Shown piece after piece: positions 1-52,662 of a DNA stretch of 52,662 nucleotides (position 1 is the first letter of the stretch; every line of letters starts with the position of its first letter). Source of the DNA: Nanobdellota archaeon. GTDB lineage: Archaea > Nanobdellota > Nanobdellia > SCGC-AAA011-G17 > ARS1403. Below the pieces are notes generated by a model. That model worked only from the letters and a program-made list of their open reading frames with translations, searched no databases and was not told the DNA's origin. Where the stretch lies: contig NZCA01000002.1 in assembly GCA_002688095.1 (NCBI GenBank), positions 1-52,662 on the forward strand, in the 5' to 3' direction. The position numbers were made by a program, and so were the translations under genes.

Positions 1-96
1 CTTGCGAATATGGTAAGCAGCCTTGCCACACCGTCTACAACGAATAAAATTCTTTTTTCCAGATTTTTTACCCATAGAGGGTGTGCCCTTTGTCAT
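1..96 (-). CDS. rpl37e: Ribosomal protein eL37 (L37e), C-terminus outside window
   Basis: Only the first 32 codons are visible. The N-terminus has the Gly/Lys-rich start and the 'RCRRCGKAAYH' zinc-binding segment typical of eL37, a small zinc-finger protein of the large ribosomal subunit. The ATG lies one base after the stop of the LSm gene on the same strand, so the two are surely co-transcribed. The LSm-eL37 pair is a common archaeal arrangement. The gene is cut by the window edge, not truncated in the genome as far as can be seen. Confidence 0.9.
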   Translation of the reverse strand, partial: MTKGTPSMGKKSGKKNFIRCRRCGKAAYHIRK

Positions 97-97
97 T

Positions 98-328
98 TTA
101 CTCTGATGGAGATATTAAGATTATTGTGTCACCACGAATAAAAGCTTGTCCAAACTTTCGTTTTAATTCACCGTCTATATGCTCTTCAGCATCTTCTAAA
201 ACAGTATTAATATGAATATCAAAGGCTTTTAGAGTACCTTGAAGTTGTGTTCCATTTTTTAGTTCTAATATAACTTTTTTATCACGTGCGCCATTAAGCA
301 TATCTAATGGTCTTGAATTTGTTTCCAT
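98..328 (-). CDS. Sm-like (LSm) archaeal RNA-binding protein
   Basis: The 76-residue protein has both Sm motifs: Sm1 around residues 18-50 ('ELKNGTQLQGTLKAFDIHIN') and Sm2 near the C-terminus ('FIRGDTIILI'). Archaeal LSm proteins form heptameric rings that bind U-rich RNA. A purine-rich GGGGGTT lies about 6 nt before the ATG, so this start looks Shine-Dalgarno driven rather than leaderless. It is the first gene of an operon with eL37 and is divergent from the eS8 gene. Confidence 0.93.
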   Translation of the reverse strand: METNSRPLDMLNGARDKKVILELKNGTQLQGTLKAFDIHINTVLEDAEEHIDGELKRKFGQAFIRGDTIILISPSE

Positions 329-425
329 GTATGTAACCCCCTTGTAAGATTGAAAATTAAGAGATAAAATGTGTTTTTAAGCTTTACCATAATCTTTATA
401 AACCAATTTCTGAAATTATAATGTT

Positions 426-797
426 ATGAAAAGTCAATTTAGATCTAAAAGGAAAGCGAGTGGGGGTAGATATAAGGCTACTAGGAAGAAAAAATTGAGA
501 GAAGTAGCGAGAGAGCCTTTGTATACTAGAATTGGAGAAAAGAAAGTAAATAAGTATAGGGTACAAGGTGGAAACATTAAGAAGAGTTTGTTAAGATCTA
601 ATGAGGCGAATGTTTTGATTGATGGGAAGTATAAGAAAGTAAAAGTGGAAGAAGTAGTAGAAAATCAAGCTAATAGACACTTTGTAAGACGAAATATTCT
701 GACAAAAGGGGCCATTATTAAGACAGAAGCTGGAAATGCTAAGGTAGTTAATAGACCTGGACAGGAAGGTTTCATTAATGCCATTTTGGTCAAATAA
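426..797 (+). CDS. rps8e: Ribosomal protein eS8 (S8e)
   Basis: The 123-residue length is normal for archaeal eS8. The 'RSKRKASGGRY' N-terminus and the C-terminal 'TKGAIIKTEAGNAKVVNRPG' match the family. It is a small-subunit protein. A TATA box (CTTTATAAACC, about 391-401) sits some 26 nt before the ATG, which fits a leaderless transcript. Transcription is divergent from LSm. Confidence 0.93.
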   Translation: MKSQFRSKRKASGGRYKATRKKKLREVAREPLYTRIGEKKVNKYRVQGGNIKKSLLRSNEANVLIDGKYKKVKVEEVVENQANRHFVRRNILTKGAIIKTEAGNAKVVNRPGQEGFINAILVK

Positions 798-892
798 GAT
801 TATTTCTTGACGACAAAATTTTAAAAAAAGAAAGATTTATATACTACTATTTTTGAATATTTATAAAGCTTATGCTAATGGGGGTTTAAACA

Positions 893-1813
893 ATGGCTGT
901 GTCTTATGTTAAAAAATGTCCGGAATGTGGGGGCATTAATTTAGTTCTGGATAAGGATAAGGGTGAGATCCACTGTAAAGACTGCGGTTTAGTAATTGAA
1001 GAGAAGATGGTGGACTTTGGTCAAGAATGGAGAGAATTTGACCATGAACAAGCTACTTCTAGAAGAAGAACTGGAAGTCCTATGACCTTTACCAAGTTTG
1101 ATAAAGGACTTGGAACTGATGTTGGAAAGAAATCAGATTTATATCAATTAGGTGGTAAGGAAAGAAATAGGTTCTTTAGATTAAGAAAATGGCAATACAG
1201 AATTTCTACTGCTATTGAGAGGAATTTAAAACTTGCACTTGCGGAGTTAAAAAGAGTTTCTAGTTACCTTAAACTTCCGAAAGCAGTAGAAGAAGAATCA
1301 GCTAGGATATATACTTTAGCGGTTCAAAGGGGCTTAGTTAGGGGTAGATCGATGGAATCTGTTGTGGCAGGTGCGTTGTATGCGGCTTGTAGGAGACATG
1401 AAGTGCCTAGGACTTTAGATGAATTATCAGAAGCAAGTGGTATTCATAAGAAAGAAATTGGAAGAACTTATAGATTTGTTACAAGAGAATTAGGAATTAG
1501 AATTTTACCTAGTAATCCAGTGGATTATATAGCTAGATTTGCAAGTGCTTTGAAGTTAAATGCAGAAACACAATCAAAAGCTGTAGAAATCTTAGAAAAA
1601 GCTCAAAATTCAGAATTAACTTCTGGAAGAGGACCTACTGGAATTGCGGCTGCTAGTCTTTATGTAGCTGCTTTAATGAATAATGAGAAAAGAACGCAAA
1701 GAGAAGTGGCAGATGTGGCAGGGGTTACGGAAGTTACAATTCGAAATAGATATAAAGAATTAATTAAAAAATTGAAATTAGATGAGAAATTAAAGAATAA
1801 AGTTGGAAGATAA
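893..1813 (+). CDS. tfb: Transcription initiation factor TFB (TFIIB)
   Basis: The 306-residue protein starts with a zinc ribbon (Cys9, Cys12, Cys28, Cys31), followed by a B-finger/linker ('FGQEWREFD') and two cyclin-like repeats (about residues 110-200 and 205-300), each with HTH segments. TFB bridges TBP on the TATA box to RNA polymerase. Two TATA-like boxes (about 836-845 and 860-869) and a GGGGG run precede the ATG. An ACGACA hexamer lies at 809-814 upstream. No TBP gene is in this window. Confidence 0.96.
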   Translation: MAVSYVKKCPECGGINLVLDKDKGEIHCKDCGLVIEEKMVDFGQEWREFDHEQATSRRRTGSPMTFTKFDKGLGTDVGKKSDLYQLGGKERNRFFRLRKWQYRISTAIERNLKLALAELKRVSSYLKLPKAVEEESARIYTLAVQRGLVRGRSMESVVAGALYAACRRHEVPRTLDELSEASGIHKKEIGRTYRFVTRELGIRILPSNPVDYIARFASALKLNAETQSKAVEILEKAQNSELTSGRGPTGIAAASLYVAALMNNEKRTQREVADVAGVTEVTIRNRYKELIKKLKLDEKLKNKVGR

Positions 1814-1822
1814 CTTTGTAAA

Positions 1823-2194
1823 ATGGGAAAGATTTCTGAGGCTTTGAAAAGGGGCCAAATTGGTGGAAAAGAAAAAGAAGGATGTGGGGGTAATCCTATT
1901 ATTGTGAAGACTCAAGACATTATTGATGTCGAACCTTGGGACAGTAATAAATTAAAATTAGATCCAAAAGGTTATTTCTTATTTGAGATTGAGGACGGGT
2001 TTATTTATGCGGGTTTTGTGAATTATCAGAATGAGTTATTGAAAGTGTTTAGAGCTAAAGAAGCTATAGCTATGTTTAAAGCTATTTTAAAAGAAGAGTT
2101 AGTGAGTAACGAGGATCATGCGGCTTATGTGGGTTATGAGTTAGGTAAGTGTGAAGAATGTTTAAAGCATAATAAAGAATATATTCAGAGTTAA
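1823..2194 (+). CDS. DUF4346-like conserved archaeal protein
   Basis: The 123-residue protein starts 9 nt after the tfb stop, so the two are probably co-transcribed. The segment 'DPKGYFLFEI' followed by 'ELVSNEDHAAYVGYELGKCE' resembles the DUF4346 domain, which in other archaea can be attached to pterin-related enzymes; here it stands alone. Its biochemical role is unknown. A Cys pair near the C-terminus (CEEC) might bind metal. The stop codon overlaps the start of a dispersed palindromic repeat. Confidence 0.72.
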   Translation: MGKISEALKRGQIGGKEKEGCGGNPIIVKTQDIIDVEPWDSNKLKLDPKGYFLFEIEDGFIYAGFVNYQNELLKVFRAKEAIAMFKAILKEELVSNEDHAAYVGYELGKCEECLKHNKEYIQS

Positions 2195-2220
2195 ACTTTC
2201 CCTAAAAGTTTAATCAAAAA
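2193..2220 (+). repeat. Dispersed palindromic repeat, copy 1
   Basis: Seven-bp stem AAACTTT/AAAGTTT with loop CCCTA, followed by the tail AATCAAAA. It begins inside the stop codon of the upstream gene and fills the gap between two convergent genes. The loop and tail match the copy at 14231. Confidence 0.75.
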
Positions 2221-3114
2221 TTAAATTTTTACTTCCATAAAATCCTTAGCTAAATCTGTGTGCTTGAAGATTTTTTGAGCTTGTTTCTTTAAAGATTCTA
2301 ATTCTTTGTATCTTTGAGAGAAATGGGTTAAAATTAATCTTTTGGCCTTAGCTTTTTTAGCCATCTCTGCTGCTAAAGTGGAAGTTAAGTGTTTTCTTTT
2401 TTTAACTAAAGAAGATAATTCTTCACTCCAAGTGGATTCTGTTATTAATAAATCTGAATTTTTAGCTAAGATTAGGGCAGATTTTGTAGGGGCAGTGTCC
2501 ATTATGATTGTTATTTTTTTACCTGGAATTAAATCTGTGGCTTTACTGGCAAGTATTTTTTTACCTTTGTAAGTAATTGATTTGCCTTGTTGTAATTTTC
2601 CTAAAATAGGATGTTGTTTTAAATTGTATTTTTTTAAATATTTTAAGTTAATTTTTCTTTTGTCATTTTCTTTAAAGCTGAAAGCTAAACAAGGAGTACC
2701 GTGTTCTACCGGGGTAGCTTCTAATGAAAAGTCCTTATTTTTATAGAAAATCCCTTTGGATATTTCTTTTATTGTGTAGTTTGTTCTTTCTTTTTGGATA
2801 ATTCCGGACATCATGTGTTTAAGATATTTTTTAGAGCCTTTAGGGCCGTAGATTTCTAAAGTTTTAGTATAATTATGGGCGGCTAAGTTTTGAATTAAAC
2901 CAGGAATACCTAAGACATGATCCCCATGCCAATGGGTAATAAGTAATTTAGTGATTTTTCCAGGTCTGACACCTGCAATGCGTAATTGTCTTTGAGTACC
3001 TTCCCCACAATCTACTAAAATTCCTTCGTTCTTGTAAGTAAGTAAAAGACTAGAATGATTTCTGTCTACTGTAGGTATCATTGAGGATGTACCTAAAAAT
3101 GTTATATTTATCAT
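2221..3114 (-). CDS. rnz: Ribonuclease Z (tRNA 3'-processing)
   Basis: The 297-residue protein is a metallo-beta-lactamase-fold endonuclease. The key motif 'THWHGDH' (His61, His63, Asp65, His66) is present, plus 'VEHGTPCLAF', 'IIMDTAPT' and a late 'LTHFSQRY' His motif, in RNase Z order. It cuts tRNA precursors after the discriminator base. This matters here because none of the five tRNAs encodes CCA. Its gene is convergent with that of the DUF4346-like protein and divergent from endA. Confidence 0.95.
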   Translation of the reverse strand: MINITFLGTSSMIPTVDRNHSSLLLTYKNEGILVDCGEGTQRQLRIAGVRPGKITKLLITHWHGDHVLGIPGLIQNLAAHNYTKTLEIYGPKGSKKYLKHMMSGIIQKERTNYTIKEISKGIFYKNKDFSLEATPVEHGTPCLAFSFKENDKRKINLKYLKKYNLKQHPILGKLQQGKSITYKGKKILASKATDLIPGKKITIIMDTAPTKSALILAKNSDLLITESTWSEELSSLVKKRKHLTSTLAAEMAKKAKAKRLILTHFSQRYKELESLKKQAQKIFKHTDLAKDFMEVKI

Positions 3115-3165
3115 AAAATATGTGTTAGCGAAAGCATTTTAAATAACTTTTCATTGAAATTTGAT

Positions 3166-3756
3166 ATGCCAAAAAAGAAAAAGAAACTTTTAGAAAAAGT
3201 TTCAGCAAAAGGGAAGAAAGAAACAACTAGAGTGAAGAAAGTTAAAGCTATTTTTTCTAAAGAAAGAATTTTGGCTGATAAGGTTCCGGAAGCGACTAAT
3301 TTACATAATAAAACTCGATATGGGGAATATGTAGAGGATAAAGTACAGTATTCTTTAGTTGAAGCTTTGTATTTATTAGAAAGAAAAAGACTTAATTTGA
3401 GAGATGCTAGAAATAAAGCTATTAAGAAAGAAGATTTTAGAAAAAAATGTAGTAGGTTAGAGAAGAATTTTTCAATTAGGTATGCGGTTTTTAAGGATTT
3501 AAGGAATAGAGGATATATTGTTAAAACTGCTCTTAAATTTGGAGCTGATTTTAGAATTTATGATAAAGGAGTTAAACCTGGAGAAGATCATGCTAAATGG
3601 ATTGTGTATCCTTTAAGAGAAACTGAGACTTTAACTTTATATGAATTCTCTGCTAAAAATAGAGTAGCACATAGTACTAGGAAAACATTATTATTAGCTG
3701 TGGTTGATGATGAAGGTGATGTGAGTTATTGGAATAGTAGCTGGGTGAAGCCATAA
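3166..3756 (+). CDS. endA: tRNA-intron splicing endonuclease EndA
   Basis: The 196-residue enzyme removes introns at bulge-helix-bulge (BHB) RNA motifs. The catalytic triad is visible: Tyr132 in 'KFGADFRIY', His142 in 'EDHAKW', and Lys173 in 'STRKTLLLAVVDDEGD'. The length and single catalytic set look like the homotetrameric (alpha4) class. I chose the ATG at 3166; an in-frame TTG at 3154 is also open, but a TTTAAATAA box at about 3138-3146 suits a leaderless start at 3166. The first 30 residues are Lys-rich and contain an inserted palindromic repeat. Four tRNAs and the alba mRNA in this window are predicted substrates. Confidence 0.95.
   Translation: MPKKKKKLLEKVSAKGKKETTRVKKVKAIFSKERILADKVPEATNLHNKTRYGEYVEDKVQYSLVEALYLLERKRLNLRDARNKAIKKEDFRKKCSRLEKNFSIRYAVFKDLRNRGYIVKTALKFGADFRIYDKGVKPGEDHAKWIVYPLRETETLTLYEFSAKNRVAHSTRKTLLLAVVDDEGDVSYWNSSWVKP
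3183..3210 (+). repeat. Dispersed palindromic repeat, copy 2 (inside endA)
   Basis: GAAACTTTT and AAAAGTTTC form a perfect 9-bp stem around loop AGA, then a CAGCAAAA-type tail. The copy is read in frame as 'KKLLEKVSAKGK' in the disordered-looking N-terminus of EndA. The same peptide pattern recurs in the TFE tail. Confidence 0.8.
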
Positions 3757-3789
3757 ATTTTTATAAATTCCCAATTCTAACCTGAAGAT

Positions 3790-4719
3790 ATGGAAGATGC
3801 TTTGACTATAAAGAGAGATAAGATTATTGAAATTGTTAAACAAGAAGGGCCTTTGTTACCCATGATTATTATGAAGGGGTTAGAAATAGATTCTACTTAT
3901 GCGGGAGCTATGATGAGTGAAATGGTGAGTTCTAATATGCTTAAAATTACAAATGTAAAGAAAGGGGGAAGTCCTTTTTATTATTTAGATGGACAGGAAG
4001 AAAAATTAGAGGCTTTGATTGAGAATTTGAATGAGAAAGATCAGCAAACATCTCAATTATTAAAGAAAAAAGGAGTTTTAAGGGATAAAGATTTGTCTCC
4101 GTTGCAGAGAGTGAGTTTAAGACAGATAAAAGATTATGCAAAAGAAGTACAGGTTAAGAGAGATAATGAAGTAGATTTATTTTGGAGATGGTATTTGTTA
4201 GAAGAAAGTAAAGTTAAAGGATTAATAACAGAATATTTGCAGACCAAACCAATTCGAGAAGTTAAACCGATGGAGAAACCTGTAGAAGAACCTTCTTTAA
4301 GAAAGAACGTCCACGAAGAAAAAGGGTTAGCAAAAGAGGAGTTTCACGAAGAAAGAGAAGAAATTCCTGTACAGGAAGAAAAACAAGCACCTTTAGTAGA
4401 ACCTAAACCTTTAGTGGATAATACCAGGGATCCTTTAGGAAGTTTTTTTGTAGATAATGGTATTGAGGTTTTACAACAAGATATTATAAAAAAAGGAAAG
4501 GAATTAAATTATTTAGTAGGGTTGGATACAAGGATTGGGAAAAATTTATTTTTTTTAAAATATAGAAATAAGAAGAAAATAAGTGAAGCAGATTTATCTT
4601 TAGCATTGCATGAAGCTAAAAACTTGCCTTTGATTTTTGTAACTAATGGGAGCTTAACTAAAAAAGCCAAAGAGATGATGAATAAAGAGTTTAGAGGAAT
4701 GATGTTTAAACAGATTTAA
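3790..4719 (+). CDS. Winged-helix protein with restriction-endonuclease-like C-terminal domain
   Basis: The 309-residue protein has an N-terminal winged helix (about residues 5-70), a helical middle (about 90-155), a charged Glu/Pro/Lys-rich linker (about 160-210) and a C-terminal alpha/beta domain (about 215-309). In the last domain, 'LVGLDTRIGKNLFFLKYRNK', a helix and then 'LPLIFVTNGSLTKKAKE' resemble the Mrr/RecB-like nuclease core, although the usual E-x-K is not clearly present, so it may be inactive. The fold assignment is inference. The linker carries an inserted palindromic repeat, and another copy follows the stop codon. Function unknown; the architecture suggests a DNA-binding regulator or repair accessory protein. 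Confidence 0.6.
   Translation: MEDALTIKRDKIIEIVKQEGPLLPMIIMKGLEIDSTYAGAMMSEMVSSNMLKITNVKKGGSPFYYLDGQEEKLEALIENLNEKDQQTSQLLKKKGVLRDKDLSPLQRVSLRQIKDYAKEVQVKRDNEVDLFWRWYLLEESKVKGLITEYLQTKPIREVKPMEKPVEEPSLRKNVHEEKGLAKEEFHEEREEIPVQEEKQAPLVEPKPLVDNTRDPLGSFFVDNGIEVLQQDIIKKGKELNYLVGLDTRIGKNLFFLKYRNKKKISEADLSLALHEAKNLPLIFVTNGSLTKKAKEMMNKEFRGMMFKQI
4288..4324 (+). repeat. Dispersed palindromic repeat, copy 3 (inside the wHTH protein)
   Basis: Stem arms GAACCTTCTTT and AAAGAACGTCC, each lengthened by a TC/GA pair relative to the core, pair at about 9 of 11 positions. It is read in the same frame as the other coding copies, giving 'PSLRKNVHEEKG'. A partial second unit follows at about 4325-4355 (peptide 'LAKEEFHEE'). 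Confidence 0.6.
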
Positions 4720-4721
4720 AA

Positions 4722-4752
4722 GAACCCTTTTAGAAAAAGCGTTCACGGAAAA
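4722..4752 (+). repeat. Dispersed palindromic repeat, copy 4
   Basis: GAACCCTTTT and AAAAGCGTTC form a 10-bp stem with one C-C mismatch, loop AGA, then CACGGAAAA. It starts 2 nt after the stop codon of the upstream gene. This is subfamily B (tail CACGGAAAA). Confidence 0.8.
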
Positions 4753-4809
4753 TGATAAAAAGCTTCAGTAAAAAGATATATTTTTATAAGATTTTTAGTT
4801 CTTAAGATT

Positions 4810-5886
4810 ATGCGAGAATATATTTTTATTTTAGGAAGGGAGCCTGAATTAAGTTTTTTAGAAATAATTAGTTATTTTAAAGCACAAGGTGTTACTTATA
4901 AGGTAGTAGAGTATAAAGATGAGGTTGCTATATTTTTGTTAAGAGAGTTTGATTCAGATATTCTGATTAAAAGATTAGGGGGGACGGTTAAAATTGCAGA
5001 AGTATTTATGGATTATAAGTATAAAGGAGAAGAGAATAGGTTAAATTGGGGTATTAGTGTTTACAAAGGTCAAGGTAAAGAATTAAGAAATTATTTGACT
5101 AAAGAATTTAAAAAAGAAAATGTAAAGGCTATGTTTAGAAAAGCTAGAGAAAAATTTTTTACTCCGAGTGAAATTCTTGCTAAGCATTTATTGGAATTTG
5201 TTGTGTATGGAAAATATTGGGCTAAAACCATTGCAATATTTGAGCCTAAATGGTACAAAGAAAGAGATGAAACTAGACCAAAACAGATGTTATTGCATCA
5301 GGTTAGTTTAAGATTAGCTAGGATTTTAATTAATTTATCTCAAGCAAGAGCTAATTTATTAGATCCTTATTGTGGGGTGGGGACTATCTTGCAAGAAGGT
5401 TTGATTTCTAATTTAGATGTGGTTGGAGTGGATATTGATGAAGAAAGTGTTAAAGCGAGTAAAAAGAATTTGGAATGGCTGAAAAATAAATATAATTTAA
5501 AGAATAAATTTAAAGTAATAAAAGGAGATGCTAAGGGATTAACTCGATATTTTAAAAGAAATTCTATTCAAGGGGTGGCTACAGAGCCTTATTTAGGACC
5601 TTATCATAAAAAATTACCCACTAGGGAGAAAGTTTCAGGGGAAGTGAAGAATTTAGAAAGGTTGTATTATGGGTTTTTAGTTCAATTAAGGCAAATTTTA
5701 AGGAAGAATGGAAAAGTGGCTATTGTTTTTCCTAGGTTGAAGTTTCATAGGGGAAGTAAGAATTTAGATGTTAAAGAGATTTTAAAGAATTCTGGGTTTA
5801 AAGTAAGTAATATAGATGAAAGGGTTAAATTACCAATTGTTTCTGAAGGAAAATTCTTAGATAGGTTGATTTATGTTTTGGAGTAG
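4810..5886 (+). CDS. Trm11/Trm-G10-like SAM-dependent RNA methyltransferase
   Basis: The 358-residue protein has an N-terminal THUMP-like region (about 1-160) and a C-terminal Rossmann methyltransferase. SAM motif I is 'LLDPYCGVGTILQEG', the acidic motif is 'VVGVDID', and motif IV is 'TEPYLGPYHKK' in place of the usual DPPYG. The family makes N2-methyl or dimethyl guanosine at tRNA position 10. The altered motif IV leaves the exact target open. A TATA-like TATATTTTTATAAG precedes the ATG. Confidence 0.8.
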   Translation: MREYIFILGREPELSFLEIISYFKAQGVTYKVVEYKDEVAIFLLREFDSDILIKRLGGTVKIAEVFMDYKYKGEENRLNWGISVYKGQGKELRNYLTKEFKKENVKAMFRKAREKFFTPSEILAKHLLEFVVYGKYWAKTIAIFEPKWYKERDETRPKQMLLHQVSLRLARILINLSQARANLLDPYCGVGTILQEGLISNLDVVGVDIDEESVKASKKNLEWLKNKYNLKNKFKVIKGDAKGLTRYFKRNSIQGVATEPYLGPYHKKLPTREKVSGEVKNLERLYYGFLVQLRQILRKNGKVAIVFPRLKFHRGSKNLDVKEILKNSGFKVSNIDERVKLPIVSEGKFLDRLIYVLE

Positions 5887-5926
5887 AGCAAGCTTTATAA
5901 ACTTCATATTAAGGGTTTAGAGGTAT

Positions 5927-6124
5927 ATGGGAAGGATTAAAACACAATTAGTTAAGAGAATAGCATTAAAGTTAATGCGAATGGATTCTGATAGATTTAA
6001 GAAGGATTTTTCCGAAAATAAAAAGATTTTAGCAGAAGTGAGTGAGATAAATTCCAAGAAGTTAAGGAACATTATTGCCGGTTATTTGACTAGATTAGTG
6101 AGACAACAAGAAGTTAGCAAGTAA
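5927..6124 (+). CDS. rps17e: Ribosomal protein eS17 (S17e)
   Basis: The 65-residue protein matches eS17: 'MGRIKTQLVKRIALKLM' at the N-terminus and 'NSKKLRNIIAGYLTRLVR' near the C-terminus. It is a small-subunit protein. A GCTTTATAAAC TATA box lies about 30 nt upstream. It is followed 38 nt later by alba, perhaps in one transcript. Confidence 0.95.
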   Translation: MGRIKTQLVKRIALKLMRMDSDRFKKDFSENKKILAEVSEINSKKLRNIIAGYLTRLVRQQEVSK

Positions 6125-6162
6125 TATTCATTAAAAACAAGTATAACTGGAGGTTGGATAAA

Positions 6163-6555
6163 ATGAGTGAAGAAAATATTGAGAATAAAGAGGGAGGAGA
6201 CGACAAAAAATCTATTAATATAGGTGGAAAAGAGAAATCGAATGACCATGTTGTGTTTATCGGTGACAAACCTTTTAACAGAAGATAGCTGTGTGCTATT
6301 TCTGGAAGTTTGAATTATGTTACCGGAGTCGTTATGCAATTTACTACACAAGGTGCAGAAGAAGTGGTCATTAAGTCTAGAGGAAGATTTATTTCTAGGG
6401 CGGTGGATGTGGCTGAAGTGGCTAGAAAGAGATTTTTAGAAGGACAAATAGATATTGCACCAAACGGTATAGAGGTAGGTAGTGAAGAATTTGACAACAA
6501 AGAAGGGAAAAGAATTCGAGTTTCCTATGTAGAGATAAAACTTATCAAAAAATAG
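6163..6555 (+). CDS. albA: Alba chromatin protein, gene interrupted by a 33-nt BHB intron
   Basis: Alba is an abundant archaeal DNA/RNA-binding protein. The reading frame from the ATG at 6163 (after GGAGG about 10 nt upstream) runs through 'HVVFIGDKPF' and then meets an in-frame TAG at 6286-6288. The rest of Alba ('NYVTGVVMQFTTQG... VVIKSRGR', 'RVSYVEIKL') follows. Coding sequence is therefore join(6163..6277, 6311..6555): 115 + 245 = 360 nt, 119 residues. Splicing joins 'A' to 'TG', giving Met39 and the family-typical KPFMNYV. The N-terminal 25 residues are an acidic, Gly-rich extension. Without splicing only a 41-residue fragment would be made; an alternative start at the TTG 6310 would lose the first beta strand. 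Confidence 0.92.
6278..6310 (+). other. Predicted BHB intron within the alba mRNA
   Basis: The RNA around the insertion folds as follows: central 4-bp helix CUUU(6273-6276 region)/GAAG(6305-6308), 3-nt bulge UAA (6276-6278 region), intron stem CAGAA/UUCUG directly stacked on the 3' strand, inner stem AUAGC/GCUAU with loop UGUGU, and a second 3-nt bulge UUU (6309-6311). Cutting each bulge between its second and third base removes exactly 33 nt, 6278-6310. The intron contains the in-frame TAG. An outer pairing GGUGAC/GUUACC (6262-6267 with 6319-6324) closes the structure. Archaeal BHB geometry is established knowledge; its use here is inferred. Confidence 0.88.
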
Positions 6556-6584
6556 AACCTTTTAAGAAAACGTTCACGAAAAGG
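6555..6584 (+). repeat. Dispersed palindromic repeat, copy 5
   Basis: GAACCTTTT and AAAACGTTC pair around loop AAG with the same C-C mismatch as copies 4 and 8, then CACGAAAA. It shares its first base with the alba stop codon. The T-rich stretch after it (6585-6601) would suit a transcription terminator. Confidence 0.8.
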
Positions 6585-6642
6585 TTTTTTTTATTTCTTC
6601 TAAAAAAGTTTAAATAGTAATAAGTAGATTTTTACTAAAGAG

Positions 6643-8340
6643 ATGGTATTAGAACTTCAAAGTAGTTTATTTTTCAATATTGGAATTGTGATTATTGCAG
6701 CTACCATTGTGGGTTATATTGTGAGGGCTTTAAAACAGCCTTTAATTCCAGCTTATGTTCTAACCGGGTTGATAATTGGACCTTGGGGTTTAAAATTAAT
6801 TACAGAAGGGGAGATAATTACTTCTTTGGCAGAGATGGGGATTGCATTTTTATTGTTCATTGTGGGTTTAGAAATTAATCTAAATAAATTGAAGGAAGTG
6901 GGTTTGATAGGGATTTTTGGGGGCTCTATCCAAATCGTGACTATCTTCTTTGCTGGATTTTTTATTGCTTTGAAGTTGGGATTTGCCAATATACAAGCGT
7001 TATACATCGGACTTATTTTGACTTTTTCAAGTACGATGATTGTAATCAAGTTATTGAGCGATAAGAATGAACTGAATACCTTACACGGAAGGATTATTTT
7101 AGCTATATTAATTATGCAGGATATTGCGGTTATTTTTGCTTTGTCATTGTTGGGGACTCTGGATAATTTGGTACTAGGTTTTGTGTGGTTGGCGTTATTA
7201 AAGGGAGTTATCCTGTTAGGAGTTACTTTATTATTAGGGAAATATGTACTACCTTGTTTGTTTAGGGTGAGTGCAAGACATCAAGAGCTATTGTTTTTGA
7301 GTTCTTTGGCAATTGTATTCTTTTTTGCTGGTTTGGCGAATGCACTCGGATTTAGTGTGGCTATTGGAGCTTTCTTGGCAGGGTTGAGTTTGGCTAATTT
7401 GCCTTATAATTTTGATATTGTGGGAAAGGTAATGCCTTTAAGGGATTTCTTTGCGACATTATTTTTTGTATCTTTGGGAATGGAATTAACTATAGATGGA
7501 TTTAATGGATTATTATGGCCTTTGTTAATATTTTTGATTATTGTAGTTATTCTAAAACCCCTTATTATTTTCATATTAAGTATCTTGTTTGGGTATAAAA
7601 AAAGGACGAGTTTTTTAACGGCTTTAAGTTTAGCACAGATAAGTGAGTTCTCTTTAATTTTAGTAAGTTTGGGTCTGGGTCTGGGACATGTTTCAAATAA
7701 TATTTTTACTATAACTGTGCTATTGGCTATTATTACAATTACCTTTACATCTTACTTTATACATTTCGATGAAAAGATCTATAATTTATTTTCTAAGCCT
7801 TTGGTATTTTTTGAGAGATTTGGTTTATTAAGATCTAAGGAACTAGAGCATTTCCCACATCACCCTAAGAGAGATGTGGTGATATTTGGGGCACATAGGA
7901 TGGGGGGTATTTTTATTAATACCTTTAAGAAATTAAAAGATAATTTTGTAGTTGTGGATTTTGATCCAACTATTATTAAAAATTTGATTGAGAGAAAAAT
8001 TCCATGTATTTATGGGGATTTGGGAAATAGAGAGGTTTTGAAAAGGTTAAACTTACATAATGCTAAGATGGTGATAAGCACTGTTCCTAATGAACAGGAT
8101 AATGGGTTTTTAATTAATTATATTAAGAAGCACAACCCTAAAGTGGTTGTTATTGTAATGAGTCCTCATGGTTCGGGGGCTGTGAAGATGTATGAACGTG
8201 GAGCAGATTATGTTATTGTTCCCCATTTATTAAGTGGAGAAATGGTGGCCAGATTTTTAAGAGAATTGATGGAAAATAAGAAAGATATTGGTGATATCCG
8301 ATTAAGGCATATGAAGCATTTGAGGGATATGGGGTACTGA
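6643..8340 (+). CDS. Kef-type monovalent cation/proton antiporter (CPA2) with TrkA-N domain
   Basis: The 565-residue protein has about 12 hydrophobic segments (residues 1-375) with the CPA2 signatures 'YVLTGLIIGPWG', 'FLLFIVGLEIN' and 'SVAIGAFLAGLSLA'. A cytoplasmic Rossmann domain follows (about 410-540; 'VVIFGAHRMGG', 'VVDFDP', 'YGDLGNREVL'), which binds nucleotide and gates such transporters. It likely exchanges K+ or Na+ for protons. The stop codon lies 5 nt before the 3' end of tRNA-Met on the other strand. Confidence 0.9.
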   Translation: MVLELQSSLFFNIGIVIIAATIVGYIVRALKQPLIPAYVLTGLIIGPWGLKLITEGEIITSLAEMGIAFLLFIVGLEINLNKLKEVGLIGIFGGSIQIVTIFFAGFFIALKLGFANIQALYIGLILTFSSTMIVIKLLSDKNELNTLHGRIILAILIMQDIAVIFALSLLGTLDNLVLGFVWLALLKGVILLGVTLLLGKYVLPCLFRVSARHQELLFLSSLAIVFFFAGLANALGFSVAIGAFLAGLSLANLPYNFDIVGKVMPLRDFFATLFFVSLGMELTIDGFNGLLWPLLIFLIIVVILKPLIIFILSILFGYKKRTSFLTALSLAQISEFSLILVSLGLGLGHVSNNIFTITVLLAIITITFTSYFIHFDEKIYNLFSKPLVFFERFGLLRSKELEHFPHHPKRDVVIFGAHRMGGIFINTFKKLKDNFVVVDFDPTIIKNLIERKIPCIYGDLGNREVLKRLNLHNAKMVISTVPNEQDNGFLINYIKKHNPKVVVIVMSPHGSGAVKMYERGADYVIVPHLLSGEMVARFLRELMENKKDIGDIRLRHMKHLRDMGY

Positions 8341-8345
8341 GAAAT

Positions 8346-8438
8346 TGCCGCTGGGGAGATTTGAACTCCCGACCTTTGGCTGTCTCAATTTTTGAATCCA
8401 TGAGACCAACGATTTAAACCGAGCTTATCCACAGCGGC
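8346..8438 (-). tRNA. tRNA-Met (CAU), with 17-nt intron at 37/38
   Basis: Acceptor arms GCCGCTG/CAGCGGC, discriminator A, D-arm with GG, anticodon stem UUGGU/GCCAA, T-arm GGGAG UUCAAAU CUCCC. The anticodon loop is CUCAUG-[intron]-A, so the anticodon is CAU. The intron (8382-8398) forms a textbook BHB: CUCA/UGAG central helix, bulges UGG and ACA, and a short AUU/AAU inner stem. The G1-C72 pair argues against the initiator. Elongator Met is likely, but an Ile tRNA with modified C34 is not excluded. CCA is not encoded. Confidence 0.9.
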
Positions 8439-8459
8439 GCAATAGAAAAATTAGAATTT

Positions 8460-8864
8460 TTATTTTAAAAGTGTTTTGATTTTGTTTGTTACCTCTTTTA
8501 TTTCTTTTTCTGAAAATTTTTGAGAAGGGGTCCAATTTAATTCTGTTTTTTTATTTCTGGGAATTAAATGAAAATGGACATGGGAAACTATTTGTCCCGC
8601 TACCTTTCCATTATTTTGAATTAGGTTATAACCTTTTGAAATTTGACTAATGGCTTTTGCTATTTTCTGTGCTGTTAGAATAAGGGATTTTAAGTCTTTT
8701 TCTTCCATTTGGTCTAATGTTTCAGAATGTTTTTTTGGAATCACTAAGGTATGACCTAGGGAAGCAGGAGAATTATCCAAGAATGCTAAAGTGTCTTTGT
8801 CCTCATAGATTTTAGTATAAGGTATGTCTCCTTTAATTATTTTACAAAAGATACAATCAGCCAT
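8460..8864 (-). CDS. HIT-family nucleotide hydrolase/transferase
   Basis: The 134-residue protein has the 'CIFCKIIKG' N-terminus (zinc-associated Cys), the 'FLDNSPASLGHTLVIPKKH' core and the histidine triad 'HVHFHLIP' at about residues 95-102. HIT proteins cleave nucleoside phosphoramidates or dinucleotide polyphosphates. The ATG lies 8 nt inside the preceding HAD gene, so translation is probably coupled. Confidence 0.93.
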   Translation of the reverse strand: MADCIFCKIIKGDIPYTKIYEDKDTLAFLDNSPASLGHTLVIPKKHSETLDQMEEKDLKSLILTAQKIAKAISQISKGYNLIQNNGKVAGQIVSHVHFHLIPRNKKTELNWTPSQKFSEKEIKEVTNKIKTLLK

Positions 8865-9498
8865 TTTCTTCCAACCACCTGGGTAAATCCTTTAGAGATT
8901 TTAAAATATTTGTGTTTTTTAAGCCAAGTTTTTGAAAATCTTCTTTAGAATAGTGTCCGGTAAGGATGGCTACAAATTTTAGTTTGGCAGCCATTGCGGC
9001 CTTGGCATCATGAATGGAGTCTCCAACATATAAAATTTCAGAAGGAGGGAGTTTTAATTTGTCTAAGGCTTTATCGAAAACACGAGGATCGGGTTTTGGA
9101 TATTTGATATCATCATAAGAATGGATGAATTCAAATAAATCTTGGGAAAGTTTTATTTGTTTTAGATGAGGGTACATTAGGATATTGGGTTTACAACTTA
9201 ATAAGCCAAGTCTATATTTTTTTGAGATTTGTTTGACTAAAGTAAGAGCTCCTGGAAAGGGTTTTACCTTTTGGGCCAATATTTTTTGATAAGTTAGCTT
9301 CCTAAACTGTTCTACATTTGCAGAGGGCCATAACCTTTTAACAAATTTTTTAGCAGGAGTCCCAAAACATTTAGATATTTCCTCTAAAGAACGTTTTTTT
9401 AATTTTAATTCAAGAGCAGTTTTTTGAAAACAAGGTGCGGCTATCTCGCTAAATTTAATTAAAGTGTTATCCACATCAAAAATTATTGCTTTTATCAT
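8857..9498 (-). CDS. HAD-superfamily hydrolase (phosphoglycolate phosphatase-like)
   Basis: The 213-residue protein has HAD motif I 'IFDVDNTLIKF', motif II 'LLSCKP', motif III Lys in 'KYPKPDPRVF' and motif IV 'LYVGDSIHDAKAA'. The all-helical cap (about 15-85) fits the phosphoglycolate-phosphatase-like subgroup. The substrate cannot be read from sequence. A GGAGGT lies just before the ATG. It forms an operon with the HIT gene, downstream of tRNA-Ala. Confidence 0.88.
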   Translation of the reverse strand: MIKAIIFDVDNTLIKFSEIAAPCFQKTALELKLKKRSLEEISKCFGTPAKKFVKRLWPSANVEQFRKLTYQKILAQKVKPFPGALTLVKQISKKYRLGLLSCKPNILMYPHLKQIKLSQDLFEFIHSYDDIKYPKPDPRVFDKALDKLKLPPSEILYVGDSIHDAKAAMAAKLKFVAILTGHYSKEDFQKLGLKNTNILKSLKDLPRWLEENG

Positions 9499-9512
9499 TT
9501 GTACCTCCTTTA

Positions 9513-9583
9513 TGGACTGACCGGGGATCGAACCCGGAAACCGAGACTGCCAGCCTCGAAGTTTACCATTAGCTTATCAGCCC
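9513..9583 (-). tRNA. tRNA-Ala (GGC), no intron
   Basis: The acceptor stem GGGCTGA/TCAGTCC contains the G3:U70 pair that identifies alanine tRNA. Anticodon stem CGAGG/UCUCG, loop CUGGCAG, anticodon GGC, T-arm CCGGG UUCGAUC CCCGG, discriminator A. It is the only intron-free tRNA in the window. Its 5' end overlaps the last 7 nt of the upstream homing endonuclease gene. Confidence 0.93.
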
Positions 9584-10647
9584 AGTAAATACGTGGGTAA
9601 TTTTTTATTTTTTAGCCAATATTGATATTTAAAGATATGCTTGGAATTTGAGCTGCCAATATCCCGCATCCATTTTATAGTATTTTTGTTTCCTTTGATA
9701 ACTATTGCTTGTGCGAATTTTAAGGGGTATTTATTAATCCATGCTGGATACCCTCTTTTTCTTAATATTTTATGAAGTTGTTTAATTAAGGGTCGGCTTA
9801 TTGATGTTATTGATAAATGTGGATGTCTATAAAATTCATCTTTTCTTGCATAAATCGATCCATCTGTATCAAATAATCCGCGAATTACATATTTTTGTAG
9901 ATTCCATGGAAGATTTTCTATCTTTTTAGGTATTTTTAATTTTTGACCTTTTTTGCCTAATGGAAATTTTAATTTGATTAACTCACTAAAAAGGGATTTG
10001 TTGTGGATTTTAAGAACTCTAGCCTTTTTTTTCTTACTGACCCAAATATATGGGTTTAATTTAAATTCTTCTTTTATAAGGTTTCTTAAATAAATTTCGT
10101 GATATTCCTTCTCTAGTTCCCTATGTCCTACAAAACATATAACATGCCTGTGATGTTTTCTTCCTTTTATTTTGTGTTTTGTTATGCAACCATCCCCCAT
10201 TAAAGATCCATAAAATTCACAGGTTCGTTTATTCATTTTGAAAATAACTTTCTTGGGTTTACGTTTAATGCAAGACCTCATTTTTTCCATTTTTTCTCTT
10301 ATTTCTTTTTTTGTTCTTTTTTTGCTGCTATTTATTCCCCCTTTTATACTTCCCCAATATTCCTCTTTATATTCAATATTTTTCAACCAATGGGATTTAT
10401 TTTTAGAGTAGCTTAATAAATTAAGAAATTCTTTCTCTGGGATTAAACTTTCCCCCCTTGCCCACCTTTTTAAATTATTATAATTTATTTTTGTTTTTTT
10501 ACTAAATTTTTTCAAACTTTTTTCCTTGTTTATATCTTTTAAAAATCCTGCTAAATCTTTAATTAAAACTCTTTTCATAGTTGTATATGATGTATCAGAA
10601 TTAATAAACTTTTCTATTTTTATTACCACTTTACTATAAGCCCGCAT
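9577..10647 (-). CDS. LAGLIDADG-type homing endonuclease next to tRNA-Ala
   Basis: The 356-residue protein has a helix-turn-helix-like N-terminus (about 35-75, 'FSKKTKINYNNLKRWARG'). The first active-site helix is 'CEFYGSLMGDGCI' (about 165), the second 'YVIRGLFDTDGSIYAR' (about 255); the Asp after each Gly is the expected metal ligand. The ATG overlaps the stop of a degenerate upstream fragment (TAATG). A second ATG at 10578 with a TTTATTAA box ahead of it is an alternative leaderless start. Its stop codon lies inside tRNA-Ala. The target is unknown; the tRNA-Ala region is the obvious candidate. Confidence 0.85.
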   Translation of the reverse strand: MRAYSKVVIKIEKFINSDTSYTTMKRVLIKDLAGFLKDINKEKSLKKFSKKTKINYNNLKRWARGESLIPEKEFLNLLSYSKNKSHWLKNIEYKEEYWGSIKGGINSSKKRTKKEIREKMEKMRSCIKRKPKKVIFKMNKRTCEFYGSLMGDGCITKHKIKGRKHHRHVICFVGHRELEKEYHEIYLRNLIKEEFKLNPYIWVSKKKKARVLKIHNKSLFSELIKLKFPLGKKGQKLKIPKKIENLPWNLQKYVIRGLFDTDGSIYARKDEFYRHPHLSITSISRPLIKQLHKILRKRGYPAWINKYPLKFAQAIVIKGNKNTIKWMRDIGSSNSKHIFKYQYWLKNKKLPTYLLG

Positions 10648-10730
10648 TAAAACTGACTCATTATTTCTTTTTTAATATTATCGGCTAAAGATTTGTCTTT
10701 AATAACTGCGAGTTCTATTTCTGAATTTTT
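10647..10730 (-). pseudogene. C-terminal remnant resembling a phospholipase D family protein
   Basis: A 27-codon open stretch bounded upstream by an in-frame TAA encodes 'NSEIELAVIKDKSLADNIKK' and a few more residues. This looks like the end of PLD-family enzymes, where an N-[SA]-E motif precedes 'd..la..i...F'. Nothing upstream continues the frame, so it is probably the tail of a destroyed gene left behind the homing endonuclease. The assignment rests on a short match. Confidence 0.4.
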
Positions 10731-10783
10731 TTAAGAAAATATTGTTGAGCAATATATATCTCGTTTTTAAAGAAGTATCGAAA

Positions 10784-10810
10784 TAAAAAATGGGAGAAGC
10801 TATCTTCTCC
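10784..10810 (-). terminator. Hairpin plus T-run terminator
   Basis: On the minus strand GGAGAAG and CTTCTCC form a perfect 7-bp stem with a 4-nt loop, followed by CATTTTTTATTT. The stop codon of the Lys-rich microprotein lies in the loop. Confidence 0.65.
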
Positions 10811-10952
10811 TTTTCTTAGTCGCTTTTTTCTTTTTAGCTTTTTTTGCTGTTGCTTTTTCTTTTTTCTTGGCTGCTTTTAGTTGTTTGTCTAGTTTTGCAC
10901 ACATTTTTTTACAACTTTTTATTTTAGCAGTGATTTGTTTTACACTTGGCAT
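10800..10952 (-). CDS. Lys/Ala-rich 50-residue microprotein
   Basis: The protein starts 'MPSVKQITAKIKSCKKMCAK' and becomes a Lys/Ala tract ending 'KKRRR'. It has Cys14 and Cys18, and its composition suggests nucleic-acid binding. A good Shine-Dalgarno (GAGGTGAT) is placed 8 nt before the ATG, and a hairpin terminator overlaps the stop, so it looks like a real single-gene unit. An actttataaag TATA-like box lies upstream at about 11010. Family not recognised. Confidence 0.7.
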   Translation of the reverse strand: MPSVKQITAKIKSCKKMCAKLDKQLKAAKKKEKATAKKAKKKKATKKRRR

Positions 10953-11060
10953 TTCTATATCACCTCTTTTTTCATAAATGATTGTTTTTCTAAAATAGCT
11001 TTTTCTTTATAAAGTTTGTGATAGTTATATTTTAGTGAGAATTGTTTTGTCGTCGAGAAA

Positions 11061-12566
11061 TTAAACTTTCTTTCCAGTCTCTTCAAATTTTATTTCATCA
11101 TTGAATAATTTTTTTATTTTTTCTTTGAGTTTTTCTATTTTTATCCGGGTTTGTTTCATAGTATTTTTATCTCTTAAGGTAACACTTTTGTCCTTTAAAG
11201 TTTGATGATCAACAGTAATCATTGTGCTACAACCAATTTCATCCATTCTTCGATACATTCTTCCAATAGAACCAGTTTCATCGTAAGTACAATTAAAATC
11301 TTGATTTAAATCGTTAAATATTTTTTTAGCAACTTCAGGTAGATTGTTTTTACGGATTAAAGGGAAGATAGCAACATCAATTGGACTTAGAGAATGTGGG
11401 AAGGTAAATAAAGTCCTGTTTTTTTCTTCTTTGAAAAAGTTGTCTAACAAATTCCAAATATTTCTGTCTACTCCGAAACTTAATTCTATAACATGTGGGA
11501 TAAATCTTTTATTGTTTAGGAAGACTTCCAATTTTGTTTTTGAACCCTTTTGATGTCCACTAAGATCATGATCTCCTCTATAGTGAAGCCCTAATACTTC
11601 TCTGAATCCACCAAGAGTTTCTAGATCTATTTCCATATCAAATTGTATCCTATTGTAAAAAGCACGTTCTTTTTCAGATATTTCTTTAAAACGAATTTTT
11701 TCTTTTGGAATATCTAAAACATCTAAGTAGAATTTTTGAATCTTAACCATTTGAGAAATATATAATTTGGGGATTTTTTCTGTTTTATTTAATTGTTCAC
11801 AAGTTTTTTCTTTTAGTGTTTTTGAGGATCTTTCTTTGACTAAAAGGGTTCTTAATTTGTAACTTTTAATTTTATTCCAATCTTCTGTTTCATCTATAGT
11901 ATCTGGATCAAAGAAAATTTGTAATTCTGCTTGTGTAAATTCTCTTAATCTGAAGAAGCCTTGTCTAGGAGAAATTTCATTTCTAAAGGCCTTTCCTATA
12001 ACTGCTAAACCCATGGGTAATTTTTCTCTTAAGGCCAGAAATTCTCTTTTGAAAGCTAGGTAGGGGGCTTGGGCTGTTTCGGGTCTTAGATGCATTATAT
12101 CTTTTCCAGTTGCGCCTACCTTTAGTTCAAACATCATGTTGAAAAGTTGAGTTTTTCCTAATTCTCCCCCACATTCAGGGCATTTTAATTTATGTTTTGT
12201 AATTAATTTATCCATTTCAGAAGTAGTAAGGGCTTCTGTCTCTTCCCCTGTTTCATCTTCAACATATTGATCGGCTCTAAAGCGGAATTTACATTTGTTA
12301 CATTCAACTAAAGGATCATTGAAATTTTTTAAATGTCCAGAGGATTCGAAGACTTCTTTTGTAAGTATATTGGTATCTTCTATTTCATAATAATTAGGAT
12401 TATCTAAGAAGGTTTTTCTCCATAAATTTTCCCAGCGTTGTTTAAGTAAAGTACCTAAATGACCATAAGTCCAAAAACCAGCTTTAACAGAGTAGATTTC
12501 TCCAGAAGGGAAGAAGAAACCTCGTTTTTGTGCTATGGACATTATTTTTTCTGTTTTAGTTACCAT
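11061..12566 (-). CDS. glyS: Glycyl-tRNA synthetase (class II, dimeric type)
   Basis: The 501-residue protein begins with motif 1-type 'RRGFFFPSGEIYS'-like sequence and 'GFWTYGHLGTLLKQRW'. A zinc-finger-like pair (CNKC...CPEC) lies around residues 88-135. It has motif 2 'GKAFRNEISPRQGFFRLREF' and motif 3 'IELSFGVDRN', followed by a C-terminal anticodon-binding domain ('DVAIFPLI', 'RMDEIGCSTMITVD'). It charges tRNA-Gly. It is divergent from the dph2 gene. Confidence 0.95.
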   Translation of the reverse strand: MVTKTEKIMSIAQKRGFFFPSGEIYSVKAGFWTYGHLGTLLKQRWENLWRKTFLDNPNYYEIEDTNILTKEVFESSGHLKNFNDPLVECNKCKFRFRADQYVEDETGEETEALTTSEMDKLITKHKLKCPECGGELGKTQLFNMMFELKVGATGKDIMHLRPETAQAPYLAFKREFLALREKLPMGLAVIGKAFRNEISPRQGFFRLREFTQAELQIFFDPDTIDETEDWNKIKSYKLRTLLVKERSSKTLKEKTCEQLNKTEKIPKLYISQMVKIQKFYLDVLDIPKEKIRFKEISEKERAFYNRIQFDMEIDLETLGGFREVLGLHYRGDHDLSGHQKGSKTKLEVFLNNKRFIPHVIELSFGVDRNIWNLLDNFFKEEKNRTLFTFPHSLSPIDVAIFPLIRKNNLPEVAKKIFNDLNQDFNCTYDETGSIGRMYRRMDEIGCSTMITVDHQTLKDKSVTLRDKNTMKQTRIKIEKLKEKIKKLFNDEIKFEETGKKV

Positions 12567-12639
12567 GAAAAATATGAGAAAAGAGGGATTTATAATGTTT
12601 TTGATAAGATTTTTAAAGTAGTTTATTTAGTATATAGAT

Positions 12640-13638
12640 ATGGAATATGATTTTGAGGAAGAAAGGATAATTGAAGAAATTAAAGAAAGGAAAGCTAAAA
12701 GAATATTATTACAATTACCGGAAGGTGTTAAAAAAGAAGGTTTGAGATTAAGTAAACTAATTGAAAGTAAAACCAATTCTAAATTATTTATTTCTGGAGG
12801 GAGTTGTTGGGGCGGATGTGATTTAGCTGTGGAAGAGGCTAAAAAAATAAATGTGGATTTGTTAGTGCATTTTGGTCATGCTCCTTTTGTGAATGTCAAA
12901 TTCCCAGTTTTATATATTGAAATGAAGGCTAAGGTTGATTTGATTCCTGTTTTAAAGAAAGAAATTAAAAAAATAGAGGCAGATAAATTGGCTTTGGTAG
13001 GAAGTGTACAATATAGAGAACAGCTGGGGGATGTTAAAGGATTTTTAGAAGATGAAGGTAAGAAAATTATTATTCCAAATAAAAAAGGTTTCTCTGCGTT
13101 TGATGGGCATGTAATTGGATGTGAATTTAGCGGATTAGTAAAAATTGGACATAAAATTGAAGGTTGTTTGGTCTTGGGAAATAAATTCCATGCTCTTGGT
13201 GCAGCTTTGACTTTAGTAGATATACCTGTTTATTTATTTGATGAACATACAAATAAAATAGAATTAATGGATAAAGAGAAGGATAAAATTTTGAAACAAA
13301 GGGCTATTTCTTTGGATAGAGTTAGAAGAATAACTAAGATTGGGATCTTAGTAGATATGAAACCGGGTCAGTATAATTTAGAAAGGGCTGAAGGGCTTAA
13401 GAAAAATTTGGAGAAAATTGGAAAGAAAGTGGTTATTATTATTGTAAAAGAATTTAATCCAGATACTTTAATGAATTTTTATGACGTTAAGGGTTTTATT
13501 GATACAGCTTGTCCCAGAATTGCGATTGATGATTATGGAAGATATGATAAACCAATGATTAATATGAGGGAAGCTCAAATTTTATTAGGGAAGTTAAGTT
13601 GGAATGGTTTATTGGAAGAAGGTTTAGTTGGTTTTTGA
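12640..13638 (+). CDS. dph2: Diphthamide biosynthesis radical enzyme Dph2
   Basis: The 332-residue protein starts the modification of a histidine of elongation factor 2 to diphthamide. It has the three [4Fe-4S]-binding cysteines in their usual spacing: 'GGSCWGGCDLA' (about residue 52), 'IGCEFSGL' (about 165) and 'DTACPRIAIDDYG' (about 290). Archaeal Dph2 acts as a homodimer. A TTTATTTAGTATAT promoter-like stretch lies ahead of the ATG. Confidence 0.95.
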   Translation: MEYDFEEERIIEEIKERKAKRILLQLPEGVKKEGLRLSKLIESKTNSKLFISGGSCWGGCDLAVEEAKKINVDLLVHFGHAPFVNVKFPVLYIEMKAKVDLIPVLKKEIKKIEADKLALVGSVQYREQLGDVKGFLEDEGKKIIIPNKKGFSAFDGHVIGCEFSGLVKIGHKIEGCLVLGNKFHALGAALTLVDIPVYLFDEHTNKIELMDKEKDKILKQRAISLDRVRRITKIGILVDMKPGQYNLERAEGLKKNLEKIGKKVVIIIVKEFNPDTLMNFYDVKGFIDTACPRIAIDDYGRYDKPMINMREAQILLGKLSWNGLLEEGLVGF

Positions 13639-13669
13639 GGATATTTTATAAAGTTGGGATTTATTAAAT

Positions 13670-14188
13670 TCATTTCAATTTCTTAACTTCTGTTTTTTCT
13701 GAAATTATAGCTGAGTTTCCTGATGGATCTTCTATTGTGATTTTTAAAGGAGCTTCTCCTAATTCAACTTTCCAGAGTTTTTTTAGTAAATTTTTAGCTG
13801 CCTTTCTAACTTTAGGATCATCTGCGGAATCTCTTTGTTCTTCAATAATTTTTTTGAATCTTAATAATAAACCTTCGATGTTGGAAATATATCCAATAGA
13901 TGCTACACTTGGACGTGAATCCATTTTTAATTGAGGAATTTTGATTGTAGCTTCAGAAGACCTTATGACTTTAATGTTTAAATCTTTTTTACTTTCTATT
14001 TTGAAAGTCTGACTAGTGGGTTCTTTGCGCTCTTCAGCTTCAACATCAGACTTAGAGTAACTGCAGTTAGAACATTTCATAGATAATAAGAAACATTTAC
14101 CAAAATGAGGAATATTATAGGTATTTTCTATTAAAGTTAGTTCTTTTTTATTACAAAAAGGACAAGGTTGTTTTTTGAGTTCAGACAT
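13670..14188 (-). CDS. ZPR1-type zinc-finger protein
   Basis: The 172-residue protein has one Cys4 finger ('CPFCNKK' ... 'MKCSNCSYS', residues 9-45) followed by a ZPR1-like beta domain ('SSEATIKIPQL', 'GYISNIEGLLLRF', 'KITIEDPSGNSAI'). Eukaryotic ZPR1 has two such units; archaeal ones have one, as here. The role in archaea is not established. It is the most downstream gene of the minus-strand block that includes SepF, after a palindromic repeat. Confidence 0.88.
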   Translation of the reverse strand: MSELKKQPCPFCNKKELTLIENTYNIPHFGKCFLLSMKCSNCSYSKSDVEAEERKEPTSQTFKIESKKDLNIKVIRSSEATIKIPQLKMDSRPSVASIGYISNIEGLLLRFKKIIEEQRDSADDPKVRKAAKNLLKKLWKVELGEAPLKITIEDPSGNSAIISEKTEVKKLK

Positions 14189-14230
14189 GGCTTAAAATTA
14201 TAGAAAAAAGGATTTATAAAATTATTCTTT

Positions 14231-14258
14231 GAAACTTTTAGGGAAAGTTTAATCAAAA
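14231..14258 (+). repeat. Dispersed palindromic repeat, copy 6
   Basis: AAACTTT and AAAGTTT pair around loop TAGGG, followed by AATCAAAA. It lies between the sepF stop and the ZPR1-like gene. Loop and tail match copy 1 at 2193. Confidence 0.75.
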
Positions 14259-14705
14259 TTATATTCTTTCTAATTCAGAAGGAGAATCCTGGATAGGATT
14301 TTGAGGTTGCTGAGGTTGGGTTGGATGACGATGAACTTCAGCAAAACTAGGAGTGACTACAATCCAATCTTCTCCAAAACCTGCAATATCTCCTTCAATA
14401 GCATCACAAGTTTTCTTTAATTTGTTAATAGCCCTTTTTAGTTCCACAATGTCTTTGTCTTTTAAGGGTTTGATATTGACTAAGGCAATTGTATAACCCT
14501 CTCTAAGTGAATCTAAGGCAGGTTTAATGTCTTGAAATTCGTTGATAATGAAAGGTTTAACCATCACTTTGGCCTTTGTTTTGGTAGTTTCAGAAGCATT
14601 AATCTCTACATATTCTTCTGCAGGAGAGCCTTCTGAAGTATCATCAAAGAACCCTTCGTCCCTTTCTCCCATCAGTTTGTCCTTGAAGTTGTCAAAAAAT
14701 CCCAT
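14259..14705 (-). CDS. sepF: Cell-division protein SepF
   Basis: The 148-residue protein has an amphipathic membrane-targeting N-terminus ('MGFFDNFKDKLMG'), an acidic linker and the SepF core ('KVMVKPFIINEFQDI', 'YTIALVNIKPLKD', 'GFGEDWIVVTPSF'). In archaea SepF anchors FtsZ to the membrane. ftsZ is encoded 3 kb away in the same minus-strand block, which supports an FtsZ/SepF division system. Confidence 0.93.
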   Translation of the reverse strand: MGFFDNFKDKLMGERDEGFFDDTSEGSPAEEYVEINASETTKTKAKVMVKPFIINEFQDIKPALDSLREGYTIALVNIKPLKDKDIVELKRAINKLKKTCDAIEGDIAGFGEDWIVVTPSFAEVHRHPTQPQQPQNPIQDSPSELERI

Positions 14706-14751
14706 TCTAATTTAAATTTAATTGTAGATTATATATAAACATTTCTATAGC

Positions 14752-15000
14752 TTAAATTATACTTTCTAATAAGCTGGCTAGATTCCATATTTGGGTTCTA
14801 ACATGTTCAGGGATATTGTTTTCCTCTGAAAGATCATCTAACTCTTGTAAGACTTTATTTATCTTTAAGGCAGTATTATCTCCTTTTTGTTTGAGCATAG
14901 AGTCCATTTCTATAATTTTTTCTTTAACATTTTTAGGCACACCATTATCGTTGTTAATGGTTTCTAGAATTTGGAACACTTGTTCGTTTACCTCTGTCAT
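14752..15000 (-). CDS. UPF0147 family protein
   Basis: The 82-residue all-helical protein matches UPF0147 ('LETINNDNGVPKNVKEKI', 'LDDLSEENNIPEHVRTQIWN'). The function is unknown. Its ATG overlaps the stop of the prefoldin gene by 4 nt, so the pair is translationally coupled. The family often sits beside prefoldin beta in archaea, which hints at a shared folding role. Confidence 0.88.
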   Translation of the reverse strand: MTEVNEQVFQILETINNDNGVPKNVKEKIIEMDSMLKQKGDNTALKINKVLQELDDLSEENNIPEHVRTQIWNLASLLESII

Positions 15001-15332
15001 TTTTTCATCTCTCCGATTACTTGTTTTTGTAAGTTTTTTGTTTTTTCCTGTAATTGAGATTCTTCTTTTTCTAAAGTTTTCATTCTAAGATCAATAATTT
15101 TTTTTCTTTCACTTAATTCTTTTTTGAGATCTTCTTTTTTGGAAGCAACCATAATATTACCCACAATTTTGTAAACTTCTTTTGTGGAAGTTATCTCTTT
15201 TAAAGCGTTTTCTGTTTCTAGAAGTTCAGTTTGGAAACGTTGTTTTTGCATTAAGCTATTTTGAAGATTTTGTTCCAATAACTGGAGTTCCATTATCTTT
15301 TTCTCTGTTTCCTTTGGAATTGTTTCTGTCAT
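14997..15332 (-). CDS. pfdB: Prefoldin beta subunit
   Basis: The 111-residue protein has two long coiled-coil helices with the beta-prefoldin middle segment 'STKEVYKIVGNIMVA'. Prefoldin is a jellyfish-shaped chaperone that hands unfolded proteins to the thermosome. The gene overlaps rpo12 upstream and UPF0147 downstream by 4 nt each. The alpha subunit is not in this window. Confidence 0.92.
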   Translation of the reverse strand: MTETIPKETEKKIMELQLLEQNLQNSLMQKQRFQTELLETENALKEITSTKEVYKIVGNIMVASKKEDLKKELSERKKIIDLRMKTLEKEESQLQEKTKNLQKQVIGEMKK

Positions 15333-15466
15333 ATGGCTTTTACTGTAGACGAGATTACTCTAGGTTTAAATAGAATCTTAGAACCACAGTAAGGACATCT
15401 AACCCTCTTTTTAACATATTCTTGTTTTGTGTTTTTTCCGCAATGAAAACATTTGTAGGATACCAT
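15329..15466 (-). CDS. rpo12: RNA polymerase subunit Rpo12 (RpoP)
   Basis: The 45-residue protein is a single Cys4 zinc ribbon: 'YKCFHCGK' and 'VRCPYCGSKILFK'. I chose the ATG at 15466, which gives the family's usual length. A longer open frame reaches back to 15535 but runs into the eL43 gene and has no conserved content. The ATG lies just after the eL43 stop codon, consistent with an operon. Confidence 0.92.
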   Translation of the reverse strand: MVSYKCFHCGKNTKQEYVKKRVRCPYCGSKILFKPRVISSTVKAI

Positions 15467-15467
15467 T

Positions 15468-15665
15468 TTATAGTTCGTAAGCTTTACCAGCAAATTTTGA
15501 ATCACATTTCTTACACTGCCATATGCCGGCTGCAAGCCTTTTTACTGCTTTTTTATGACAATTCGGACAGGTATATAAGGATTTTTGTTTAACTTCTATC
15601 TTCTCTAATTTCGTTCTAATAGTTCTACCATATCTTGGTCCAAGTCGTTTAGTTGATTTTCCCAT
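15468..15665 (-). CDS. rpl37ae: Ribosomal protein eL43 (L37Ae)
   Basis: The 65-residue zinc-ribbon protein contains 'GPRYGRTIR' at the N-terminus and '[13 protein letters not shown]...[12 protein letters not shown]'. It belongs to the large subunit. It heads the eL43-rpo12-pfdB-UPF0147 operon, a conserved archaeal order. Confidence 0.94.
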
Positions 15666-15704
15666 GTTTTAGAATGCTTGATTTTGGTTTAAAAATGTTT
15701 GGTT

Positions 15705-15806
15705 TGGGGTCGCCCGGATTTGAACCGAGATCTCCAGCTCCCAAAGCTGGAAGCTTAAATTACCCCCGTAATCATTCCATTACGGTCCAGGTTGGCCTAC
15801 GACCCC
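15705..15806 (-). tRNA. tRNA-Pro (UGG) with a 27-nt intron in the D-loop
   Basis: Acceptor arms GGGGTCG/CGACCCC, discriminator A, anticodon stem CCAGC/GCUGG with loop UUUGGGA (anticodon UGG), T-arm CUCGG UUCAAAU CCGGG. The D-loop is too long. Removing 15760-15786 leaves CAACCUGGUUUAA with the invariant GG intact. The removed piece folds as a BHB: ACCU/GGGU central helix, bulges GGA and AAU, and a 7-bp inner stem CCGUAAU/AUUACGG. The predicted splice site is near position 20, not 37/38. The anticodon loop itself is uninterrupted. CCA is not encoded. Confidence 0.88.
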
Positions 15807-16010
15807 ATGTGCTTTAAATGGCTTTAGAGCCTTAATAAAGTTTACTACTTCCCCTAATAGTATTCCAATTGCTTCTGCTAATTTCTTACTTTTTCTCATG
15901 GATTTAACTGGTTCTGTAGAAGCGTGTTTTCCCAAATTTTTAGTAAAATTAAATTTAATCTCTTTCAATTTTTCTGAAATTTTATATCTTTTTATTTTGT
16001 AGATTTTCAT
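15780..16010 (-). CDS. Possible 76-residue ORF running into tRNA-Pro
   Basis: The frame opens after a TATAAA box spaced about 26 nt from the ATG and ends inside the D-arm of tRNA-Pro. The middle segment 'KSKKLAEAIGILLGEV' resembles the first LAGLIDADG helix of homing endonucleases, but the diagnostic Gly-Asp-Gly is missing and nothing resembling the catalytic domain follows. It may be a decayed endonuclease, in line with other such genes upstream of tRNAs here, or a chance frame. The tandem ACGACA element lies upstream of its TATA box. Confidence 0.35.
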   Translation of the reverse strand: MKIYKIKRYKISEKLKEIKFNFTKNLGKHASTEPVKSMRKSKKLAEAIGILLGEVVNFIKALKPFKAHGVVGQPGP

Positions 16011-16060
16011 GTTAAATAAGAAATAATTTTAGTTTATAATTGCCGCGGGTATATGGTGGA

Positions 16061-16077
16061 TATGTCGTTTTTGTCGT
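16061..16077 (-). promoter_or_regulatory. Tandem ACGACA element, site A
   Basis: On the minus strand the site reads ACGACAAAAACGACATA, two ACGACA hexamers 9 nt apart. A GC-rich spacer and then a TATAAA box follow, ahead of the 16010 ORF. Sites B, C and D share the position relative to TATA. Confidence 0.55.
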
Positions 16078-16091
16078 ATGAAACTGGAAAA

Positions 16092-16862
16092 CTATTCTTT
16101 CTTCTCTTTGTCGGGGGATTCTTCAGAAGGCTTTTCACCTTCGGCTGGAGCTTCTGCTCCCTCTTCACCTTCAGTTGGCTTTTCTTCGTCCTCCTTAGCT
16201 TCCTCACCTTCTTCAGGTTCTTTAGTTACTTCTTCAGCTGCAGCTGCTAGTTCTTTAGCTTTTTCTTCTTCAGCTTTTTTCTCAGCTTCTTCTCTTTCTA
16301 TTTCTTTCTTAATTTCAGCTTGGATTGTTTTCAATTCTTTTTGAAGTTGGGCTTTCCTTTCTTCAGAAGGCTCGGTTTTTTGATTGTTAATGATATCATC
16401 ATATTTTCCTTCTTCAATTTCTTTGTTTACTTCAGGTGCAAATTTAGACTCTACCAAAACTCCGGCAGAGTTGCAAGAACCAATTATGGATTTTACAGCA
16501 GATTTGAAATTGTTAAATAATAAAGAATCTTGTTTCATTTGGGCTATTTTAACTATCTGTTCCATAGATAGGTTACCTACTTTATTTTTATTTGGAACTC
16601 CAGAGCCTTTGTCAACACCAATTTCTTTTTTTATTAATTCTGAAACAGGAGGTGTTCCAATTTCTAATTCGAATGATTTGTCTTCAGTTTCAACTATAAT
16701 TTTTACTGGAACTTTCATTCCATTAAAAGAAGCAGTTTTTTCATTAATCTGATTAATTATATCTTGTAAGTTAACTCCTAAGGGGGCTAAAGATTGACCC
16801 ATTTGTGGACCAACACTGGCTTTTCCGCCTTCTATCATTATTTCAACTATTTCTTTGCTCAT
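16092..16862 (-). CDS. rpl11: Ribosomal protein uL11 with long acidic C-terminal tail
   Basis: Residues 1-160 are normal uL11: 'VGPQMGQSLAPLGVN', the Pro-rich 'GTPPVSELIKKE' and 'MEQIVKIAQMKQDSL'. It forms the GTPase-centre stalk base. Residues about 165-256 are an extra Glu/Lys/Ala/Pro-rich, probably disordered tail not present in typical archaeal uL11 (about 160 residues). It overlaps spt5 upstream by 4 nt, continuing the secE-spt5-uL11 order usual in archaea. Confidence 0.93.
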   Translation of the reverse strand: MSKEIVEIMIEGGKASVGPQMGQSLAPLGVNLQDIINQINEKTASFNGMKVPVKIIVETEDKSFELEIGTPPVSELIKKEIGVDKGSGVPNKNKVGNLSMEQIVKIAQMKQDSLLFNNFKSAVKSIIGSCNSAGVLVESKFAPEVNKEIEEGKYDDIINNQKTEPSEERKAQLQKELKTIQAEIKKEIEREEAEKKAEEEKAKELAAAAEEVTKEPEEGEEAKEDEEKPTEGEEGAEAPAEGEKPSEESPDKEKKE

Positions 16863-17341
16863 TCTTCTAGCTCTTCATCATCTGTGTCACGTCTTATAAC
16901 CTTAACGGAATCAATCTTAACCGTGATAGGAATGGGAACAGCGGCTTCTAATAATTCTACTATAACTTCGTCTTTTTGTTCGTCTATTCTTGTAACTTTC
17001 GCGGTTTCTCTTTTGAAAGGACCAGAAATAATCTCCACGATGTCTCTTTTTTCTATGTTAACTTGGGCTTTAGTTTGTTCTAACATAGGTTCTATTTCTT
17101 GATAATTTATAGGGGCTTCCAGTAAAGATTTAGCATAAGGCACACCTTGGAAAGATTCCTGAGCATCGCTTTTAGTTTCAGCTTCTAAGAACACATAAGA
17201 TCTCATACCGTGAGGTCTAATAATAGCGTAGACTTTTAGGCCATGCTTTTTGACATTAGTGGCTATAAAGTCCACTACTTGATCTTCTCTGTTTGCAGTT
17301 GTTCTTAAGGCATAAATTTCAGTCATTTTATCATTTGCCAA
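16859..17341 (-). CDS. spt5: Transcription elongation factor Spt5 (NusG-like)
   Basis: The 160-residue protein has an NGN domain ('IYALRTTANREDQVVDFI', 'HGMRSYVFLEAE') and a KOW domain ('DIVEIISGPFKRETAKVTRI'). It binds the RNA polymerase clamp and increases processivity. It overlaps secE upstream and uL11 downstream, so translation is coupled. Confidence 0.95.
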   Translation of the reverse strand: MANDKMTEIYALRTTANREDQVVDFIATNVKKHGLKVYAIIRPHGMRSYVFLEAETKSDAQESFQGVPYAKSLLEAPINYQEIEPMLEQTKAQVNIEKRDIVEIISGPFKRETAKVTRIDEQKDEVIVELLEAAVPIPITVKIDSVKVIRRDTDDEELEE

Positions 17342-17520
17342 AGGATTTGGATTAAAAATCCAAGTATACCTATGATGGCAATACCTATTGCGGATACTTT
17401 TACAATGGCTTTATATTCCTCCATTGTAGGTTTCTTTGTAACTCTAAAAACACGTTTACTTTCCAGAATAAAGGACTTAAAACGCGAATATAGAGTAGGA
17501 TTATATTCTAAATTATCCAT
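17323..17520 (-). CDS. secE: Protein translocase subunit SecE (Sec61 gamma)
   Basis: The 65-residue protein has an amphipathic helix ('SRFKSFILESKRVFRVTKKP') and one transmembrane helix (about residues 40-60), the SecE layout. It is part of the SecYE channel. It overlaps the spt5 start by 19 nt. Confidence 0.9.
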   Translation of the reverse strand: MDNLEYNPTLYSRFKSFILESKRVFRVTKKPTMEEYKAIVKVSAIGIAIIGILGFLIQILWQMIK

Positions 17521-17555
17521 ATCAAAACTGTTAGAATTTGGGTTTATAAAGTTTT

Positions 17556-18686
17556 TTAATCAACAAATTCAATACCAAGTTCTTCTTCAATCTCTTTTTT
17601 CTTTTTTTCTGGGGCGGTTCTTTGACCAAATATTTGGGGTGATGAAACTCCTGTAACAATTAACATCGTACGTAAGGTATTTTCTAGATCATCTGAGATT
17701 TGGGCTCCCCATATTACCCGGGCGTCTTCATCTAGTTTTTCAGAGACGGTTTCAACTACTTTTCTCGCTTCACTTAAAGTTAAATCCTGGCCACCAGAGA
17801 CGTTAATTAGGGCTCCAGTTGCACCACCAATATCTACATCTAAAAGAGGGTTGGAAATGGCCTTTTCAACTGCTTCAACTGCTCTGTTTTCAGTATCGGA
17901 TTCCCCGACACCGATAAGAGCTACACCTCCATCTCCCATGACTGCCTTAATATCGGCAAAATCTAAGTTAACTAAGCCGGCTTTAGTAACTAGTTCAGCA
18001 ATGCCTTTAACAGCATTAGTAAGAATCTCATCTGCCACCTTAAATGAAGTCTGTAAAGGCAGATCAGGAGCAAGTTCTAAGAGTTTATCATTAGGAATCA
18101 CAATTAAGGTATCTACAATGCGTTCCATTTTTTCTAGGCCAATAACTGCGTTTTCGTAACGTCTTTGGCCTTCCATTGTAAAAGGAATAGTAACAATGCC
18201 CACTGTTAGGCAACCCATTTTCTTAGCTATCTCTGCTATGACAGGAGCTGCTCCGGTTCCGGTTCCACCTCCTAAACCACAAGTGATGAAAACCATGTCA
18301 GAACCTTGGAGTTTTTTCCTTATGTCCTGTTCATTCTCCCGGGCAGATTCTTCACCGATCTTAGGTATGGATCCTGCACCTAATCCGCCGGTAATCTCTT
18401 TTCCAATTAAAATTTTAGTATCACAATTAGTATAAAGAAGATCTTGAGCATCAGTATTAATGGCGAGAGTTTCAGCTCCGGCAATACCAATTTCGGTAAC
18501 CCGGTTAATGGTATTGTTGCCTCCTCCGCCTACCCCAATAACTTTTATTTTAGCACGATGTTTAGAAAGTAATTCTTCCAATTCCTTATCAACCTCTTCA
18601 TTTTGAGAGGGAGTAGATTCAGTAAATTCAGATTCTTGAACTGGTGATTCCTCTGGAGAATCGTTATTTTCTATATTGATTTCCAT
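17556..18686 (-). CDS. ftsZ: Cell-division GTPase FtsZ
   Basis: The 376-residue protein has a disordered acidic N-terminus (1-45), then the tubulin-type nucleotide site ('IGVGGGGNNTINR', 'CGLGGGTGTGAAPVIAEIA'), 'TIPFTMEGQRR' and the T7 loop region 'NLDFADIKAVM'. The C-terminal tail is short and ends 'ELGIEFVD', a plausible SepF-binding end. It lies upstream of secE in the minus-strand block. Confidence 0.97.
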   Translation of the reverse strand: MEINIENNDSPEESPVQESEFTESTPSQNEEVDKELEELLSKHRAKIKVIGVGGGGNNTINRVTEIGIAGAETLAINTDAQDLLYTNCDTKILIGKEITGGLGAGSIPKIGEESARENEQDIRKKLQGSDMVFITCGLGGGTGTGAAPVIAEIAKKMGCLTVGIVTIPFTMEGQRRYENAVIGLEKMERIVDTLIVIPNDKLLELAPDLPLQTSFKVADEILTNAVKGIAELVTKAGLVNLDFADIKAVMGDGGVALIGVGESDTENRAVEAVEKAISNPLLDVDIGGATGALINVSGGQDLTLSEARKVVETVSEKLDEDARVIWGAQISDDLENTLRTMLIVTGVSSPQIFGQRTAPEKKKKEIEEELGIEFVD

Positions 18687-18720
18687 ATATTAGAATTTAA
18701 AGGGAGTTTGTATATAAAGA

Positions 18721-19353
18721 TTATTCTTTTTTAATTGTTAGTTTTTTGATATTAGGTATTAGAGTAGTGATTTTTTCGGTTAAATCCTTTTGGAGTTCTT
18801 TAGGCAAGGTTTTTGAAATTATGGTGGCATTGGAATCTTTGATTTCTGTTTTTATGTCTTTGCCATAGAAATTCAATAAAGAATTTATCTGTTTTTTGGT
18901 ATCTTTTATCTGTTTTAGGATTTTGATTTTATAAATCAAGGTTTTTCCAGCCAAAGGATGGTTGAAATCAACTATGACCCTACCAGGGGTGACAGTACGG
19001 ACTGTGCCCATCATGTTATCAATGTTGATTTGCAATCCAGGATAAGGTGTGATGTTCTGTTTTTTGAAAGAAGTTTGAGATAGTAATTGTAATAATTTAG
19101 GATTTTTCTTACCGAAAGCGTTTTCAGGACTTAAAGTGAAAGTGTAAGATTTGAAATCCTTTCCTATGATTTCTTTATCCAGTCCAGGAAGAATTTGGTT
19201 TTCACCTACGCAGATGATAACAGGACCATAGGTCATATTTTTATTATAAATATTAGATTTTTTAGCTGTAGCCTCATCTGTGGTGTCAAAGACTTCTCCG
19301 GTTTCTAAAGTGCCGGTGTAGGTGATTTCTATGAAATCTTTATTCTTTATCAT
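18721..19353 (-). CDS. FKBP-type peptidyl-prolyl isomerase (SlyD-like)
   Basis: The 210-residue protein has an FKBP domain ('DFIEITYTGTLETGEVFDTT', 'GENQILPGLDKEIIGKD') interrupted by the insert-in-flap chaperone domain (about 80-140, 'PGRVIVDFNHPLAGKTLIYK'). A C-terminal helical extension of about 55 residues follows, as in archaeal long-type FKBPs. It isomerises proline bonds and acts as a holdase. It is divergent from the 19393 gene. Confidence 0.93.
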   Translation of the reverse strand: MIKNKDFIEITYTGTLETGEVFDTTDEATAKKSNIYNKNMTYGPVIICVGENQILPGLDKEIIGKDFKSYTFTLSPENAFGKKNPKLLQLLSQTSFKKQNITPYPGLQINIDNMMGTVRTVTPGRVIVDFNHPLAGKTLIYKIKILKQIKDTKKQINSLLNFYGKDIKTEIKDSNATIISKTLPKELQKDLTEKITTLIPNIKKLTIKKE

Positions 19354-19392
19354 GATTTGAAAAGCGAGGAAAGGTTTTTATAAGTTTTTATA

Positions 19393-19677
19393 ATGAAAAG
19401 GGATATGGATTGGAGAAAGAGAGTAGATCCTTTGATTAAGGATCATCTGGAATTACAGGTTAAAGAAAGCTATAGAGAGAAGAAAGCGTATTCTAAGGCT
19501 AAAAGTAAAGGTGATGGACAGTTATGGATTGCGGTTGCGAATCTTTCTAAACAACTATTTGATTTAAGTTTGAAAGTGAAATTTTTAGAGAAGGCTTTGA
19601 GAGATGTAAATGCTAAGGATAAGAAGAAAATAAATGATGATGTTGAGAAAGTTCTGAAAGATATGCAGAAATTCTAA
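19393..19677 (+). CDS. Conserved-looking 94-residue helical protein
   Basis: I do not recognise the family. The protein is basic and helical, with a central 'GQLWIAVANLSKQLFDLSLK' segment and a C-terminal coiled coil. A TTTTTATAAG TATA box lies about 25 nt upstream of the ATG. It precedes eIF5A on the same strand, but that gene has its own TATA box, so they are probably separate units. Confidence 0.7.
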   Translation: MKRDMDWRKRVDPLIKDHLELQVKESYREKKAYSKAKSKGDGQLWIAVANLSKQLFDLSLKVKFLEKALRDVNAKDKKKINDDVEKVLKDMQKF

Positions 19678-19716
19678 AACCAAATCTTTATAAATTAAAT
19701 TTTGTTTGAATAAAAA

Positions 19717-20115
19717 ATGGTAGAGACAAAACAAATCCAAGTAACTAGCTTAAAACCAGGAAGATATGTGGTTTTAGATGGTGTGGCTTGTAAAGTTACT
19801 AAGATGGATATTTCTAGACCTGGAAAACATGGACATGCTAAATGTAAAGTAGAAGCTGTTGGTGTTATTAATGGAGAGAAGAAAGTTACAGTACTTCCAG
19901 GACATGATAAGATTGAAAGCCCATTGATTGAGAAGAAATCAGCTCAAGTGTTATCTGTTCATGAAGATAATGCAAGTATTATGGATGAAACTAATTTTGA
20001 AACTTTTGATTTAAAGATTCCTGCAGAACTAAAAGGACAAGTGGAAGCTGGAAAGAAGGTTGTTTATTGGGTAGTTTTAGATGATAAAGTGATGAAAGAG
20101 GTTAAAAATGGTTAG
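19717..20115 (+). CDS. eif5a: Translation factor aIF5A
   Basis: The 132-residue protein has the KOW-like N-domain with the hypusination loop 'SRPGKHGHAK' (modified Lys about residue 38) and an OB-fold C-domain. It rescues ribosomes stalled at prolines. A CTTTATAAAT TATA box precedes the ATG. The last codons overlap the eL40 start by 8 nt. Confidence 0.96.
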   Translation: MVETKQIQVTSLKPGRYVVLDGVACKVTKMDISRPGKHGHAKCKVEAVGVINGEKKVTVLPGHDKIESPLIEKKSAQVLSVHEDNASIMDETNFETFDLKIPAELKGQVEAGKKVVYWVVLDDKVMKEVKNG

Positions 20116-20272
20116 ATTTCCAGAAGCAACTGCTAGATTATTTCATAAAATCTTTGTATGTAAAAAGTGTGAGGGTAAAATCAAGGCAGATGTAAGGAAA
20201 GTTTTATTAAAGAAAGTAAGTTGTAGGAATTGTGGAGGCAAGAGCTTTAGAATTATAAAAAGTAAAAGGTGA
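20108..20272 (+). CDS. rpl40e: Ribosomal protein eL40 (L40e)
   Basis: The 54-residue zinc-finger protein contains 'MVRFPEATARLFHKIFVCKK' at its start and CxxC pairs 'CKKC' and 'CRNC', the eL40 pattern. It overlaps the end of the aIF5A gene and is followed 1 nt later by the M50 protease gene, making a three-gene operon. Confidence 0.92.
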   Translation: MVRFPEATARLFHKIFVCKKCEGKIKADVRKVLLKKVSCRNCGGKSFRIIKSKR

Positions 20273-20273
20273 T

Positions 20274-21482
20274 ATGGTAAACTATGATTTAGTGTTATTG
20301 TTTGTTTTCGGTTTAGTTTTAATGGGTGTTATGTTGTTGAATAAAAAGAAAGTACATGTGGAAAAAATATTGTTTCCTTTGGTTTATATGGTGATGTATA
20401 GAACCAAGATTGGATTGAACTTGATGGATAGGATGGCTAAAAAGCATCCTCGGATTATTGGTGTGTTTGCAACTTTGGGGATAGTGATTAGTTTTATAGG
20501 CATGGTGGCTATTTTGATTTTACTTGTTAAAGGGGTTTATAGTTTCTTATTTTTGGATGCTCCTCCTCCTGTTGCACCTTTATTTCCAGGAGTTCAAACA
20601 GTTCCAGGATTACCAGTATTGGGTTTTTTCCATTGGATATTGGCTATTTTTATTTTAGCAGGGGTGCATGAGTTTAGTCATGGATTGGTGGCTAGGCTAT
20701 ATAATTTGAAAGTAAAGTCCAGTGGATTTGCTGTGTTTAGTTTTTTATTACCTATTATTCCGGCGGCTTTTGTGGAACCAGATGAAGAAGAATTAAACAA
20801 TTCTAAGAAAAAAGTCCAGCATGGGGTGTTAGCAGCAGGAAGTTTTTCTAATTTAATAACTGCAGGAATTTTCTTTTTGTTATTTATTTTTGTTTTGACT
20901 CCTTTGGCTTCAGCGGTTACAGTAAATGAAGGTGTGATAATCAAAGGTGTGAATGAAAATAGTCCTGCTTTTGAGGTGGGCATTGGAGAGAATGAATTGA
21001 TGTTGGAGCTGGATGGGAATGGAATAGGGGATTTGGGTGACTTCATTGAGAATCTGAAGGACTTGCAGCCAGGAGATGTTGTTGAATTAAAGACCAATGA
21101 AAGTGAGTATAGTTTAATTGCGGCAGAACATCCGAGTAATGAAAGGGGGTACTTGGGCGTGAATGTAAGCCCGGAGAAAGTGTATATTGATGAAAAGTAT
21201 GGTTTTTGGGGAGAAGTGATTTCTTGGATGGCTTTATTGTTCTTCTGGGTTTTTGTAGCTAATTTGGGTGTGGGTTTGTTTAACCTATTGCCGATGGGTC
21301 CATTGGATGGAGGAAAGATGTTTTATTTAGTGGCTTTAAGTATTTTTAAGAAAGAAAGAGTGGCTAAGAAAGTTTGGATGGGGGTTAGCTTCTTCTGTTT
21401 AGCTTTAATTGTGATTTCTTTGGCCCCATTCTTGAGTAGATTTTTAGCTTTTATGTTCGGTATTGTTACCGGATTGCTTTAA
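20274..21482 (+). CDS. M50-family intramembrane zinc metalloprotease (site-2 protease-like) with PDZ domain
   Basis: The 402-residue membrane protein carries 'HEFSH' (zinc His and catalytic Glu, about residue 137) and the third ligand motif 'LLPMGPLDGGK' near residue 345. A PDZ-like domain ('GVNENSPAFEVGIGENELML', about 225-300) lies between them. At least six hydrophobic segments are visible. Such enzymes cleave membrane-anchored regulators. The wHTH-TM-propeller protein at 46751 would be an attractive type of substrate, although that link is speculation. Confidence 0.9.
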   Translation: MVNYDLVLLFVFGLVLMGVMLLNKKKVHVEKILFPLVYMVMYRTKIGLNLMDRMAKKHPRIIGVFATLGIVISFIGMVAILILLVKGVYSFLFLDAPPPVAPLFPGVQTVPGLPVLGFFHWILAIFILAGVHEFSHGLVARLYNLKVKSSGFAVFSFLLPIIPAAFVEPDEEELNNSKKKVQHGVLAAGSFSNLITAGIFFLLFIFVLTPLASAVTVNEGVIIKGVNENSPAFEVGIGENELMLELDGNGIGDLGDFIENLKDLQPGDVVELKTNESEYSLIAAEHPSNERGYLGVNVSPEKVYIDEKYGFWGEVISWMALLFFWVFVANLGVGLFNLLPMGPLDGGKMFYLVALSIFKKERVAKKVWMGVSFFCLALIVISLAPFLSRFLAFMFGIVTGLL

Positions 21483-21619
21483 TCTTCATCCTCATCATGG
21501 TAACCACGTAAGAAACCCGCTTCTTCAGCATCGATTTCTTCGTCGTCAAGGGCCTGTTCGATTCTCTCTTCTTCTGAAAGTTCTCCTTCGTCTAAAATAT
21601 CTTCCTTTATTTGAATCAC
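21479..21619 (-). CDS. Acidic 46-residue protein of an 'AGFxxGY' family
   Basis: GTG start after a GGGG stretch. The protein is strongly acidic, with 'ERIEQALDDEEIDAEEAGFL' followed by 'RGYHDEDED'. The same core pattern (xIEQALxxxxIxxEEAGFxxGYxxE) recurs in the 33-residue protein at 22639, so the two are paralogues. Overlap with the protease gene is only 4 nt at the 3' ends. Function unknown. Two independently placed copies with the same motif argue strongly that both are real genes. Confidence 0.75.
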   Translation of the reverse strand: MIQIKEDILDEGELSEEERIEQALDDEEIDAEEAGFLRGYHDEDED

Positions 21620-21680
21620 CCCGATTAAAAAAATCGATGAGAGGTATATATATGTTTTGTTTGAAAAAACAACAAACTAT

Positions 21681-22277
21681 TTAAACTTCAATGACCATTC
21701 CATTAGTTCCTGGATTTAGAATTTTTGTGGAGTAAATTTTATCTTTTTTGTTTTCGTTCTCGTGCAAATGGCCCGAGATGGCTAAAATGGGTTTGATAAT
21801 TCTGATAAATTTTCTAATAGATTTGTTTCCTTGGTGACCTATATCCTTGAGATAATCTAGTTTGGTATTGTAAGGAGGTTGATGCGTCATCAGAATTACC
21901 TGGTGGTCTTTGACGGTTTTTTTAAATTGAGGGATTATAATTTCTAAGTCCTTATTTATTTCTTCAAACCCCCTTAACCCGTACCCAAAGAAAAGATAAT
22001 TATTGAGCTCGTAACTTTTTTTATGTAAATTAAGAATATTTTTTGTTTTTTTAAGTGCTTTATTGAGGTCGGAGTTGGTTTCATGATTGCCCGGAATGAT
22101 TAACATAGGGATTTTTAGTGATTCAAATTTTAAAATCAATCCTCTTAAGTTATCTCCAAAGTTAGTCAAATCTCCTGCACATAGGATTAAATCGGGTTTA
22201 GATTTTTTTATCTTCTTAATTAAATTGAAGATAGTTTTTTTATCTCCGTGAGGATCTGTAAAGAGGAAAAGTTTCAT
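21681..22277 (-). CDS. Calcineurin-like metallophosphoesterase
   Basis: The 198-residue protein has all five motifs: 'FTDPHGD', 'CAGDLTNFGD', 'IPGNHETN', 'LMTHQPPYN' and 'SGHLHENEN'. The family hydrolyses phosphodiesters or nucleotides; archaeal Icc-like proteins of this size have unknown substrates. A TTTATAAA-like box overlaps the region ahead of the ATG. Confidence 0.9.
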   Translation of the reverse strand: MKLFLFTDPHGDKKTIFNLIKKIKKSKPDLILCAGDLTNFGDNLRGLILKFESLKIPMLIIPGNHETNSDLNKALKKTKNILNLHKKSYELNNYLFFGYGLRGFEEINKDLEIIIPQFKKTVKDHQVILMTHQPPYNTKLDYLKDIGHQGNKSIRKFIRIIKPILAISGHLHENENKKDKIYSTKILNPGTNGMVIEV

Positions 22278-22309
22278 TTTAGTTACAAATTTATGAGAAG
22301 AAAGGTTCT

Positions 22310-22603
22310 TTATAAAACTTCGGCAGTGTAAAGCAAATTACAAAGACTCCTATAGATTTTAAGGTATCTTCTTTGGAGTAGTTCGGAAGCATATCTAAAA
22401 TAAGGATCTGGGCAAGTTTCATCTGGTCGGTATCTGGATCTCATTTCATCTAAGACCTTCCAATCGGTCTCTGTTCTAATACCTTCTGGAGTTGCATGGA
22501 TGCTTCTGACCCATTTTAGGTCTTCTGCATATTGTTTTTCTAAGAGAATTTCGAAAGTGCCTGCTTGTATTCTTTCTATTGTTTCCTTAATCCGACTTAA
22601 CAT
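22310..22603 (-). CDS. Hypothetical 97-residue helical protein
   Basis: No family recognised. It is rich in Arg, Glu and aromatic residues ('DLKWVRSIHATPEGIRTETD', 'CPDPYFRYASELLQRRYLKI') with no membrane segment. Normal codon use for the window and an ATG start support a real gene. It lies directly downstream of the microprotein operon on the same strand. Confidence 0.6.
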   Translation of the reverse strand: MLSRIKETIERIQAGTFEILLEKQYAEDLKWVRSIHATPEGIRTETDWKVLDEMRSRYRPDETCPDPYFRYASELLQRRYLKIYRSLCNLLYTAEVL

Positions 22604-22638
22604 AGAGAAAATATTTGGATTTGGATTTTTAAAGTTTA

Positions 22639-22740
22639 CTAATATTCGCTTAAGTAACCTAACATGAATCCCGCATCTTCAGATTCTAAATCCCCATTTT
22701 CTAAGGCTTGTTCTATTTCCTCTTGGGAATAAAAATTCAC
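22639..22740 (-). CDS. 33-residue acidic microprotein, 'AGFxxGY' family
   Basis: GTG start, with GGGGGTGAT about 6 nt upstream. The product contains 'QEEIEQALENGDLESEDAGF' followed by 'MLGYLSEY', matching the 46-residue protein at 21479. The GTG overlaps the TGA of the preceding microprotein (GTGA), so it is translationally coupled. Third gene of the microprotein operon. Confidence 0.7.
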   Translation of the reverse strand: MNFYSQEEIEQALENGDLESEDAGFMLGYLSEY

Positions 22741-22850
22741 AATATCACCCCCTTTAATTTATTCTCTTCGCCCCCTATTTTTTTGATAGGTAATTGTAAG
22801 AGTTGTTGGCTGAATAAATCTCCAATGGTTCTTTGGTCTAAGGAAATCAT
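22737..22850 (-). CDS. 37-residue microprotein, second gene of the operon
   Basis: The sequence starts 'MISLDQRTIGDLFSQQLLQL' and continues with a Lys/Gly-rich end. ATG overlaps the upstream stop (ATGA), and a GGGGGTGAAAAG Shine-Dalgarno precedes it. 'DLFSQQLLQLPIKKI' could form a short amphipathic helix and contains a QxxLxxxP-like stretch; no family recognised. Confidence 0.62.
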   Translation of the reverse strand: MISLDQRTIGDLFSQQLLQLPIKKIGGEENKLKGVIL

Positions 22851-22987
22851 CTTTTCACCCCCTCTTTTTTCCAGCAATTATTTGCGGATTTTAGTGTTGT
22901 TGTTGAAATGAAATGCATCATTTCAGTTTCTTGGACCATATGGGAATACTCTGGCCAAGTCAGAAAAGTTTTTTTGCTAAACCACAT
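22847..22987 (-). CDS. 46-residue microprotein, first gene of the operon
   Basis: ATG with a strong GGAGGT Shine-Dalgarno about 8 nt upstream. The product begins 'MWFSKKTFLTWPEYSHMVQE' and is Met/Thr/aromatic-rich. It is not recognisable as a known family. A TATA-like TTAATAAAC (about 23027-23035) and the tandem ACGACA element lie upstream. The coupled ATGA junction to the next gene supports translation. Confidence 0.65.
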   Translation of the reverse strand: MWFSKKTFLTWPEYSHMVQETEMMHFISTTTLKSANNCWKKEGVKR

Positions 22988-23056
22988 TTTTTATTACCTC
23001 CATTATAGAAGTCTTTAAGTGAAGCTGTTTATTAAGCGCTGCGAGTGGGTGGCGGA

Positions 23057-23076
23057 TATGTCGTTTTTGTCGTTTA
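23057..23076 (-). promoter_or_regulatory. Tandem ACGACA element, site B
   Basis: On the minus strand the site reads TAAACGACAAAAACGACATA. It lies 4 nt past the orc1/cdc6 stop codon and upstream of a GC-rich spacer and the TATA box of the microprotein operon. Confidence 0.6.
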
Positions 23077-23080
23077 AGGC

Positions 23081-24133
23081 TTAGAAGTCTTTTGACTTGG
23101 AATTTCTGAGTTTGATCTTATAATGTCTGCCTTGAATATTCATACTTTCTAGCTCTATTAAGTTGGCTTTTTCTAAAGTTTTTAGTTTTCTTTGGAAAGT
23201 CCTCTCACTCTTGTTGCCTTCCTTTTGATAAAGATTAAAAATTTCTTGAGTAGTTCTGTCTGGATTGGAGGAAATTATCTTGAATATCTTTTTTTCATCT
23301 ATATCAAGATTAAGTGGTTTATTAGAGGTTTCTAATTTAGCTAGGGCTTCTTCTATATGTTTTGAAGAGATTTGTTTTAGAGATTGAGATTCGGCTATTA
23401 AGCCAGATTCTCTTAAGAGAAATAAACCTTTCCTTATATCTGCGGATTCATAAGTCTTAGTTGTGACAATATTTAAATTATTATTAGGGAAGACTCCGAC
23501 ATGGAAGGCGAGTTCAATTCTATTCTTTAAAATTTTCTGGATTTCTATTTGAGAGTAGGGTTTGAATTCTAAATTGTCTGGAAGTAATCTGGATTTTAAT
23601 CTAGGGTCTAATTTGTAAATGAAATTTTTATCATTAGTAATTAAGATTAGGGTTTTTTTGTAGATATCTTCCATTAAAGAGTATAAAATTTCTAAGGAAT
23701 CAGCCTTGTCTATTTCATCCAAGATGAAGACCGTGGATTTTTGATTTATTTTTGATTTAATTATCTGAAATAATTCATCTGCGGATTTGTTTTGGATGAA
23801 TTTGTAGTCTAGTTGGGCACATAATTCTAAAATAATTTTATATTGAGTATTTTTTTTCCATAAATTGATGTAGAAAACTAGGATATCATCTGTGGTTTCT
23901 TCTAACTCTTCTTTAATCTTTATACAGGCTAAGGTTTTACCTATGCCGGGTGGACCGTAGATGATTAGATTTTTTCCATATCGGTTTTGGAATAAAGGTT
24001 TGATGCAAGTGACTATGTATTCGTTTTCAGATTCCCTAAATTGGATTTTTTTAGGAGTGAAGTTGGGATCTAGAGCGGTCTCATTCTTAAAAAGAGTTTC
24101 AGAATCTGATAAATATTTCTTGAATAAGGACAT
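23081..24133 (-). CDS. orc1/cdc6: Orc1/Cdc6 replication initiator
   Basis: The 350-residue AAA+ protein has Walker A 'IYGPPGIGKTLACIK', Walker B 'TVFILDEIDKAD', sensor 1 'LILITND' and an Arg-finger region. The C-terminal winged helix (about 270-345, 'NPDRTTQEIFNLYQKEGNKS') binds origin DNA. It marks the initiator locus. I could not identify a convincing origin-recognition repeat array in the flanks, though the origin may still be nearby. The start fits a TATA box (about 24160) ahead of the ATG. Confidence 0.93.
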   Translation of the reverse strand: MSLFKKYLSDSETLFKNETALDPNFTPKKIQFRESENEYIVTCIKPLFQNRYGKNLIIYGPPGIGKTLACIKIKEELEETTDDILVFYINLWKKNTQYKIILELCAQLDYKFIQNKSADELFQIIKSKINQKSTVFILDEIDKADSLEILYSLMEDIYKKTLILITNDKNFIYKLDPRLKSRLLPDNLEFKPYSQIEIQKILKNRIELAFHVGVFPNNNLNIVTTKTYESADIRKGLFLLRESGLIAESQSLKQISSKHIEEALAKLETSNKPLNLDIDEKKIFKIISSNPDRTTQEIFNLYQKEGNKSERTFQRKLKTLEKANLIELESMNIQGRHYKIKLRNSKSKDF

Positions 24134-24168
24134 GTTGGAGTATAAGACTTTGGAAGATATAAAGATTA

Positions 24169-24525
24169 TTATACTTCTTTCATACCTTCCTGGGTTAAAG
24201 CTACAAATCTGATTCCTACTCCTAGTTTGAGGACCGCAGATAAGAGAGCTGTGTGTTCTTTTCCGGTTCCGGATACTATATTTAGAGCTATTTCGGGATC
24301 TTTGATTTTGTCTTTGAGTTTTTCATGGATTTCTTTGGCTAACTCTTGGATGCCTTGGCTAGTGTTTATGATGATTAAATCGGTTTTGTCATCTTTGGTG
24401 AAGTTTTCTTTCCCAAATTCATTGGTAACTAAGAGGATATTGTCCCAAGGGTTTTCTTTAATTAACCTAGAGACATGACCCCAAGTTCCTTTTCCAGTAG
24501 ACAAACAAGCAATTAAAGTAGACAT
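24169..24525 (-). CDS. CARF/Csx1-like Rossmann-fold protein
   Basis: The 118-residue protein starts with a beta strand and 'CLSTGKGTWGHVS' and ends with 'IALNIVSGTGKEHTALLSAV', a helix and 'GIRFVALT'. This order matches CARF domains, where an (N)xxGGTK-type turn binds cyclic oligoadenylate. No nuclease domain is fused and there is no CRISPR locus in the window. It precedes orc1/cdc6 on the same strand. The CARF assignment is inference from motif order. Confidence 0.5.
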   Translation of the reverse strand: MSTLIACLSTGKGTWGHVSRLIKENPWDNILLVTNEFGKENFTKDDKTDLIIINTSQGIQELAKEIHEKLKDKIKDPEIALNIVSGTGKEHTALLSAVLKLGVGIRFVALTQEGMKEV

Positions 24526-24611
24526 ATTTGAAGTTTGAAAGAAGAGATATTTAAGTTTTATCGTAAAAAGATGAGCATAAATTTATATATAAAAAAGGTT
24601 TTAATTTTAGT

Positions 24612-24764
24612 ATGGGTGATATAGTCAAATTCATTAAGAATTTAGAGAAAGAATTCTTACAAGAGAATGTAGAGTTGTATAAATTGGATAGGATGGAGTT
24701 TTTAAGGAAAAGAGAAGCTTTTGTTTCTGAAAAAATGCTGGAACTGAAAAATGACGAAGAGTAA
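24612..24764 (+). CDS. 50-residue helical protein coupled to an HTH gene
   Basis: The ATG follows a TTTATATATAAAA promoter. The product is one long amphipathic helix, starting 'MGDIVKFIKNLEKEFLQENV' and ending acidic. It overlaps the next gene by 14 nt, so it is likely translated together with it and may be its partner or regulator. Family not recognised. Confidence 0.7.
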   Translation: MGDIVKFIKNLEKEFLQENVELYKLDRMEFLRKREAFVSEKMLELKNDEE

Positions 24765-25209
24765 TACCTCTAAAAGTATTCCTTTAGCGGAAATTACTTT
24801 GAGAAAATATGAGAAACCTTATGAAATGCCCTTAAGGGATTTAGTTAAAAAGATTTGTTTAAGTGTAGGTCTGTTGCAACCTGGAGATTCTAGAGATGTT
24901 ATTGTAGATGTTTTAGGAGTATTATTGAAAGAAGGGGAAGTGGCAGCTGAAAATGTTAAAGGTAAAGTAGTGGATTTTAGACAAAAACATAAATTGGGGA
25001 TGAAAGGAATAGCCGAGAGTAATATTAGAAGACAATTGAAAAGGTTGAAAGATTTATTCTTGGTGGAGAAGAATGGAAATAATTATAGAATTAGTGAAGG
25101 TGAGAAATTGGTTAAATTATTTGAAGAGAAGATTGAGCAATTTTATTTGAAAGGTATTGTGGATAGGGTTAAAGAGTATTTTGATCATTTAGATAATTTT
25201 AAGAAATAA
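24751..25209 (+). CDS. Winged-helix DNA-binding protein
   Basis: The 152-residue protein has a wHTH region (about 50-115, 'MKGIAESNIRRQLKRLKDLF' then 'VEKNGNNYRISEG') and a C-terminal helix that may dimerise ('FYLKGIVDRVKEYFDHLDN'). Similar two-gene units occur in DPANN genomes, but the target is unknown. Probably a transcription regulator. Confidence 0.72.
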   Translation: MTKSNTSKSIPLAEITLRKYEKPYEMPLRDLVKKICLSVGLLQPGDSRDVIVDVLGVLLKEGEVAAENVKGKVVDFRQKHKLGMKGIAESNIRRQLKRLKDLFLVEKNGNNYRISEGEKLVKLFEEKIEQFYLKGIVDRVKEYFDHLDNFKK

Positions 25210-25614
25210 TTATTCGTAATCTTCTCCTAATCTAATGTGTCGTATTACTTCTCTTGCTTGTTCTGGAGAATCATAAGGCGCGTGTTCTAAAGAATATTCT
25301 ATGACTGCAGCTTCAAGTATATCGGGTTTATGCCAACCTTGATGAAGGTTTGAAGGGGAAGTGTAGATTCTATCGGCATTTTGCAATCTTTGAACTAAAT
25401 CGTTTTCACATAAAATCTGGTCCAGATCTCCGTTGAAAGTCCAACCGCTTTCTTTAAATACATTAATTGATTTGTAAGGTAGACCTAATTCTCCAGTTCC
25501 AATCCAAAGTTTTTCTTTAAGCTTTTGAGGTATGAAAAGTGTGAAGAGGGGATGATTTTTAAACTTATCTTGCTTAAAGAAGGGATATGGTATATCAACC
25601 TGAAGAAGATAGTT
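25210..25614 (-). pseudogene. Protein-like open frame without a start codon
   Basis: From an in-frame TAA at 25615-25617 to the stop at 25210, 134 codons stay open and read like real protein ('KLWIGTGELGLPYKSINVFK', 'YTSPSNLHQGWHKPDILEAA', 'SPEQAREVIRHIRLGEDYE'). There is no ATG or GTG; the first TTG is at 25386 and would give 58 residues. Either the gene lost its 5' end to the HemK gene on the other strand, or it uses a rare start. Family not recognised. Confidence 0.5.
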
Positions 25615-26105
25615 TTATGTTGGAGAAGTGGGTTAAAGAGTTAGTTAAAGGGAAAGTGTTAGAGGTAGGGGTTGGAAGTGGGATATTAATGAAAGCAGCT
25701 CTTAAGAGTACTAAAAAAGTTTCGGGAGTGGATATTGATAAGGAAAATGTGGAATTTTGCAAGAAAAAAGGTTTGAACGTTAAGGAGAGTGATTTGTTTA
25801 GTAATGTTAATGGGAAGTTCGATTTTATAATTTTTAATCCCCCTTATTTACCTAGTGAAAAAGGGGAGAAAGATTATCGGGATTTAATTGGGGGGAAGAA
25901 AGGTTGGGAAATTATTGAAAGGTTCTTTAAAGATGTTAAGAAATATTTAGAAAAAGAAGGGAAAGTGTTGATTTTATTTAGTAGTTTAACAAATAAGAAA
26001 AAGGTGGATGGGATTATTAAAAGAAATAAGTTTGAGTTTGAATTGTTGGAAGAGAAGAGTATGTTTTTTGAAAGTTTGTATGTGTATTTGTGTCAGGCTA
26101 AATAA
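25587..26105 (+). CDS. HemK-family (PrmC/Mtq2-like) protein glutamine methyltransferase
   Basis: The 172-residue protein has SAM motif I 'VLEVGVGSGILMKAAL', acidic loop 'VSGVDIDKENVEF' and the catalytic 'NPPYLPSE'. It lacks the N-terminal domain of bacterial PrmC. This compact form matches archaeal/eukaryotic Mtq2 (HemK2), which methylates the GGQ glutamine of release factor aRF1. Confidence 0.88.
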   Translation: MVYQPEEDSFMLEKWVKELVKGKVLEVGVGSGILMKAALKSTKKVSGVDIDKENVEFCKKKGLNVKESDLFSNVNGKFDFIIFNPPYLPSEKGEKDYRDLIGGKKGWEIIERFFKDVKKYLEKEGKVLILFSSLTNKKKVDGIIKRNKFEFELLEEKSMFFESLYVYLCQAK

Positions 26106-26302
26106 TCTATTTCTAATCCAACCCCTTCGGGAAGATGAAGTCTTTCAGTTTGACGTTTAGGAATGTAATGGGATGTCTGATTATTTAAGGTGTCTTGGAT
26201 CTGTCTTCTGATTTGGCTGTTGATTAATCTTAATTCACTAACGCCATTTATTTCAGGGATTTCCCCATATGTTCTTCTGGTAGTTAAAATAATGGGATTC
26301 AT
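26093..26302 (-). CDS. Hypothetical 69-residue protein
   Basis: The protein starts 'MNPIILTTRRTYGEIPEING' and is basic with no membrane segment. It overlaps the HemK gene 3' end by 13 nt. Codon use looks coding and the ATG is preceded by a gap, but no family is recognised. It could be a small ribosome- or RNA-associated protein; that is a guess from charge only. Confidence 0.5.
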   Translation of the reverse strand: MNPIILTTRRTYGEIPEINGVSELRLINSQIRRQIQDTLNNQTSHYIPKRQTERLHLPEGVGLEIDYLA

Positions 26303-26415
26303 GATGATTTAGAGAGAAGTTAAAACTTTTATAGTTTGTTGTAGCGTTAACTTTATAAAGCTAGATTTTTAAATTAAAATTACCGTTAATACTACATGAT
26401 GTAGGAGGAAACTTA

Positions 26416-27225
26416 ATGAAGAAAGAAGATTTTTCACATGCACTGCAGAATTTAAGGAAGAGTTCTAAGAAAAGGAAGTTTAAACAAACTGTAGATTTAA
26501 TTGTCAATTTAGAAGAAGTAGATTCTAAATTTAATTTAGATACTTATGTACGTATGCCTCATGATACTGGGAAAGGGGTTAAGATTTGTGCTATTGTAGA
26601 TACGTTAGTTAAACAAGCAGAAGAATTGGTAGATAAGGTTGTGAATAAAGGAGAGTTGGGTAAATTAGATGCAAAGCAAGTGGCTCAAATGGCTAAAGAT
26701 TATGATATTTTTATTGCGGAAGCAAGTTTAATGGGTCAATTGGCTGCTGTTTTGGGTAGAACTTTGGGGCCTTTGGGGAAAATGCCAAATCCGAAAGCAG
26801 GCGGGGTTATTATGCCTGGAGGAGATTTGAAAGCAAGTGTGGATAAATTTAAAAGTAATTTAAGGTTAAAAAATAAAAGTGAAGCTATAGTTAAAGCAGT
26901 TCTGGGTAAAGAAGATTTTGAAGATGACAAACTTGCGGATAATGGGGTGGCAGTTTATGATGCAATTGTTCATGTTTTGCCTCATGCTGAGAGAAATGTG
27001 AAAGATATTCTGATTAAATTTACTATGAGTAAACCTGTTAGGATTGGCAAAAAAACTAAAGTTGAAGATGTTAAGAAAGAAGAAATCAAAGAAGAACCTG
27101 AAGAGGAAAAAAAACAATCAAAACCAAAAGAAAAAATAGAAGAGAAAAAGAATGAAGGAAAGAACCTTTCTTTAGAAAAGAAAGATTCAGCAAAGAAAGA
27201 TGAAAGAGAAAAAGGAACCGAGTAA
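26416..27225 (+). CDS. rpl1: Ribosomal protein uL1 with charged C-terminal extension
   Basis: Residues 1-215 are uL1, with 'LGRTLGPLGKMPNPKAGGVI' as the hallmark. It forms the L1 stalk and represses its own mRNA in many archaea. Residues about 216-269 are an added Lys/Glu-rich tail that contains an inserted palindromic repeat. A strong GTAGGAGGA Shine-Dalgarno precedes the ATG. Heads the uL1-uL10-P1 operon. Confidence 0.95.
   Translation: MKKEDFSHALQNLRKSSKKRKFKQTVDLIVNLEEVDSKFNLDTYVRMPHDTGKGVKICAIVDTLVKQAEELVDKVVNKGELGKLDAKQVAQMAKDYDIFIAEASLMGQLAAVLGRTLGPLGKMPNPKAGGVIMPGGDLKASVDKFKSNLRLKNKSEAIVKAVLGKEDFEDDKLADNGVAVYDAIVHVLPHAERNVKDILIKFTMSKPVRIGKKTKVEDVKKEEIKEEPEEEKKQSKPKEKIEEKKNEGKNLSLEKKDSAKKDEREKGTE
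27162..27198 (+). repeat. Dispersed palindromic repeat, copy 7 (inside uL1)
   Basis: Arms GAACCTTTCTTT and AAAGAAAGATTC pair at 11 of 12 positions around loop AGA, then CAGCAAAG. It is longer than the core by a compensated insertion in both arms and is read in frame as 'KNLSLEKKDSAKK'. Confidence 0.7.
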
Positions 27226-28135
27226 GGTTAAGTTAAAGGAAGTTGAACTTTTAAAGGGTTTAATTAGTAAATACAAGACCATTGGTTTGTTAGATATTAA
27301 TAATCTGCCCAGTCCTCAATTACAGATTGCAAGAAAGAAAATTGATGGAGAGATAAGAGTTACAAAAAAGAGATTATTAAGGGTTGTTCTAAAAGATATG
27401 GATAAAGGTTTGGAAAAATTAGAAGGGTGTCTGGATAATATTGTGCCTACTTTGATTTTAACTAATGATTCTTCATTTAAATTAGCCAAATTTTTAAGAC
27501 AAAATAAAAGTCAAGTGGCAGCTAAACCTGGACAAATTGCTCCAAAAGATTTGGTTGTGCCCGCGGGTCCAACTGCCTTACCACCTGGACCAATTATTGG
27601 GGAGTTAGGGGCGGCAGGAATTAAAGCTAGTGTAGAGGGTGGAAAAGTTACGGTTAAGGAAGATTCTGTTGTGGTTAAAGAAGGGGAAATGATTAAAGAT
27701 AATGTAGCAGATATTTTAGGGAAATTAGGAGTGAAACCAATGGAGATTGGTTTGAATTTAGTGGCTACGTTTGAGGATGGTTCCTTGTTTAAGAGAAATA
27801 TTTTAGAAGTGGATGATGGTGTTTATGTGGATAAATTAAAAGGAATTGCAAATGAAGCTATGAATTTGACAGTAAGTGTAGGTTACATAACTAAAGATAA
27901 TGTTCAATTAGTATTAAGAAAAGTTCAATCTGAAGTCTTAGCTTTGGATAAAATTGTAAATGCAGGTAGAGATAAACTTAAAAAGGATTTAGCAACTGGA
28001 GATAAAGAAGGGGAAGCTTTGACAAAAAAATTAGAAGAAAATAAACCTAAGAAAGAATCTAAACCTGAGGAAAAGAAAGAAAGTTCTGAGGAAAAACCTG
28101 AAGAATCAAAAAATAATGTTCAAGGAGGAAATTAA
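27200..28135 (+). CDS. rpl10: Ribosomal protein uL10 (P0)
   Basis: The 311-residue stalk protein overlaps the uL1 gene by 26 nt. The rRNA-binding N-domain includes '[17 protein letters not shown]', followed by '[20 protein letters not shown]' of the archaeal insertion domain, then spine helices that carry P1 dimers. The C-terminal tail is Lys/Glu-rich and lacks the usual archaeal 'FG' end motif. Confidence 0.94.
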
Positions 28136-28137
28136 AA

Positions 28138-28443
28138 ATGGAAGAAGTATATGCCGCATTGTTATTACATAAAGCAGGCAAAGAAATTAATGAAGGAAAT
28201 GTGAAGAAAGTACTGGAAGCTACTGGTGTAAGTGTAGAGGAAACTAAAGTAAAAGCTTTGATTGCTTCATTAGATGGTGTAGATATTGAAGCTGCGATTA
28301 AAGAAGCTGCTGCTACGCCTGTTGCCGCTGCTCCAAGTGAAGGTGCTGTTGAAGGTGGAGAAAAGAAGGAAGAGAAAAAGCCTGAAGAAGAGAAGAAATC
28401 CACTGAAGAGGCTGCTGCTGGTTTAGGCCAGTTATTTGGATAG
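28138..28443 (+). CDS. rpl12: Ribosomal stalk protein P1 (aL12)
   Basis: The 101-residue protein has the P1 dimerisation N-domain ('[20 protein letters not shown]', '[18 protein letters not shown]'), an Ala/Glu/Lys hinge and the C-terminal '[10 protein letters not shown]' that binds translational GTPases. An AAGGAGG Shine-Dalgarno precedes the ATG 2 nt after the uL10 stop. Confidence 0.95.
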
Positions 28444-28466
28444 ACGTAATTAACCAATGGTATTAA

Positions 28467-29342
28467 ATGACAAAAAGTAATGAAAGAAAGAATCTACAAG
28501 ATAAATTTGGAGTTTTACGTAGAGAATTGACTGAACTAAGGAAGAAATTAAATATCGTTGGTCCTGAAAAAGAGAAGTGGTTTAAGAGAAAAGAAGACCT
28601 CAAGAAAGAGGTCTCTTCTTTAATTAAAGAAGTTAAAGAGAAAAGGGAAAAGAAAGAGGAAATTAATTCTCGAGTTAAAAATTTGAAAGAGAAAAGAGAA
28701 ACTAAGAATAAAGAAGTAAAAGAGAAAATAGAGAAAGTCAAAACTTTAAAGGAAAATGTTCTGGGTTCTGAAAGAAGGTCAAGTCCGGGTGTGCTTAAGA
28801 AACAAATTGAAGATCTGGAATTAAAAATTGAGACAGAAGCCTTGAAATTTAGTGAAGAGAAAAAGTTAATGAAGAAAATTTCTAAATTAAGACAAGAATA
28901 TAAGAAAATTAAGGAAGATAAAGCGCTTTTAGATGAAAAATTTAAAGCCAATGAAGATATTAATATGGATAAGAAGATTGCTGAAGAGTTTCATAAACAA
29001 GTACAAGATATGGCCAAGAAAGGGAAGAAAGAATATAATTCTTATTTAGAACTTTCCCAGAAAATAAAAACTTTAAATTCAGAACAGGAAAAAGCTTTTG
29101 AGTGTTTTTTAAAATCTAAAAAGGGATTCAATAAAGTAAGTAAGAATTTGAAAAATAAATTAGGGGAAGTAAGTAAAATTAAGAAAAAATTGGATGAAGT
29201 TAATCAAGGTAAGAAAGAGAAAGAGAAGGAGAAGCAAGAGAAAGATTTAGAAGAGAAGAGTCAAAATGTGGAAGAGAAATTAAAGAAAGGTGAGAAGTTA
29301 ACTAATGAAGATCTGATTAAATTTCAAGGTAGTAAAGATTAA
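28467..29342 (+). CDS. Long coiled-coil protein
   Basis: The 291-residue protein is almost entirely coiled coil (residues 5-270) with Lys/Glu heptads. Similar proteins annotated as phosphoserine phosphatase-related or SMC-like coiled coils (COG1340) occur near ribosomal genes in archaea. No catalytic domain is visible. Starts 24 nt after P1, so probably the same operon. Confidence 0.75.
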   Translation: MTKSNERKNLQDKFGVLRRELTELRKKLNIVGPEKEKWFKRKEDLKKEVSSLIKEVKEKREKKEEINSRVKNLKEKRETKNKEVKEKIEKVKTLKENVLGSERRSSPGVLKKQIEDLELKIETEALKFSEEKKLMKKISKLRQEYKKIKEDKALLDEKFKANEDINMDKKIAEEFHKQVQDMAKKGKKEYNSYLELSQKIKTLNSEQEKAFECFLKSKKGFNKVSKNLKNKLGEVSKIKKKLDEVNQGKKEKEKEKQEKDLEEKSQNVEEKLKKGEKLTNEDLIKFQGSKD

Positions 29343-29367
29343 ATAGTCTTGGTTTTTCTGTTGGTTT

Positions 29368-29985
29368 ATGGGATTTTTGAATGGCCTAATGGAAAATATT
29401 TCTAGTGTGTTTTTACCACTAGGTTGGGTCGGATTATTTTTTTATGCTTTTAGTGAAGCGAGTTTTAATCCATTTCCAGTCGAGACTATTTTAATTCCTT
29501 TAATGTTGGCTTCTCCTCCTCAAGGGGCTTTGTTTTTCGCTTTGATTGCTACCTTGGGAAGTGTTTTGGGTGCTATTTTGGGATATTACATGGGTTATTT
29601 TGGTAAGGTAGCCATATTAGATAGATTTTTTTCTAAAAATAAAATAGGGAAAATACATAATTTATATAATAAATATGAATCTTGGGCAGTATTTATTGCT
29701 GGATTTACACCCATCCCGTTTAAATTAGTGACAATTTCTGGAGGAGCATTTTATATTAATTTTAAGAAGTTCATTATATTTTCTACTTTGAGTAGAGGTT
29801 TGAGATTTTTCTTAGAAGCTTTATTTGTAATCTATTTTGGTAAACAGGTTATTGAGTTTTTAGATAAGAACTTTGGTTTAATTACTATTGGGGTGGTAGG
29901 GGTTTTGATTATAGGGTATTGGATATTTAAAAAACGGAAAAAATTATTTAAGGAAAATAATAAAGACAGTAGATTTTTAGGTTAG
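29368..29985 (+). CDS. DedA/YqaA-family (SNARE-associated) membrane protein
   Basis: The 205-residue protein has the family pattern 'YAFSEASFNPFPVETILIPL', 'GSVLGAILGYYMGYFG' and 'FIAGFTPIPFKLVTISGGAF', with about five membrane segments. DedA relatives move lipids such as undecaprenyl phosphate. That fits the nearby polyisoprenoid genes (PAP2, dolichol-kinase-like). Confidence 0.88.
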   Translation: MGFLNGLMENISSVFLPLGWVGLFFYAFSEASFNPFPVETILIPLMLASPPQGALFFALIATLGSVLGAILGYYMGYFGKVAILDRFFSKNKIGKIHNLYNKYESWAVFIAGFTPIPFKLVTISGGAFYINFKKFIIFSTLSRGLRFFLEALFVIYFGKQVIEFLDKNFGLITIGVVGVLIIGYWIFKKRKKLFKENNKDSRFLG

Positions 29986-30145
29986 ATTTGAAATTAGAAA
30001 TTATCTCACTTGTTAAAGGATCGTTTGGTTTTGCCAATTTTTCATAATGATAAGGGTTATTTCCTGTATAACCCCAGACTTCTTTAAGACTTTTATTATC
30101 TGAAGATATTACTTCGTCTATGTTTTGAGCTTTTCTTATGGGCAT
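29948..30145 (-). CDS. Hypothetical 65-residue protein
   Basis: Starts 'MPIRKAQNIDEVISSDNKSL' 3 nt after the stop of the 30149 gene, so probably co-transcribed. Residues 20-50 ('VWGYTGNNPYHYEKLAKPND') look ordered. The last 12 residues overlap the DedA gene antisense. No family recognised. Confidence 0.45.
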   Translation of the reverse strand: MPIRKAQNIDEVISSDNKSLKEVWGYTGNNPYHYEKLAKPNDPLTSEIISNFKSNLKIYCLYYFP

Positions 30146-30148
30146 TTT

Positions 30149-30649
30149 TTAAATAGAACCGTCTTTTTGAAGTTCAGATACCAAGTTTCTAGTTGTATCT
30201 TCTGGGATGTTTTTTTCTGAAGCTTTTGTAATTATGTCTTGCATTTGGATGGGTTGACCAGGATTTTGGTTTCTTATAGATAGGATGATTTCTTTTATTT
30301 GGGTTTTATTATCTTGATTTGGAGTTTCTGGAGGGGAGGAAGGTTCTGAAGATAAATTATCCACTGTTCGATTTTCTTTTTCCTCTCCGTAATTGGACAT
30401 AGATAAAGAAGACATATCTACATCTGGTTGCGGGGTAAGGGTTTCAGGTTCAGTCGGGGTTTCCTGAGGAGTTTCAAAAGAATCTTGAGTGGATTCTTCG
30501 TTTTGAGTTTCAGGTTCACTTGGAGATTCATCTGGGATATGTTGTTCAGCATCAGGATCCTCTCTACGTTTAATAGCTTCTTCCAGAATTGCGACTGCAT
30601 GTCTGAGTTCTTCAATTTCTTCAATTTCCGTATCTACAGAGATTTTCAT
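30149..30649 (-). CDS. Helix - acidic linker - winged-helix protein
   Basis: I chose the ATG at 30649 (166 residues). A longer frame to 30724 adds a hydrophobic stretch that crosses a repeat and looks non-coding. The N-terminal helix ('DTEIEEIEELRHAVAILEEA', about 5-30) is followed by a disordered Pro/Glu/Ser/Thr linker (about 35-110) and a C-terminal wHTH-like domain ('IKEIILSIRNQNPGQPIQMQ', 'NLVSELQKDGSI'). Function unknown; the layout suggests a DNA- or RNA-associated adaptor. Confidence 0.65.
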   Translation of the reverse strand: MKISVDTEIEEIEELRHAVAILEEAIKRREDPDAEQHIPDESPSEPETQNEESTQDSFETPQETPTEPETLTPQPDVDMSSLSMSNYGEEKENRTVDNLSSEPSSPPETPNQDNKTQIKEIILSIRNQNPGQPIQMQDIITKASEKNIPEDTTRNLVSELQKDGSI

Positions 30650-30653
30650 ATTG

Positions 30654-30684
30654 ACCTTTTTAGTAAAAAGCTCATCCAAAAAGA
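30654..30684 (+). repeat. Dispersed palindromic repeat, weak copy 8
   Basis: CTTTTT and AAAAAG form a 6-bp stem around loop AGT, then CTCATCCAAAAAG, close to the CATCAAAA tail. It lies just upstream of the 30649 start codon. The weakest member of the family. Confidence 0.45.
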
Positions 30685-30707
30685 TAAGCTTGACCAAAAG
30701 AAGAAAT

Positions 30708-31229
30708 TCAATGTTTAAAAGCATTTATTTGCTTAAGTAAATATTTCAGATCAGAGTAAATAGGGGTGGATTTTATTTTATAGTATTTGGTTAAGAGGAT
30801 CCAGATTAAGGCAACCAAAATAGAACCAAATAAGATCCAAAAGATGTTATGGGTTTGTTGGAAGGTATTAAGTCCATATTTTTCTAAGATTCCAATTAAA
30901 ATTAAAATTCTGAGGAGATTAATAATAAAAAGAGCTAATGAAGCCAATAAGAAAATTTTAATCCGGATTAAGAACTTTATATCTTTAGTTAGAACAGTTA
31001 GAAGAAGTAAAAGGAAATAAGCTGAAATAGCAGCACAGGCAGGGGTAAATAGGATAGAATTGTTAAAAGTAATTAAGTAAGTGTCAATTAAAAAAACTTG
31101 AGAGTCAATGAGCCTATATATATAGTAAGAAAAGTTAAGAGTTAAAGGAAAGAAGAATTTGTTTAAGATATTATAAGATAGGATAAAAGGAGTTAATATT
31201 CTTAAGATTAAAGTGCTGTAATAGTCCAT
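30708..31229 (-). CDS. Archaeosortase/exosortase-family transpeptidase
   Basis: The 173-residue membrane protein has about six hydrophobic segments. It carries the catalytic Cys motif 'TPACAAISAYF', the Arg in 'IINLLRILILIG' and the His in 'QTHNIFW', the C-R-H set of the exosortase/archaeosortase superfamily. Such enzymes cleave C-terminal sorting signals of surface proteins and may attach lipid. The 665-residue surface protein at 32498 is the nearest candidate substrate. Confidence 0.82.
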   Translation of the reverse strand: MDYYSTLILRILTPFILSYNILNKFFFPLTLNFSYYIYRLIDSQVFLIDTYLITFNNSILFTPACAAISAYFLLLLLTVLTKDIKFLIRIKIFLLASLALFIINLLRILILIGILEKYGLNTFQQTHNIFWILFGSILVALIWILLTKYYKIKSTPIYSDLKYLLKQINAFKH

Positions 31230-31279
31230 TAGATTTTTGAACCAGTATTTATTTAAATAAGTGATGTTTAAGGAGGGCT

Positions 31280-31789
31280 ATGAAGCGAGAAGGTTGGTTT
31301 TTGGGATTTTTTTTATTAATGATTATTGGTTTCTTTTTTGACAAGAAAATTTTAGAAGTTGTAAATGGGTTAAAATCAAATATTTTGAATTTTTTTATGT
31401 TTAGCATTAGTACCTATCTTTTTTTGATTATTTTTATTTTGGTTTGTAGTTATTTATTATGGAATAAAAAGAAAGTGATTTATTTATGGGCAGGTATTGG
31501 TGCAAGTTATGTTCTTAGTTTTGCTTTGAAGTATTTAATCCAAAGACCAAGACCAGAAAATTTGGAATTCGGATTTCCAAGTAGTCATGCTACGATTTAT
31601 TTTTTTATATTTATATTTATGTCTGAAGAATTTGAAAAAGTTTCATCAAAATGGATTTTTTTAGGGTTAGCTTTATTAGTAAGCTTTTCCAGATTGTATT
31701 TAGGAAGGCATTATTTAAGCGATGTGATTGGGGGAGGTTTGTTGGGTGTTGGAGTATATTTTGGATATAAAAAATGGTTAAAGAATTAA
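31280..31789 (+). CDS. PAP2-family membrane phosphatase
   Basis: The 169-residue protein contains the acid-phosphatase signature: 'KYLIQRPRP', 'GFPSSHATIY' and 'SRLYLGRHYLSDVIGGG', within six membrane segments. It probably dephosphorylates a polyprenyl diphosphate or lipid phosphate. It overlaps the next gene by 16 nt. Confidence 0.9.
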   Translation: MKREGWFLGFFLLMIIGFFFDKKILEVVNGLKSNILNFFMFSISTYLFLIIFILVCSYLLWNKKKVIYLWAGIGASYVLSFALKYLIQRPRPENLEFGFPSSHATIYFFIFIFMSEEFEKVSSKWIFLGLALLVSFSRLYLGRHYLSDVIGGGLLGVGVYFGYKKWLKN

Positions 31790-32334
31790 AACGGCAAGTA
31801 TTTCATATCCTATTTGGATTAGTTTTGGTTTACCTATTGCATAAAGATATTTTGAATTTAGAATATTTATTTGGTATTTTATTAATGGGATTTGTGATTT
31901 CCTGGATTTCTAGAGAAAGAGATTTACCTGCAGTGAGTTGGTTTTTGAGACATCTTGATAGGGAAAGAGAAAGGTTTCCAGGATATGGGGCCTTGACCTA
32001 TGTTTTGGGTGCTATTATTGTTTTAGGTTTGTTCAGAAAAGATATTGCTTTGGCTTCTATAATGGTGTTGGTTTTAGGAGACAGTTTTTGTCATTTTGGG
32101 AGATTTGGTAAGGTAAAACATCCTTTTAGTAATTTTAAATTTTTAGAAGGAACCATTATGGGGATAATAGCGGGTACTATTGGAGCTAGTTTTTTTGTAA
32201 GTTGGCAAGCAGCCTTTTTTGGTGCTTTAGTAGCGATGAGTGTAGAAGGGTTGGATTTATTTGTTTTGAGGAAGAAAATAGACGATAATTTATTAATTCC
32301 CTTTGTTTCAGCTATAATTATAAGCCTATTTTAG
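31774..32334 (+). CDS. Dolichol kinase / CTP-dependent lipid kinase-like membrane protein
   Basis: The 186-residue protein has a membrane-spanning pattern with 'RQVFHILFGLVLVYLLHKD', 'LVLGDSFCHFGRFGKVKHPF' and 'FLEGTIMGIIAGTIGASFF', matching the SEC59/dolichol-kinase-like family. With PAP2 and DedA it forms a plausible polyisoprenoid phosphate recycling group that would supply surface glycosylation. The substrate is inferred. Confidence 0.82.
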   Translation: MVKELKRQVFHILFGLVLVYLLHKDILNLEYLFGILLMGFVISWISRERDLPAVSWFLRHLDRERERFPGYGALTYVLGAIIVLGLFRKDIALASIMVLVLGDSFCHFGRFGKVKHPFSNFKFLEGTIMGIIAGTIGASFFVSWQAAFFGALVAMSVEGLDLFVLRKKIDDNLLIPFVSAIIISLF

Positions 32335-32361
32335 AAACTTTTTTGAAAAGTTTCATCAAAA
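32334..32361 (+). repeat. Dispersed palindromic repeat, copy 9
   Basis: GAAACTTTT and AAAAGTTTC form a perfect 9-bp stem around loop TTG, followed by ATCAAAA. It overlaps the last base of the stop codon of the dolichol-kinase-like gene. Confidence 0.82.
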
Positions 32362-32444
32362 CATGTTGTTATTCTAAAGTAGGTAAAATAGAAAGGTTTA
32401 TAAAGTAAAATAATAGATTTTTAGATTAGTTTTAGGGGTGTTAA

Positions 32445-32471
32445 ATGGGGGTTAAAAGTTCTTACCTTTAA
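32445..32471 (+). promoter_or_regulatory. Leader mini-ORF (8 codons) and hairpin before the surface-protein gene
   Basis: After a TTTATAAAG TATA box (about 32397-32405) there is an unusually long leader. It holds ATG-GGG-GTT-AAA-AGT-TCT-TAC-CTT-TAA and a hairpin CTTAC/GTAAG (32461-32482) that overlaps the end of the mini-ORF. This could modulate translation of the surface protein; the function is inferred. Confidence 0.35.
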
Positions 32472-32497
32472 GAGAAAGTAAGGACAAAAATATAAAA

Positions 32498-34495
32498 ATG
32501 AATAAGAAAATAATGTTAAGTGGTATATTTTTGGCATTAGTTTTATTATCAATTAATAGTGCTTTTGCTTTAACTGCAACAAATACGGATCCAACTGTTG
32601 GAACTCCAGGAGCGACTGTAAATGGAAGTTTTATTTTAACTGACAATGTTGTAGGAAATAATGTAACTGCAATAAGTTATAGTATTTCTAATTTGGTGGG
32701 TGTGACTGATGCTACAAAGAATATATCTTCTACAGTTGTATCTTTTAATCCAGTATCACCTATAGCAACTTTAGTTGACAGTACAAGTACAACTGTTACA
32801 ACTAGTGTTGTGATTCCAAATGATTTAACTTTAATTGGACAAACTTATCAAGGAACTGTGACTGTGAATGGAACAGAAGGTGGAGCTGCTATTACACCGG
32901 TTACTTTTGCGTTAAGTGTGGTTGTGAACTCTCCTTTAGAAGTTCAAACTTATAGCACAAGTAATCCTTTAGAAATTGTAGGTGAGGAAGGACAAACTGG
33001 ATTGACTAATACTTTTATTTTAAAAAATATCGGTACAGTGGCTTTATCTGGTTTAACTTTAAATACAAGTGCTTTAGACTTAACTGATAGCGAGAGTGAT
33101 GCTATTACTTTGAGTTTTTCAACTCTTTCAACTTTGAATGCGGGAGCTACTCAAACAATTACAGCAACTGTTAACTATGCTCAAGATTTAGATTTAGATA
33201 CTTACGGTGGAATTGTAAAAGTTATGTCTGGAACTAATGTTTTAGATACTTTTGATTTAGACTTAAAAGTATTTCCAGAAATTTGTGAAGATGGTATCAC
33301 AAGTGATGGAGATGCAAGTTCTAGAAGTACTGCTGATTTAGATATTAATATTAAAGAACCTGATACTGGAGATGACTTCAAAGCAGGAGATAGTATTAAT
33401 GTAGATGTTAAAGTAGAAAACGATGGAGACGATGATCTAGATGTTGTTGTAGAAGCTATTCTATACGATTTAGATGAAGATGAAGAGATTACTACTGCTG
33501 AATCTGACTCAGAAGAAATCAAAGATGGAAATTCTGAAACATTTGAATTTGAATTAGAAGTTCCAAAATCTACTGATTTAGATGTAGACAACAGATATGT
33601 CATGTTTATCAAGGTATATGAAGATGGAGACGAAGATCAAAATTGTAATTTTGATAGTGTAAATCTAGACTTCAAGAGAGATAAAAATGATGTTGTAGTT
33701 GATGAAGTAGAAGCTGTTCTAAGTACTGTAAAACCTGGAGAATCTGTTGATATAAGGATAGATATCCAAAACGAAGGTACAAAAAATCAGGAAGATGTTT
33801 ATGTTAAACTTATTAATACTGAATTGGGTATTAACAAAGTTTCTACTAAATTTGATTTAGATAAAGCTGGAGATTCAGATGACGATATTGTGAAAAGGTT
33901 TACAGTTGAAGTTCCAACAGATGCTGTTGAAAAAGATTATCTTTTAGAAGTTGCAATTTATGATGACGATGACGATGTTTATGACAACGGTCAAGAATTT
34001 GTAACTTTAACAGTTAAAAATGGTGGAACTACTCCGGTAATACCCGGAAACAAAGTAAGTCTGAATGTAGCTAGTAATGTTAAAGAAATAGAAGCGGGTG
34101 CAGAAAGAGCTAATTTACACTTTGTTTTCACTAATAATGAAGCTAGTGATGTATCTGGAACTATTAGCATATCTACTGTGGGTGACTGGGCAGAACCTAT
34201 TTTAGCACAAACAGTTAACTTACATCCTGGAGAAAACAATCTTTACTTTGATTTAAAAGTTAAGGATGATGTAAGTGAAGGAATGCATTCAGCTACAGTT
34301 AGCGTTAAACCAACAGAATATGACGAACAAAGCTTCTCTTTTAACTTTGATGTTAAAAGTAAAGAAGGTCTAGGTTTAGATATCTTTAGCGGAAAGGGTT
34401 CAACATTATTCTGGATAATTGGGGACATAGTGTTAATTGTTGTAGCTTTATTCTTCATAAAAGCTATTTTCTTTGGAAGAAAGCTTAATCAATAA
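32498..34495 (+). CDS. Large exported, C-terminally anchored surface protein (S-layer or adhesin-like)
   Basis: The 665-residue protein starts with a Sec signal peptide (cleavage after 'NSAFA', about residue 24). Several beta-sandwich modules rich in Thr/Asn/Asp follow. A very acidic Asp/Glu-rich middle region (about 270-390) is likely calcium binding. CARDB-like repeats ('STVKPGESVDIRIDIQNEGT', 'EIEAGAERANLHFVFTNNEA') come next. The C-terminus is a transmembrane helix plus a basic end ('GRKLNQ'), the layout an archaeosortase substrate would have, but no PGF-type motif is obvious. Confidence 0.82.
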   Translation: MNKKIMLSGIFLALVLLSINSAFALTATNTDPTVGTPGATVNGSFILTDNVVGNNVTAISYSISNLVGVTDATKNISSTVVSFNPVSPIATLVDSTSTTVTTSVVIPNDLTLIGQTYQGTVTVNGTEGGAAITPVTFALSVVVNSPLEVQTYSTSNPLEIVGEEGQTGLTNTFILKNIGTVALSGLTLNTSALDLTDSESDAITLSFSTLSTLNAGATQTITATVNYAQDLDLDTYGGIVKVMSGTNVLDTFDLDLKVFPEICEDGITSDGDASSRSTADLDINIKEPDTGDDFKAGDSINVDVKVENDGDDDLDVVVEAILYDLDEDEEITTAESDSEEIKDGNSETFEFELEVPKSTDLDVDNRYVMFIKVYEDGDEDQNCNFDSVNLDFKRDKNDVVVDEVEAVLSTVKPGESVDIRIDIQNEGTKNQEDVYVKLINTELGINKVSTKFDLDKAGDSDDDIVKRFTVEVPTDAVEKDYLLEVAIYDDDDDVYDNGQEFVTLTVKNGGTTPVIPGNKVSLNVASNVKEIEAGAERANLHFVFTNNEASDVSGTISISTVGDWAEPILAQTVNLHPGENNLYFDLKVKDDVSEGMHSATVSVKPTEYDEQSFSFNFDVKSKEGLGLDIFSGKGSTLFWIIGDIVLIVVALFFIKAIFFGRKLNQ

Positions 34496-34526
34496 GAACC
34501 CTTTAGAAAAGCGTTCGCGGAAAAAA
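34496..34526 (+). repeat. Dispersed palindromic repeat, copy 10
   Basis: GAACCCTTT and AAAGCGTTC form a 9-bp stem with the subfamily C-C mismatch, loop AGA, then GCGGAAAA. It starts immediately after the stop codon of the surface-protein gene. Confidence 0.8.
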
Positions 34527-34574
34527 GGCTTTTTCTTTTTTTCTTTTTATTTTTTAGATAGGAGTAGTTTGATA

Positions 34575-34669
34575 AGGGTGGGGAGGGACTTTCATAGTTG
34601 TTCGCTAATTTGAACCCCCAAATCTCTGCTCTGCAGGCAGATGCCTTAACCGGATTTGGCTACCCACCC
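34575..34669 (-). tRNA. tRNA-Cys (GCA) with a 20-nt intron in the T-loop
   Basis: Acceptor arms GGGTGGG/CCCACCC, discriminator U (the cysteine identity base), D-arm GCC/GGC, anticodon stem UCUGC/GCAGA with loop CUGCAGA, anticodon GCA. The T-arm GGGGG...CCCUC is split. Removing 34589-34608 restores the loop UUCAAAU. The BHB is exact: UUCA/UGAA central helix, bulges AAU and AGU, and inner stem UAG/CUA with a 7-nt loop. The site is near tRNA position 59/60. Confidence 0.92.
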
Positions 34670-34695
34670 TCTCTCTTTATTTTAAGATATAAGAT

Positions 34696-35541
34696 TTATA
34701 AGAGTTTCTGAAGCTTATCTTGTTTTTTAGGATGATAGAATCCAATCTCCTCATTAAACTTTATTAAATTGTCCTTTCTACTTATTATTAATCTGAAACT
34801 TTTGAAATTTTTCCAATGATAAGGACCATACAATTTGCTTGTAACTCCTATCTTTTTAAGTATATTATCCTTTATGCTTATTAATCCTTTTTGATTTATG
34901 GAGTTGATAACTATCCTTTTTTGATAGGCATGGTTGTCTATATGTGCTTCTCCATCATAAAAAGCTTTTAACCATTCTTTGCCGAATATATTCCTATTTA
35001 ATACTTCTTTTGGGATTTCCCATTCTTTTGAGCCGAATTTACAATATTTTATTAAATCTTTATAAACTTCTATGGAACGTATACTTACTTCACATTTCTT
35101 TTTAATATACTTTGTTTTAATTTTATAAACTTTATAAAAATCTTTTATGTATTTTTTAATTAGTTCAGGTTCTGTACTACAAAAGGAAATTAAAGCATGT
35201 TTATATCTGGCTTGTTTATATCCAATTACTCCATTGCTTTTGTAGAATGCTCTCTTTTTCTTATTATAACCTTCATCCATTCTTACATGTCCTTCTGCTG
35301 CTAAGTACCCCAAAATTCTCGCCTTTTCTTTCGACATAAAAGTGGAGGTTTTTGGTATTGTGTGTTTTGGCCTAAATCCTTTGGGTAGTTTCTTTCTTTC
35401 TTGTTGTTTGATATCTTTTAGAATTCTCCAAATACTTCCCTCTGGGATAGTCAACTCTTTACAAACTTCTTTTTGACTTTTTCCTTGAATATAAAGGTTT
35501 TTCGCTGTGTTGATTATTGATTTAGGATATTTGCTTTTCAC
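34696..35541 (-). CDS. LAGLIDADG-type homing endonuclease between tRNA-Cys and tRNA-Arg
   Basis: GTG start, placed 24 nt after a TTTATAAA box (leaderless). The 281-residue protein has an N-terminal HTH (about 5-45, 'IQGKSQKEVCKELTIPEGSI'), a first motif helix 'ARILGYLAAEGHVRMDE' and a second 'WLKAFYDGEAHIDNH'. Each has Glu where the metal ligand is expected. Its stop lies 27 nt before tRNA-Cys, on the same strand. An ACGACA element precedes its promoter. Confidence 0.82.
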   Translation of the reverse strand: MKSKYPKSIINTAKNLYIQGKSQKEVCKELTIPEGSIWRILKDIKQQERKKLPKGFRPKHTIPKTSTFMSKEKARILGYLAAEGHVRMDEGYNKKKRAFYKSNGVIGYKQARYKHALISFCSTEPELIKKYIKDFYKVYKIKTKYIKKKCEVSIRSIEVYKDLIKYCKFGSKEWEIPKEVLNRNIFGKEWLKAFYDGEAHIDNHAYQKRIVINSINQKGLISIKDNILKKIGVTSKLYGPYHWKNFKSFRLIISRKDNLIKFNEEIGFYHPKKQDKLQKLL

Positions 35542-35580
35542 AATTAAAATAAGATTTTTTCATTTATAAACGCTGTGTGT

Positions 35581-35612
35581 ACGTGACGAGTATGACGAAT
35601 ATGTCGTTTAAC
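35581..35612 (-). promoter_or_regulatory. ACGACA element, site C (degenerate)
   Basis: On the minus strand TTAAACGACATA is conserved as in sites B and D, followed by diverged CGTCA units, then a GC-rich spacer and the TTTATAAA of the 35541 gene. One of the two hexamers is degraded. Confidence 0.4.
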
Positions 35613-35625
35613 ATTAAAAAAAGGA

Positions 35626-35716
35626 CGGGCCCGAAGGGATTTGAACCCTCGACCTACAGCTTTCTTCAAGATTTATTTAGAAGGCTGCCACTCTATCCAG
35701 ACTGAGCTACGGGCCC
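35626..35716 (-). tRNA. tRNA-Arg (UCU) with 16-nt intron at 37/38
   Basis: Acceptor arms GGGCCCG/CGGGCCC, discriminator G, D-arm GCUC/GAGU, anticodon stem GCAGC/GCUGU (with the G27-U43 pair counted), loop CUUCUA-[intron]-A, anticodon UCU, T-arm GAGGG UUCAAAU CCCUU. The intron spans 35662-35677. The BHB has a CUUC/GAAG central helix, bulges UAA and AAA, and a 9-nt terminal loop without an inner stem, so it is a minimal form. Confidence 0.9.
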
Positions 35717-35773
35717 TTAATTATTCTTAAGTTGAAGAGGTTTTTAAGCCTTTTCAAAAAGTTTATATAGTTT

Positions 35774-35824
35774 ATTGTTAAGCAATATTACTATTTAATA
35801 TAGTATACTATATTGTTAAGCAAT
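35774..35824 (+). promoter_or_regulatory. Palindromic operator overlapping the wHTH promoter
   Basis: ATTGTTAAGCAAT occurs twice (35774-35786 and 35812-35824). Between them lies a perfect 18-bp palindrome, AATATAGTATACTATATT (35797-35814), which overlaps the second repeat by three bases. A TTTATATAG box (35762-35770) sits just upstream. The layout suits autorepression by the wHTH protein encoded next. Confidence 0.6.
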
Positions 35825-35827
35825 AGA

Positions 35828-36025
35828 ATGGAAAGAAATAGAGAGAAGATTATAAAAGAATTAAAGAGAAATCCAGATGGGTTTACAATTTCTGAATTAT
35901 CTAAAAAATTGAAGATTTCTAGGCATACTATCTCTAACTGTTTTGCATTTTTAGAGGGTGCTAGAAAAGTTAAGATCAGACAAGTTGGAATGGCTAAAAT
36001 ATATTTTTGGGGAGGAAATGATTAG
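35828..36025 (+). CDS. Small winged-helix transcription regulator
   Basis: The 65-residue protein is a bare wHTH: 'REKIIKELKRNPDGFTISEL', 'SKKLKISRHTISNCFAFLEG', then a wing 'VKIRQVGMAKIYFW'. I chose the ATG at 35828; an in-frame TTG at 35813 lies within the operator. It precedes leuS by 37 nt and may affect it by read-through. The operator in front points to autoregulation. Confidence 0.75.
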   Translation: MERNREKIIKELKRNPDGFTISELSKKLKISRHTISNCFAFLEGARKVKIRQVGMAKIYFWGGND

Positions 36026-36062
36026 AAAAAACCTTTTAAAATTAACCAATATAAAATAAAAG

Positions 36063-38660
36063 ATGAAAGAATTTAGAGATATTGAGGAAAAATGGCAGAA
36101 GAGATGGGATAAAGATAAAGTGTTTGAGGTAGATGAGAATAAGAAAAATAAATGTTATGTTTTAGAAATGTTTCCTTATCCATCAGGGAGTGGATTGCAT
36201 ATGGGCCATAGTAGAAATTATGCTATTGGAGATGTATATGCTCGTTTTAAGAGATTAAAAGGCTTTAATGTGCTTTATCCAATGGGCTTTGATGCATTTG
36301 GCTTACCAGCAGAGAATGCGGCTATTAAGGAAGGGATACACCCTAAAGAATATACAGATAAGTCGATTAAAAGTTTTACAAATCAATTGAAGGCTTTAGG
36401 GAATAGTTATAGTTGGTCTAGGGTAGTTAGAACATGTGATGTTAATTATTATAAATGGAATCAATTATTATTCTTAAAATTTTTAGAGAAAGGCTTAGTT
36501 TATAGGAAGAAAGCACCAGTTAATTGGTGTGAACATTGTGGAACTGTATTAGCGAACGAGCAAGTAGAGCAAGGGGAGTGTTGGAGATGTCACAATCCTG
36601 TAGAGGTTAAACAATTAGAGCAATGGTTCTTGAAAATTACTAAATATGCGGATGAATTGTTAAAAGATTTGAAAATATTAGAAGGTTGGCCTGAGAAGAT
36701 AAAGAAAATGCAGGAAAGTTGGATTGGAAAGAGTAAAGGTGTGGAAATTAAATTTAAGATAAAAGATGGAGAGGAATTAAAAGTATTTACAACTAGACCT
36801 GATACATTATGGGGAGTTACATTTATGGTTTTAGCTCCTGAAAATCCTAAAGTGATGGAATTGGTGAAAGGGACTGAAAAAGAAAAAGAAGTAAAGAGGT
36901 TTATAGATAAAGTAGTGTTAGAAGATAAATATGAAAGGACAGCGGAAGATACTGAGAAAGAAGGTTTGTTTATAGGTAAGTATGCTATAAATCCAGTAAA
37001 TGGGGCTGAAGTGCCTATATATATAGCTAATTTTGTTGTAGCTGAATATGGAACTGGGGCTGTGATGGCTGTACCTGGACATGATCAAAGAGATTTTGAG
37101 TTTGCTAAAAAATATAAGATTCCAATTAAAATTGTGATTAAGCCTAAAGAGCATGAGTTAGATGCGGAGAAGATGATGAGGGCTTTTGTAGATGTGGGTG
37201 TTGTAGTTAATTCTGCTGATGAGTTTAATGGAATGAATAATTTGGAAGCCATAGAAGAAATTGGGAAATACTTAGAAAAAGAGAAATTTGGTAAGAGGAC
37301 TGTGGAGTATAAGTTAAGAGATTGGTTAATTTCAAGGCAGAGGTATTGGGGGACACCTATTCCAATTGTATATTGTGATAAATGTGTAGCTGTTCCTCTA
37401 AATGAAAAAGAATTACCAATTAAATTGCCAGAGGATATTAAGTTTGATGGAGAGGGAAATCCTTTACTTAAGAAAAAAGAATTTTTAGAGGTTAAGTGTC
37501 CTAAATGTAAGGGTAATGGAAGGAGGGAAACTGATACTATGGATACTTTCTTTGATTCATCTTGGTATTTTTTAAGATATTGTGATAGTAAAAATGAGAA
37601 AGAAATGTTTAGTAAGAAGAAAGTGAAGTACTGGATGCCGGTGGATCAGTATATTGGAGGAGCGGAGCATGCGGTTTTACATTTACTTTATGCCAGATTT
37701 TTTGTTAAAGCTTTGAGGGATTTTGGATTGTTAAATTTTGATGAACCTTTCTTGAAGTTATTTACTCAAGGAGTGGTGTATAAAGAGGGGGCTAGAATGA
37801 GTAAGAGTAGAGGTAATGTGGTGGTTCAGGATGACATGATTGAGAGATATGGGGTAGATAGTGTTAGGGTGTTTTTATTGAGCTTATCACATCCGGGTAA
37901 GACTGTAGAGTGGGATGGCAAAGGAATTGAAGGGGCTTATAAGTTTATGAATAAAGTTTATAGTTTGAAAGAGAAAGTTAAGATTAAAGATAATAGTAAA
38001 GATAAAAATGTATTAAGTAAATTGAATTTGTTAATTAAGAATATTGAATCGGATTTTGAAAATTTTGATTTTAATTTAGTTTTGAGTAAAGTAATGGGTT
38101 TTGTGAATTATTTATATAAATTTAGAGAAAACTTGAGTGAAGAGGTGTATAAGGAAAGTGTAAGTAAATTAAGTATTGTCTTGAGTTGTTTTGCCCCTCA
38201 TGTATGTGAGGAACTATATGGAGAAGATTATGTAAGTTTGGCAGATTGGCCTCAATTGAATTCTAAGAAAATAGACCTGGAATTAGAGAATTTAGAGAAT
38301 TTTGTTTCGAGTACTATTTCAGATATAAATAATGTTTTGAAATTAGTTAAGATTGAAAATCCTAAAAAAATAACTTTACTTGTAGCTGAAGAGTGGAAAT
38401 ATAAATTGTATGAGAAAGTGTTGAAGGAAGGTAAAGGAGATATGAAGTTTAAAGTGAAAGGAAAAGAGAAAGAAAGTATTAAATTGTTAGGGATGTTGAA
38501 GAAAAAAGGGTTGCCTAAATTTATTTTAAATCAAAAGAAAGAATTAGAAGCTTTGGAAAGTGAAAAGGAGTTTATTGAAAAAGAATTTAAATTAAAATTG
38601 GAAATAAAAAAAGATGGTGAGAAGGCGTTACCGGGAAAGGTACAGATATTAATTGAATAG
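36063..38660 (+). CDS. leuS: Leucyl-tRNA synthetase, bacterial type
   Basis: The 865-residue protein has the class I motif 'PYPSGSGLHMGHSRNYAIGD' and 'MSKSRGNVV' (KMSKS). A zinc knuckle 'CEHCGTVL..CWRC' is present. The CP1 editing domain contains 'TRPDTLWGVTFMVLAPENP' and 'GTGAVMAVPGHDQRDFEFA'. The length and these signatures are those of bacterial LeuRS, not the roughly 950-residue archaeal/eukaryotic form. Some DPANN archaea share this, probably after transfer from bacteria. Confidence 0.94.
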   Translation: MKEFRDIEEKWQKRWDKDKVFEVDENKKNKCYVLEMFPYPSGSGLHMGHSRNYAIGDVYARFKRLKGFNVLYPMGFDAFGLPAENAAIKEGIHPKEYTDKSIKSFTNQLKALGNSYSWSRVVRTCDVNYYKWNQLLFLKFLEKGLVYRKKAPVNWCEHCGTVLANEQVEQGECWRCHNPVEVKQLEQWFLKITKYADELLKDLKILEGWPEKIKKMQESWIGKSKGVEIKFKIKDGEELKVFTTRPDTLWGVTFMVLAPENPKVMELVKGTEKEKEVKRFIDKVVLEDKYERTAEDTEKEGLFIGKYAINPVNGAEVPIYIANFVVAEYGTGAVMAVPGHDQRDFEFAKKYKIPIKIVIKPKEHELDAEKMMRAFVDVGVVVNSADEFNGMNNLEAIEEIGKYLEKEKFGKRTVEYKLRDWLISRQRYWGTPIPIVYCDKCVAVPLNEKELPIKLPEDIKFDGEGNPLLKKKEFLEVKCPKCKGNGRRETDTMDTFFDSSWYFLRYCDSKNEKEMFSKKKVKYWMPVDQYIGGAEHAVLHLLYARFFVKALRDFGLLNFDEPFLKLFTQGVVYKEGARMSKSRGNVVVQDDMIERYGVDSVRVFLLSLSHPGKTVEWDGKGIEGAYKFMNKVYSLKEKVKIKDNSKDKNVLSKLNLLIKNIESDFENFDFNLVLSKVMGFVNYLYKFRENLSEEVYKESVSKLSIVLSCFAPHVCEELYGEDYVSLADWPQLNSKKIDLELENLENFVSSTISDINNVLKLVKIENPKKITLLVAEEWKYKLYEKVLKEGKGDMKFKVKGKEKESIKLLGMLKKKGLPKFILNQKKELEALESEKEFIEKEFKLKLEIKKDGEKALPGKVQILIE

Positions 38661-38696
38661 AAATGCTTTTATATGTATAAGTTTTGTTTTGAGTAT

Positions 38697-39260
38697 ATGG
38701 AAAGGAATAAAGTGATTATATTTGTGGCTATAGCTGTTGTGGCTTTATTCTTATTTGGAGTTTCTAAGGAGGGTATAACGGGTAAGGTTTCTACTAATAT
38801 TGTGGATTGTTATGATAGTGATGGTGGGGAAGAACCTGAAATTGGAGGAAATTTGATTGGAAGTTTTAACCCTACCAAAGCTAAGAAAGATTATTGTGTA
38901 GATGTTAATACTGTGGGGGAGTATTATTGTGAAGTATCTAGAAGTGATGGGGAAATTAAGAAAATTCCTTGTGAGTTTGGGTGTATAGAAGAAGGAGGAT
39001 ACGGAATTTGTAAAAGTACAGAAGTGGCTAGTGTGGAGTGTGGTAATGGATGTGCCTATAATGGAAAATGTTTAGCTACTGGAATTAGAGTAGCAGGGAG
39101 GTATTGTGGGTTTGGTGGAGTTTTAAGAAGTCAAAAAGAAGGAAGTTGTGATAATAGTTATGAATGTGTAAGTAATCTATGTATTTCTGGAAGTTGTTTA
39201 ACTGAAGAAGGTGGACGTAATTTCTTGAAAGATGTAGAGCAGACTTATTTCTGGGAATAA
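38697..39260 (+). CDS. Exported Cys-rich surface protein with 'ITGKVS' motif
   Basis: I chose the ATG at 38697 (187 residues); it begins directly with a signal-anchor 'MERNKVIIFVAIAVVALFLF'. The 'EGITGKVS' motif after the hydrophobic helix is frequent in DPANN exported proteins. The rest has about 16 cysteines in two small modules ('CGNGCAYNGKCLATGIRVAG' and 'GSCDNSYECVSNLCISGSCL'), probably disulfide-linked. Function unknown; surface or envelope location is likely. Confidence 0.75.
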   Translation: MERNKVIIFVAIAVVALFLFGVSKEGITGKVSTNIVDCYDSDGGEEPEIGGNLIGSFNPTKAKKDYCVDVNTVGEYYCEVSRSDGEIKKIPCEFGCIEEGGYGICKSTEVASVECGNGCAYNGKCLATGIRVAGRYCGFGGVLRSQKEGSCDNSYECVSNLCISGSCLTEEGGRNFLKDVEQTYFWE

Positions 39261-39261
39261 A

Positions 39262-40194
39262 CTACCTATCGTCTTCTAAAGACCAGGATAACCATTCTTG
39301 AGGTATATCGGGATTTTTAATTGAAAGGTCTATTTCAGGTCCTTGAGATCCAACATTATATTTAGCACAAGGTGTTTGATAATCACAAAAATGGCAATTA
39401 AAACCATAACGTGGAAGGAAATGTTCTTTCGAAACACCTTCACTGAGATCATCACATAATTTTTCTAAGTAATCGAAGTCTTTTTGAGATCTTTCAGTTT
39501 TGAAGACTTTTCCAGATCTTAGATGATAGAAAAGAATATTTTTTTCTTTTTTTCCAAATATATCTCTGAAAGCTAAACTATAAATGGTGAATTGAGGGTA
39601 TCTATCTAAAAGGAAGGAACTTTTTTCAGGACTGGATTTGTCGGTTTTGTAATCGGTAATGAATAATTCTCCATTATGCTCATCAATTCTATCCCAAAAA
39701 CCAGTTAAGAGATGACCTTTAAAGTTAATATCAAATCTTTTTTCTCTTTCTGAAGGTTCAGGTTGAGGTTTGTGTCTATTGTAAAATTTTTTTAAAAGAC
39801 CCATCCCTAAATTCCTATAACCAAAATAAAGTCCTAAGGCTTCTGAATCCTCTTCGGGGAATCTAATATGGTTTCCAATTTTTATAGGTATGACATCTTC
39901 GCTTTTTAGTTTTAGATCAATGACACGGGTTTCAAGATTTTGTTTTTGTTTTCCCTTAAGGAATTCTCCAGAAATAGCGGTTTTCCATCTAAATTTCCAA
40001 AACCCAGCAAAAGAGTCTGCAGTTTTGAAGTTTTTTTTATAAAAATTATCTAACATAAAATGGATTTCTTTTCCAAAAACCAAATTAAGAGAAGTGGAGA
40101 TTTGTTCATGTTCTATATAGTGTAAATAATATCTAAAAGGACAAGTCATCCAGGTACCTAACTTTGTAGCACTTTGTCTTCCAACATTTGCCAT
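39262..40194 (-). CDS. RecB/Cas4-like PD-(D/E)XK nuclease with Fe-S cysteines
   Basis: The 310-residue protein begins 'SATKLGTWMTCPFRYYLHYI' (first cluster Cys) and has 'GKEIHFMLDNFY', the nuclease core 'HLLTGFWDRIDEHNGELFIT' then 'DYKTDK' (D...D-x-K), and QFTIYSLAF-type motif IV. It ends with a Cys triad 'CHFCDYQTPCAKY'. This is the AddB/Cas4 iron-sulfur nuclease layout, acting on DNA ends. No cas genes are nearby, so a repair role is likelier. Confidence 0.88.
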   Translation of the reverse strand: MANVGRQSATKLGTWMTCPFRYYLHYIEHEQISTSLNLVFGKEIHFMLDNFYKKNFKTADSFAGFWKFRWKTAISGEFLKGKQKQNLETRVIDLKLKSEDVIPIKIGNHIRFPEEDSEALGLYFGYRNLGMGLLKKFYNRHKPQPEPSEREKRFDINFKGHLLTGFWDRIDEHNGELFITDYKTDKSSPEKSSFLLDRYPQFTIYSLAFRDIFGKKEKNILFYHLRSGKVFKTERSQKDFDYLEKLCDDLSEGVSKEHFLPRYGFNCHFCDYQTPCAKYNVGSQGPEIDLSIKNPDIPQEWLSWSLEDDR

Positions 40195-40243
40195 ATGAAG
40201 GGGGTAATAAGTAAAGTTTAAAAATTAAGCGAATATACTCTAT

Positions 40244-41968
40244 ATGATGGAATCTAAAGAATTAAAGAAGAAGTATATTGAATTCTTTAAGAAAAAAGGT
40301 CATAAGAATATTGTTAATGCGTCTTTAATTCCGGAGAATGATCCTACTGTTTTGTTTACAACTGCAGGAATGCATCCTTTAGTTCCATTTTTATTAGGGG
40401 AAAAACACCCTCAAGGGAAGAGATTAGTGAATGTACAGAAATGTATAAGGACTAGTGATATAGAAGAAGTAGGGGATGATTGTCATTTAACTTTTTTTGA
40501 AATGTTAGGTAATTGGAGCTTGGGGGATTATTTTAAAGAAGAGATGGTTGAGATGAGTTATGAATTTTTAATAGATGTTTTAAAATTAGATAAAGAAAGA
40601 ATTGGAATAAGTTGTTTTAAAGGTGATAAAGATGCTGGAAAAGATACTGTTTCAGCTGAGAAATGGGGAGCTTTAGGGATAAATAAAGAGAGAATTGCAT
40701 TTTTACCTAAATCTGAGAATTGGTGGGAATCTCCTGGAGAAACTGGACCGTGTGGTCCTGATAGTGAAATGTTTTTTTATATTAGAAAAAAAGTACCTAA
40801 GAAATTTGATGTGGAAGATAAAAATTGGGTAGAGATTTGGAATGATGTGTTTATGGAGTATAATAAAAATCAAAATGGAAAATATGAAAAATTAAAACAA
40901 CAAAATGTAGATACAGGGATGGGTGTGGAAAGAACTGTGGCTATTTTGAATGGTTATGATAATGTGTATGAAATTGATACTTTAAAACCTTTAATGGATA
41001 AAGTGAACAAGCTAAGTAAGAAAAATGATGTAAGAAGTAAAAGAATTGTGGTGGATCATTTAAGAGCAGCTGTTTTTATTTTAAATGAAAAAGTAGAGCC
41101 CGGTAATTTGGAACAAGGTTATGTGTTAAGAAGATTGATTAGAAGGGCGATTAGACATGGAAAATTATTAGGGATTAATCATAGATTTTGTAAGGATGTT
41201 GTAGATGAAGTGTTTAAAGTAAGTGATTATAAGTTTAATAAAAAATTTATTTTGAATGAAATTAAAAAAGAAGAAGAGAAGTTTGATAGAAGTTTGAATC
41301 AAGGGATGAGAATATTTGAAAAAGAGAGTAAAGGATTAAAAATAGTAAGTGGAAAATTAGCTTTTACTTTGTTTGCGAGTTATGGTTTTCCTTTAGAAAT
41401 GACTAGGGAAATGGCTAAAGAAAAAGGATTAAAAGTTGATGAGAAAGGTTTTGAAAAGGCATTTGAGGAACATCAAAAATTAAGCAGAACTGCAACTGCT
41501 GGAAGATTTAAATCTGGATTAGCAGATAGTTCTGAGATGACTACTAAATTACATACAGCTACTCATTTATTATTGCAAGCTTTAAAGGAAGTTTTACATG
41601 ATGAAAATATAATGCAAAAAGGAAGCAATATTACGCCTGAGAGATTGAGATTAGATTTTAATTTTCCTAGAAAAGTGGAAAGGGATGAGTTAGATAAAAT
41701 TGAAGATAAAGTGAATGAACAGATTAAAAAGAAACTAGAAGTTAAGTTTGAAGAAATGTCTTTAGAAGAAGCTAAGAAAAAAGGTGTAAAGGGGGCGTTT
41801 GAACATAAATATGGAGAAAAGGTTAAAGTTTATTCTATTGGAAGTTATAGCAAAGAATTATGTGCGGGTCCACATGTAAGTAGTCTTAAGGAGTTAGGTA
41901 AATTTAAAATTAAAAAAGAAGAAAGTTCTAGTAGTGGTGTGAGAAGGATTAAAGCGAAACTTCTTTAG
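40244..41968 (+). CDS. alaS: Alanyl-tRNA synthetase, short form without C-Ala domain
   Basis: The 574-residue protein has the catalytic core ('LFTTAGMHPLVPFLLGEKHP', 'LTFFEMLGNWSLGDYF', 'VDTGMGVERTVAIL') and the editing domain with zinc ligands 'HTATHLL' and 'CAGPHV'. The oligomerising DHHA1/C-Ala domain is missing; usual AlaRS has about 870-900 residues. The 'RTSDIEEVGDDCHLTFFEML' form is reminiscent of Patescibacteria (CPR). The stop codon falls inside a palindromic repeat. Confidence 0.92.
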   Translation: MMESKELKKKYIEFFKKKGHKNIVNASLIPENDPTVLFTTAGMHPLVPFLLGEKHPQGKRLVNVQKCIRTSDIEEVGDDCHLTFFEMLGNWSLGDYFKEEMVEMSYEFLIDVLKLDKERIGISCFKGDKDAGKDTVSAEKWGALGINKERIAFLPKSENWWESPGETGPCGPDSEMFFYIRKKVPKKFDVEDKNWVEIWNDVFMEYNKNQNGKYEKLKQQNVDTGMGVERTVAILNGYDNVYEIDTLKPLMDKVNKLSKKNDVRSKRIVVDHLRAAVFILNEKVEPGNLEQGYVLRRLIRRAIRHGKLLGINHRFCKDVVDEVFKVSDYKFNKKFILNEIKKEEEKFDRSLNQGMRIFEKESKGLKIVSGKLAFTLFASYGFPLEMTREMAKEKGLKVDEKGFEKAFEEHQKLSRTATAGRFKSGLADSSEMTTKLHTATHLLLQALKEVLHDENIMQKGSNITPERLRLDFNFPRKVERDELDKIEDKVNEQIKKKLEVKFEEMSLEEAKKKGVKGAFEHKYGEKVKVYSIGSYSKELCAGPHVSSLKELGKFKIKKEESSSSGVRRIKAKLL

Positions 41969-41990
41969 AAAAGAAGTTTCATCAAGAAAA
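41956..41990 (+). repeat. Dispersed palindromic repeat, copy 11 (ends alaS)
   Basis: GAAACTTCTTT and AAAGAAGTTTC form a perfect 11-bp stem around loop AGA, then ATCAAGAAAA. Relative to the core both arms gained matching TC/GA pairs. It supplies the last codons and TAG stop of alaS. Confidence 0.82.
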
Positions 41991-41993
41991 TAT

Positions 41994-42395
41994 TCATAAT
42001 TTTCTTATTTTATCTTTTAAGTTAGAAATTTCTAAATCAATTCCAGATAGTTCTTGATCTTCTTTACTTTCTATTTTAAGAATTCTTTCTTGTTTTTTTC
42101 TTCGTGATTTTTCTTCTTTGACTAATTTTCTTTTTGGAACAGCTTTCTTTATTTTTTCTTTACTAACTACATTTAATGGTGGTAGTTCATGTTCTTCTAA
42201 TTGTAGGGAAAGTTCTTTAACTTCGTTTATTATTTTTTTAATCGCTGTCTTCTTTTTGTTTTTCTCTGTCTTTATTTTTCCCAAGTCCTTTCCAATTTTG
42301 AGAATTTCGGCAGATGTTATTGCAGACTCAAGCAAACTCTTTCTAATTAGAAGAGGGTTTTGTATCCTAGCGTGTAAAAGTTTTTCTTTTGGCAT
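41994..42395 (-). CDS. Basic coiled-coil protein
   Basis: The 133-residue protein is helical with Lys/Glu/Arg repeats and no recognised domain. Its start abuts the stop of the next gene upstream (42396), so the two form an operon. The N-terminal 45 residues ('HARIQNPLLIRKSLLESAIT') look globular. Function unknown. Confidence 0.65.
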   Translation of the reverse strand: MPKEKLLHARIQNPLLIRKSLLESAITSAEILKIGKDLGKIKTEKNKKKTAIKKIINEVKELSLQLEEHELPPLNVVSKEKIKKAVPKRKLVKEEKSRRKKQERILKIESKEDQELSGIDLEISNLKDKIRKL

Positions 42396-42782
42396 TTAAA
42401 CTTCAAATAAATTGTTATCTACTAAAGTTAACTTTTCTTTTATTTGATCAATACTAGCTTGCCATTCCTCTAGTTCTGCATCTTCTTTTTTCTTTAATTC
42501 ACGCAATTCATTAAGAACGACCTGAGTAGTTTTTAATTTTTCTTTTATGATTTCTAGAGTATCTATGGCTTCCTTGTATTTATCCACTTTAACAAAGATA
42601 GCTTTTTCTTCTGGCATTACCAATGCCTTTTCTGTTTTTTCAGTTTGAACTGCTTTTTTAATGGTGTCAGATGAAGAAGGAAAACTAGGTTCGTAAGTTG
42701 GAAAATTATGTTCCGGTAAACCGGGAAATGTTGGTGGTTTGATTTTTTCCTTGACCGATTCTTTTTTATTAAATAATCCCAT
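42396..42782 (-). CDS. Pro-rich / coiled-coil protein
   Basis: The 128-residue protein has a Pro/Ser-rich N-terminus ('PPTFPGLPEHNFPTYEPSFP') and a C-terminal coiled coil (about 55-125, 'FVKVDKYKEAIDTLEIIKEK'). Similar small proteins are common in DPANN genomes, but I cannot name a family. An AGGAGGTTACAGA Shine-Dalgarno precedes the ATG. First gene of a two-gene operon. Confidence 0.65.
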   Translation of the reverse strand: MGLFNKKESVKEKIKPPTFPGLPEHNFPTYEPSFPSSSDTIKKAVQTEKTEKALVMPEEKAIFVKVDKYKEAIDTLEIIKEKLKTTQVVLNELRELKKKEDAELEEWQASIDQIKEKLTLVDNNLFEV

Positions 42783-42898
42783 TCTGTAACCTCCTGATAA
42801 TTACTATTAAAATATTTTCTTTCTTTATTAATCTTTTCTTATTATTTTTGTGTAGTAAACAAAAAACGAAAGATATTTAAATAAAATTTTCAATTTTT

Positions 42899-43726
42899 AT
42901 GTTTTATATGGATTTGTTAAATAAGATACTTGAAGACTTTTTTATGGAAGTTATCGGCAAAGATGTGTTTGATCTTTTCAAATTATTAAGAAAAAAAGAT
43001 TATGTGAGTGAATTTGTCTTAGCTGAAAAAATAGGTTTAACTGTGAATCAAGTAAGAAATATGTTATATCGGTTCTATTCTTATAGTTTGGTGGACTTTA
43101 TTAGAAAGAAAGATAAGAAAAAAGGTTGGTATATTTATTATTGGGGTTTTAACACTAAAAGAGCTTTAGAGGTAGCTTTGGAGCATAAGCAAGAGAGATT
43201 GGATTTATTAACTAATTTGTTACAAAAGGAGGAAAATAATCAATATTTTAATTGTAAGGATTGTGAGATTAGGTTGAGTTTTGAACAGGCCATTGAGAAT
43301 GACTATAAATGTCCTGAATGTGATAGTGTTTTAGAACAGGATAATAATACTAGAAAAATTCAGAGGTTGAGTAAGCTTATTTCCACTTTGGAAGAGGAAA
43401 TTAGCAAAGGAAAGGAAATAAAAGTAGAAGAAAAGAAGCCAGAAGAGAAAAAATCAGTTAAGAGAAAAAGAAAAGTTACTAAGAAGGCTAAGAAAAAACC
43501 TAAGAGAAGGGCTAAGAAGAAAGTGGTTAGGAAGAAAAAACCAGCTAGAAAGAAACCGAAAAAAAGAGCTGCTAAAAGGGGTGCAGCAAAAAAGAAAAAA
43601 CCTAGTTCTAAGAAACTTTTAAGAAAAGTTCCATCAAAAGGAAAATCAAAAAAGAAGCTTAAGAAAAAATTTGTTTCTAAAAAACCTAAAAGAAAAGCTA
43701 AGAAGAAACCCAAAAAGGGAAAATAA
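42899..43726 (+). CDS. tfe: Transcription factor TFE-alpha with histone-H1-like basic tail
   Basis: Residues 1-100 are the TFE winged helix ('LAEKIGLTVNQVRNMLYRFY'), then a Cys4 zinc ribbon ('FNCKDCEIRLSFEQ..YKCPECDSVLEQ', about 118-150). TFE helps open promoters. From about residue 170 to 275 the protein is a Lys/Arg/Ala/Pro tract resembling histone H1 or bacterial HU tails, absent from usual TFE (about 160-190 residues). The tail includes one palindromic repeat. A TATTTAAAT box is 26 nt upstream of this ATG; another ATG is at 42908. Confidence 0.9.
   Translation: MFYMDLLNKILEDFFMEVIGKDVFDLFKLLRKKDYVSEFVLAEKIGLTVNQVRNMLYRFYSYSLVDFIRKKDKKKGWYIYYWGFNTKRALEVALEHKQERLDLLTNLLQKEENNQYFNCKDCEIRLSFEQAIENDYKCPECDSVLEQDNNTRKIQRLSKLISTLEEEISKGKEIKVEEKKPEEKKSVKRKRKVTKKAKKKPKRRAKKKVVRKKKPARKKPKKRAAKRGAAKKKKPSSKKLLRKVPSKGKSKKKLKKKFVSKKPKRKAKKKPKKGK
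43612..43641 (+). repeat. Dispersed palindromic repeat, copy 12 (inside tfe)
   Basis: GAAACTTTT and AAAAGTTCC pair at 8 of 9 positions around loop AAG, then ATCAAAA. It is read in frame as 'KKLLRKVPSKGK', nearly the same peptide as in EndA. Confidence 0.78.
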
Positions 43727-43728
43727 AT

Positions 43729-43836
43729 TTATTCTTTTGTTCTAAACTTCCCGCCTTTTTTATAAACACGGTGGCGACGTTTAGCTCTTCTATCGCTTTT
43801 GCTTTTTCTTTTTCCATATATTTCTGTGTTTGGCAT
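43729..43836 (-). CDS. 35-residue basic microprotein
   Basis: The product begins 'MPNTEIYGKRKSKSDRRAKR' and ends 'GGKFRTKE'; about 40% of residues are Lys or Arg, as in small ribosomal or RNA-binding proteins. Its 5' end overlaps the 3' end of the upstream membrane-protein gene by 47 nt in another frame. It lies convergent to tfe. No family recognised. Confidence 0.5.
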   Translation of the reverse strand: MPNTEIYGKRKSKSDRRAKRRHRVYKKGGKFRTKE

Positions 43837-44209
43837 GTTTAGAATATATAGCAATTAAATGTGCAGAGATCATATTTAAATCTAAAATATAAAGGGCAAT
43901 TGTTTTAGATAAAATTCCAATAATGACTAAACTTACAGTAGAACCTATTACGGAGCCTATTTTGGCTAGGTTGCCAGTTATAATTTCAGATCCCGGTATG
44001 AAAGAAGTGAAAGCGGAAACTACCGAAGAATATAATAGAATAAAGAAAAAGATTCGTGTTAGTTCTAAAGATCTTAATTTCATTCCGGTGTGCTTTAATC
44101 TTTTTTTAAGATCTTGAACTCGTCTAAAATCTTTGATGTCTATTTTGGATTTTCCTTCTAGTTTTTGAGTATAATTTAAAGCTCTTGTATACTTTCCAAA
44201 ACCGTTCAT
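43790..44209 (-). CDS. Small membrane protein with two or more transmembrane helices
   Basis: The 139-residue protein has hydrophobic segments at about 52-68 and 80-108 flanked by basic cytoplasmic-looking ends ('RRVQDLKKRLKHTGMKLRSL' and 'KHRNIWKKKKQKR'). No family recognised. A palindromic repeat and TATATATA lie upstream. Confidence 0.6.
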   Translation of the reverse strand: MNGFGKYTRALNYTQKLEGKSKIDIKDFRRVQDLKKRLKHTGMKLRSLELTRIFFFILLYSSVVSAFTSFIPGSEIITGNLAKIGSVIGSTVSLVIIGILSKTIALYILDLNMISAHLIAIYSKHAKHRNIWKKKKQKR

Positions 44210-44249
44210 AGTTTTATAAAAATTGAAGGGGATATATATAGTTTTCTAA

Positions 44250-44277
44250 GAAACTTTTAGAAAAAGTTTCATCAAAA
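44250..44277 (+). repeat. Dispersed palindromic repeat, copy 13
   Basis: GAAACTTTT and AAAAGTTTC form a perfect 9-bp stem around loop AGA, then ATCAAAA: the consensus form. It lies in the divergent intergenic region between the 44209 and nre genes, the only strong copy not touching a stop codon or a reading frame. Confidence 0.82.
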
Positions 44278-44300
44278 TATGTTTACGAAAGAAAATGTAT

Positions 44301-44319
44301 TAAACGACATAAACGACAC
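44301..44319 (+). promoter_or_regulatory. Tandem ACGACA element, site D
   Basis: TAAACGACATAAACGACAC, two ACGACA hexamers 9 nt apart, then a GC-rich spacer (GGGGCG) and the AATATATAAAC TATA box (about 44332-44342) of the nre gene. Confidence 0.6.
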
Positions 44320-44361
44320 AGGGGCGTAAAGAATATATAAACTGCTGTTTTAATTTAGTAT

Positions 44362-45588
44362 ATGGATGTGGTATTGAGACCGAAGTGGAAGGATGTAGAG
44401 TTAAATTCTAAGGTGCAAAGGATGTTTAGTACTATTAAAGAATTGGGGAAAGATAATTTCTTTGGGTCTAGTCCGCCTAGTGTGTTTATTGGAAGTAAAT
44501 TAAAATATCCAAATGTAAATGTGGGTATTTTATCTCCTCCGGTATATACCGAAGATAGTTGGATATTGGATGCTCCTAAATATTGGTCTAGTTCTAAGAC
44601 TACTATAAAGGATGTTGTGGGATTTAGAGGGGATTTGATTAATTCTAGATTTCAATCAAGTGTTAAAGGGGTTAGGGAAGGGAATAGATTTTTGGATATT
44701 GCTAAAGAAGTGGCTATGGCTTACAAACCGGTGGATATGGAGGTTTATTTGAAGAAAAAACCTAACTTAAGTTTGGATAAGGACAAAGTGAATATGCCGA
44801 TGGGTCCTGTGGCGGGATTAAAGAAAATAAAAATAACTGAAAATGTTAAGGTGTGGAGAAGTGTGGAGAAAGTTATTGAAGATGATGATCTAAAAGCGGA
44901 GAAAGCGGTGAATTATTTGTTTAAGAAAAATATTGATGAGAATTTCTTAACTAAAATTTTAAGTATTGGAAGTTTGGGATTAAAGAAAAATAGGAAATTA
45001 GTTTCAACTAAATGGAGTATAACTGCGGTGGATGATATCTTGGGGAAGAATTTAATTTCTAATATTAAAGATTACGGAAGTGTGGATAAATATAAATTAT
45101 TAATGGGGAATTTTTTTGGAAATTATTATTATATATTTTTATTTCCGGATGTGTGGAATTATGAATTGTTTGAAGGATATTTACCGGGAGCTGTTTGGAA
45201 TTTTTCTGGAAAAATAGAGTTTGCAACTGATTACGAAGATTATTATGGGAGGAAAAAGTATGCTTTTAATTGTGCAGGAGGATATTATGCAGCTAGATTA
45301 CCTGTACTTGAATACCTGAATAAGATAAAAAGACAAGCTTCAGTTCTTGTAATTAGATTTGAGACTCCGGAATATACTGATAGTTTAGGGGTGTGGGTTT
45401 GTCGAGAGAGTGGAAGGAAGGCTACCGAAAATATTCCTATTGAATTTGGAACCAAGGAAGAAATGTTAGTTTATGCTCAGAAATCAATTGCTAGAAAATT
45501 TAATTATAATATAGAGAGAATATACAACCAGAGTATTCTATTAAAAAAGTTAAAACAGCAAATGAAGTTATCTAATTTTTTGAAGTAA
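44362..45588 (+). CDS. nreA: Nre family DNA-repair protein with PCNA-binding C-terminus
   Basis: The 408-residue protein matches Nre (COG1602): 'GSSPPSVFIGSKLKYPNVNV' near the N-terminus, 'NMPMGPVAGLKKI', and 'GVWVCRESGRKA' near the C-terminus. In haloarchaea NreA repairs DNA and binds PCNA. The C-terminal 'QMKLSNFL' fits a PIP box (Q-x-x-h-x-x-F-L). It lacks the N-terminal zinc finger seen in some members. Its last 21 nt overlap a homing endonuclease gene on the other strand. Confidence 0.88.
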   Translation: MDVVLRPKWKDVELNSKVQRMFSTIKELGKDNFFGSSPPSVFIGSKLKYPNVNVGILSPPVYTEDSWILDAPKYWSSSKTTIKDVVGFRGDLINSRFQSSVKGVREGNRFLDIAKEVAMAYKPVDMEVYLKKKPNLSLDKDKVNMPMGPVAGLKKIKITENVKVWRSVEKVIEDDDLKAEKAVNYLFKKNIDENFLTKILSIGSLGLKKNRKLVSTKWSITAVDDILGKNLISNIKDYGSVDKYKLLMGNFFGNYYYIFLFPDVWNYELFEGYLPGAVWNFSGKIEFATDYEDYYGRKKYAFNCAGGYYAARLPVLEYLNKIKRQASVLVIRFETPEYTDSLGVWVCRESGRKATENIPIEFGTKEEMLVYAQKSIARKFNYNIERIYNQSILLKKLKQQMKLSNFLK

Positions 45589-46557
45589 TTTATTCCTTTT
45601 TTGAGCGAGATTGCAATTAGGGAAATTTTTAAAGAGTTTATTAATATCCGAATTTATTTGTTTATAACTTCTTATAGATATGTTGAATCTGTAAACATCG
45701 AATTTCCCTCTAGCATATTTTTCTCTTATTGGATGGCTTATGTACCCAATTTTATCGCATATTTCTTTTATGTCACTTAACAAACCTTTATTTTTTGAGT
45801 ATATAGTGATTACTTCTCCTATGTGTCCTTCATCGACAATGAATGATATTAATCCTGCTAATAGAAATTCTTTCTTTAATGCTTTTATTTTTTTAGGGAC
45901 TCTTGCGTCAAATGTATTAGTTTTTGTCAAATTGAAATAATGTTGATAGAAATCACCTATTACTTTTGGTATATTTAATCTTCCATTTTTAAATTCCCCC
46001 TTGCTGTATCTGAAATCTCCAAAAATATTTCTTAATCTTGAAAGAAAATTAGTTAGTCCTTCTTTGTTTATTTGCTTGTAGGATGGTGATATTTGTTTCT
46101 TGCCCATATGTCCACCCCCCAGAAAATTGAATATTATAGAAATCATTTCTGGAGTTAAAGATAGTGGAAGCTTTGGTTTGTTGATTGGATTTGAATTACC
46201 TCTACTTGTATAGAATTTAATGTTTTTCTCAATTTTTTTTAATATTTGATTTTTCTTGTCTTTCTTAGTAGAAATTATATTAGATGATTCAATTAGTACC
46301 CACAAAGGGATATAAATATTTTTCATTTTCCCCCTATCAAAATTTTGTCCTTTAATCCAAGAATATAAATTTCTTCTGCTATGTTTCCTTCTAATGTTGT
46401 ATTTTAAACTTGATCCATTAATTATTTTTAATAATTTTTCTTGAGATCCTGTCTTTGAAATTAAATCTTTAAATAAATTTTCTTTAAATTGTTTATTTAG
46501 TTTAACAAATGTTAGTGTTGGGGGAAAATTCCAAATATGGATTTCTTTATATTTCAT
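45568..46557 (-). CDS. LAGLIDADG-type homing endonuclease inserted behind nre
   Basis: The 329-residue protein has an N-terminal HTH-like region ('NIRRKHSRRNLYSWIKGQNF', similar to the tRNA-Ala neighbour). The two motif helices are 'MISIIFNFLGGGHMG', where the expected acidic residue is Gly, and 'LLAGLISFIVDEGHIG' (intact). One active site may thus be impaired. It lies between nre and a decayed second copy of the nre 3' end. Confidence 0.8.
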   Translation of the reverse strand: MKYKEIHIWNFPPTLTFVKLNKQFKENLFKDLISKTGSQEKLLKIINGSSLKYNIRRKHSRRNLYSWIKGQNFDRGKMKNIYIPLWVLIESSNIISTKKDKKNQILKKIEKNIKFYTSRGNSNPINKPKLPLSLTPEMISIIFNFLGGGHMGKKQISPSYKQINKEGLTNFLSRLRNIFGDFRYSKGEFKNGRLNIPKVIGDFYQHYFNLTKTNTFDARVPKKIKALKKEFLLAGLISFIVDEGHIGEVITIYSKNKGLLSDIKEICDKIGYISHPIREKYARGKFDVYRFNISIRSYKQINSDINKLFKNFPNCNLAQKRNKLLQKIR

Positions 46558-46597
46558 GTTTATGTATAAGATTCTATTGTTTATATAGTTTGTGTGC

Positions 46598-46691
46598 TGG
46601 GTTGTTAGGGAAGCATATTGAAAATGTTTTAAATAAAAGTATTTTATTGACGAAGTTAAGGAGCCAATTAAAATTAAGTAATTTCTTATAG
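46598..46691 (+). pseudogene. Decayed duplicate of the nre 3' end, including a PIP box
   Basis: TGG-GTT-GTT-AGG-GAA-GCA encodes 'WVVREA', the Nre motif. One base later a shifted frame encodes 'HIENVLNKSILLTKLRSQLK' and 'LSNFL' before TAG. The latter aligns with the intact Nre end 'NIERIYNQSILLKKLKQQMK' + 'LSNFLK'. About 30 residues between the two motifs are deleted. Nucleotides differ mostly at silent positions, so the copy is old or foreign. Confidence 0.75.
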
Positions 46692-46710
46692 CTTCAAGTC
46701 TAGTTGAAGC
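46691..46710 (+). terminator. Inverted repeat after the nre remnant
   Basis: GCTTCAA and TTGAAGC form a perfect 7-bp stem with a 6-nt loop right after the remnant's stop codon. It looks like the original nre transcription terminator. Confidence 0.5.
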
Positions 46711-46750
46711 TTAAAAAACCTTTAAATACATAGTTTTTTCTCTAATTCTT

Positions 46751-48958
46751 ATGAAGAAAAAAATTCATTTAGTGGATTTTGGAGAAGAGAAGACTAAAAA
46801 CCTGGCAGAGATAATGAGTAATAAGACCTCTAAAAAGATATTAGATTACTTAGGAAAGAAAGAAGGAACTGCTACAGAAATTGCTAAAAAATTAGATATG
46901 GCTTTATCTACTGTACATTATAATATTGAAAAATTAACAAAAGAAGGTTTAATTGAAGTTAAAAGGTTTTTCTGGAGTCCTAAAGGAAATAAAGTTAATA
47001 TATATCAAGCGTCTAATAAGATTCTAGTTTTTACACAAAATAAATCTAAAATATTTAAAAATAAATTAACAGCAGCGCTTTCTTTAGCTATGGTTGTTAT
47101 ATTGTTATTTGCCATAAATATTTCTTTTTATGATGTTGATCAAGTTAATGAATTATCTAGATTTAGTTCTGGAGAAGAATTAATTCAAGCTTTTGAAAAA
47201 GCGAGAGAAAATGGAAGAGGATTTTTTGATTCAAGAATTTTTAAATCTGGTGGATCTATAACATCTGCTGCGGGGGGTGTGGCAGTAATGGAATCTGCAG
47301 CTGCTCCAAGTGCAAGTGGAGATTTTTCAACTACAAATATACAAGTAGAAGGTGTGGATGAGGCAGATATTATTAAGACAGATGGGAAGTATATCTATAC
47401 CCTTTCAGATAATAAATTGATTATTGCTAAGGCCTATCCTGCTGAAGAAGCTGAAATTATAAGCAAATTAGATTTAGGAGATTTTAGGCCCATGGAATTA
47501 TTTATTGAGGAAGATAGATTATTGATGTTTGGATCTGAAAGATATGATTTTAAGGATAAAGTAATAGATGAAAGATTTTCTTATCGGTCTATTGGTGGGT
47601 TGTCAGTTAGATTGTATGATATTGAAGATAAAGAAGAACCAGAATTAGTAAAAGTGGTAGATTTTGAAGGGAATTATTTAACATCTAGGAAAATAAAAGA
47701 AGATGTTTACTTTGTGATAAATTCTTATCCGAGATTTTATGAAGATGATGTTTTGTGTGGGGATATTATTCCATTATATAGAGAAGAAAAAGAAATTAAG
47801 GAAAGTATGGAAGATATGAAACCCATTGTGGGTTGTGTAGATGTGGGTTATGTGGAACCAATTCAAGCTGAAAATTTCCTTACAATTGCATCTATTTCAA
47901 TGACGGGAGATAGAGAAATTAAAAAAGAAGTTATTGTGGGAAGTGGACAAAATGTTTATGCTTCTTTAGATAATTTGTATATTGCACAGACTTCTTGGCC
48001 AGGTATAATTGGAGCTGTAAGGGAAGGAGAAAGGACTGTTATAACTAAATTCAAATTAAGTAAGGGGGATATTGAATTTGTAAGTAGCGGAGAAGTTAAA
48101 GGGCATATTTTGAATCAGTTTTCAATGGATGAATATGATAAGCACTTTAGAATAGCTACTACAGGTGGAAGTATTTTTGGGGGAGAATCTGCTAATAATT
48201 TATATGTTTTAGATGAAACTTTGAATCTTGTAGGAAGTTTGGAAGATTTAGCACCTGGAGAAAAAATTTATTCTGTAAGATTTATGGGTAATAAAGGTTA
48301 TGTTGTGACTTTTAAGAAAGTAGATCCTTTATTTGTGATAGACTTAAGTGAGTCTGATAACCCTAATGTATTGGGGAAATTAAAAATTCCAGGTTATTCT
48401 GATTATTTACATCCTTATGATGAAAACCATATAATTGGTATAGGAAAAGATACTGTGGAAGCTGATGAAGATTTGAAAACTGGAAGAGGATTGGATTTTG
48501 CTTGGTATCAAGGGATTAAAATGGCTATTTTTGATGTGAGTGATGTGGAAAATCCAATTGAAATGCATAAGGTGGTTATTGGGGATAGGGGAACAGATTC
48601 TCCTGCGTTGCATAATCATAAGGCATTTTTGTTTGATAGAGAGAAAAATTTATTGGTTATTCCTATTACCTTAGCAGAGATTAAAGGTGGGAGAAGTAGC
48701 GATAACCAATATGGCGAATTTACATTTCAAGGAGCATATGTTTATGATTTAACTTTGGAAGATGGTTTTGATTTGAAAGGAAGGATAAGTCATTATGATA
48801 GTGATGAGGTCTTTAAGAAAAGTGGATTTTACTTTAGGGGAGATTCTGCTATTGAGAGAAGTCTGTATATTGGGGATATTTTGTATACTTTATCCAGAAA
48901 TAAAATTAAATTAAATTCTCTTAAAGATCTAGGGGAATTAAGAAATTTGATTTTTTAG
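46751..48958 (+). CDS. Winged-helix - transmembrane - beta-propeller protein
   Basis: The 735-residue protein has an N-terminal ArsR-like wHTH (about 15-85, 'GTATEIAKKLDMALSTVHYN'), one transmembrane helix (about 102-120, 'LAMVVILLFAINISFY'), a Ser/Gly/Ala linker and a large secreted beta-propeller (about 190-735). The propeller starts with the PF09826 hallmark 'NIQVEGVDEADIIKTDGKYI'. The HTH side is predicted cytoplasmic and the propeller outside, so it resembles a one-component membrane sensor-regulator. The C-terminus ends soon after the last blade. Confidence 0.85.
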   Translation: MKKKIHLVDFGEEKTKNLAEIMSNKTSKKILDYLGKKEGTATEIAKKLDMALSTVHYNIEKLTKEGLIEVKRFFWSPKGNKVNIYQASNKILVFTQNKSKIFKNKLTAALSLAMVVILLFAINISFYDVDQVNELSRFSSGEELIQAFEKARENGRGFFDSRIFKSGGSITSAAGGVAVMESAAAPSASGDFSTTNIQVEGVDEADIIKTDGKYIYTLSDNKLIIAKAYPAEEAEIISKLDLGDFRPMELFIEEDRLLMFGSERYDFKDKVIDERFSYRSIGGLSVRLYDIEDKEEPELVKVVDFEGNYLTSRKIKEDVYFVINSYPRFYEDDVLCGDIIPLYREEKEIKESMEDMKPIVGCVDVGYVEPIQAENFLTIASISMTGDREIKKEVIVGSGQNVYASLDNLYIAQTSWPGIIGAVREGERTVITKFKLSKGDIEFVSSGEVKGHILNQFSMDEYDKHFRIATTGGSIFGGESANNLYVLDETLNLVGSLEDLAPGEKIYSVRFMGNKGYVVTFKKVDPLFVIDLSESDNPNVLGKLKIPGYSDYLHPYDENHIIGIGKDTVEADEDLKTGRGLDFAWYQGIKMAIFDVSDVENPIEMHKVVIGDRGTDSPALHNHKAFLFDREKNLLVIPITLAEIKGGRSSDNQYGEFTFQGAYVYDLTLEDGFDLKGRISHYDSDEVFKKSGFYFRGDSAIERSLYIGDILYTLSRNKIKLNSLKDLGELRNLIF

Positions 48959-49028
48959 ATTTATCCAGTAAAGATGGTGTTTTAGATGTAGATAAAATTT
49001 ATATATGTAGTAGTTGTTACTAGGAGTG

Positions 49029-49847
49029 ATGATAATTGTTGGTTTAAGTAATAGCAAAAGATTAGCTAAAAGAATTGCTCAAAAATTAAATTTAGATTAT
49101 GAGGATTTGGAAATTTTAGATACTCATGAAGGGGAGATACATGTTAAATTCAAACATAAATTAGAGAATCAAAAAGTGGTTCTGGTGCAGAGTTTATATC
49201 CCCATCCTAATTATTCTTTATTTGAAGTTTTGTTTGCGGCAAGTGCAGCAAGAGATTTGAAAGCTAAAGAAGTTATTTATGTGGCACCCTATATGGCTTA
49301 TCTAAAAAAAGATTCTAGAGTAGAAAGGGGGGAAGGTATTGGGGGTAAAATAATAGGGGATTTATTAAGTAGACATGTGGATTCTGTAATGGCTGTGGAG
49401 CTTTATTTCTCTCAACATAGTATTAAAGGATTTTTCTCTGTGCCTTTTTACAAATTAAATTGTAGCGAGTTGTTAAGAGAATATGTTTTGAAGAATCTTG
49501 AAGACGTGGAAGTTATTGGTGTGGGAGATAAAGCAAAATTATTGGCTAGACATATTAAAAAAGATGCTTTGAGTTATAATAAAGGGGATAAATTAGAGGG
49601 TTTTGAGGATAAAGATGTGGTTGTGGTGGATAATACTATTTCTTCTGGGAAAACCATGTTGGAGAATCTTAAGAATCTGAAAGCAAATAAAGTTTATTTA
49701 TTGGGTGTTCATGGATTGTTTACGGGGGATGCTTATAAAAATTTAAATGAAAAAGTGGAGAAAGTGGTAACAACTAACACTGTTTATCATGAAACTAATG
49801 ATTTGGATGTAAGTGGTTTAATTGCTAGGAAGTTGATGGAATTATGA
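49029..49847 (+). CDS. prs: Ribose-phosphate pyrophosphokinase (PRPP synthetase)
   Basis: The 272-residue protein has 'YPHPNYSLFEVLFAASAARD', 'RVERGEGIGGKIIGDLLS' (the flexible loop; bacterial form KDRxR) and the PRPP-binding 'VVVVDNTISSGKTM'. It makes PRPP for nucleotide and NAD synthesis. I chose the ATG at 49029; upstream TTG and GTG codons are in frame but weaker. It overlaps the MFS gene by 4 nt. Confidence 0.9.
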   Translation: MIIVGLSNSKRLAKRIAQKLNLDYEDLEILDTHEGEIHVKFKHKLENQKVVLVQSLYPHPNYSLFEVLFAASAARDLKAKEVIYVAPYMAYLKKDSRVERGEGIGGKIIGDLLSRHVDSVMAVELYFSQHSIKGFFSVPFYKLNCSELLREYVLKNLEDVEVIGVGDKAKLLARHIKKDALSYNKGDKLEGFEDKDVVVVDNTISSGKTMLENLKNLKANKVYLLGVHGLFTGDAYKNLNEKVEKVVTTNTVYHETNDLDVSGLIARKLMEL

Positions 49848-50965
49848 TGAGTCATCCTTTGTATTATGTACGATTTTTACTAAGTAAAGAATTGAATGCG
49901 TTTTATGTGTCTATTGTTTTAAGGGCATTAGCTTTTAGCATGGTGGGTATTTTTGTGCCTTTGTATTTATATAAGGAATTAGGTTATGGTTTGGATTATA
50001 TTGTTTATTTTTATTTGATTTATAGTGTTTTATTTGGGATATTATCTTTTCCAAGTGCATGGATTGTAGATAAATTATCTTTTAGATATATTGTTTTAAT
50101 TTGTTCTCCTGTGTATATTCTATATTTTGTTTTACTTCATTTTTTAAAATTTAATCCAGGTTTATTTTTTATTGTTCCCGTTGTATTAGGAATAGTGGAT
50201 GCTTTATTTTGGTTAGCATTCCATTTTGAATTTTCAGGAATTAGTGATCATGATACGAGAGGGAAAGAAATTGGAAATTGGTATCATTTTTCTTTATTTG
50301 CGGGTCTTGTTGGACCTTTGATGGGGGGAAGTATTTTATTATTTTCGGGTTTTAGTTTATTATTTTTATTAGTAGGGATCTTGTTGTTTGGAAGTGCGAT
50401 TCCAATGTTTTTTTGTAACCATAAAAACAGAAGATATGATGTTGATTTTAAAAAAGTTTTTAAAAAAAGATATGTGAGGGATGGTTTGGCTTTTTTAGGA
50501 CAAGGAGGAGTACTTGTTGTAGCAGTTGTGTTTTGGCCCATCTTTGTGTATGGGATTCTCGGAGGTTATTTGAAACTAGGAAGTTTGGCTACAATTGCGG
50601 GTATAATAGGGATTTTATTTACGTTTGTAATGAGTAAATTGAGTGATAAATATGATAGAAGAAAATTGATTAGAATAGGGGCTGTATTCCGTGCTGTTAT
50701 TTGGTGGGTAAGAATCTTTGTTCAGACTACTTTTCAATTGGTTGGGATTTATATGTTGGCAATTGTTGCATCTATAGCAGCCAATTTGCCTTTCATAGCT
50801 TTGACTTATGATAAATCAAAAAATAGAACAGAGTATTTTATTATGAGGGAAGTGTATATGTCCATTGGGAGAGTTTTAATTTTAATTTTAATTTTAATAA
50901 CTGGAAAATTAATCCATGGTTTTTTCTTTGCAGGATTGTTTAGTTTGTTTTCGATGTTCTTATAG
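49844..50965 (+). CDS. Major facilitator superfamily transporter
   Basis: The 373-residue membrane protein has about 11-12 helices. The conserved intracellular loop is 'FPSAWIVDKLSFRYIVLI' in the first half and 'MSKLSDKYDRRKLIRIG' in the second. The substrate cannot be read. Coupled to prs by an ATGA overlap, so perhaps linked to nucleotide or sugar metabolism. Confidence 0.82.
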   Translation: MMSHPLYYVRFLLSKELNAFYVSIVLRALAFSMVGIFVPLYLYKELGYGLDYIVYFYLIYSVLFGILSFPSAWIVDKLSFRYIVLICSPVYILYFVLLHFLKFNPGLFFIVPVVLGIVDALFWLAFHFEFSGISDHDTRGKEIGNWYHFSLFAGLVGPLMGGSILLFSGFSLLFLLVGILLFGSAIPMFFCNHKNRRYDVDFKKVFKKRYVRDGLAFLGQGGVLVVAVVFWPIFVYGILGGYLKLGSLATIAGIIGILFTFVMSKLSDKYDRRKLIRIGAVFRAVIWWVRIFVQTTFQLVGIYMLAIVASIAANLPFIALTYDKSKNRTEYFIMREVYMSIGRVLILILILITGKLIHGFFFAGLFSLFSMFL

Positions 50966-51000
50966 AAAAGTTTAAAAGAGGTTAAAATTGGGGTAAGAAT

Positions 51001-51564
51001 ATGTTCTATCAGAAAGTTAAAGAAAACTGGAGAAATTTAAGTAGAGACTTAAAACAGAGTAGATTAATAGAGTGGAGAAGAGGGAATACTGTTGTTAGGG
51101 TTTTGAAACCAAGTAGATTAGAGAGAGCTAGAAGTTTAGGTTATAGGGCTAAACAAGGGTTGTTTGTAGTTAGAGTTAGAGTGTTAAGAGGGGGTAGACA
51201 ACGTGCAAGGCCTTTGAAACATGGGAGAAAGAGTAAGCGTGCGACAAGTAAGAAAATTGTTAAGAAGAATTATTTGTGGATTTGTGAAGAAAGAGCAAAT
51301 AGAAAATTTAAAAATTGTGAAGTTCTTGGAAGTTATCCATTGTTAAAAGATGGGAAAAATTATTGGGCAGAAGTTATATTAATAGATAGAGATCACCCGC
51401 AGATTAAAAAAGATTTGAAGTTAAAAAATGTGGCTAAGAAAAAGGGCCGGACCTACCGCGGGCTGACTTCTCAGGGCCGACGTAGTAGGGGGTTATTAAA
51501 AAGAGGAAAGGGTAGAGAAAAAATGAGACCAAGTCTACGTGCTCATAGTAGGAAAGGGAAGTGA
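51001..51564 (+). CDS. rpl15e: Ribosomal protein eL15 (L15e)
   Basis: The 187-residue protein matches eL15: 'MFYQKVKENWRN', 'ARSLGYRAKQGLFVVRVRVL', 'GRKSKRATSKKI' and 'YRGLTSQGRRSRGL'. Large-subunit protein. A GC-rich patch at 51444-51482 encodes the last motif with codons (CGG, CGC, CTG, GGC, ACC) rarely used in the rest of the window. A homing endonuclease lies downstream. Confidence 0.94.
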   Translation: MFYQKVKENWRNLSRDLKQSRLIEWRRGNTVVRVLKPSRLERARSLGYRAKQGLFVVRVRVLRGGRQRARPLKHGRKSKRATSKKIVKKNYLWICEERANRKFKNCEVLGSYPLLKDGKNYWAEVILIDRDHPQIKKDLKLKNVAKKKGRTYRGLTSQGRRSRGLLKRGKGREKMRPSLRAHSRKGK

Positions 51565-51732
51565 GTATATCCCCTTTTTAATTCTTTGAATTATATTTGC
51601 TTTATAGAGTTTGGATAGTTGGGTAGTGATGGATTTAAAATCTCCTCCTATTCTGTTTTGTATTTCTTTTACACTAATTGGGTCTGTAGATAGTTGTTCT
51701 TCTATTCTAGACCTTAGGGTGAGATTTGTTGG
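51535..51732 (-). pseudogene. In-frame winged-helix extension after the TGA of the homing endonuclease
   Basis: Directly after the TGA at 51733-51735 the same frame continues for 65 sense codons, encoding 'RSRIEEQLSTDPISVKEIQN' and 'LSKLYKANIIQRIKKGIYSL'. This is a wHTH similar to the one just before the stop. It ends at TAG, overlapping the eL15 3' end by 30 nt. Either a nonsense mutation cut off a second domain or the stop is read through. Confidence 0.6.
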
Positions 51733-52662
51733 TCAATTATAGTTATTATGAGCAAAAATTCCTACAGATATTCTTTTGATTTCTTTTCTATCTTTTAATC
51801 TATGAAATACTTTGTATATTCTACTATGCTCTAAATTGTGTTCTTTTGAGAATTCTTTTACAGATAGGGGATTCTTTTTAATTCTTTTTTTAATTAAGGG
51901 AATAAATATGTCTTTTGATTCTCTCCTCTTTTTTAATTTATTTAGATCAACTTTGCTACTTTGTTCTTCTAGAATTTTTTGTTTATGCCACAATCCTACT
52001 AGGCTTCCATATTTTGATGTCATGCTTTCTAAATCTTTCTTTAGTTTTAACATACTATCTGCATATAAGAATATATCTTGAATATTATAATTTACCCTTG
52101 CTAAATTGTTTTTTATCAGTCTTTTTTCACCAATATTGTCTCTGTATTGTTTAATTTCTGAGCATGGATATCCTAATGAAATTATGAAATTTCTTAATTC
52201 TTTTAGCAAGGTTTTGTCTGTGTTGGTTATTTTAATTGCTGATTTTTGGATACTACCTTCATCTACGATAAATCCTGCTAAGAATTGTAATCTATATTCT
52301 CTTGGTAGTTTTAATACTTTTTTGATGAGTTCAGCTGTTTTTACTTCATCCCTTTTTAGATCTAATGATTTGCATACTATGTCTAATAATATTGTAGGAA
52401 TGCTATAAGAATCTTTTTTACTTTTGGTAGTCTCTCTCTTTGAAAGCACTTTAATTAATTTAATAATATTTTTTCCACCCATGTCACTTTTTTGATACCA
52501 CCTACAATAATGTTTTTCTAAAGAACCATCTCCTATTACATGCGCCATTAATCTAACGTGAAAAGGATCTATTGTTATTGGGAATTTTAACTTATAATTA
52601 TGTGATTTATAAGGTCCTGAATAAATTCCTTTTGTATGTTGTTCAATTAATTCTTTTTTTAT
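51733..52662 (-). CDS. LAGLIDADG-type homing endonuclease behind eL15, N-terminus outside window
   Basis: The frame is open to the window edge, so the start is not seen; an internal ATG at 52548 is inside the first motif. The two active helices are 'VRLMAHVIGDGSLEK' and 'LQFLAGFIVDEGSIQKS'. The C-terminus is a wHTH ('KKNPLSVKEFSKEHNLEHSR', 'LKDRKEIKRISVGIF'). A second, related wHTH follows the TGA stop in frame. Confidence 0.82.
   Translation of the reverse strand: MKKELIEQHTKGIYSGPYKSHNYKLKFPITIDPFHVRLMAHVIGDGSLEKHYCRWYQKSDMGGKNIIKLIKVLSKRETTKSKKDSYSIPTILLDIVCKSLDLKRDEVKTAELIKKVLKLPREYRLQFLAGFIVDEGSIQKSAIKITNTDKTLLKELRNFIISLGYPCSEIKQYRDNIGEKRLIKNNLARVNYNIQDIFLYADSMLKLKKDLESMTSKYGSLVGLWHKQKILEEQSSKVDLNKLKKRRESKDIFIPLIKKRIKKNPLSVKEFSKEHNLEHSRIYKVFHRLKDRKEIKRISVGIFAHNNYN

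Follow-up and report, generated by a model that had tools for sequence, protein, structure and literature searches.

A tRNA-Cys(GCA) gene with a probable bulge-helix-bulge intron in its T-loop in a Nanobdellota archaeon, and introns at the same position in related genomes

The tRNA-Cys(GCA) gene described here lies in a 52,662-nucleotide stretch of DNA from a Nanobdellota archaeon, which was analysed as a whole and is called the window, and with high confidence it is a functional, probably single-copy gene interrupted between positions 59 and 60 by a bulge-helix-bulge (BHB) intron (Table 1). This reading is carried by the gene itself, a fold compatible with a BHB, the consensus T-loop restored on intron removal, an insertion position common to relatives, and covariation at residue 57.

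Table 1. Coordinates in the window of the tRNA-Cys gene, its BHB elements and the splicing endonuclease gene
Feature	Position	Strand	Basis or remark
tRNA-Cys(GCA) gene	34575..34669	-	95-nt precursor; 75-nt mature form including U73; CCA not encoded
5' exon, positions 1-59	34609..34669	-	
Intron UUAGCGAACAACUAUGAAAG, 20 nt, at 59/60	34589..34608	-	alignment to intronless relatives
3' exon, U60 to U73	34575..34588	-	
Anticodon GCA	34632..34634	-	
T-stem 5' strand GGGGG (BHB outer helix h)	34615..34619	-	
T-stem 3' strand CCCUC	34583..34587	-	
Central helix H, exon strand UUCA (54-57)	34611..34614	-	residue 57 covariation in relatives
Central helix H, intron strand UGAA, near intron 3' end	34591..34594	-	
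Inner helix h', 5' strand UAG	34605..34607	-	
Inner helix h', 3' strand CUA	34595..34597	-	
EndA, tRNA splicing endonuclease, single alpha-type catalytic domain, 200 aa	3154..3756	+	PF01974, 2.9e-30

Architecture of the tRNA-Cys gene

After splicing, the locus displays a complete cloverleaf with the GCA anticodon, comprising (i) a 7-bp acceptor stem (GGGUGGG/CCCACCC) followed by U at discriminator position 73, (ii) a D-arm with GG at 18-19, (iii) the anticodon arm UCUGC-CUGCAGA-GCAGA, and (iv) the variable loop GAUUU. The T-loop region spans 27 nt versus the usual 7; removal of the intron leaves the consensus UUCAAAU, and the spliced T-arm GGGGGTTCAAATCCCTC is identical to that of the intronless tRNA-Cys of a relative (G024). 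ARAGORN recognizes the spliced 75-mer as tRNA-Cys(gca) and returns no gene for the 95-nt precursor. The original prediction had placed a 20-nt intron at 59/60 with coordinates that proved exact, in agreement with relatives carrying and lacking the intron, and had expected standard finders to miss the gene. This is true for ARAGORN (bacterial settings) and for Rfam cmscan at the gathering score, both of which passed over the locus in the window while reporting other tRNAs, and a genome-wide Rfam search at E ≤ 10 retrieves only a 19.7-bit fragment (34625-34660). tRNAscan-SE 2.0 looks for non-canonical archaeal introns by default (PMC8450103).

The source genome, G000, comprises 605,723 bp in 15 contigs and is 81% complete. 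A second standard tRNA-Cys, named beforehand as part of what would speak against the prediction, was sought in this 81%-complete assembly and no copy was found. The incompleteness of the assembly and the failure of common finders to call the locus would suit a decayed pseudogene with a 20-nt insertion, the real tRNA-Cys lying in the missing part of the assembly; we consider this very improbable, since the rest of the tRNA is intact down to U73, the insert lies precisely at 59/60, has a BHB design and is removed without a scar, and no other copy was found. Moreover, at this bond relatives have other inserts, matched by compensatory changes at residue 57, a pattern that decay would not yield. 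A self-splicing intron also fails as an explanation, because 20 nt is too short for a group I or group II catalytic core and the window holds no Rfam match of either kind.

The bulge-helix-bulge motif

The archaeal BHB comprises a 4-bp helix flanked by two 3-nt bulges, with cleavage after the second nucleotide of each bulge. The tRNA-Cys intron fits the strict form of this motif, with a 4-bp H, 3-nt bulges AA|U (5') and AG|U (3'), and a 3-bp h' closed by the loop CGAACAA; cutting after the second base of each bulge yields UUCAAAU. In 500,000 shuffles of the insert, an in-register 4-bp Watson-Crick H arises in 1.0% of cases, and H together with a 3-bp h' in 0.012%. The helix of UUCA with UGAA, proposed at the outset as the core of the BHB, fits the sequence, and relatives with and without the intron agree with it.

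Thermodynamic folding gives a graded picture. With the T-stem and H enforced, the T-arm lies 0.2 kcal/mol above the minimum; a longer T-arm fragment favours a competing GUUC/GAAC hairpin over the BHB, and for the whole 95-nt precursor at 37 C the minimum-energy fold is neither BHB nor cloverleaf (z -1.40). Across the collection of 60 T-arms described below, the BHB is the minimum-energy fold in 30 and lies within 2 kcal/mol of it in 58.

In the proposed mechanism, T-loop residues 54-57 (UUCA) of the precursor would pair with UGAA near the 3' end of the intron, the helix stacking on the T-stem and leaving AA|U and AG|U as bulges. Each bulge would then be cut by the splicing endonuclease behind its second nucleotide, and the exons would be joined by a tRNA ligase into the T-loop UUCAAAU. 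Cleavage by the EndA encoded in the window, ligation, and use of the tRNA in translation are the presumed steps of this scheme.

The tRNA-Cys gene in relatives

The comparison with relatives, which had been asked for beforehand, supports the intron through both intronless and intron-bearing tRNA-Cys orthologues. A census pattern restricted to the D-arm and anticodon, and thus blind to the T-loop, matched 42 of the 103 genomes of the order, the matches then being read as sequence. The 59/60 intron is present in five of these 42 (G000, G048, G045, G034 and G016); that of G048 measures 12 nt, and the tRNA-Cys genes of G045, G034 and G016 carry a 37/38 intron besides. Among relatives, the loci L120, L124 and L131 display both introns in one tRNA-Cys. 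The spliced T-arms recur unchanged in orthologues that have no intron, G025 matching G048 just as G024 matches G000. The census is a lower bound because genes with D-arm introns escape its pattern, as happened with the tRNA-Cys loci L174 and L182, in which T-loop introns are also present.

Beyond the order census, a 59/60 intron occurs in tRNA-Cys of three further genomes, one of Aenigmatarchaeota (L067, 15 nt) and two of Woesearchaeota (L071 and L073). A pattern scan of genome contigs gave 22 matches, four of which are tRNA-Cys genes with T-loop introns (L059, L067, L071 and L073). A bacterial match (L072, Flagellimonas) is tRNA-like and, judged by eye, probably a remnant; the remaining matches, with one to four of five pairs and no tRNA-Cys anticodon arm, were rejected. 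In L071 (about 4100-4260), additional bases lie between the 5' acceptor strand and the D-arm, and part of that strand is repeated upstream; a second intron near position 7 may be present.

T-loop introns in other isotypes

A general T-loop-intron pattern matched 72 places in 48 of the 103 order genomes; 68 of these loci were retrieved and pooled with the earlier ones. A full 5-bp T-stem was displayed by 62 candidate inserts, and 60 were kept after two (L159 and L193) were rejected for the lack of a surrounding tRNA. Fifty-seven of the 60 belong to 37 genomes of the order (103 scanned, the genomes being hand-counted from the locus list). The hosts include tRNAs for Ala, Cys, Pro, Asp, Arg, Lys, Leu, Ser and others, anticodon calls being unreliable for genes with further introns, and the introns range from 12 to 44 nt. 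After removal, the T-loops read UUCAAAU (37), UUCGAAU (21), UUCGAGU (1) and UUCGAUU (1); the 7-bp acceptor is intact in 56 of the 60, and ARAGORN calls a tRNA in 51 spliced forms versus one unspliced locus.

The pair at residue 57 is, for most relatives, the sole independent test of helix H, the search pattern having dictated the other three of its four pairs. Either A or G stands at residue 57, and the intron partner covaries with it in 58 of 60 cases (36 A-U, 22 G-C, two others), compared with a mean of 31.6 and a maximum of 46 in 20,000 permutations, which overstate the independence of the cases because the sequences are related. The inner helix h' reaches at least 3 bp in 23 of 57 introns, versus a mean of 3.2 and no more than 10 in shuffled sequences. 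The others, over half of the set, have no 3-bp h' beside H; they resemble the BHL form or place the inner helix elsewhere. With an assembly split into 15 contigs, the additional bases could be an error of sequencing or assembly, an explanation we regard as negligible: the same position and architecture recur in tens of independent assemblies and many isotypes, and random error would not build a BHB.

When 279 genomes of the phylum were scanned, those outside the order all being of the same class, at least 171 gave matches, as raw pattern matches that include chance hits; 20 of 20 class-level loci retrieved, hand-picked among the matches listed, show the full T-stem and the covariation. Within the T-loop introns of L131, L190, L191, L226 and L227 (for example GAGGUUCAAUACCUC and GAGGGUUCAACUCCCUC) lies a further T-arm-like hairpin, which may be a decoy arm or the trace of a T-arm duplication.

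The exon residues of helix H, UUCR, are nearly invariant in all tRNAs, so that one intron design ending in YGAANN can sit in any of them. We infer that this design explains both the single site in many isotypes and the near-identical introns found within a genome.

Intron families and four-intron genes

Identical or near-identical introns recur in different tRNAs. G048 carries ATTCAACGAAAA in tRNA-Cys and ATTCAATGAAAA in another tRNA, each matching its own residue 57, and ATTCAATGAAAA is also found in tRNA-Arg of G022; a 38-nt family occupies two tRNAs of G099 and, in diverged form, tRNA-Cys of G016. These families may have arisen by transposition, and gene conversion would also do; their recurrence is reminiscent of the intron transposition reported in Thermoproteales (cited in PMC4033280).

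The tRNA-Cys genes of G091 (L174) and G022 (L182) are each divided into five exons by four introns (D-loop, 31/32, 37/38 and 59/60). ARAGORN identifies each 73-mer left after splicing as tRNA-Cys(gca) and calls neither precursor; the 37/38 intron of L182 has, by eye, a poor H helix. Three introns per tRNA gene is the published maximum (PMC8450103, PMC4033280), a number in the open papers that these two genes, as read from their sequences, would exceed.

Genomic context

At least three further tRNAs of G000 carry non-canonical D-arm introns: Asn(GTT) with one, Gln(TTG) with two and Pro(TGG) with one. Before splicing, ARAGORN assigns each of the three to a wrong type; with these introns removed, it types all of them correctly. 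The first two correspond to loci L031 (Asn, one D-loop intron) and L032 (Gln, two D-arm introns) of the same genome. The tRNA-Pro(TGG) gene of the window (about 15706-15807, minus strand) has a 27-nt D-loop intron, and its precursor is mis-typed as Leu. Anticodon-loop introns are present in tRNA-Arg(TCT) (35626-35716, minus strand), missed by ARAGORN with bacterial settings, and in tRNA-Met (8346-8438, minus strand).

A LAGLIDADG_3 homing-endonuclease-like gene (34696-35541, minus strand), with an N-terminal HTH match below cut-off, stands free between the intron-bearing tRNA-Arg(TCT) and tRNA-Cys genes. It has no solved relative. It was considered as the intron source and set aside, being outside the tRNA and having no relative near the other loci compared; no link is claimed. 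Cysteinyl-tRNA synthetase gave no match above the TIGR00435 cut-off in the 81%-complete G000, perhaps because the gene is lost in gaps, is divergent, or is replaced by another route to Cys-tRNA.

The splicing endonuclease

The candidate enzyme is the EndA of the window (TIGR00324, 121.8 bits versus a cut-off of 59.6), the sole PF01974 match in G000 at E ≤ 0.001. Its gene is a divergent neighbour, 39 bp apart, of a ribonuclease Z gene (2221-3114, minus strand). Residues 53-200 align gaplessly to residues 24-171 of the M. jannaschii EndA (1a79), with apparently no crenarchaeal-loop insert at the site inferred from this alignment; judged by the same alignment and the single PF01974 domain, neither a CSL/ASL insert nor an alpha-beta or epsilon architecture was found. 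The spacing from YG to LVEAL is 7-10 residues in the G000 alignment and in those order members in which both motifs were located. A splicing endonuclease match is present in 96 of the 103 order genomes, single-domain, alpha-type and apparently without the crenarchaeal loop. EndA was not detected in the 89%-complete assembly of G048, whose intron is of the BHL form.

In published work, non-canonical introns go with endonucleases of (alpha-beta)2 or epsilon-2 type that bear a special loop (PMC4033280, PMC12397907), and this suggests that another or an assisted enzyme, for example one with an undetected, specificity-broadening second subunit, might cut the intron; such a reading bears on the enzyme step only. 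Over half of the T-loop introns in relatives have no 3-bp h' next to H and should be poor substrates for a strict enzyme, which points the same way. So does the closest solved catalytic chain to EndA, that of Nanoarchaeum equitans, whose splicing endonuclease is heteromeric. We nevertheless judge a different or assisted enzyme rather unlikely, given the single PF01974 match in G000, the second match in only 3 of 96 order genomes (two weak and below cut-off, one from a genome that is 6% contaminated), and the strict BHB of the G000 intron, in principle cuttable anywhere by an alpha4 enzyme.

Cleavage by the lone EndA is the favoured reading for G000. The wider proposition, that position 59/60 is a recurrent and apparently transposable intron site in many tRNA isotypes throughout this DPANN class and that a lone alpha-type EndA lacking the known specificity loop processes these introns, including those of BHL form and, in some relatives, the four in a single gene, is one on which we place even weight for and against.

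Comparison with known systems

Either the alpha4-type EndA is broader than thought, or it has a partner yet to be recognized. If a single alpha enzyme suffices, the proposed rule that non-canonical introns call for a loop or a multi-subunit enzyme needs an exception (PMC12397907, PMC4033280). In this large archaeal group, most of it uncultured, essential tRNA genes are also liable to be missed or mis-typed, which distorts estimates of completeness and reports of 'missing' tRNAs. All tRNAs resemble one another most closely in the T-loop, so an intron pairing with that region can move from one tRNA to another, which makes this group suitable for the study of intron gain.

Archaeal T-arm introns are known in general (PMC12397907). 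Canonical 37/38 introns share the exon-intron pairing of H, the 3-nt bulges and the cutting rule, and differ in position. Thermoproteales (Pyrobaculum and others) likewise display BHB introns outside 37/38, several per gene, and share similar introns between tRNAs, a pattern interpreted as intron transposition (PMC4033280, PMC8450103); they are, however, Crenarchaeota with loop-bearing (alpha-beta)2 endonucleases, whereas the present DPANN genome encodes one single-domain alpha-type EndA, apparently loop-less. ARMAN (Micrarchaeum) is likewise a DPANN lineage with non-canonical introns, some of relaxed BHL form (PMC12397907, PMC4033280), but its EndA is a three-unit epsilon-2 enzyme with an ARMAN-specific loop, in contrast to the 200-aa single-domain protein described here. 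Finally, the permuted tRNA genes known from Thermofilum pendens and Cyanidioschyzon merolae break at 59/60 too, their splice junction falling at the same point of the T-loop (PMC3218864); their halves are reversed, whereas the tRNA-Cys gene retains the normal gene order and carries a short intron.
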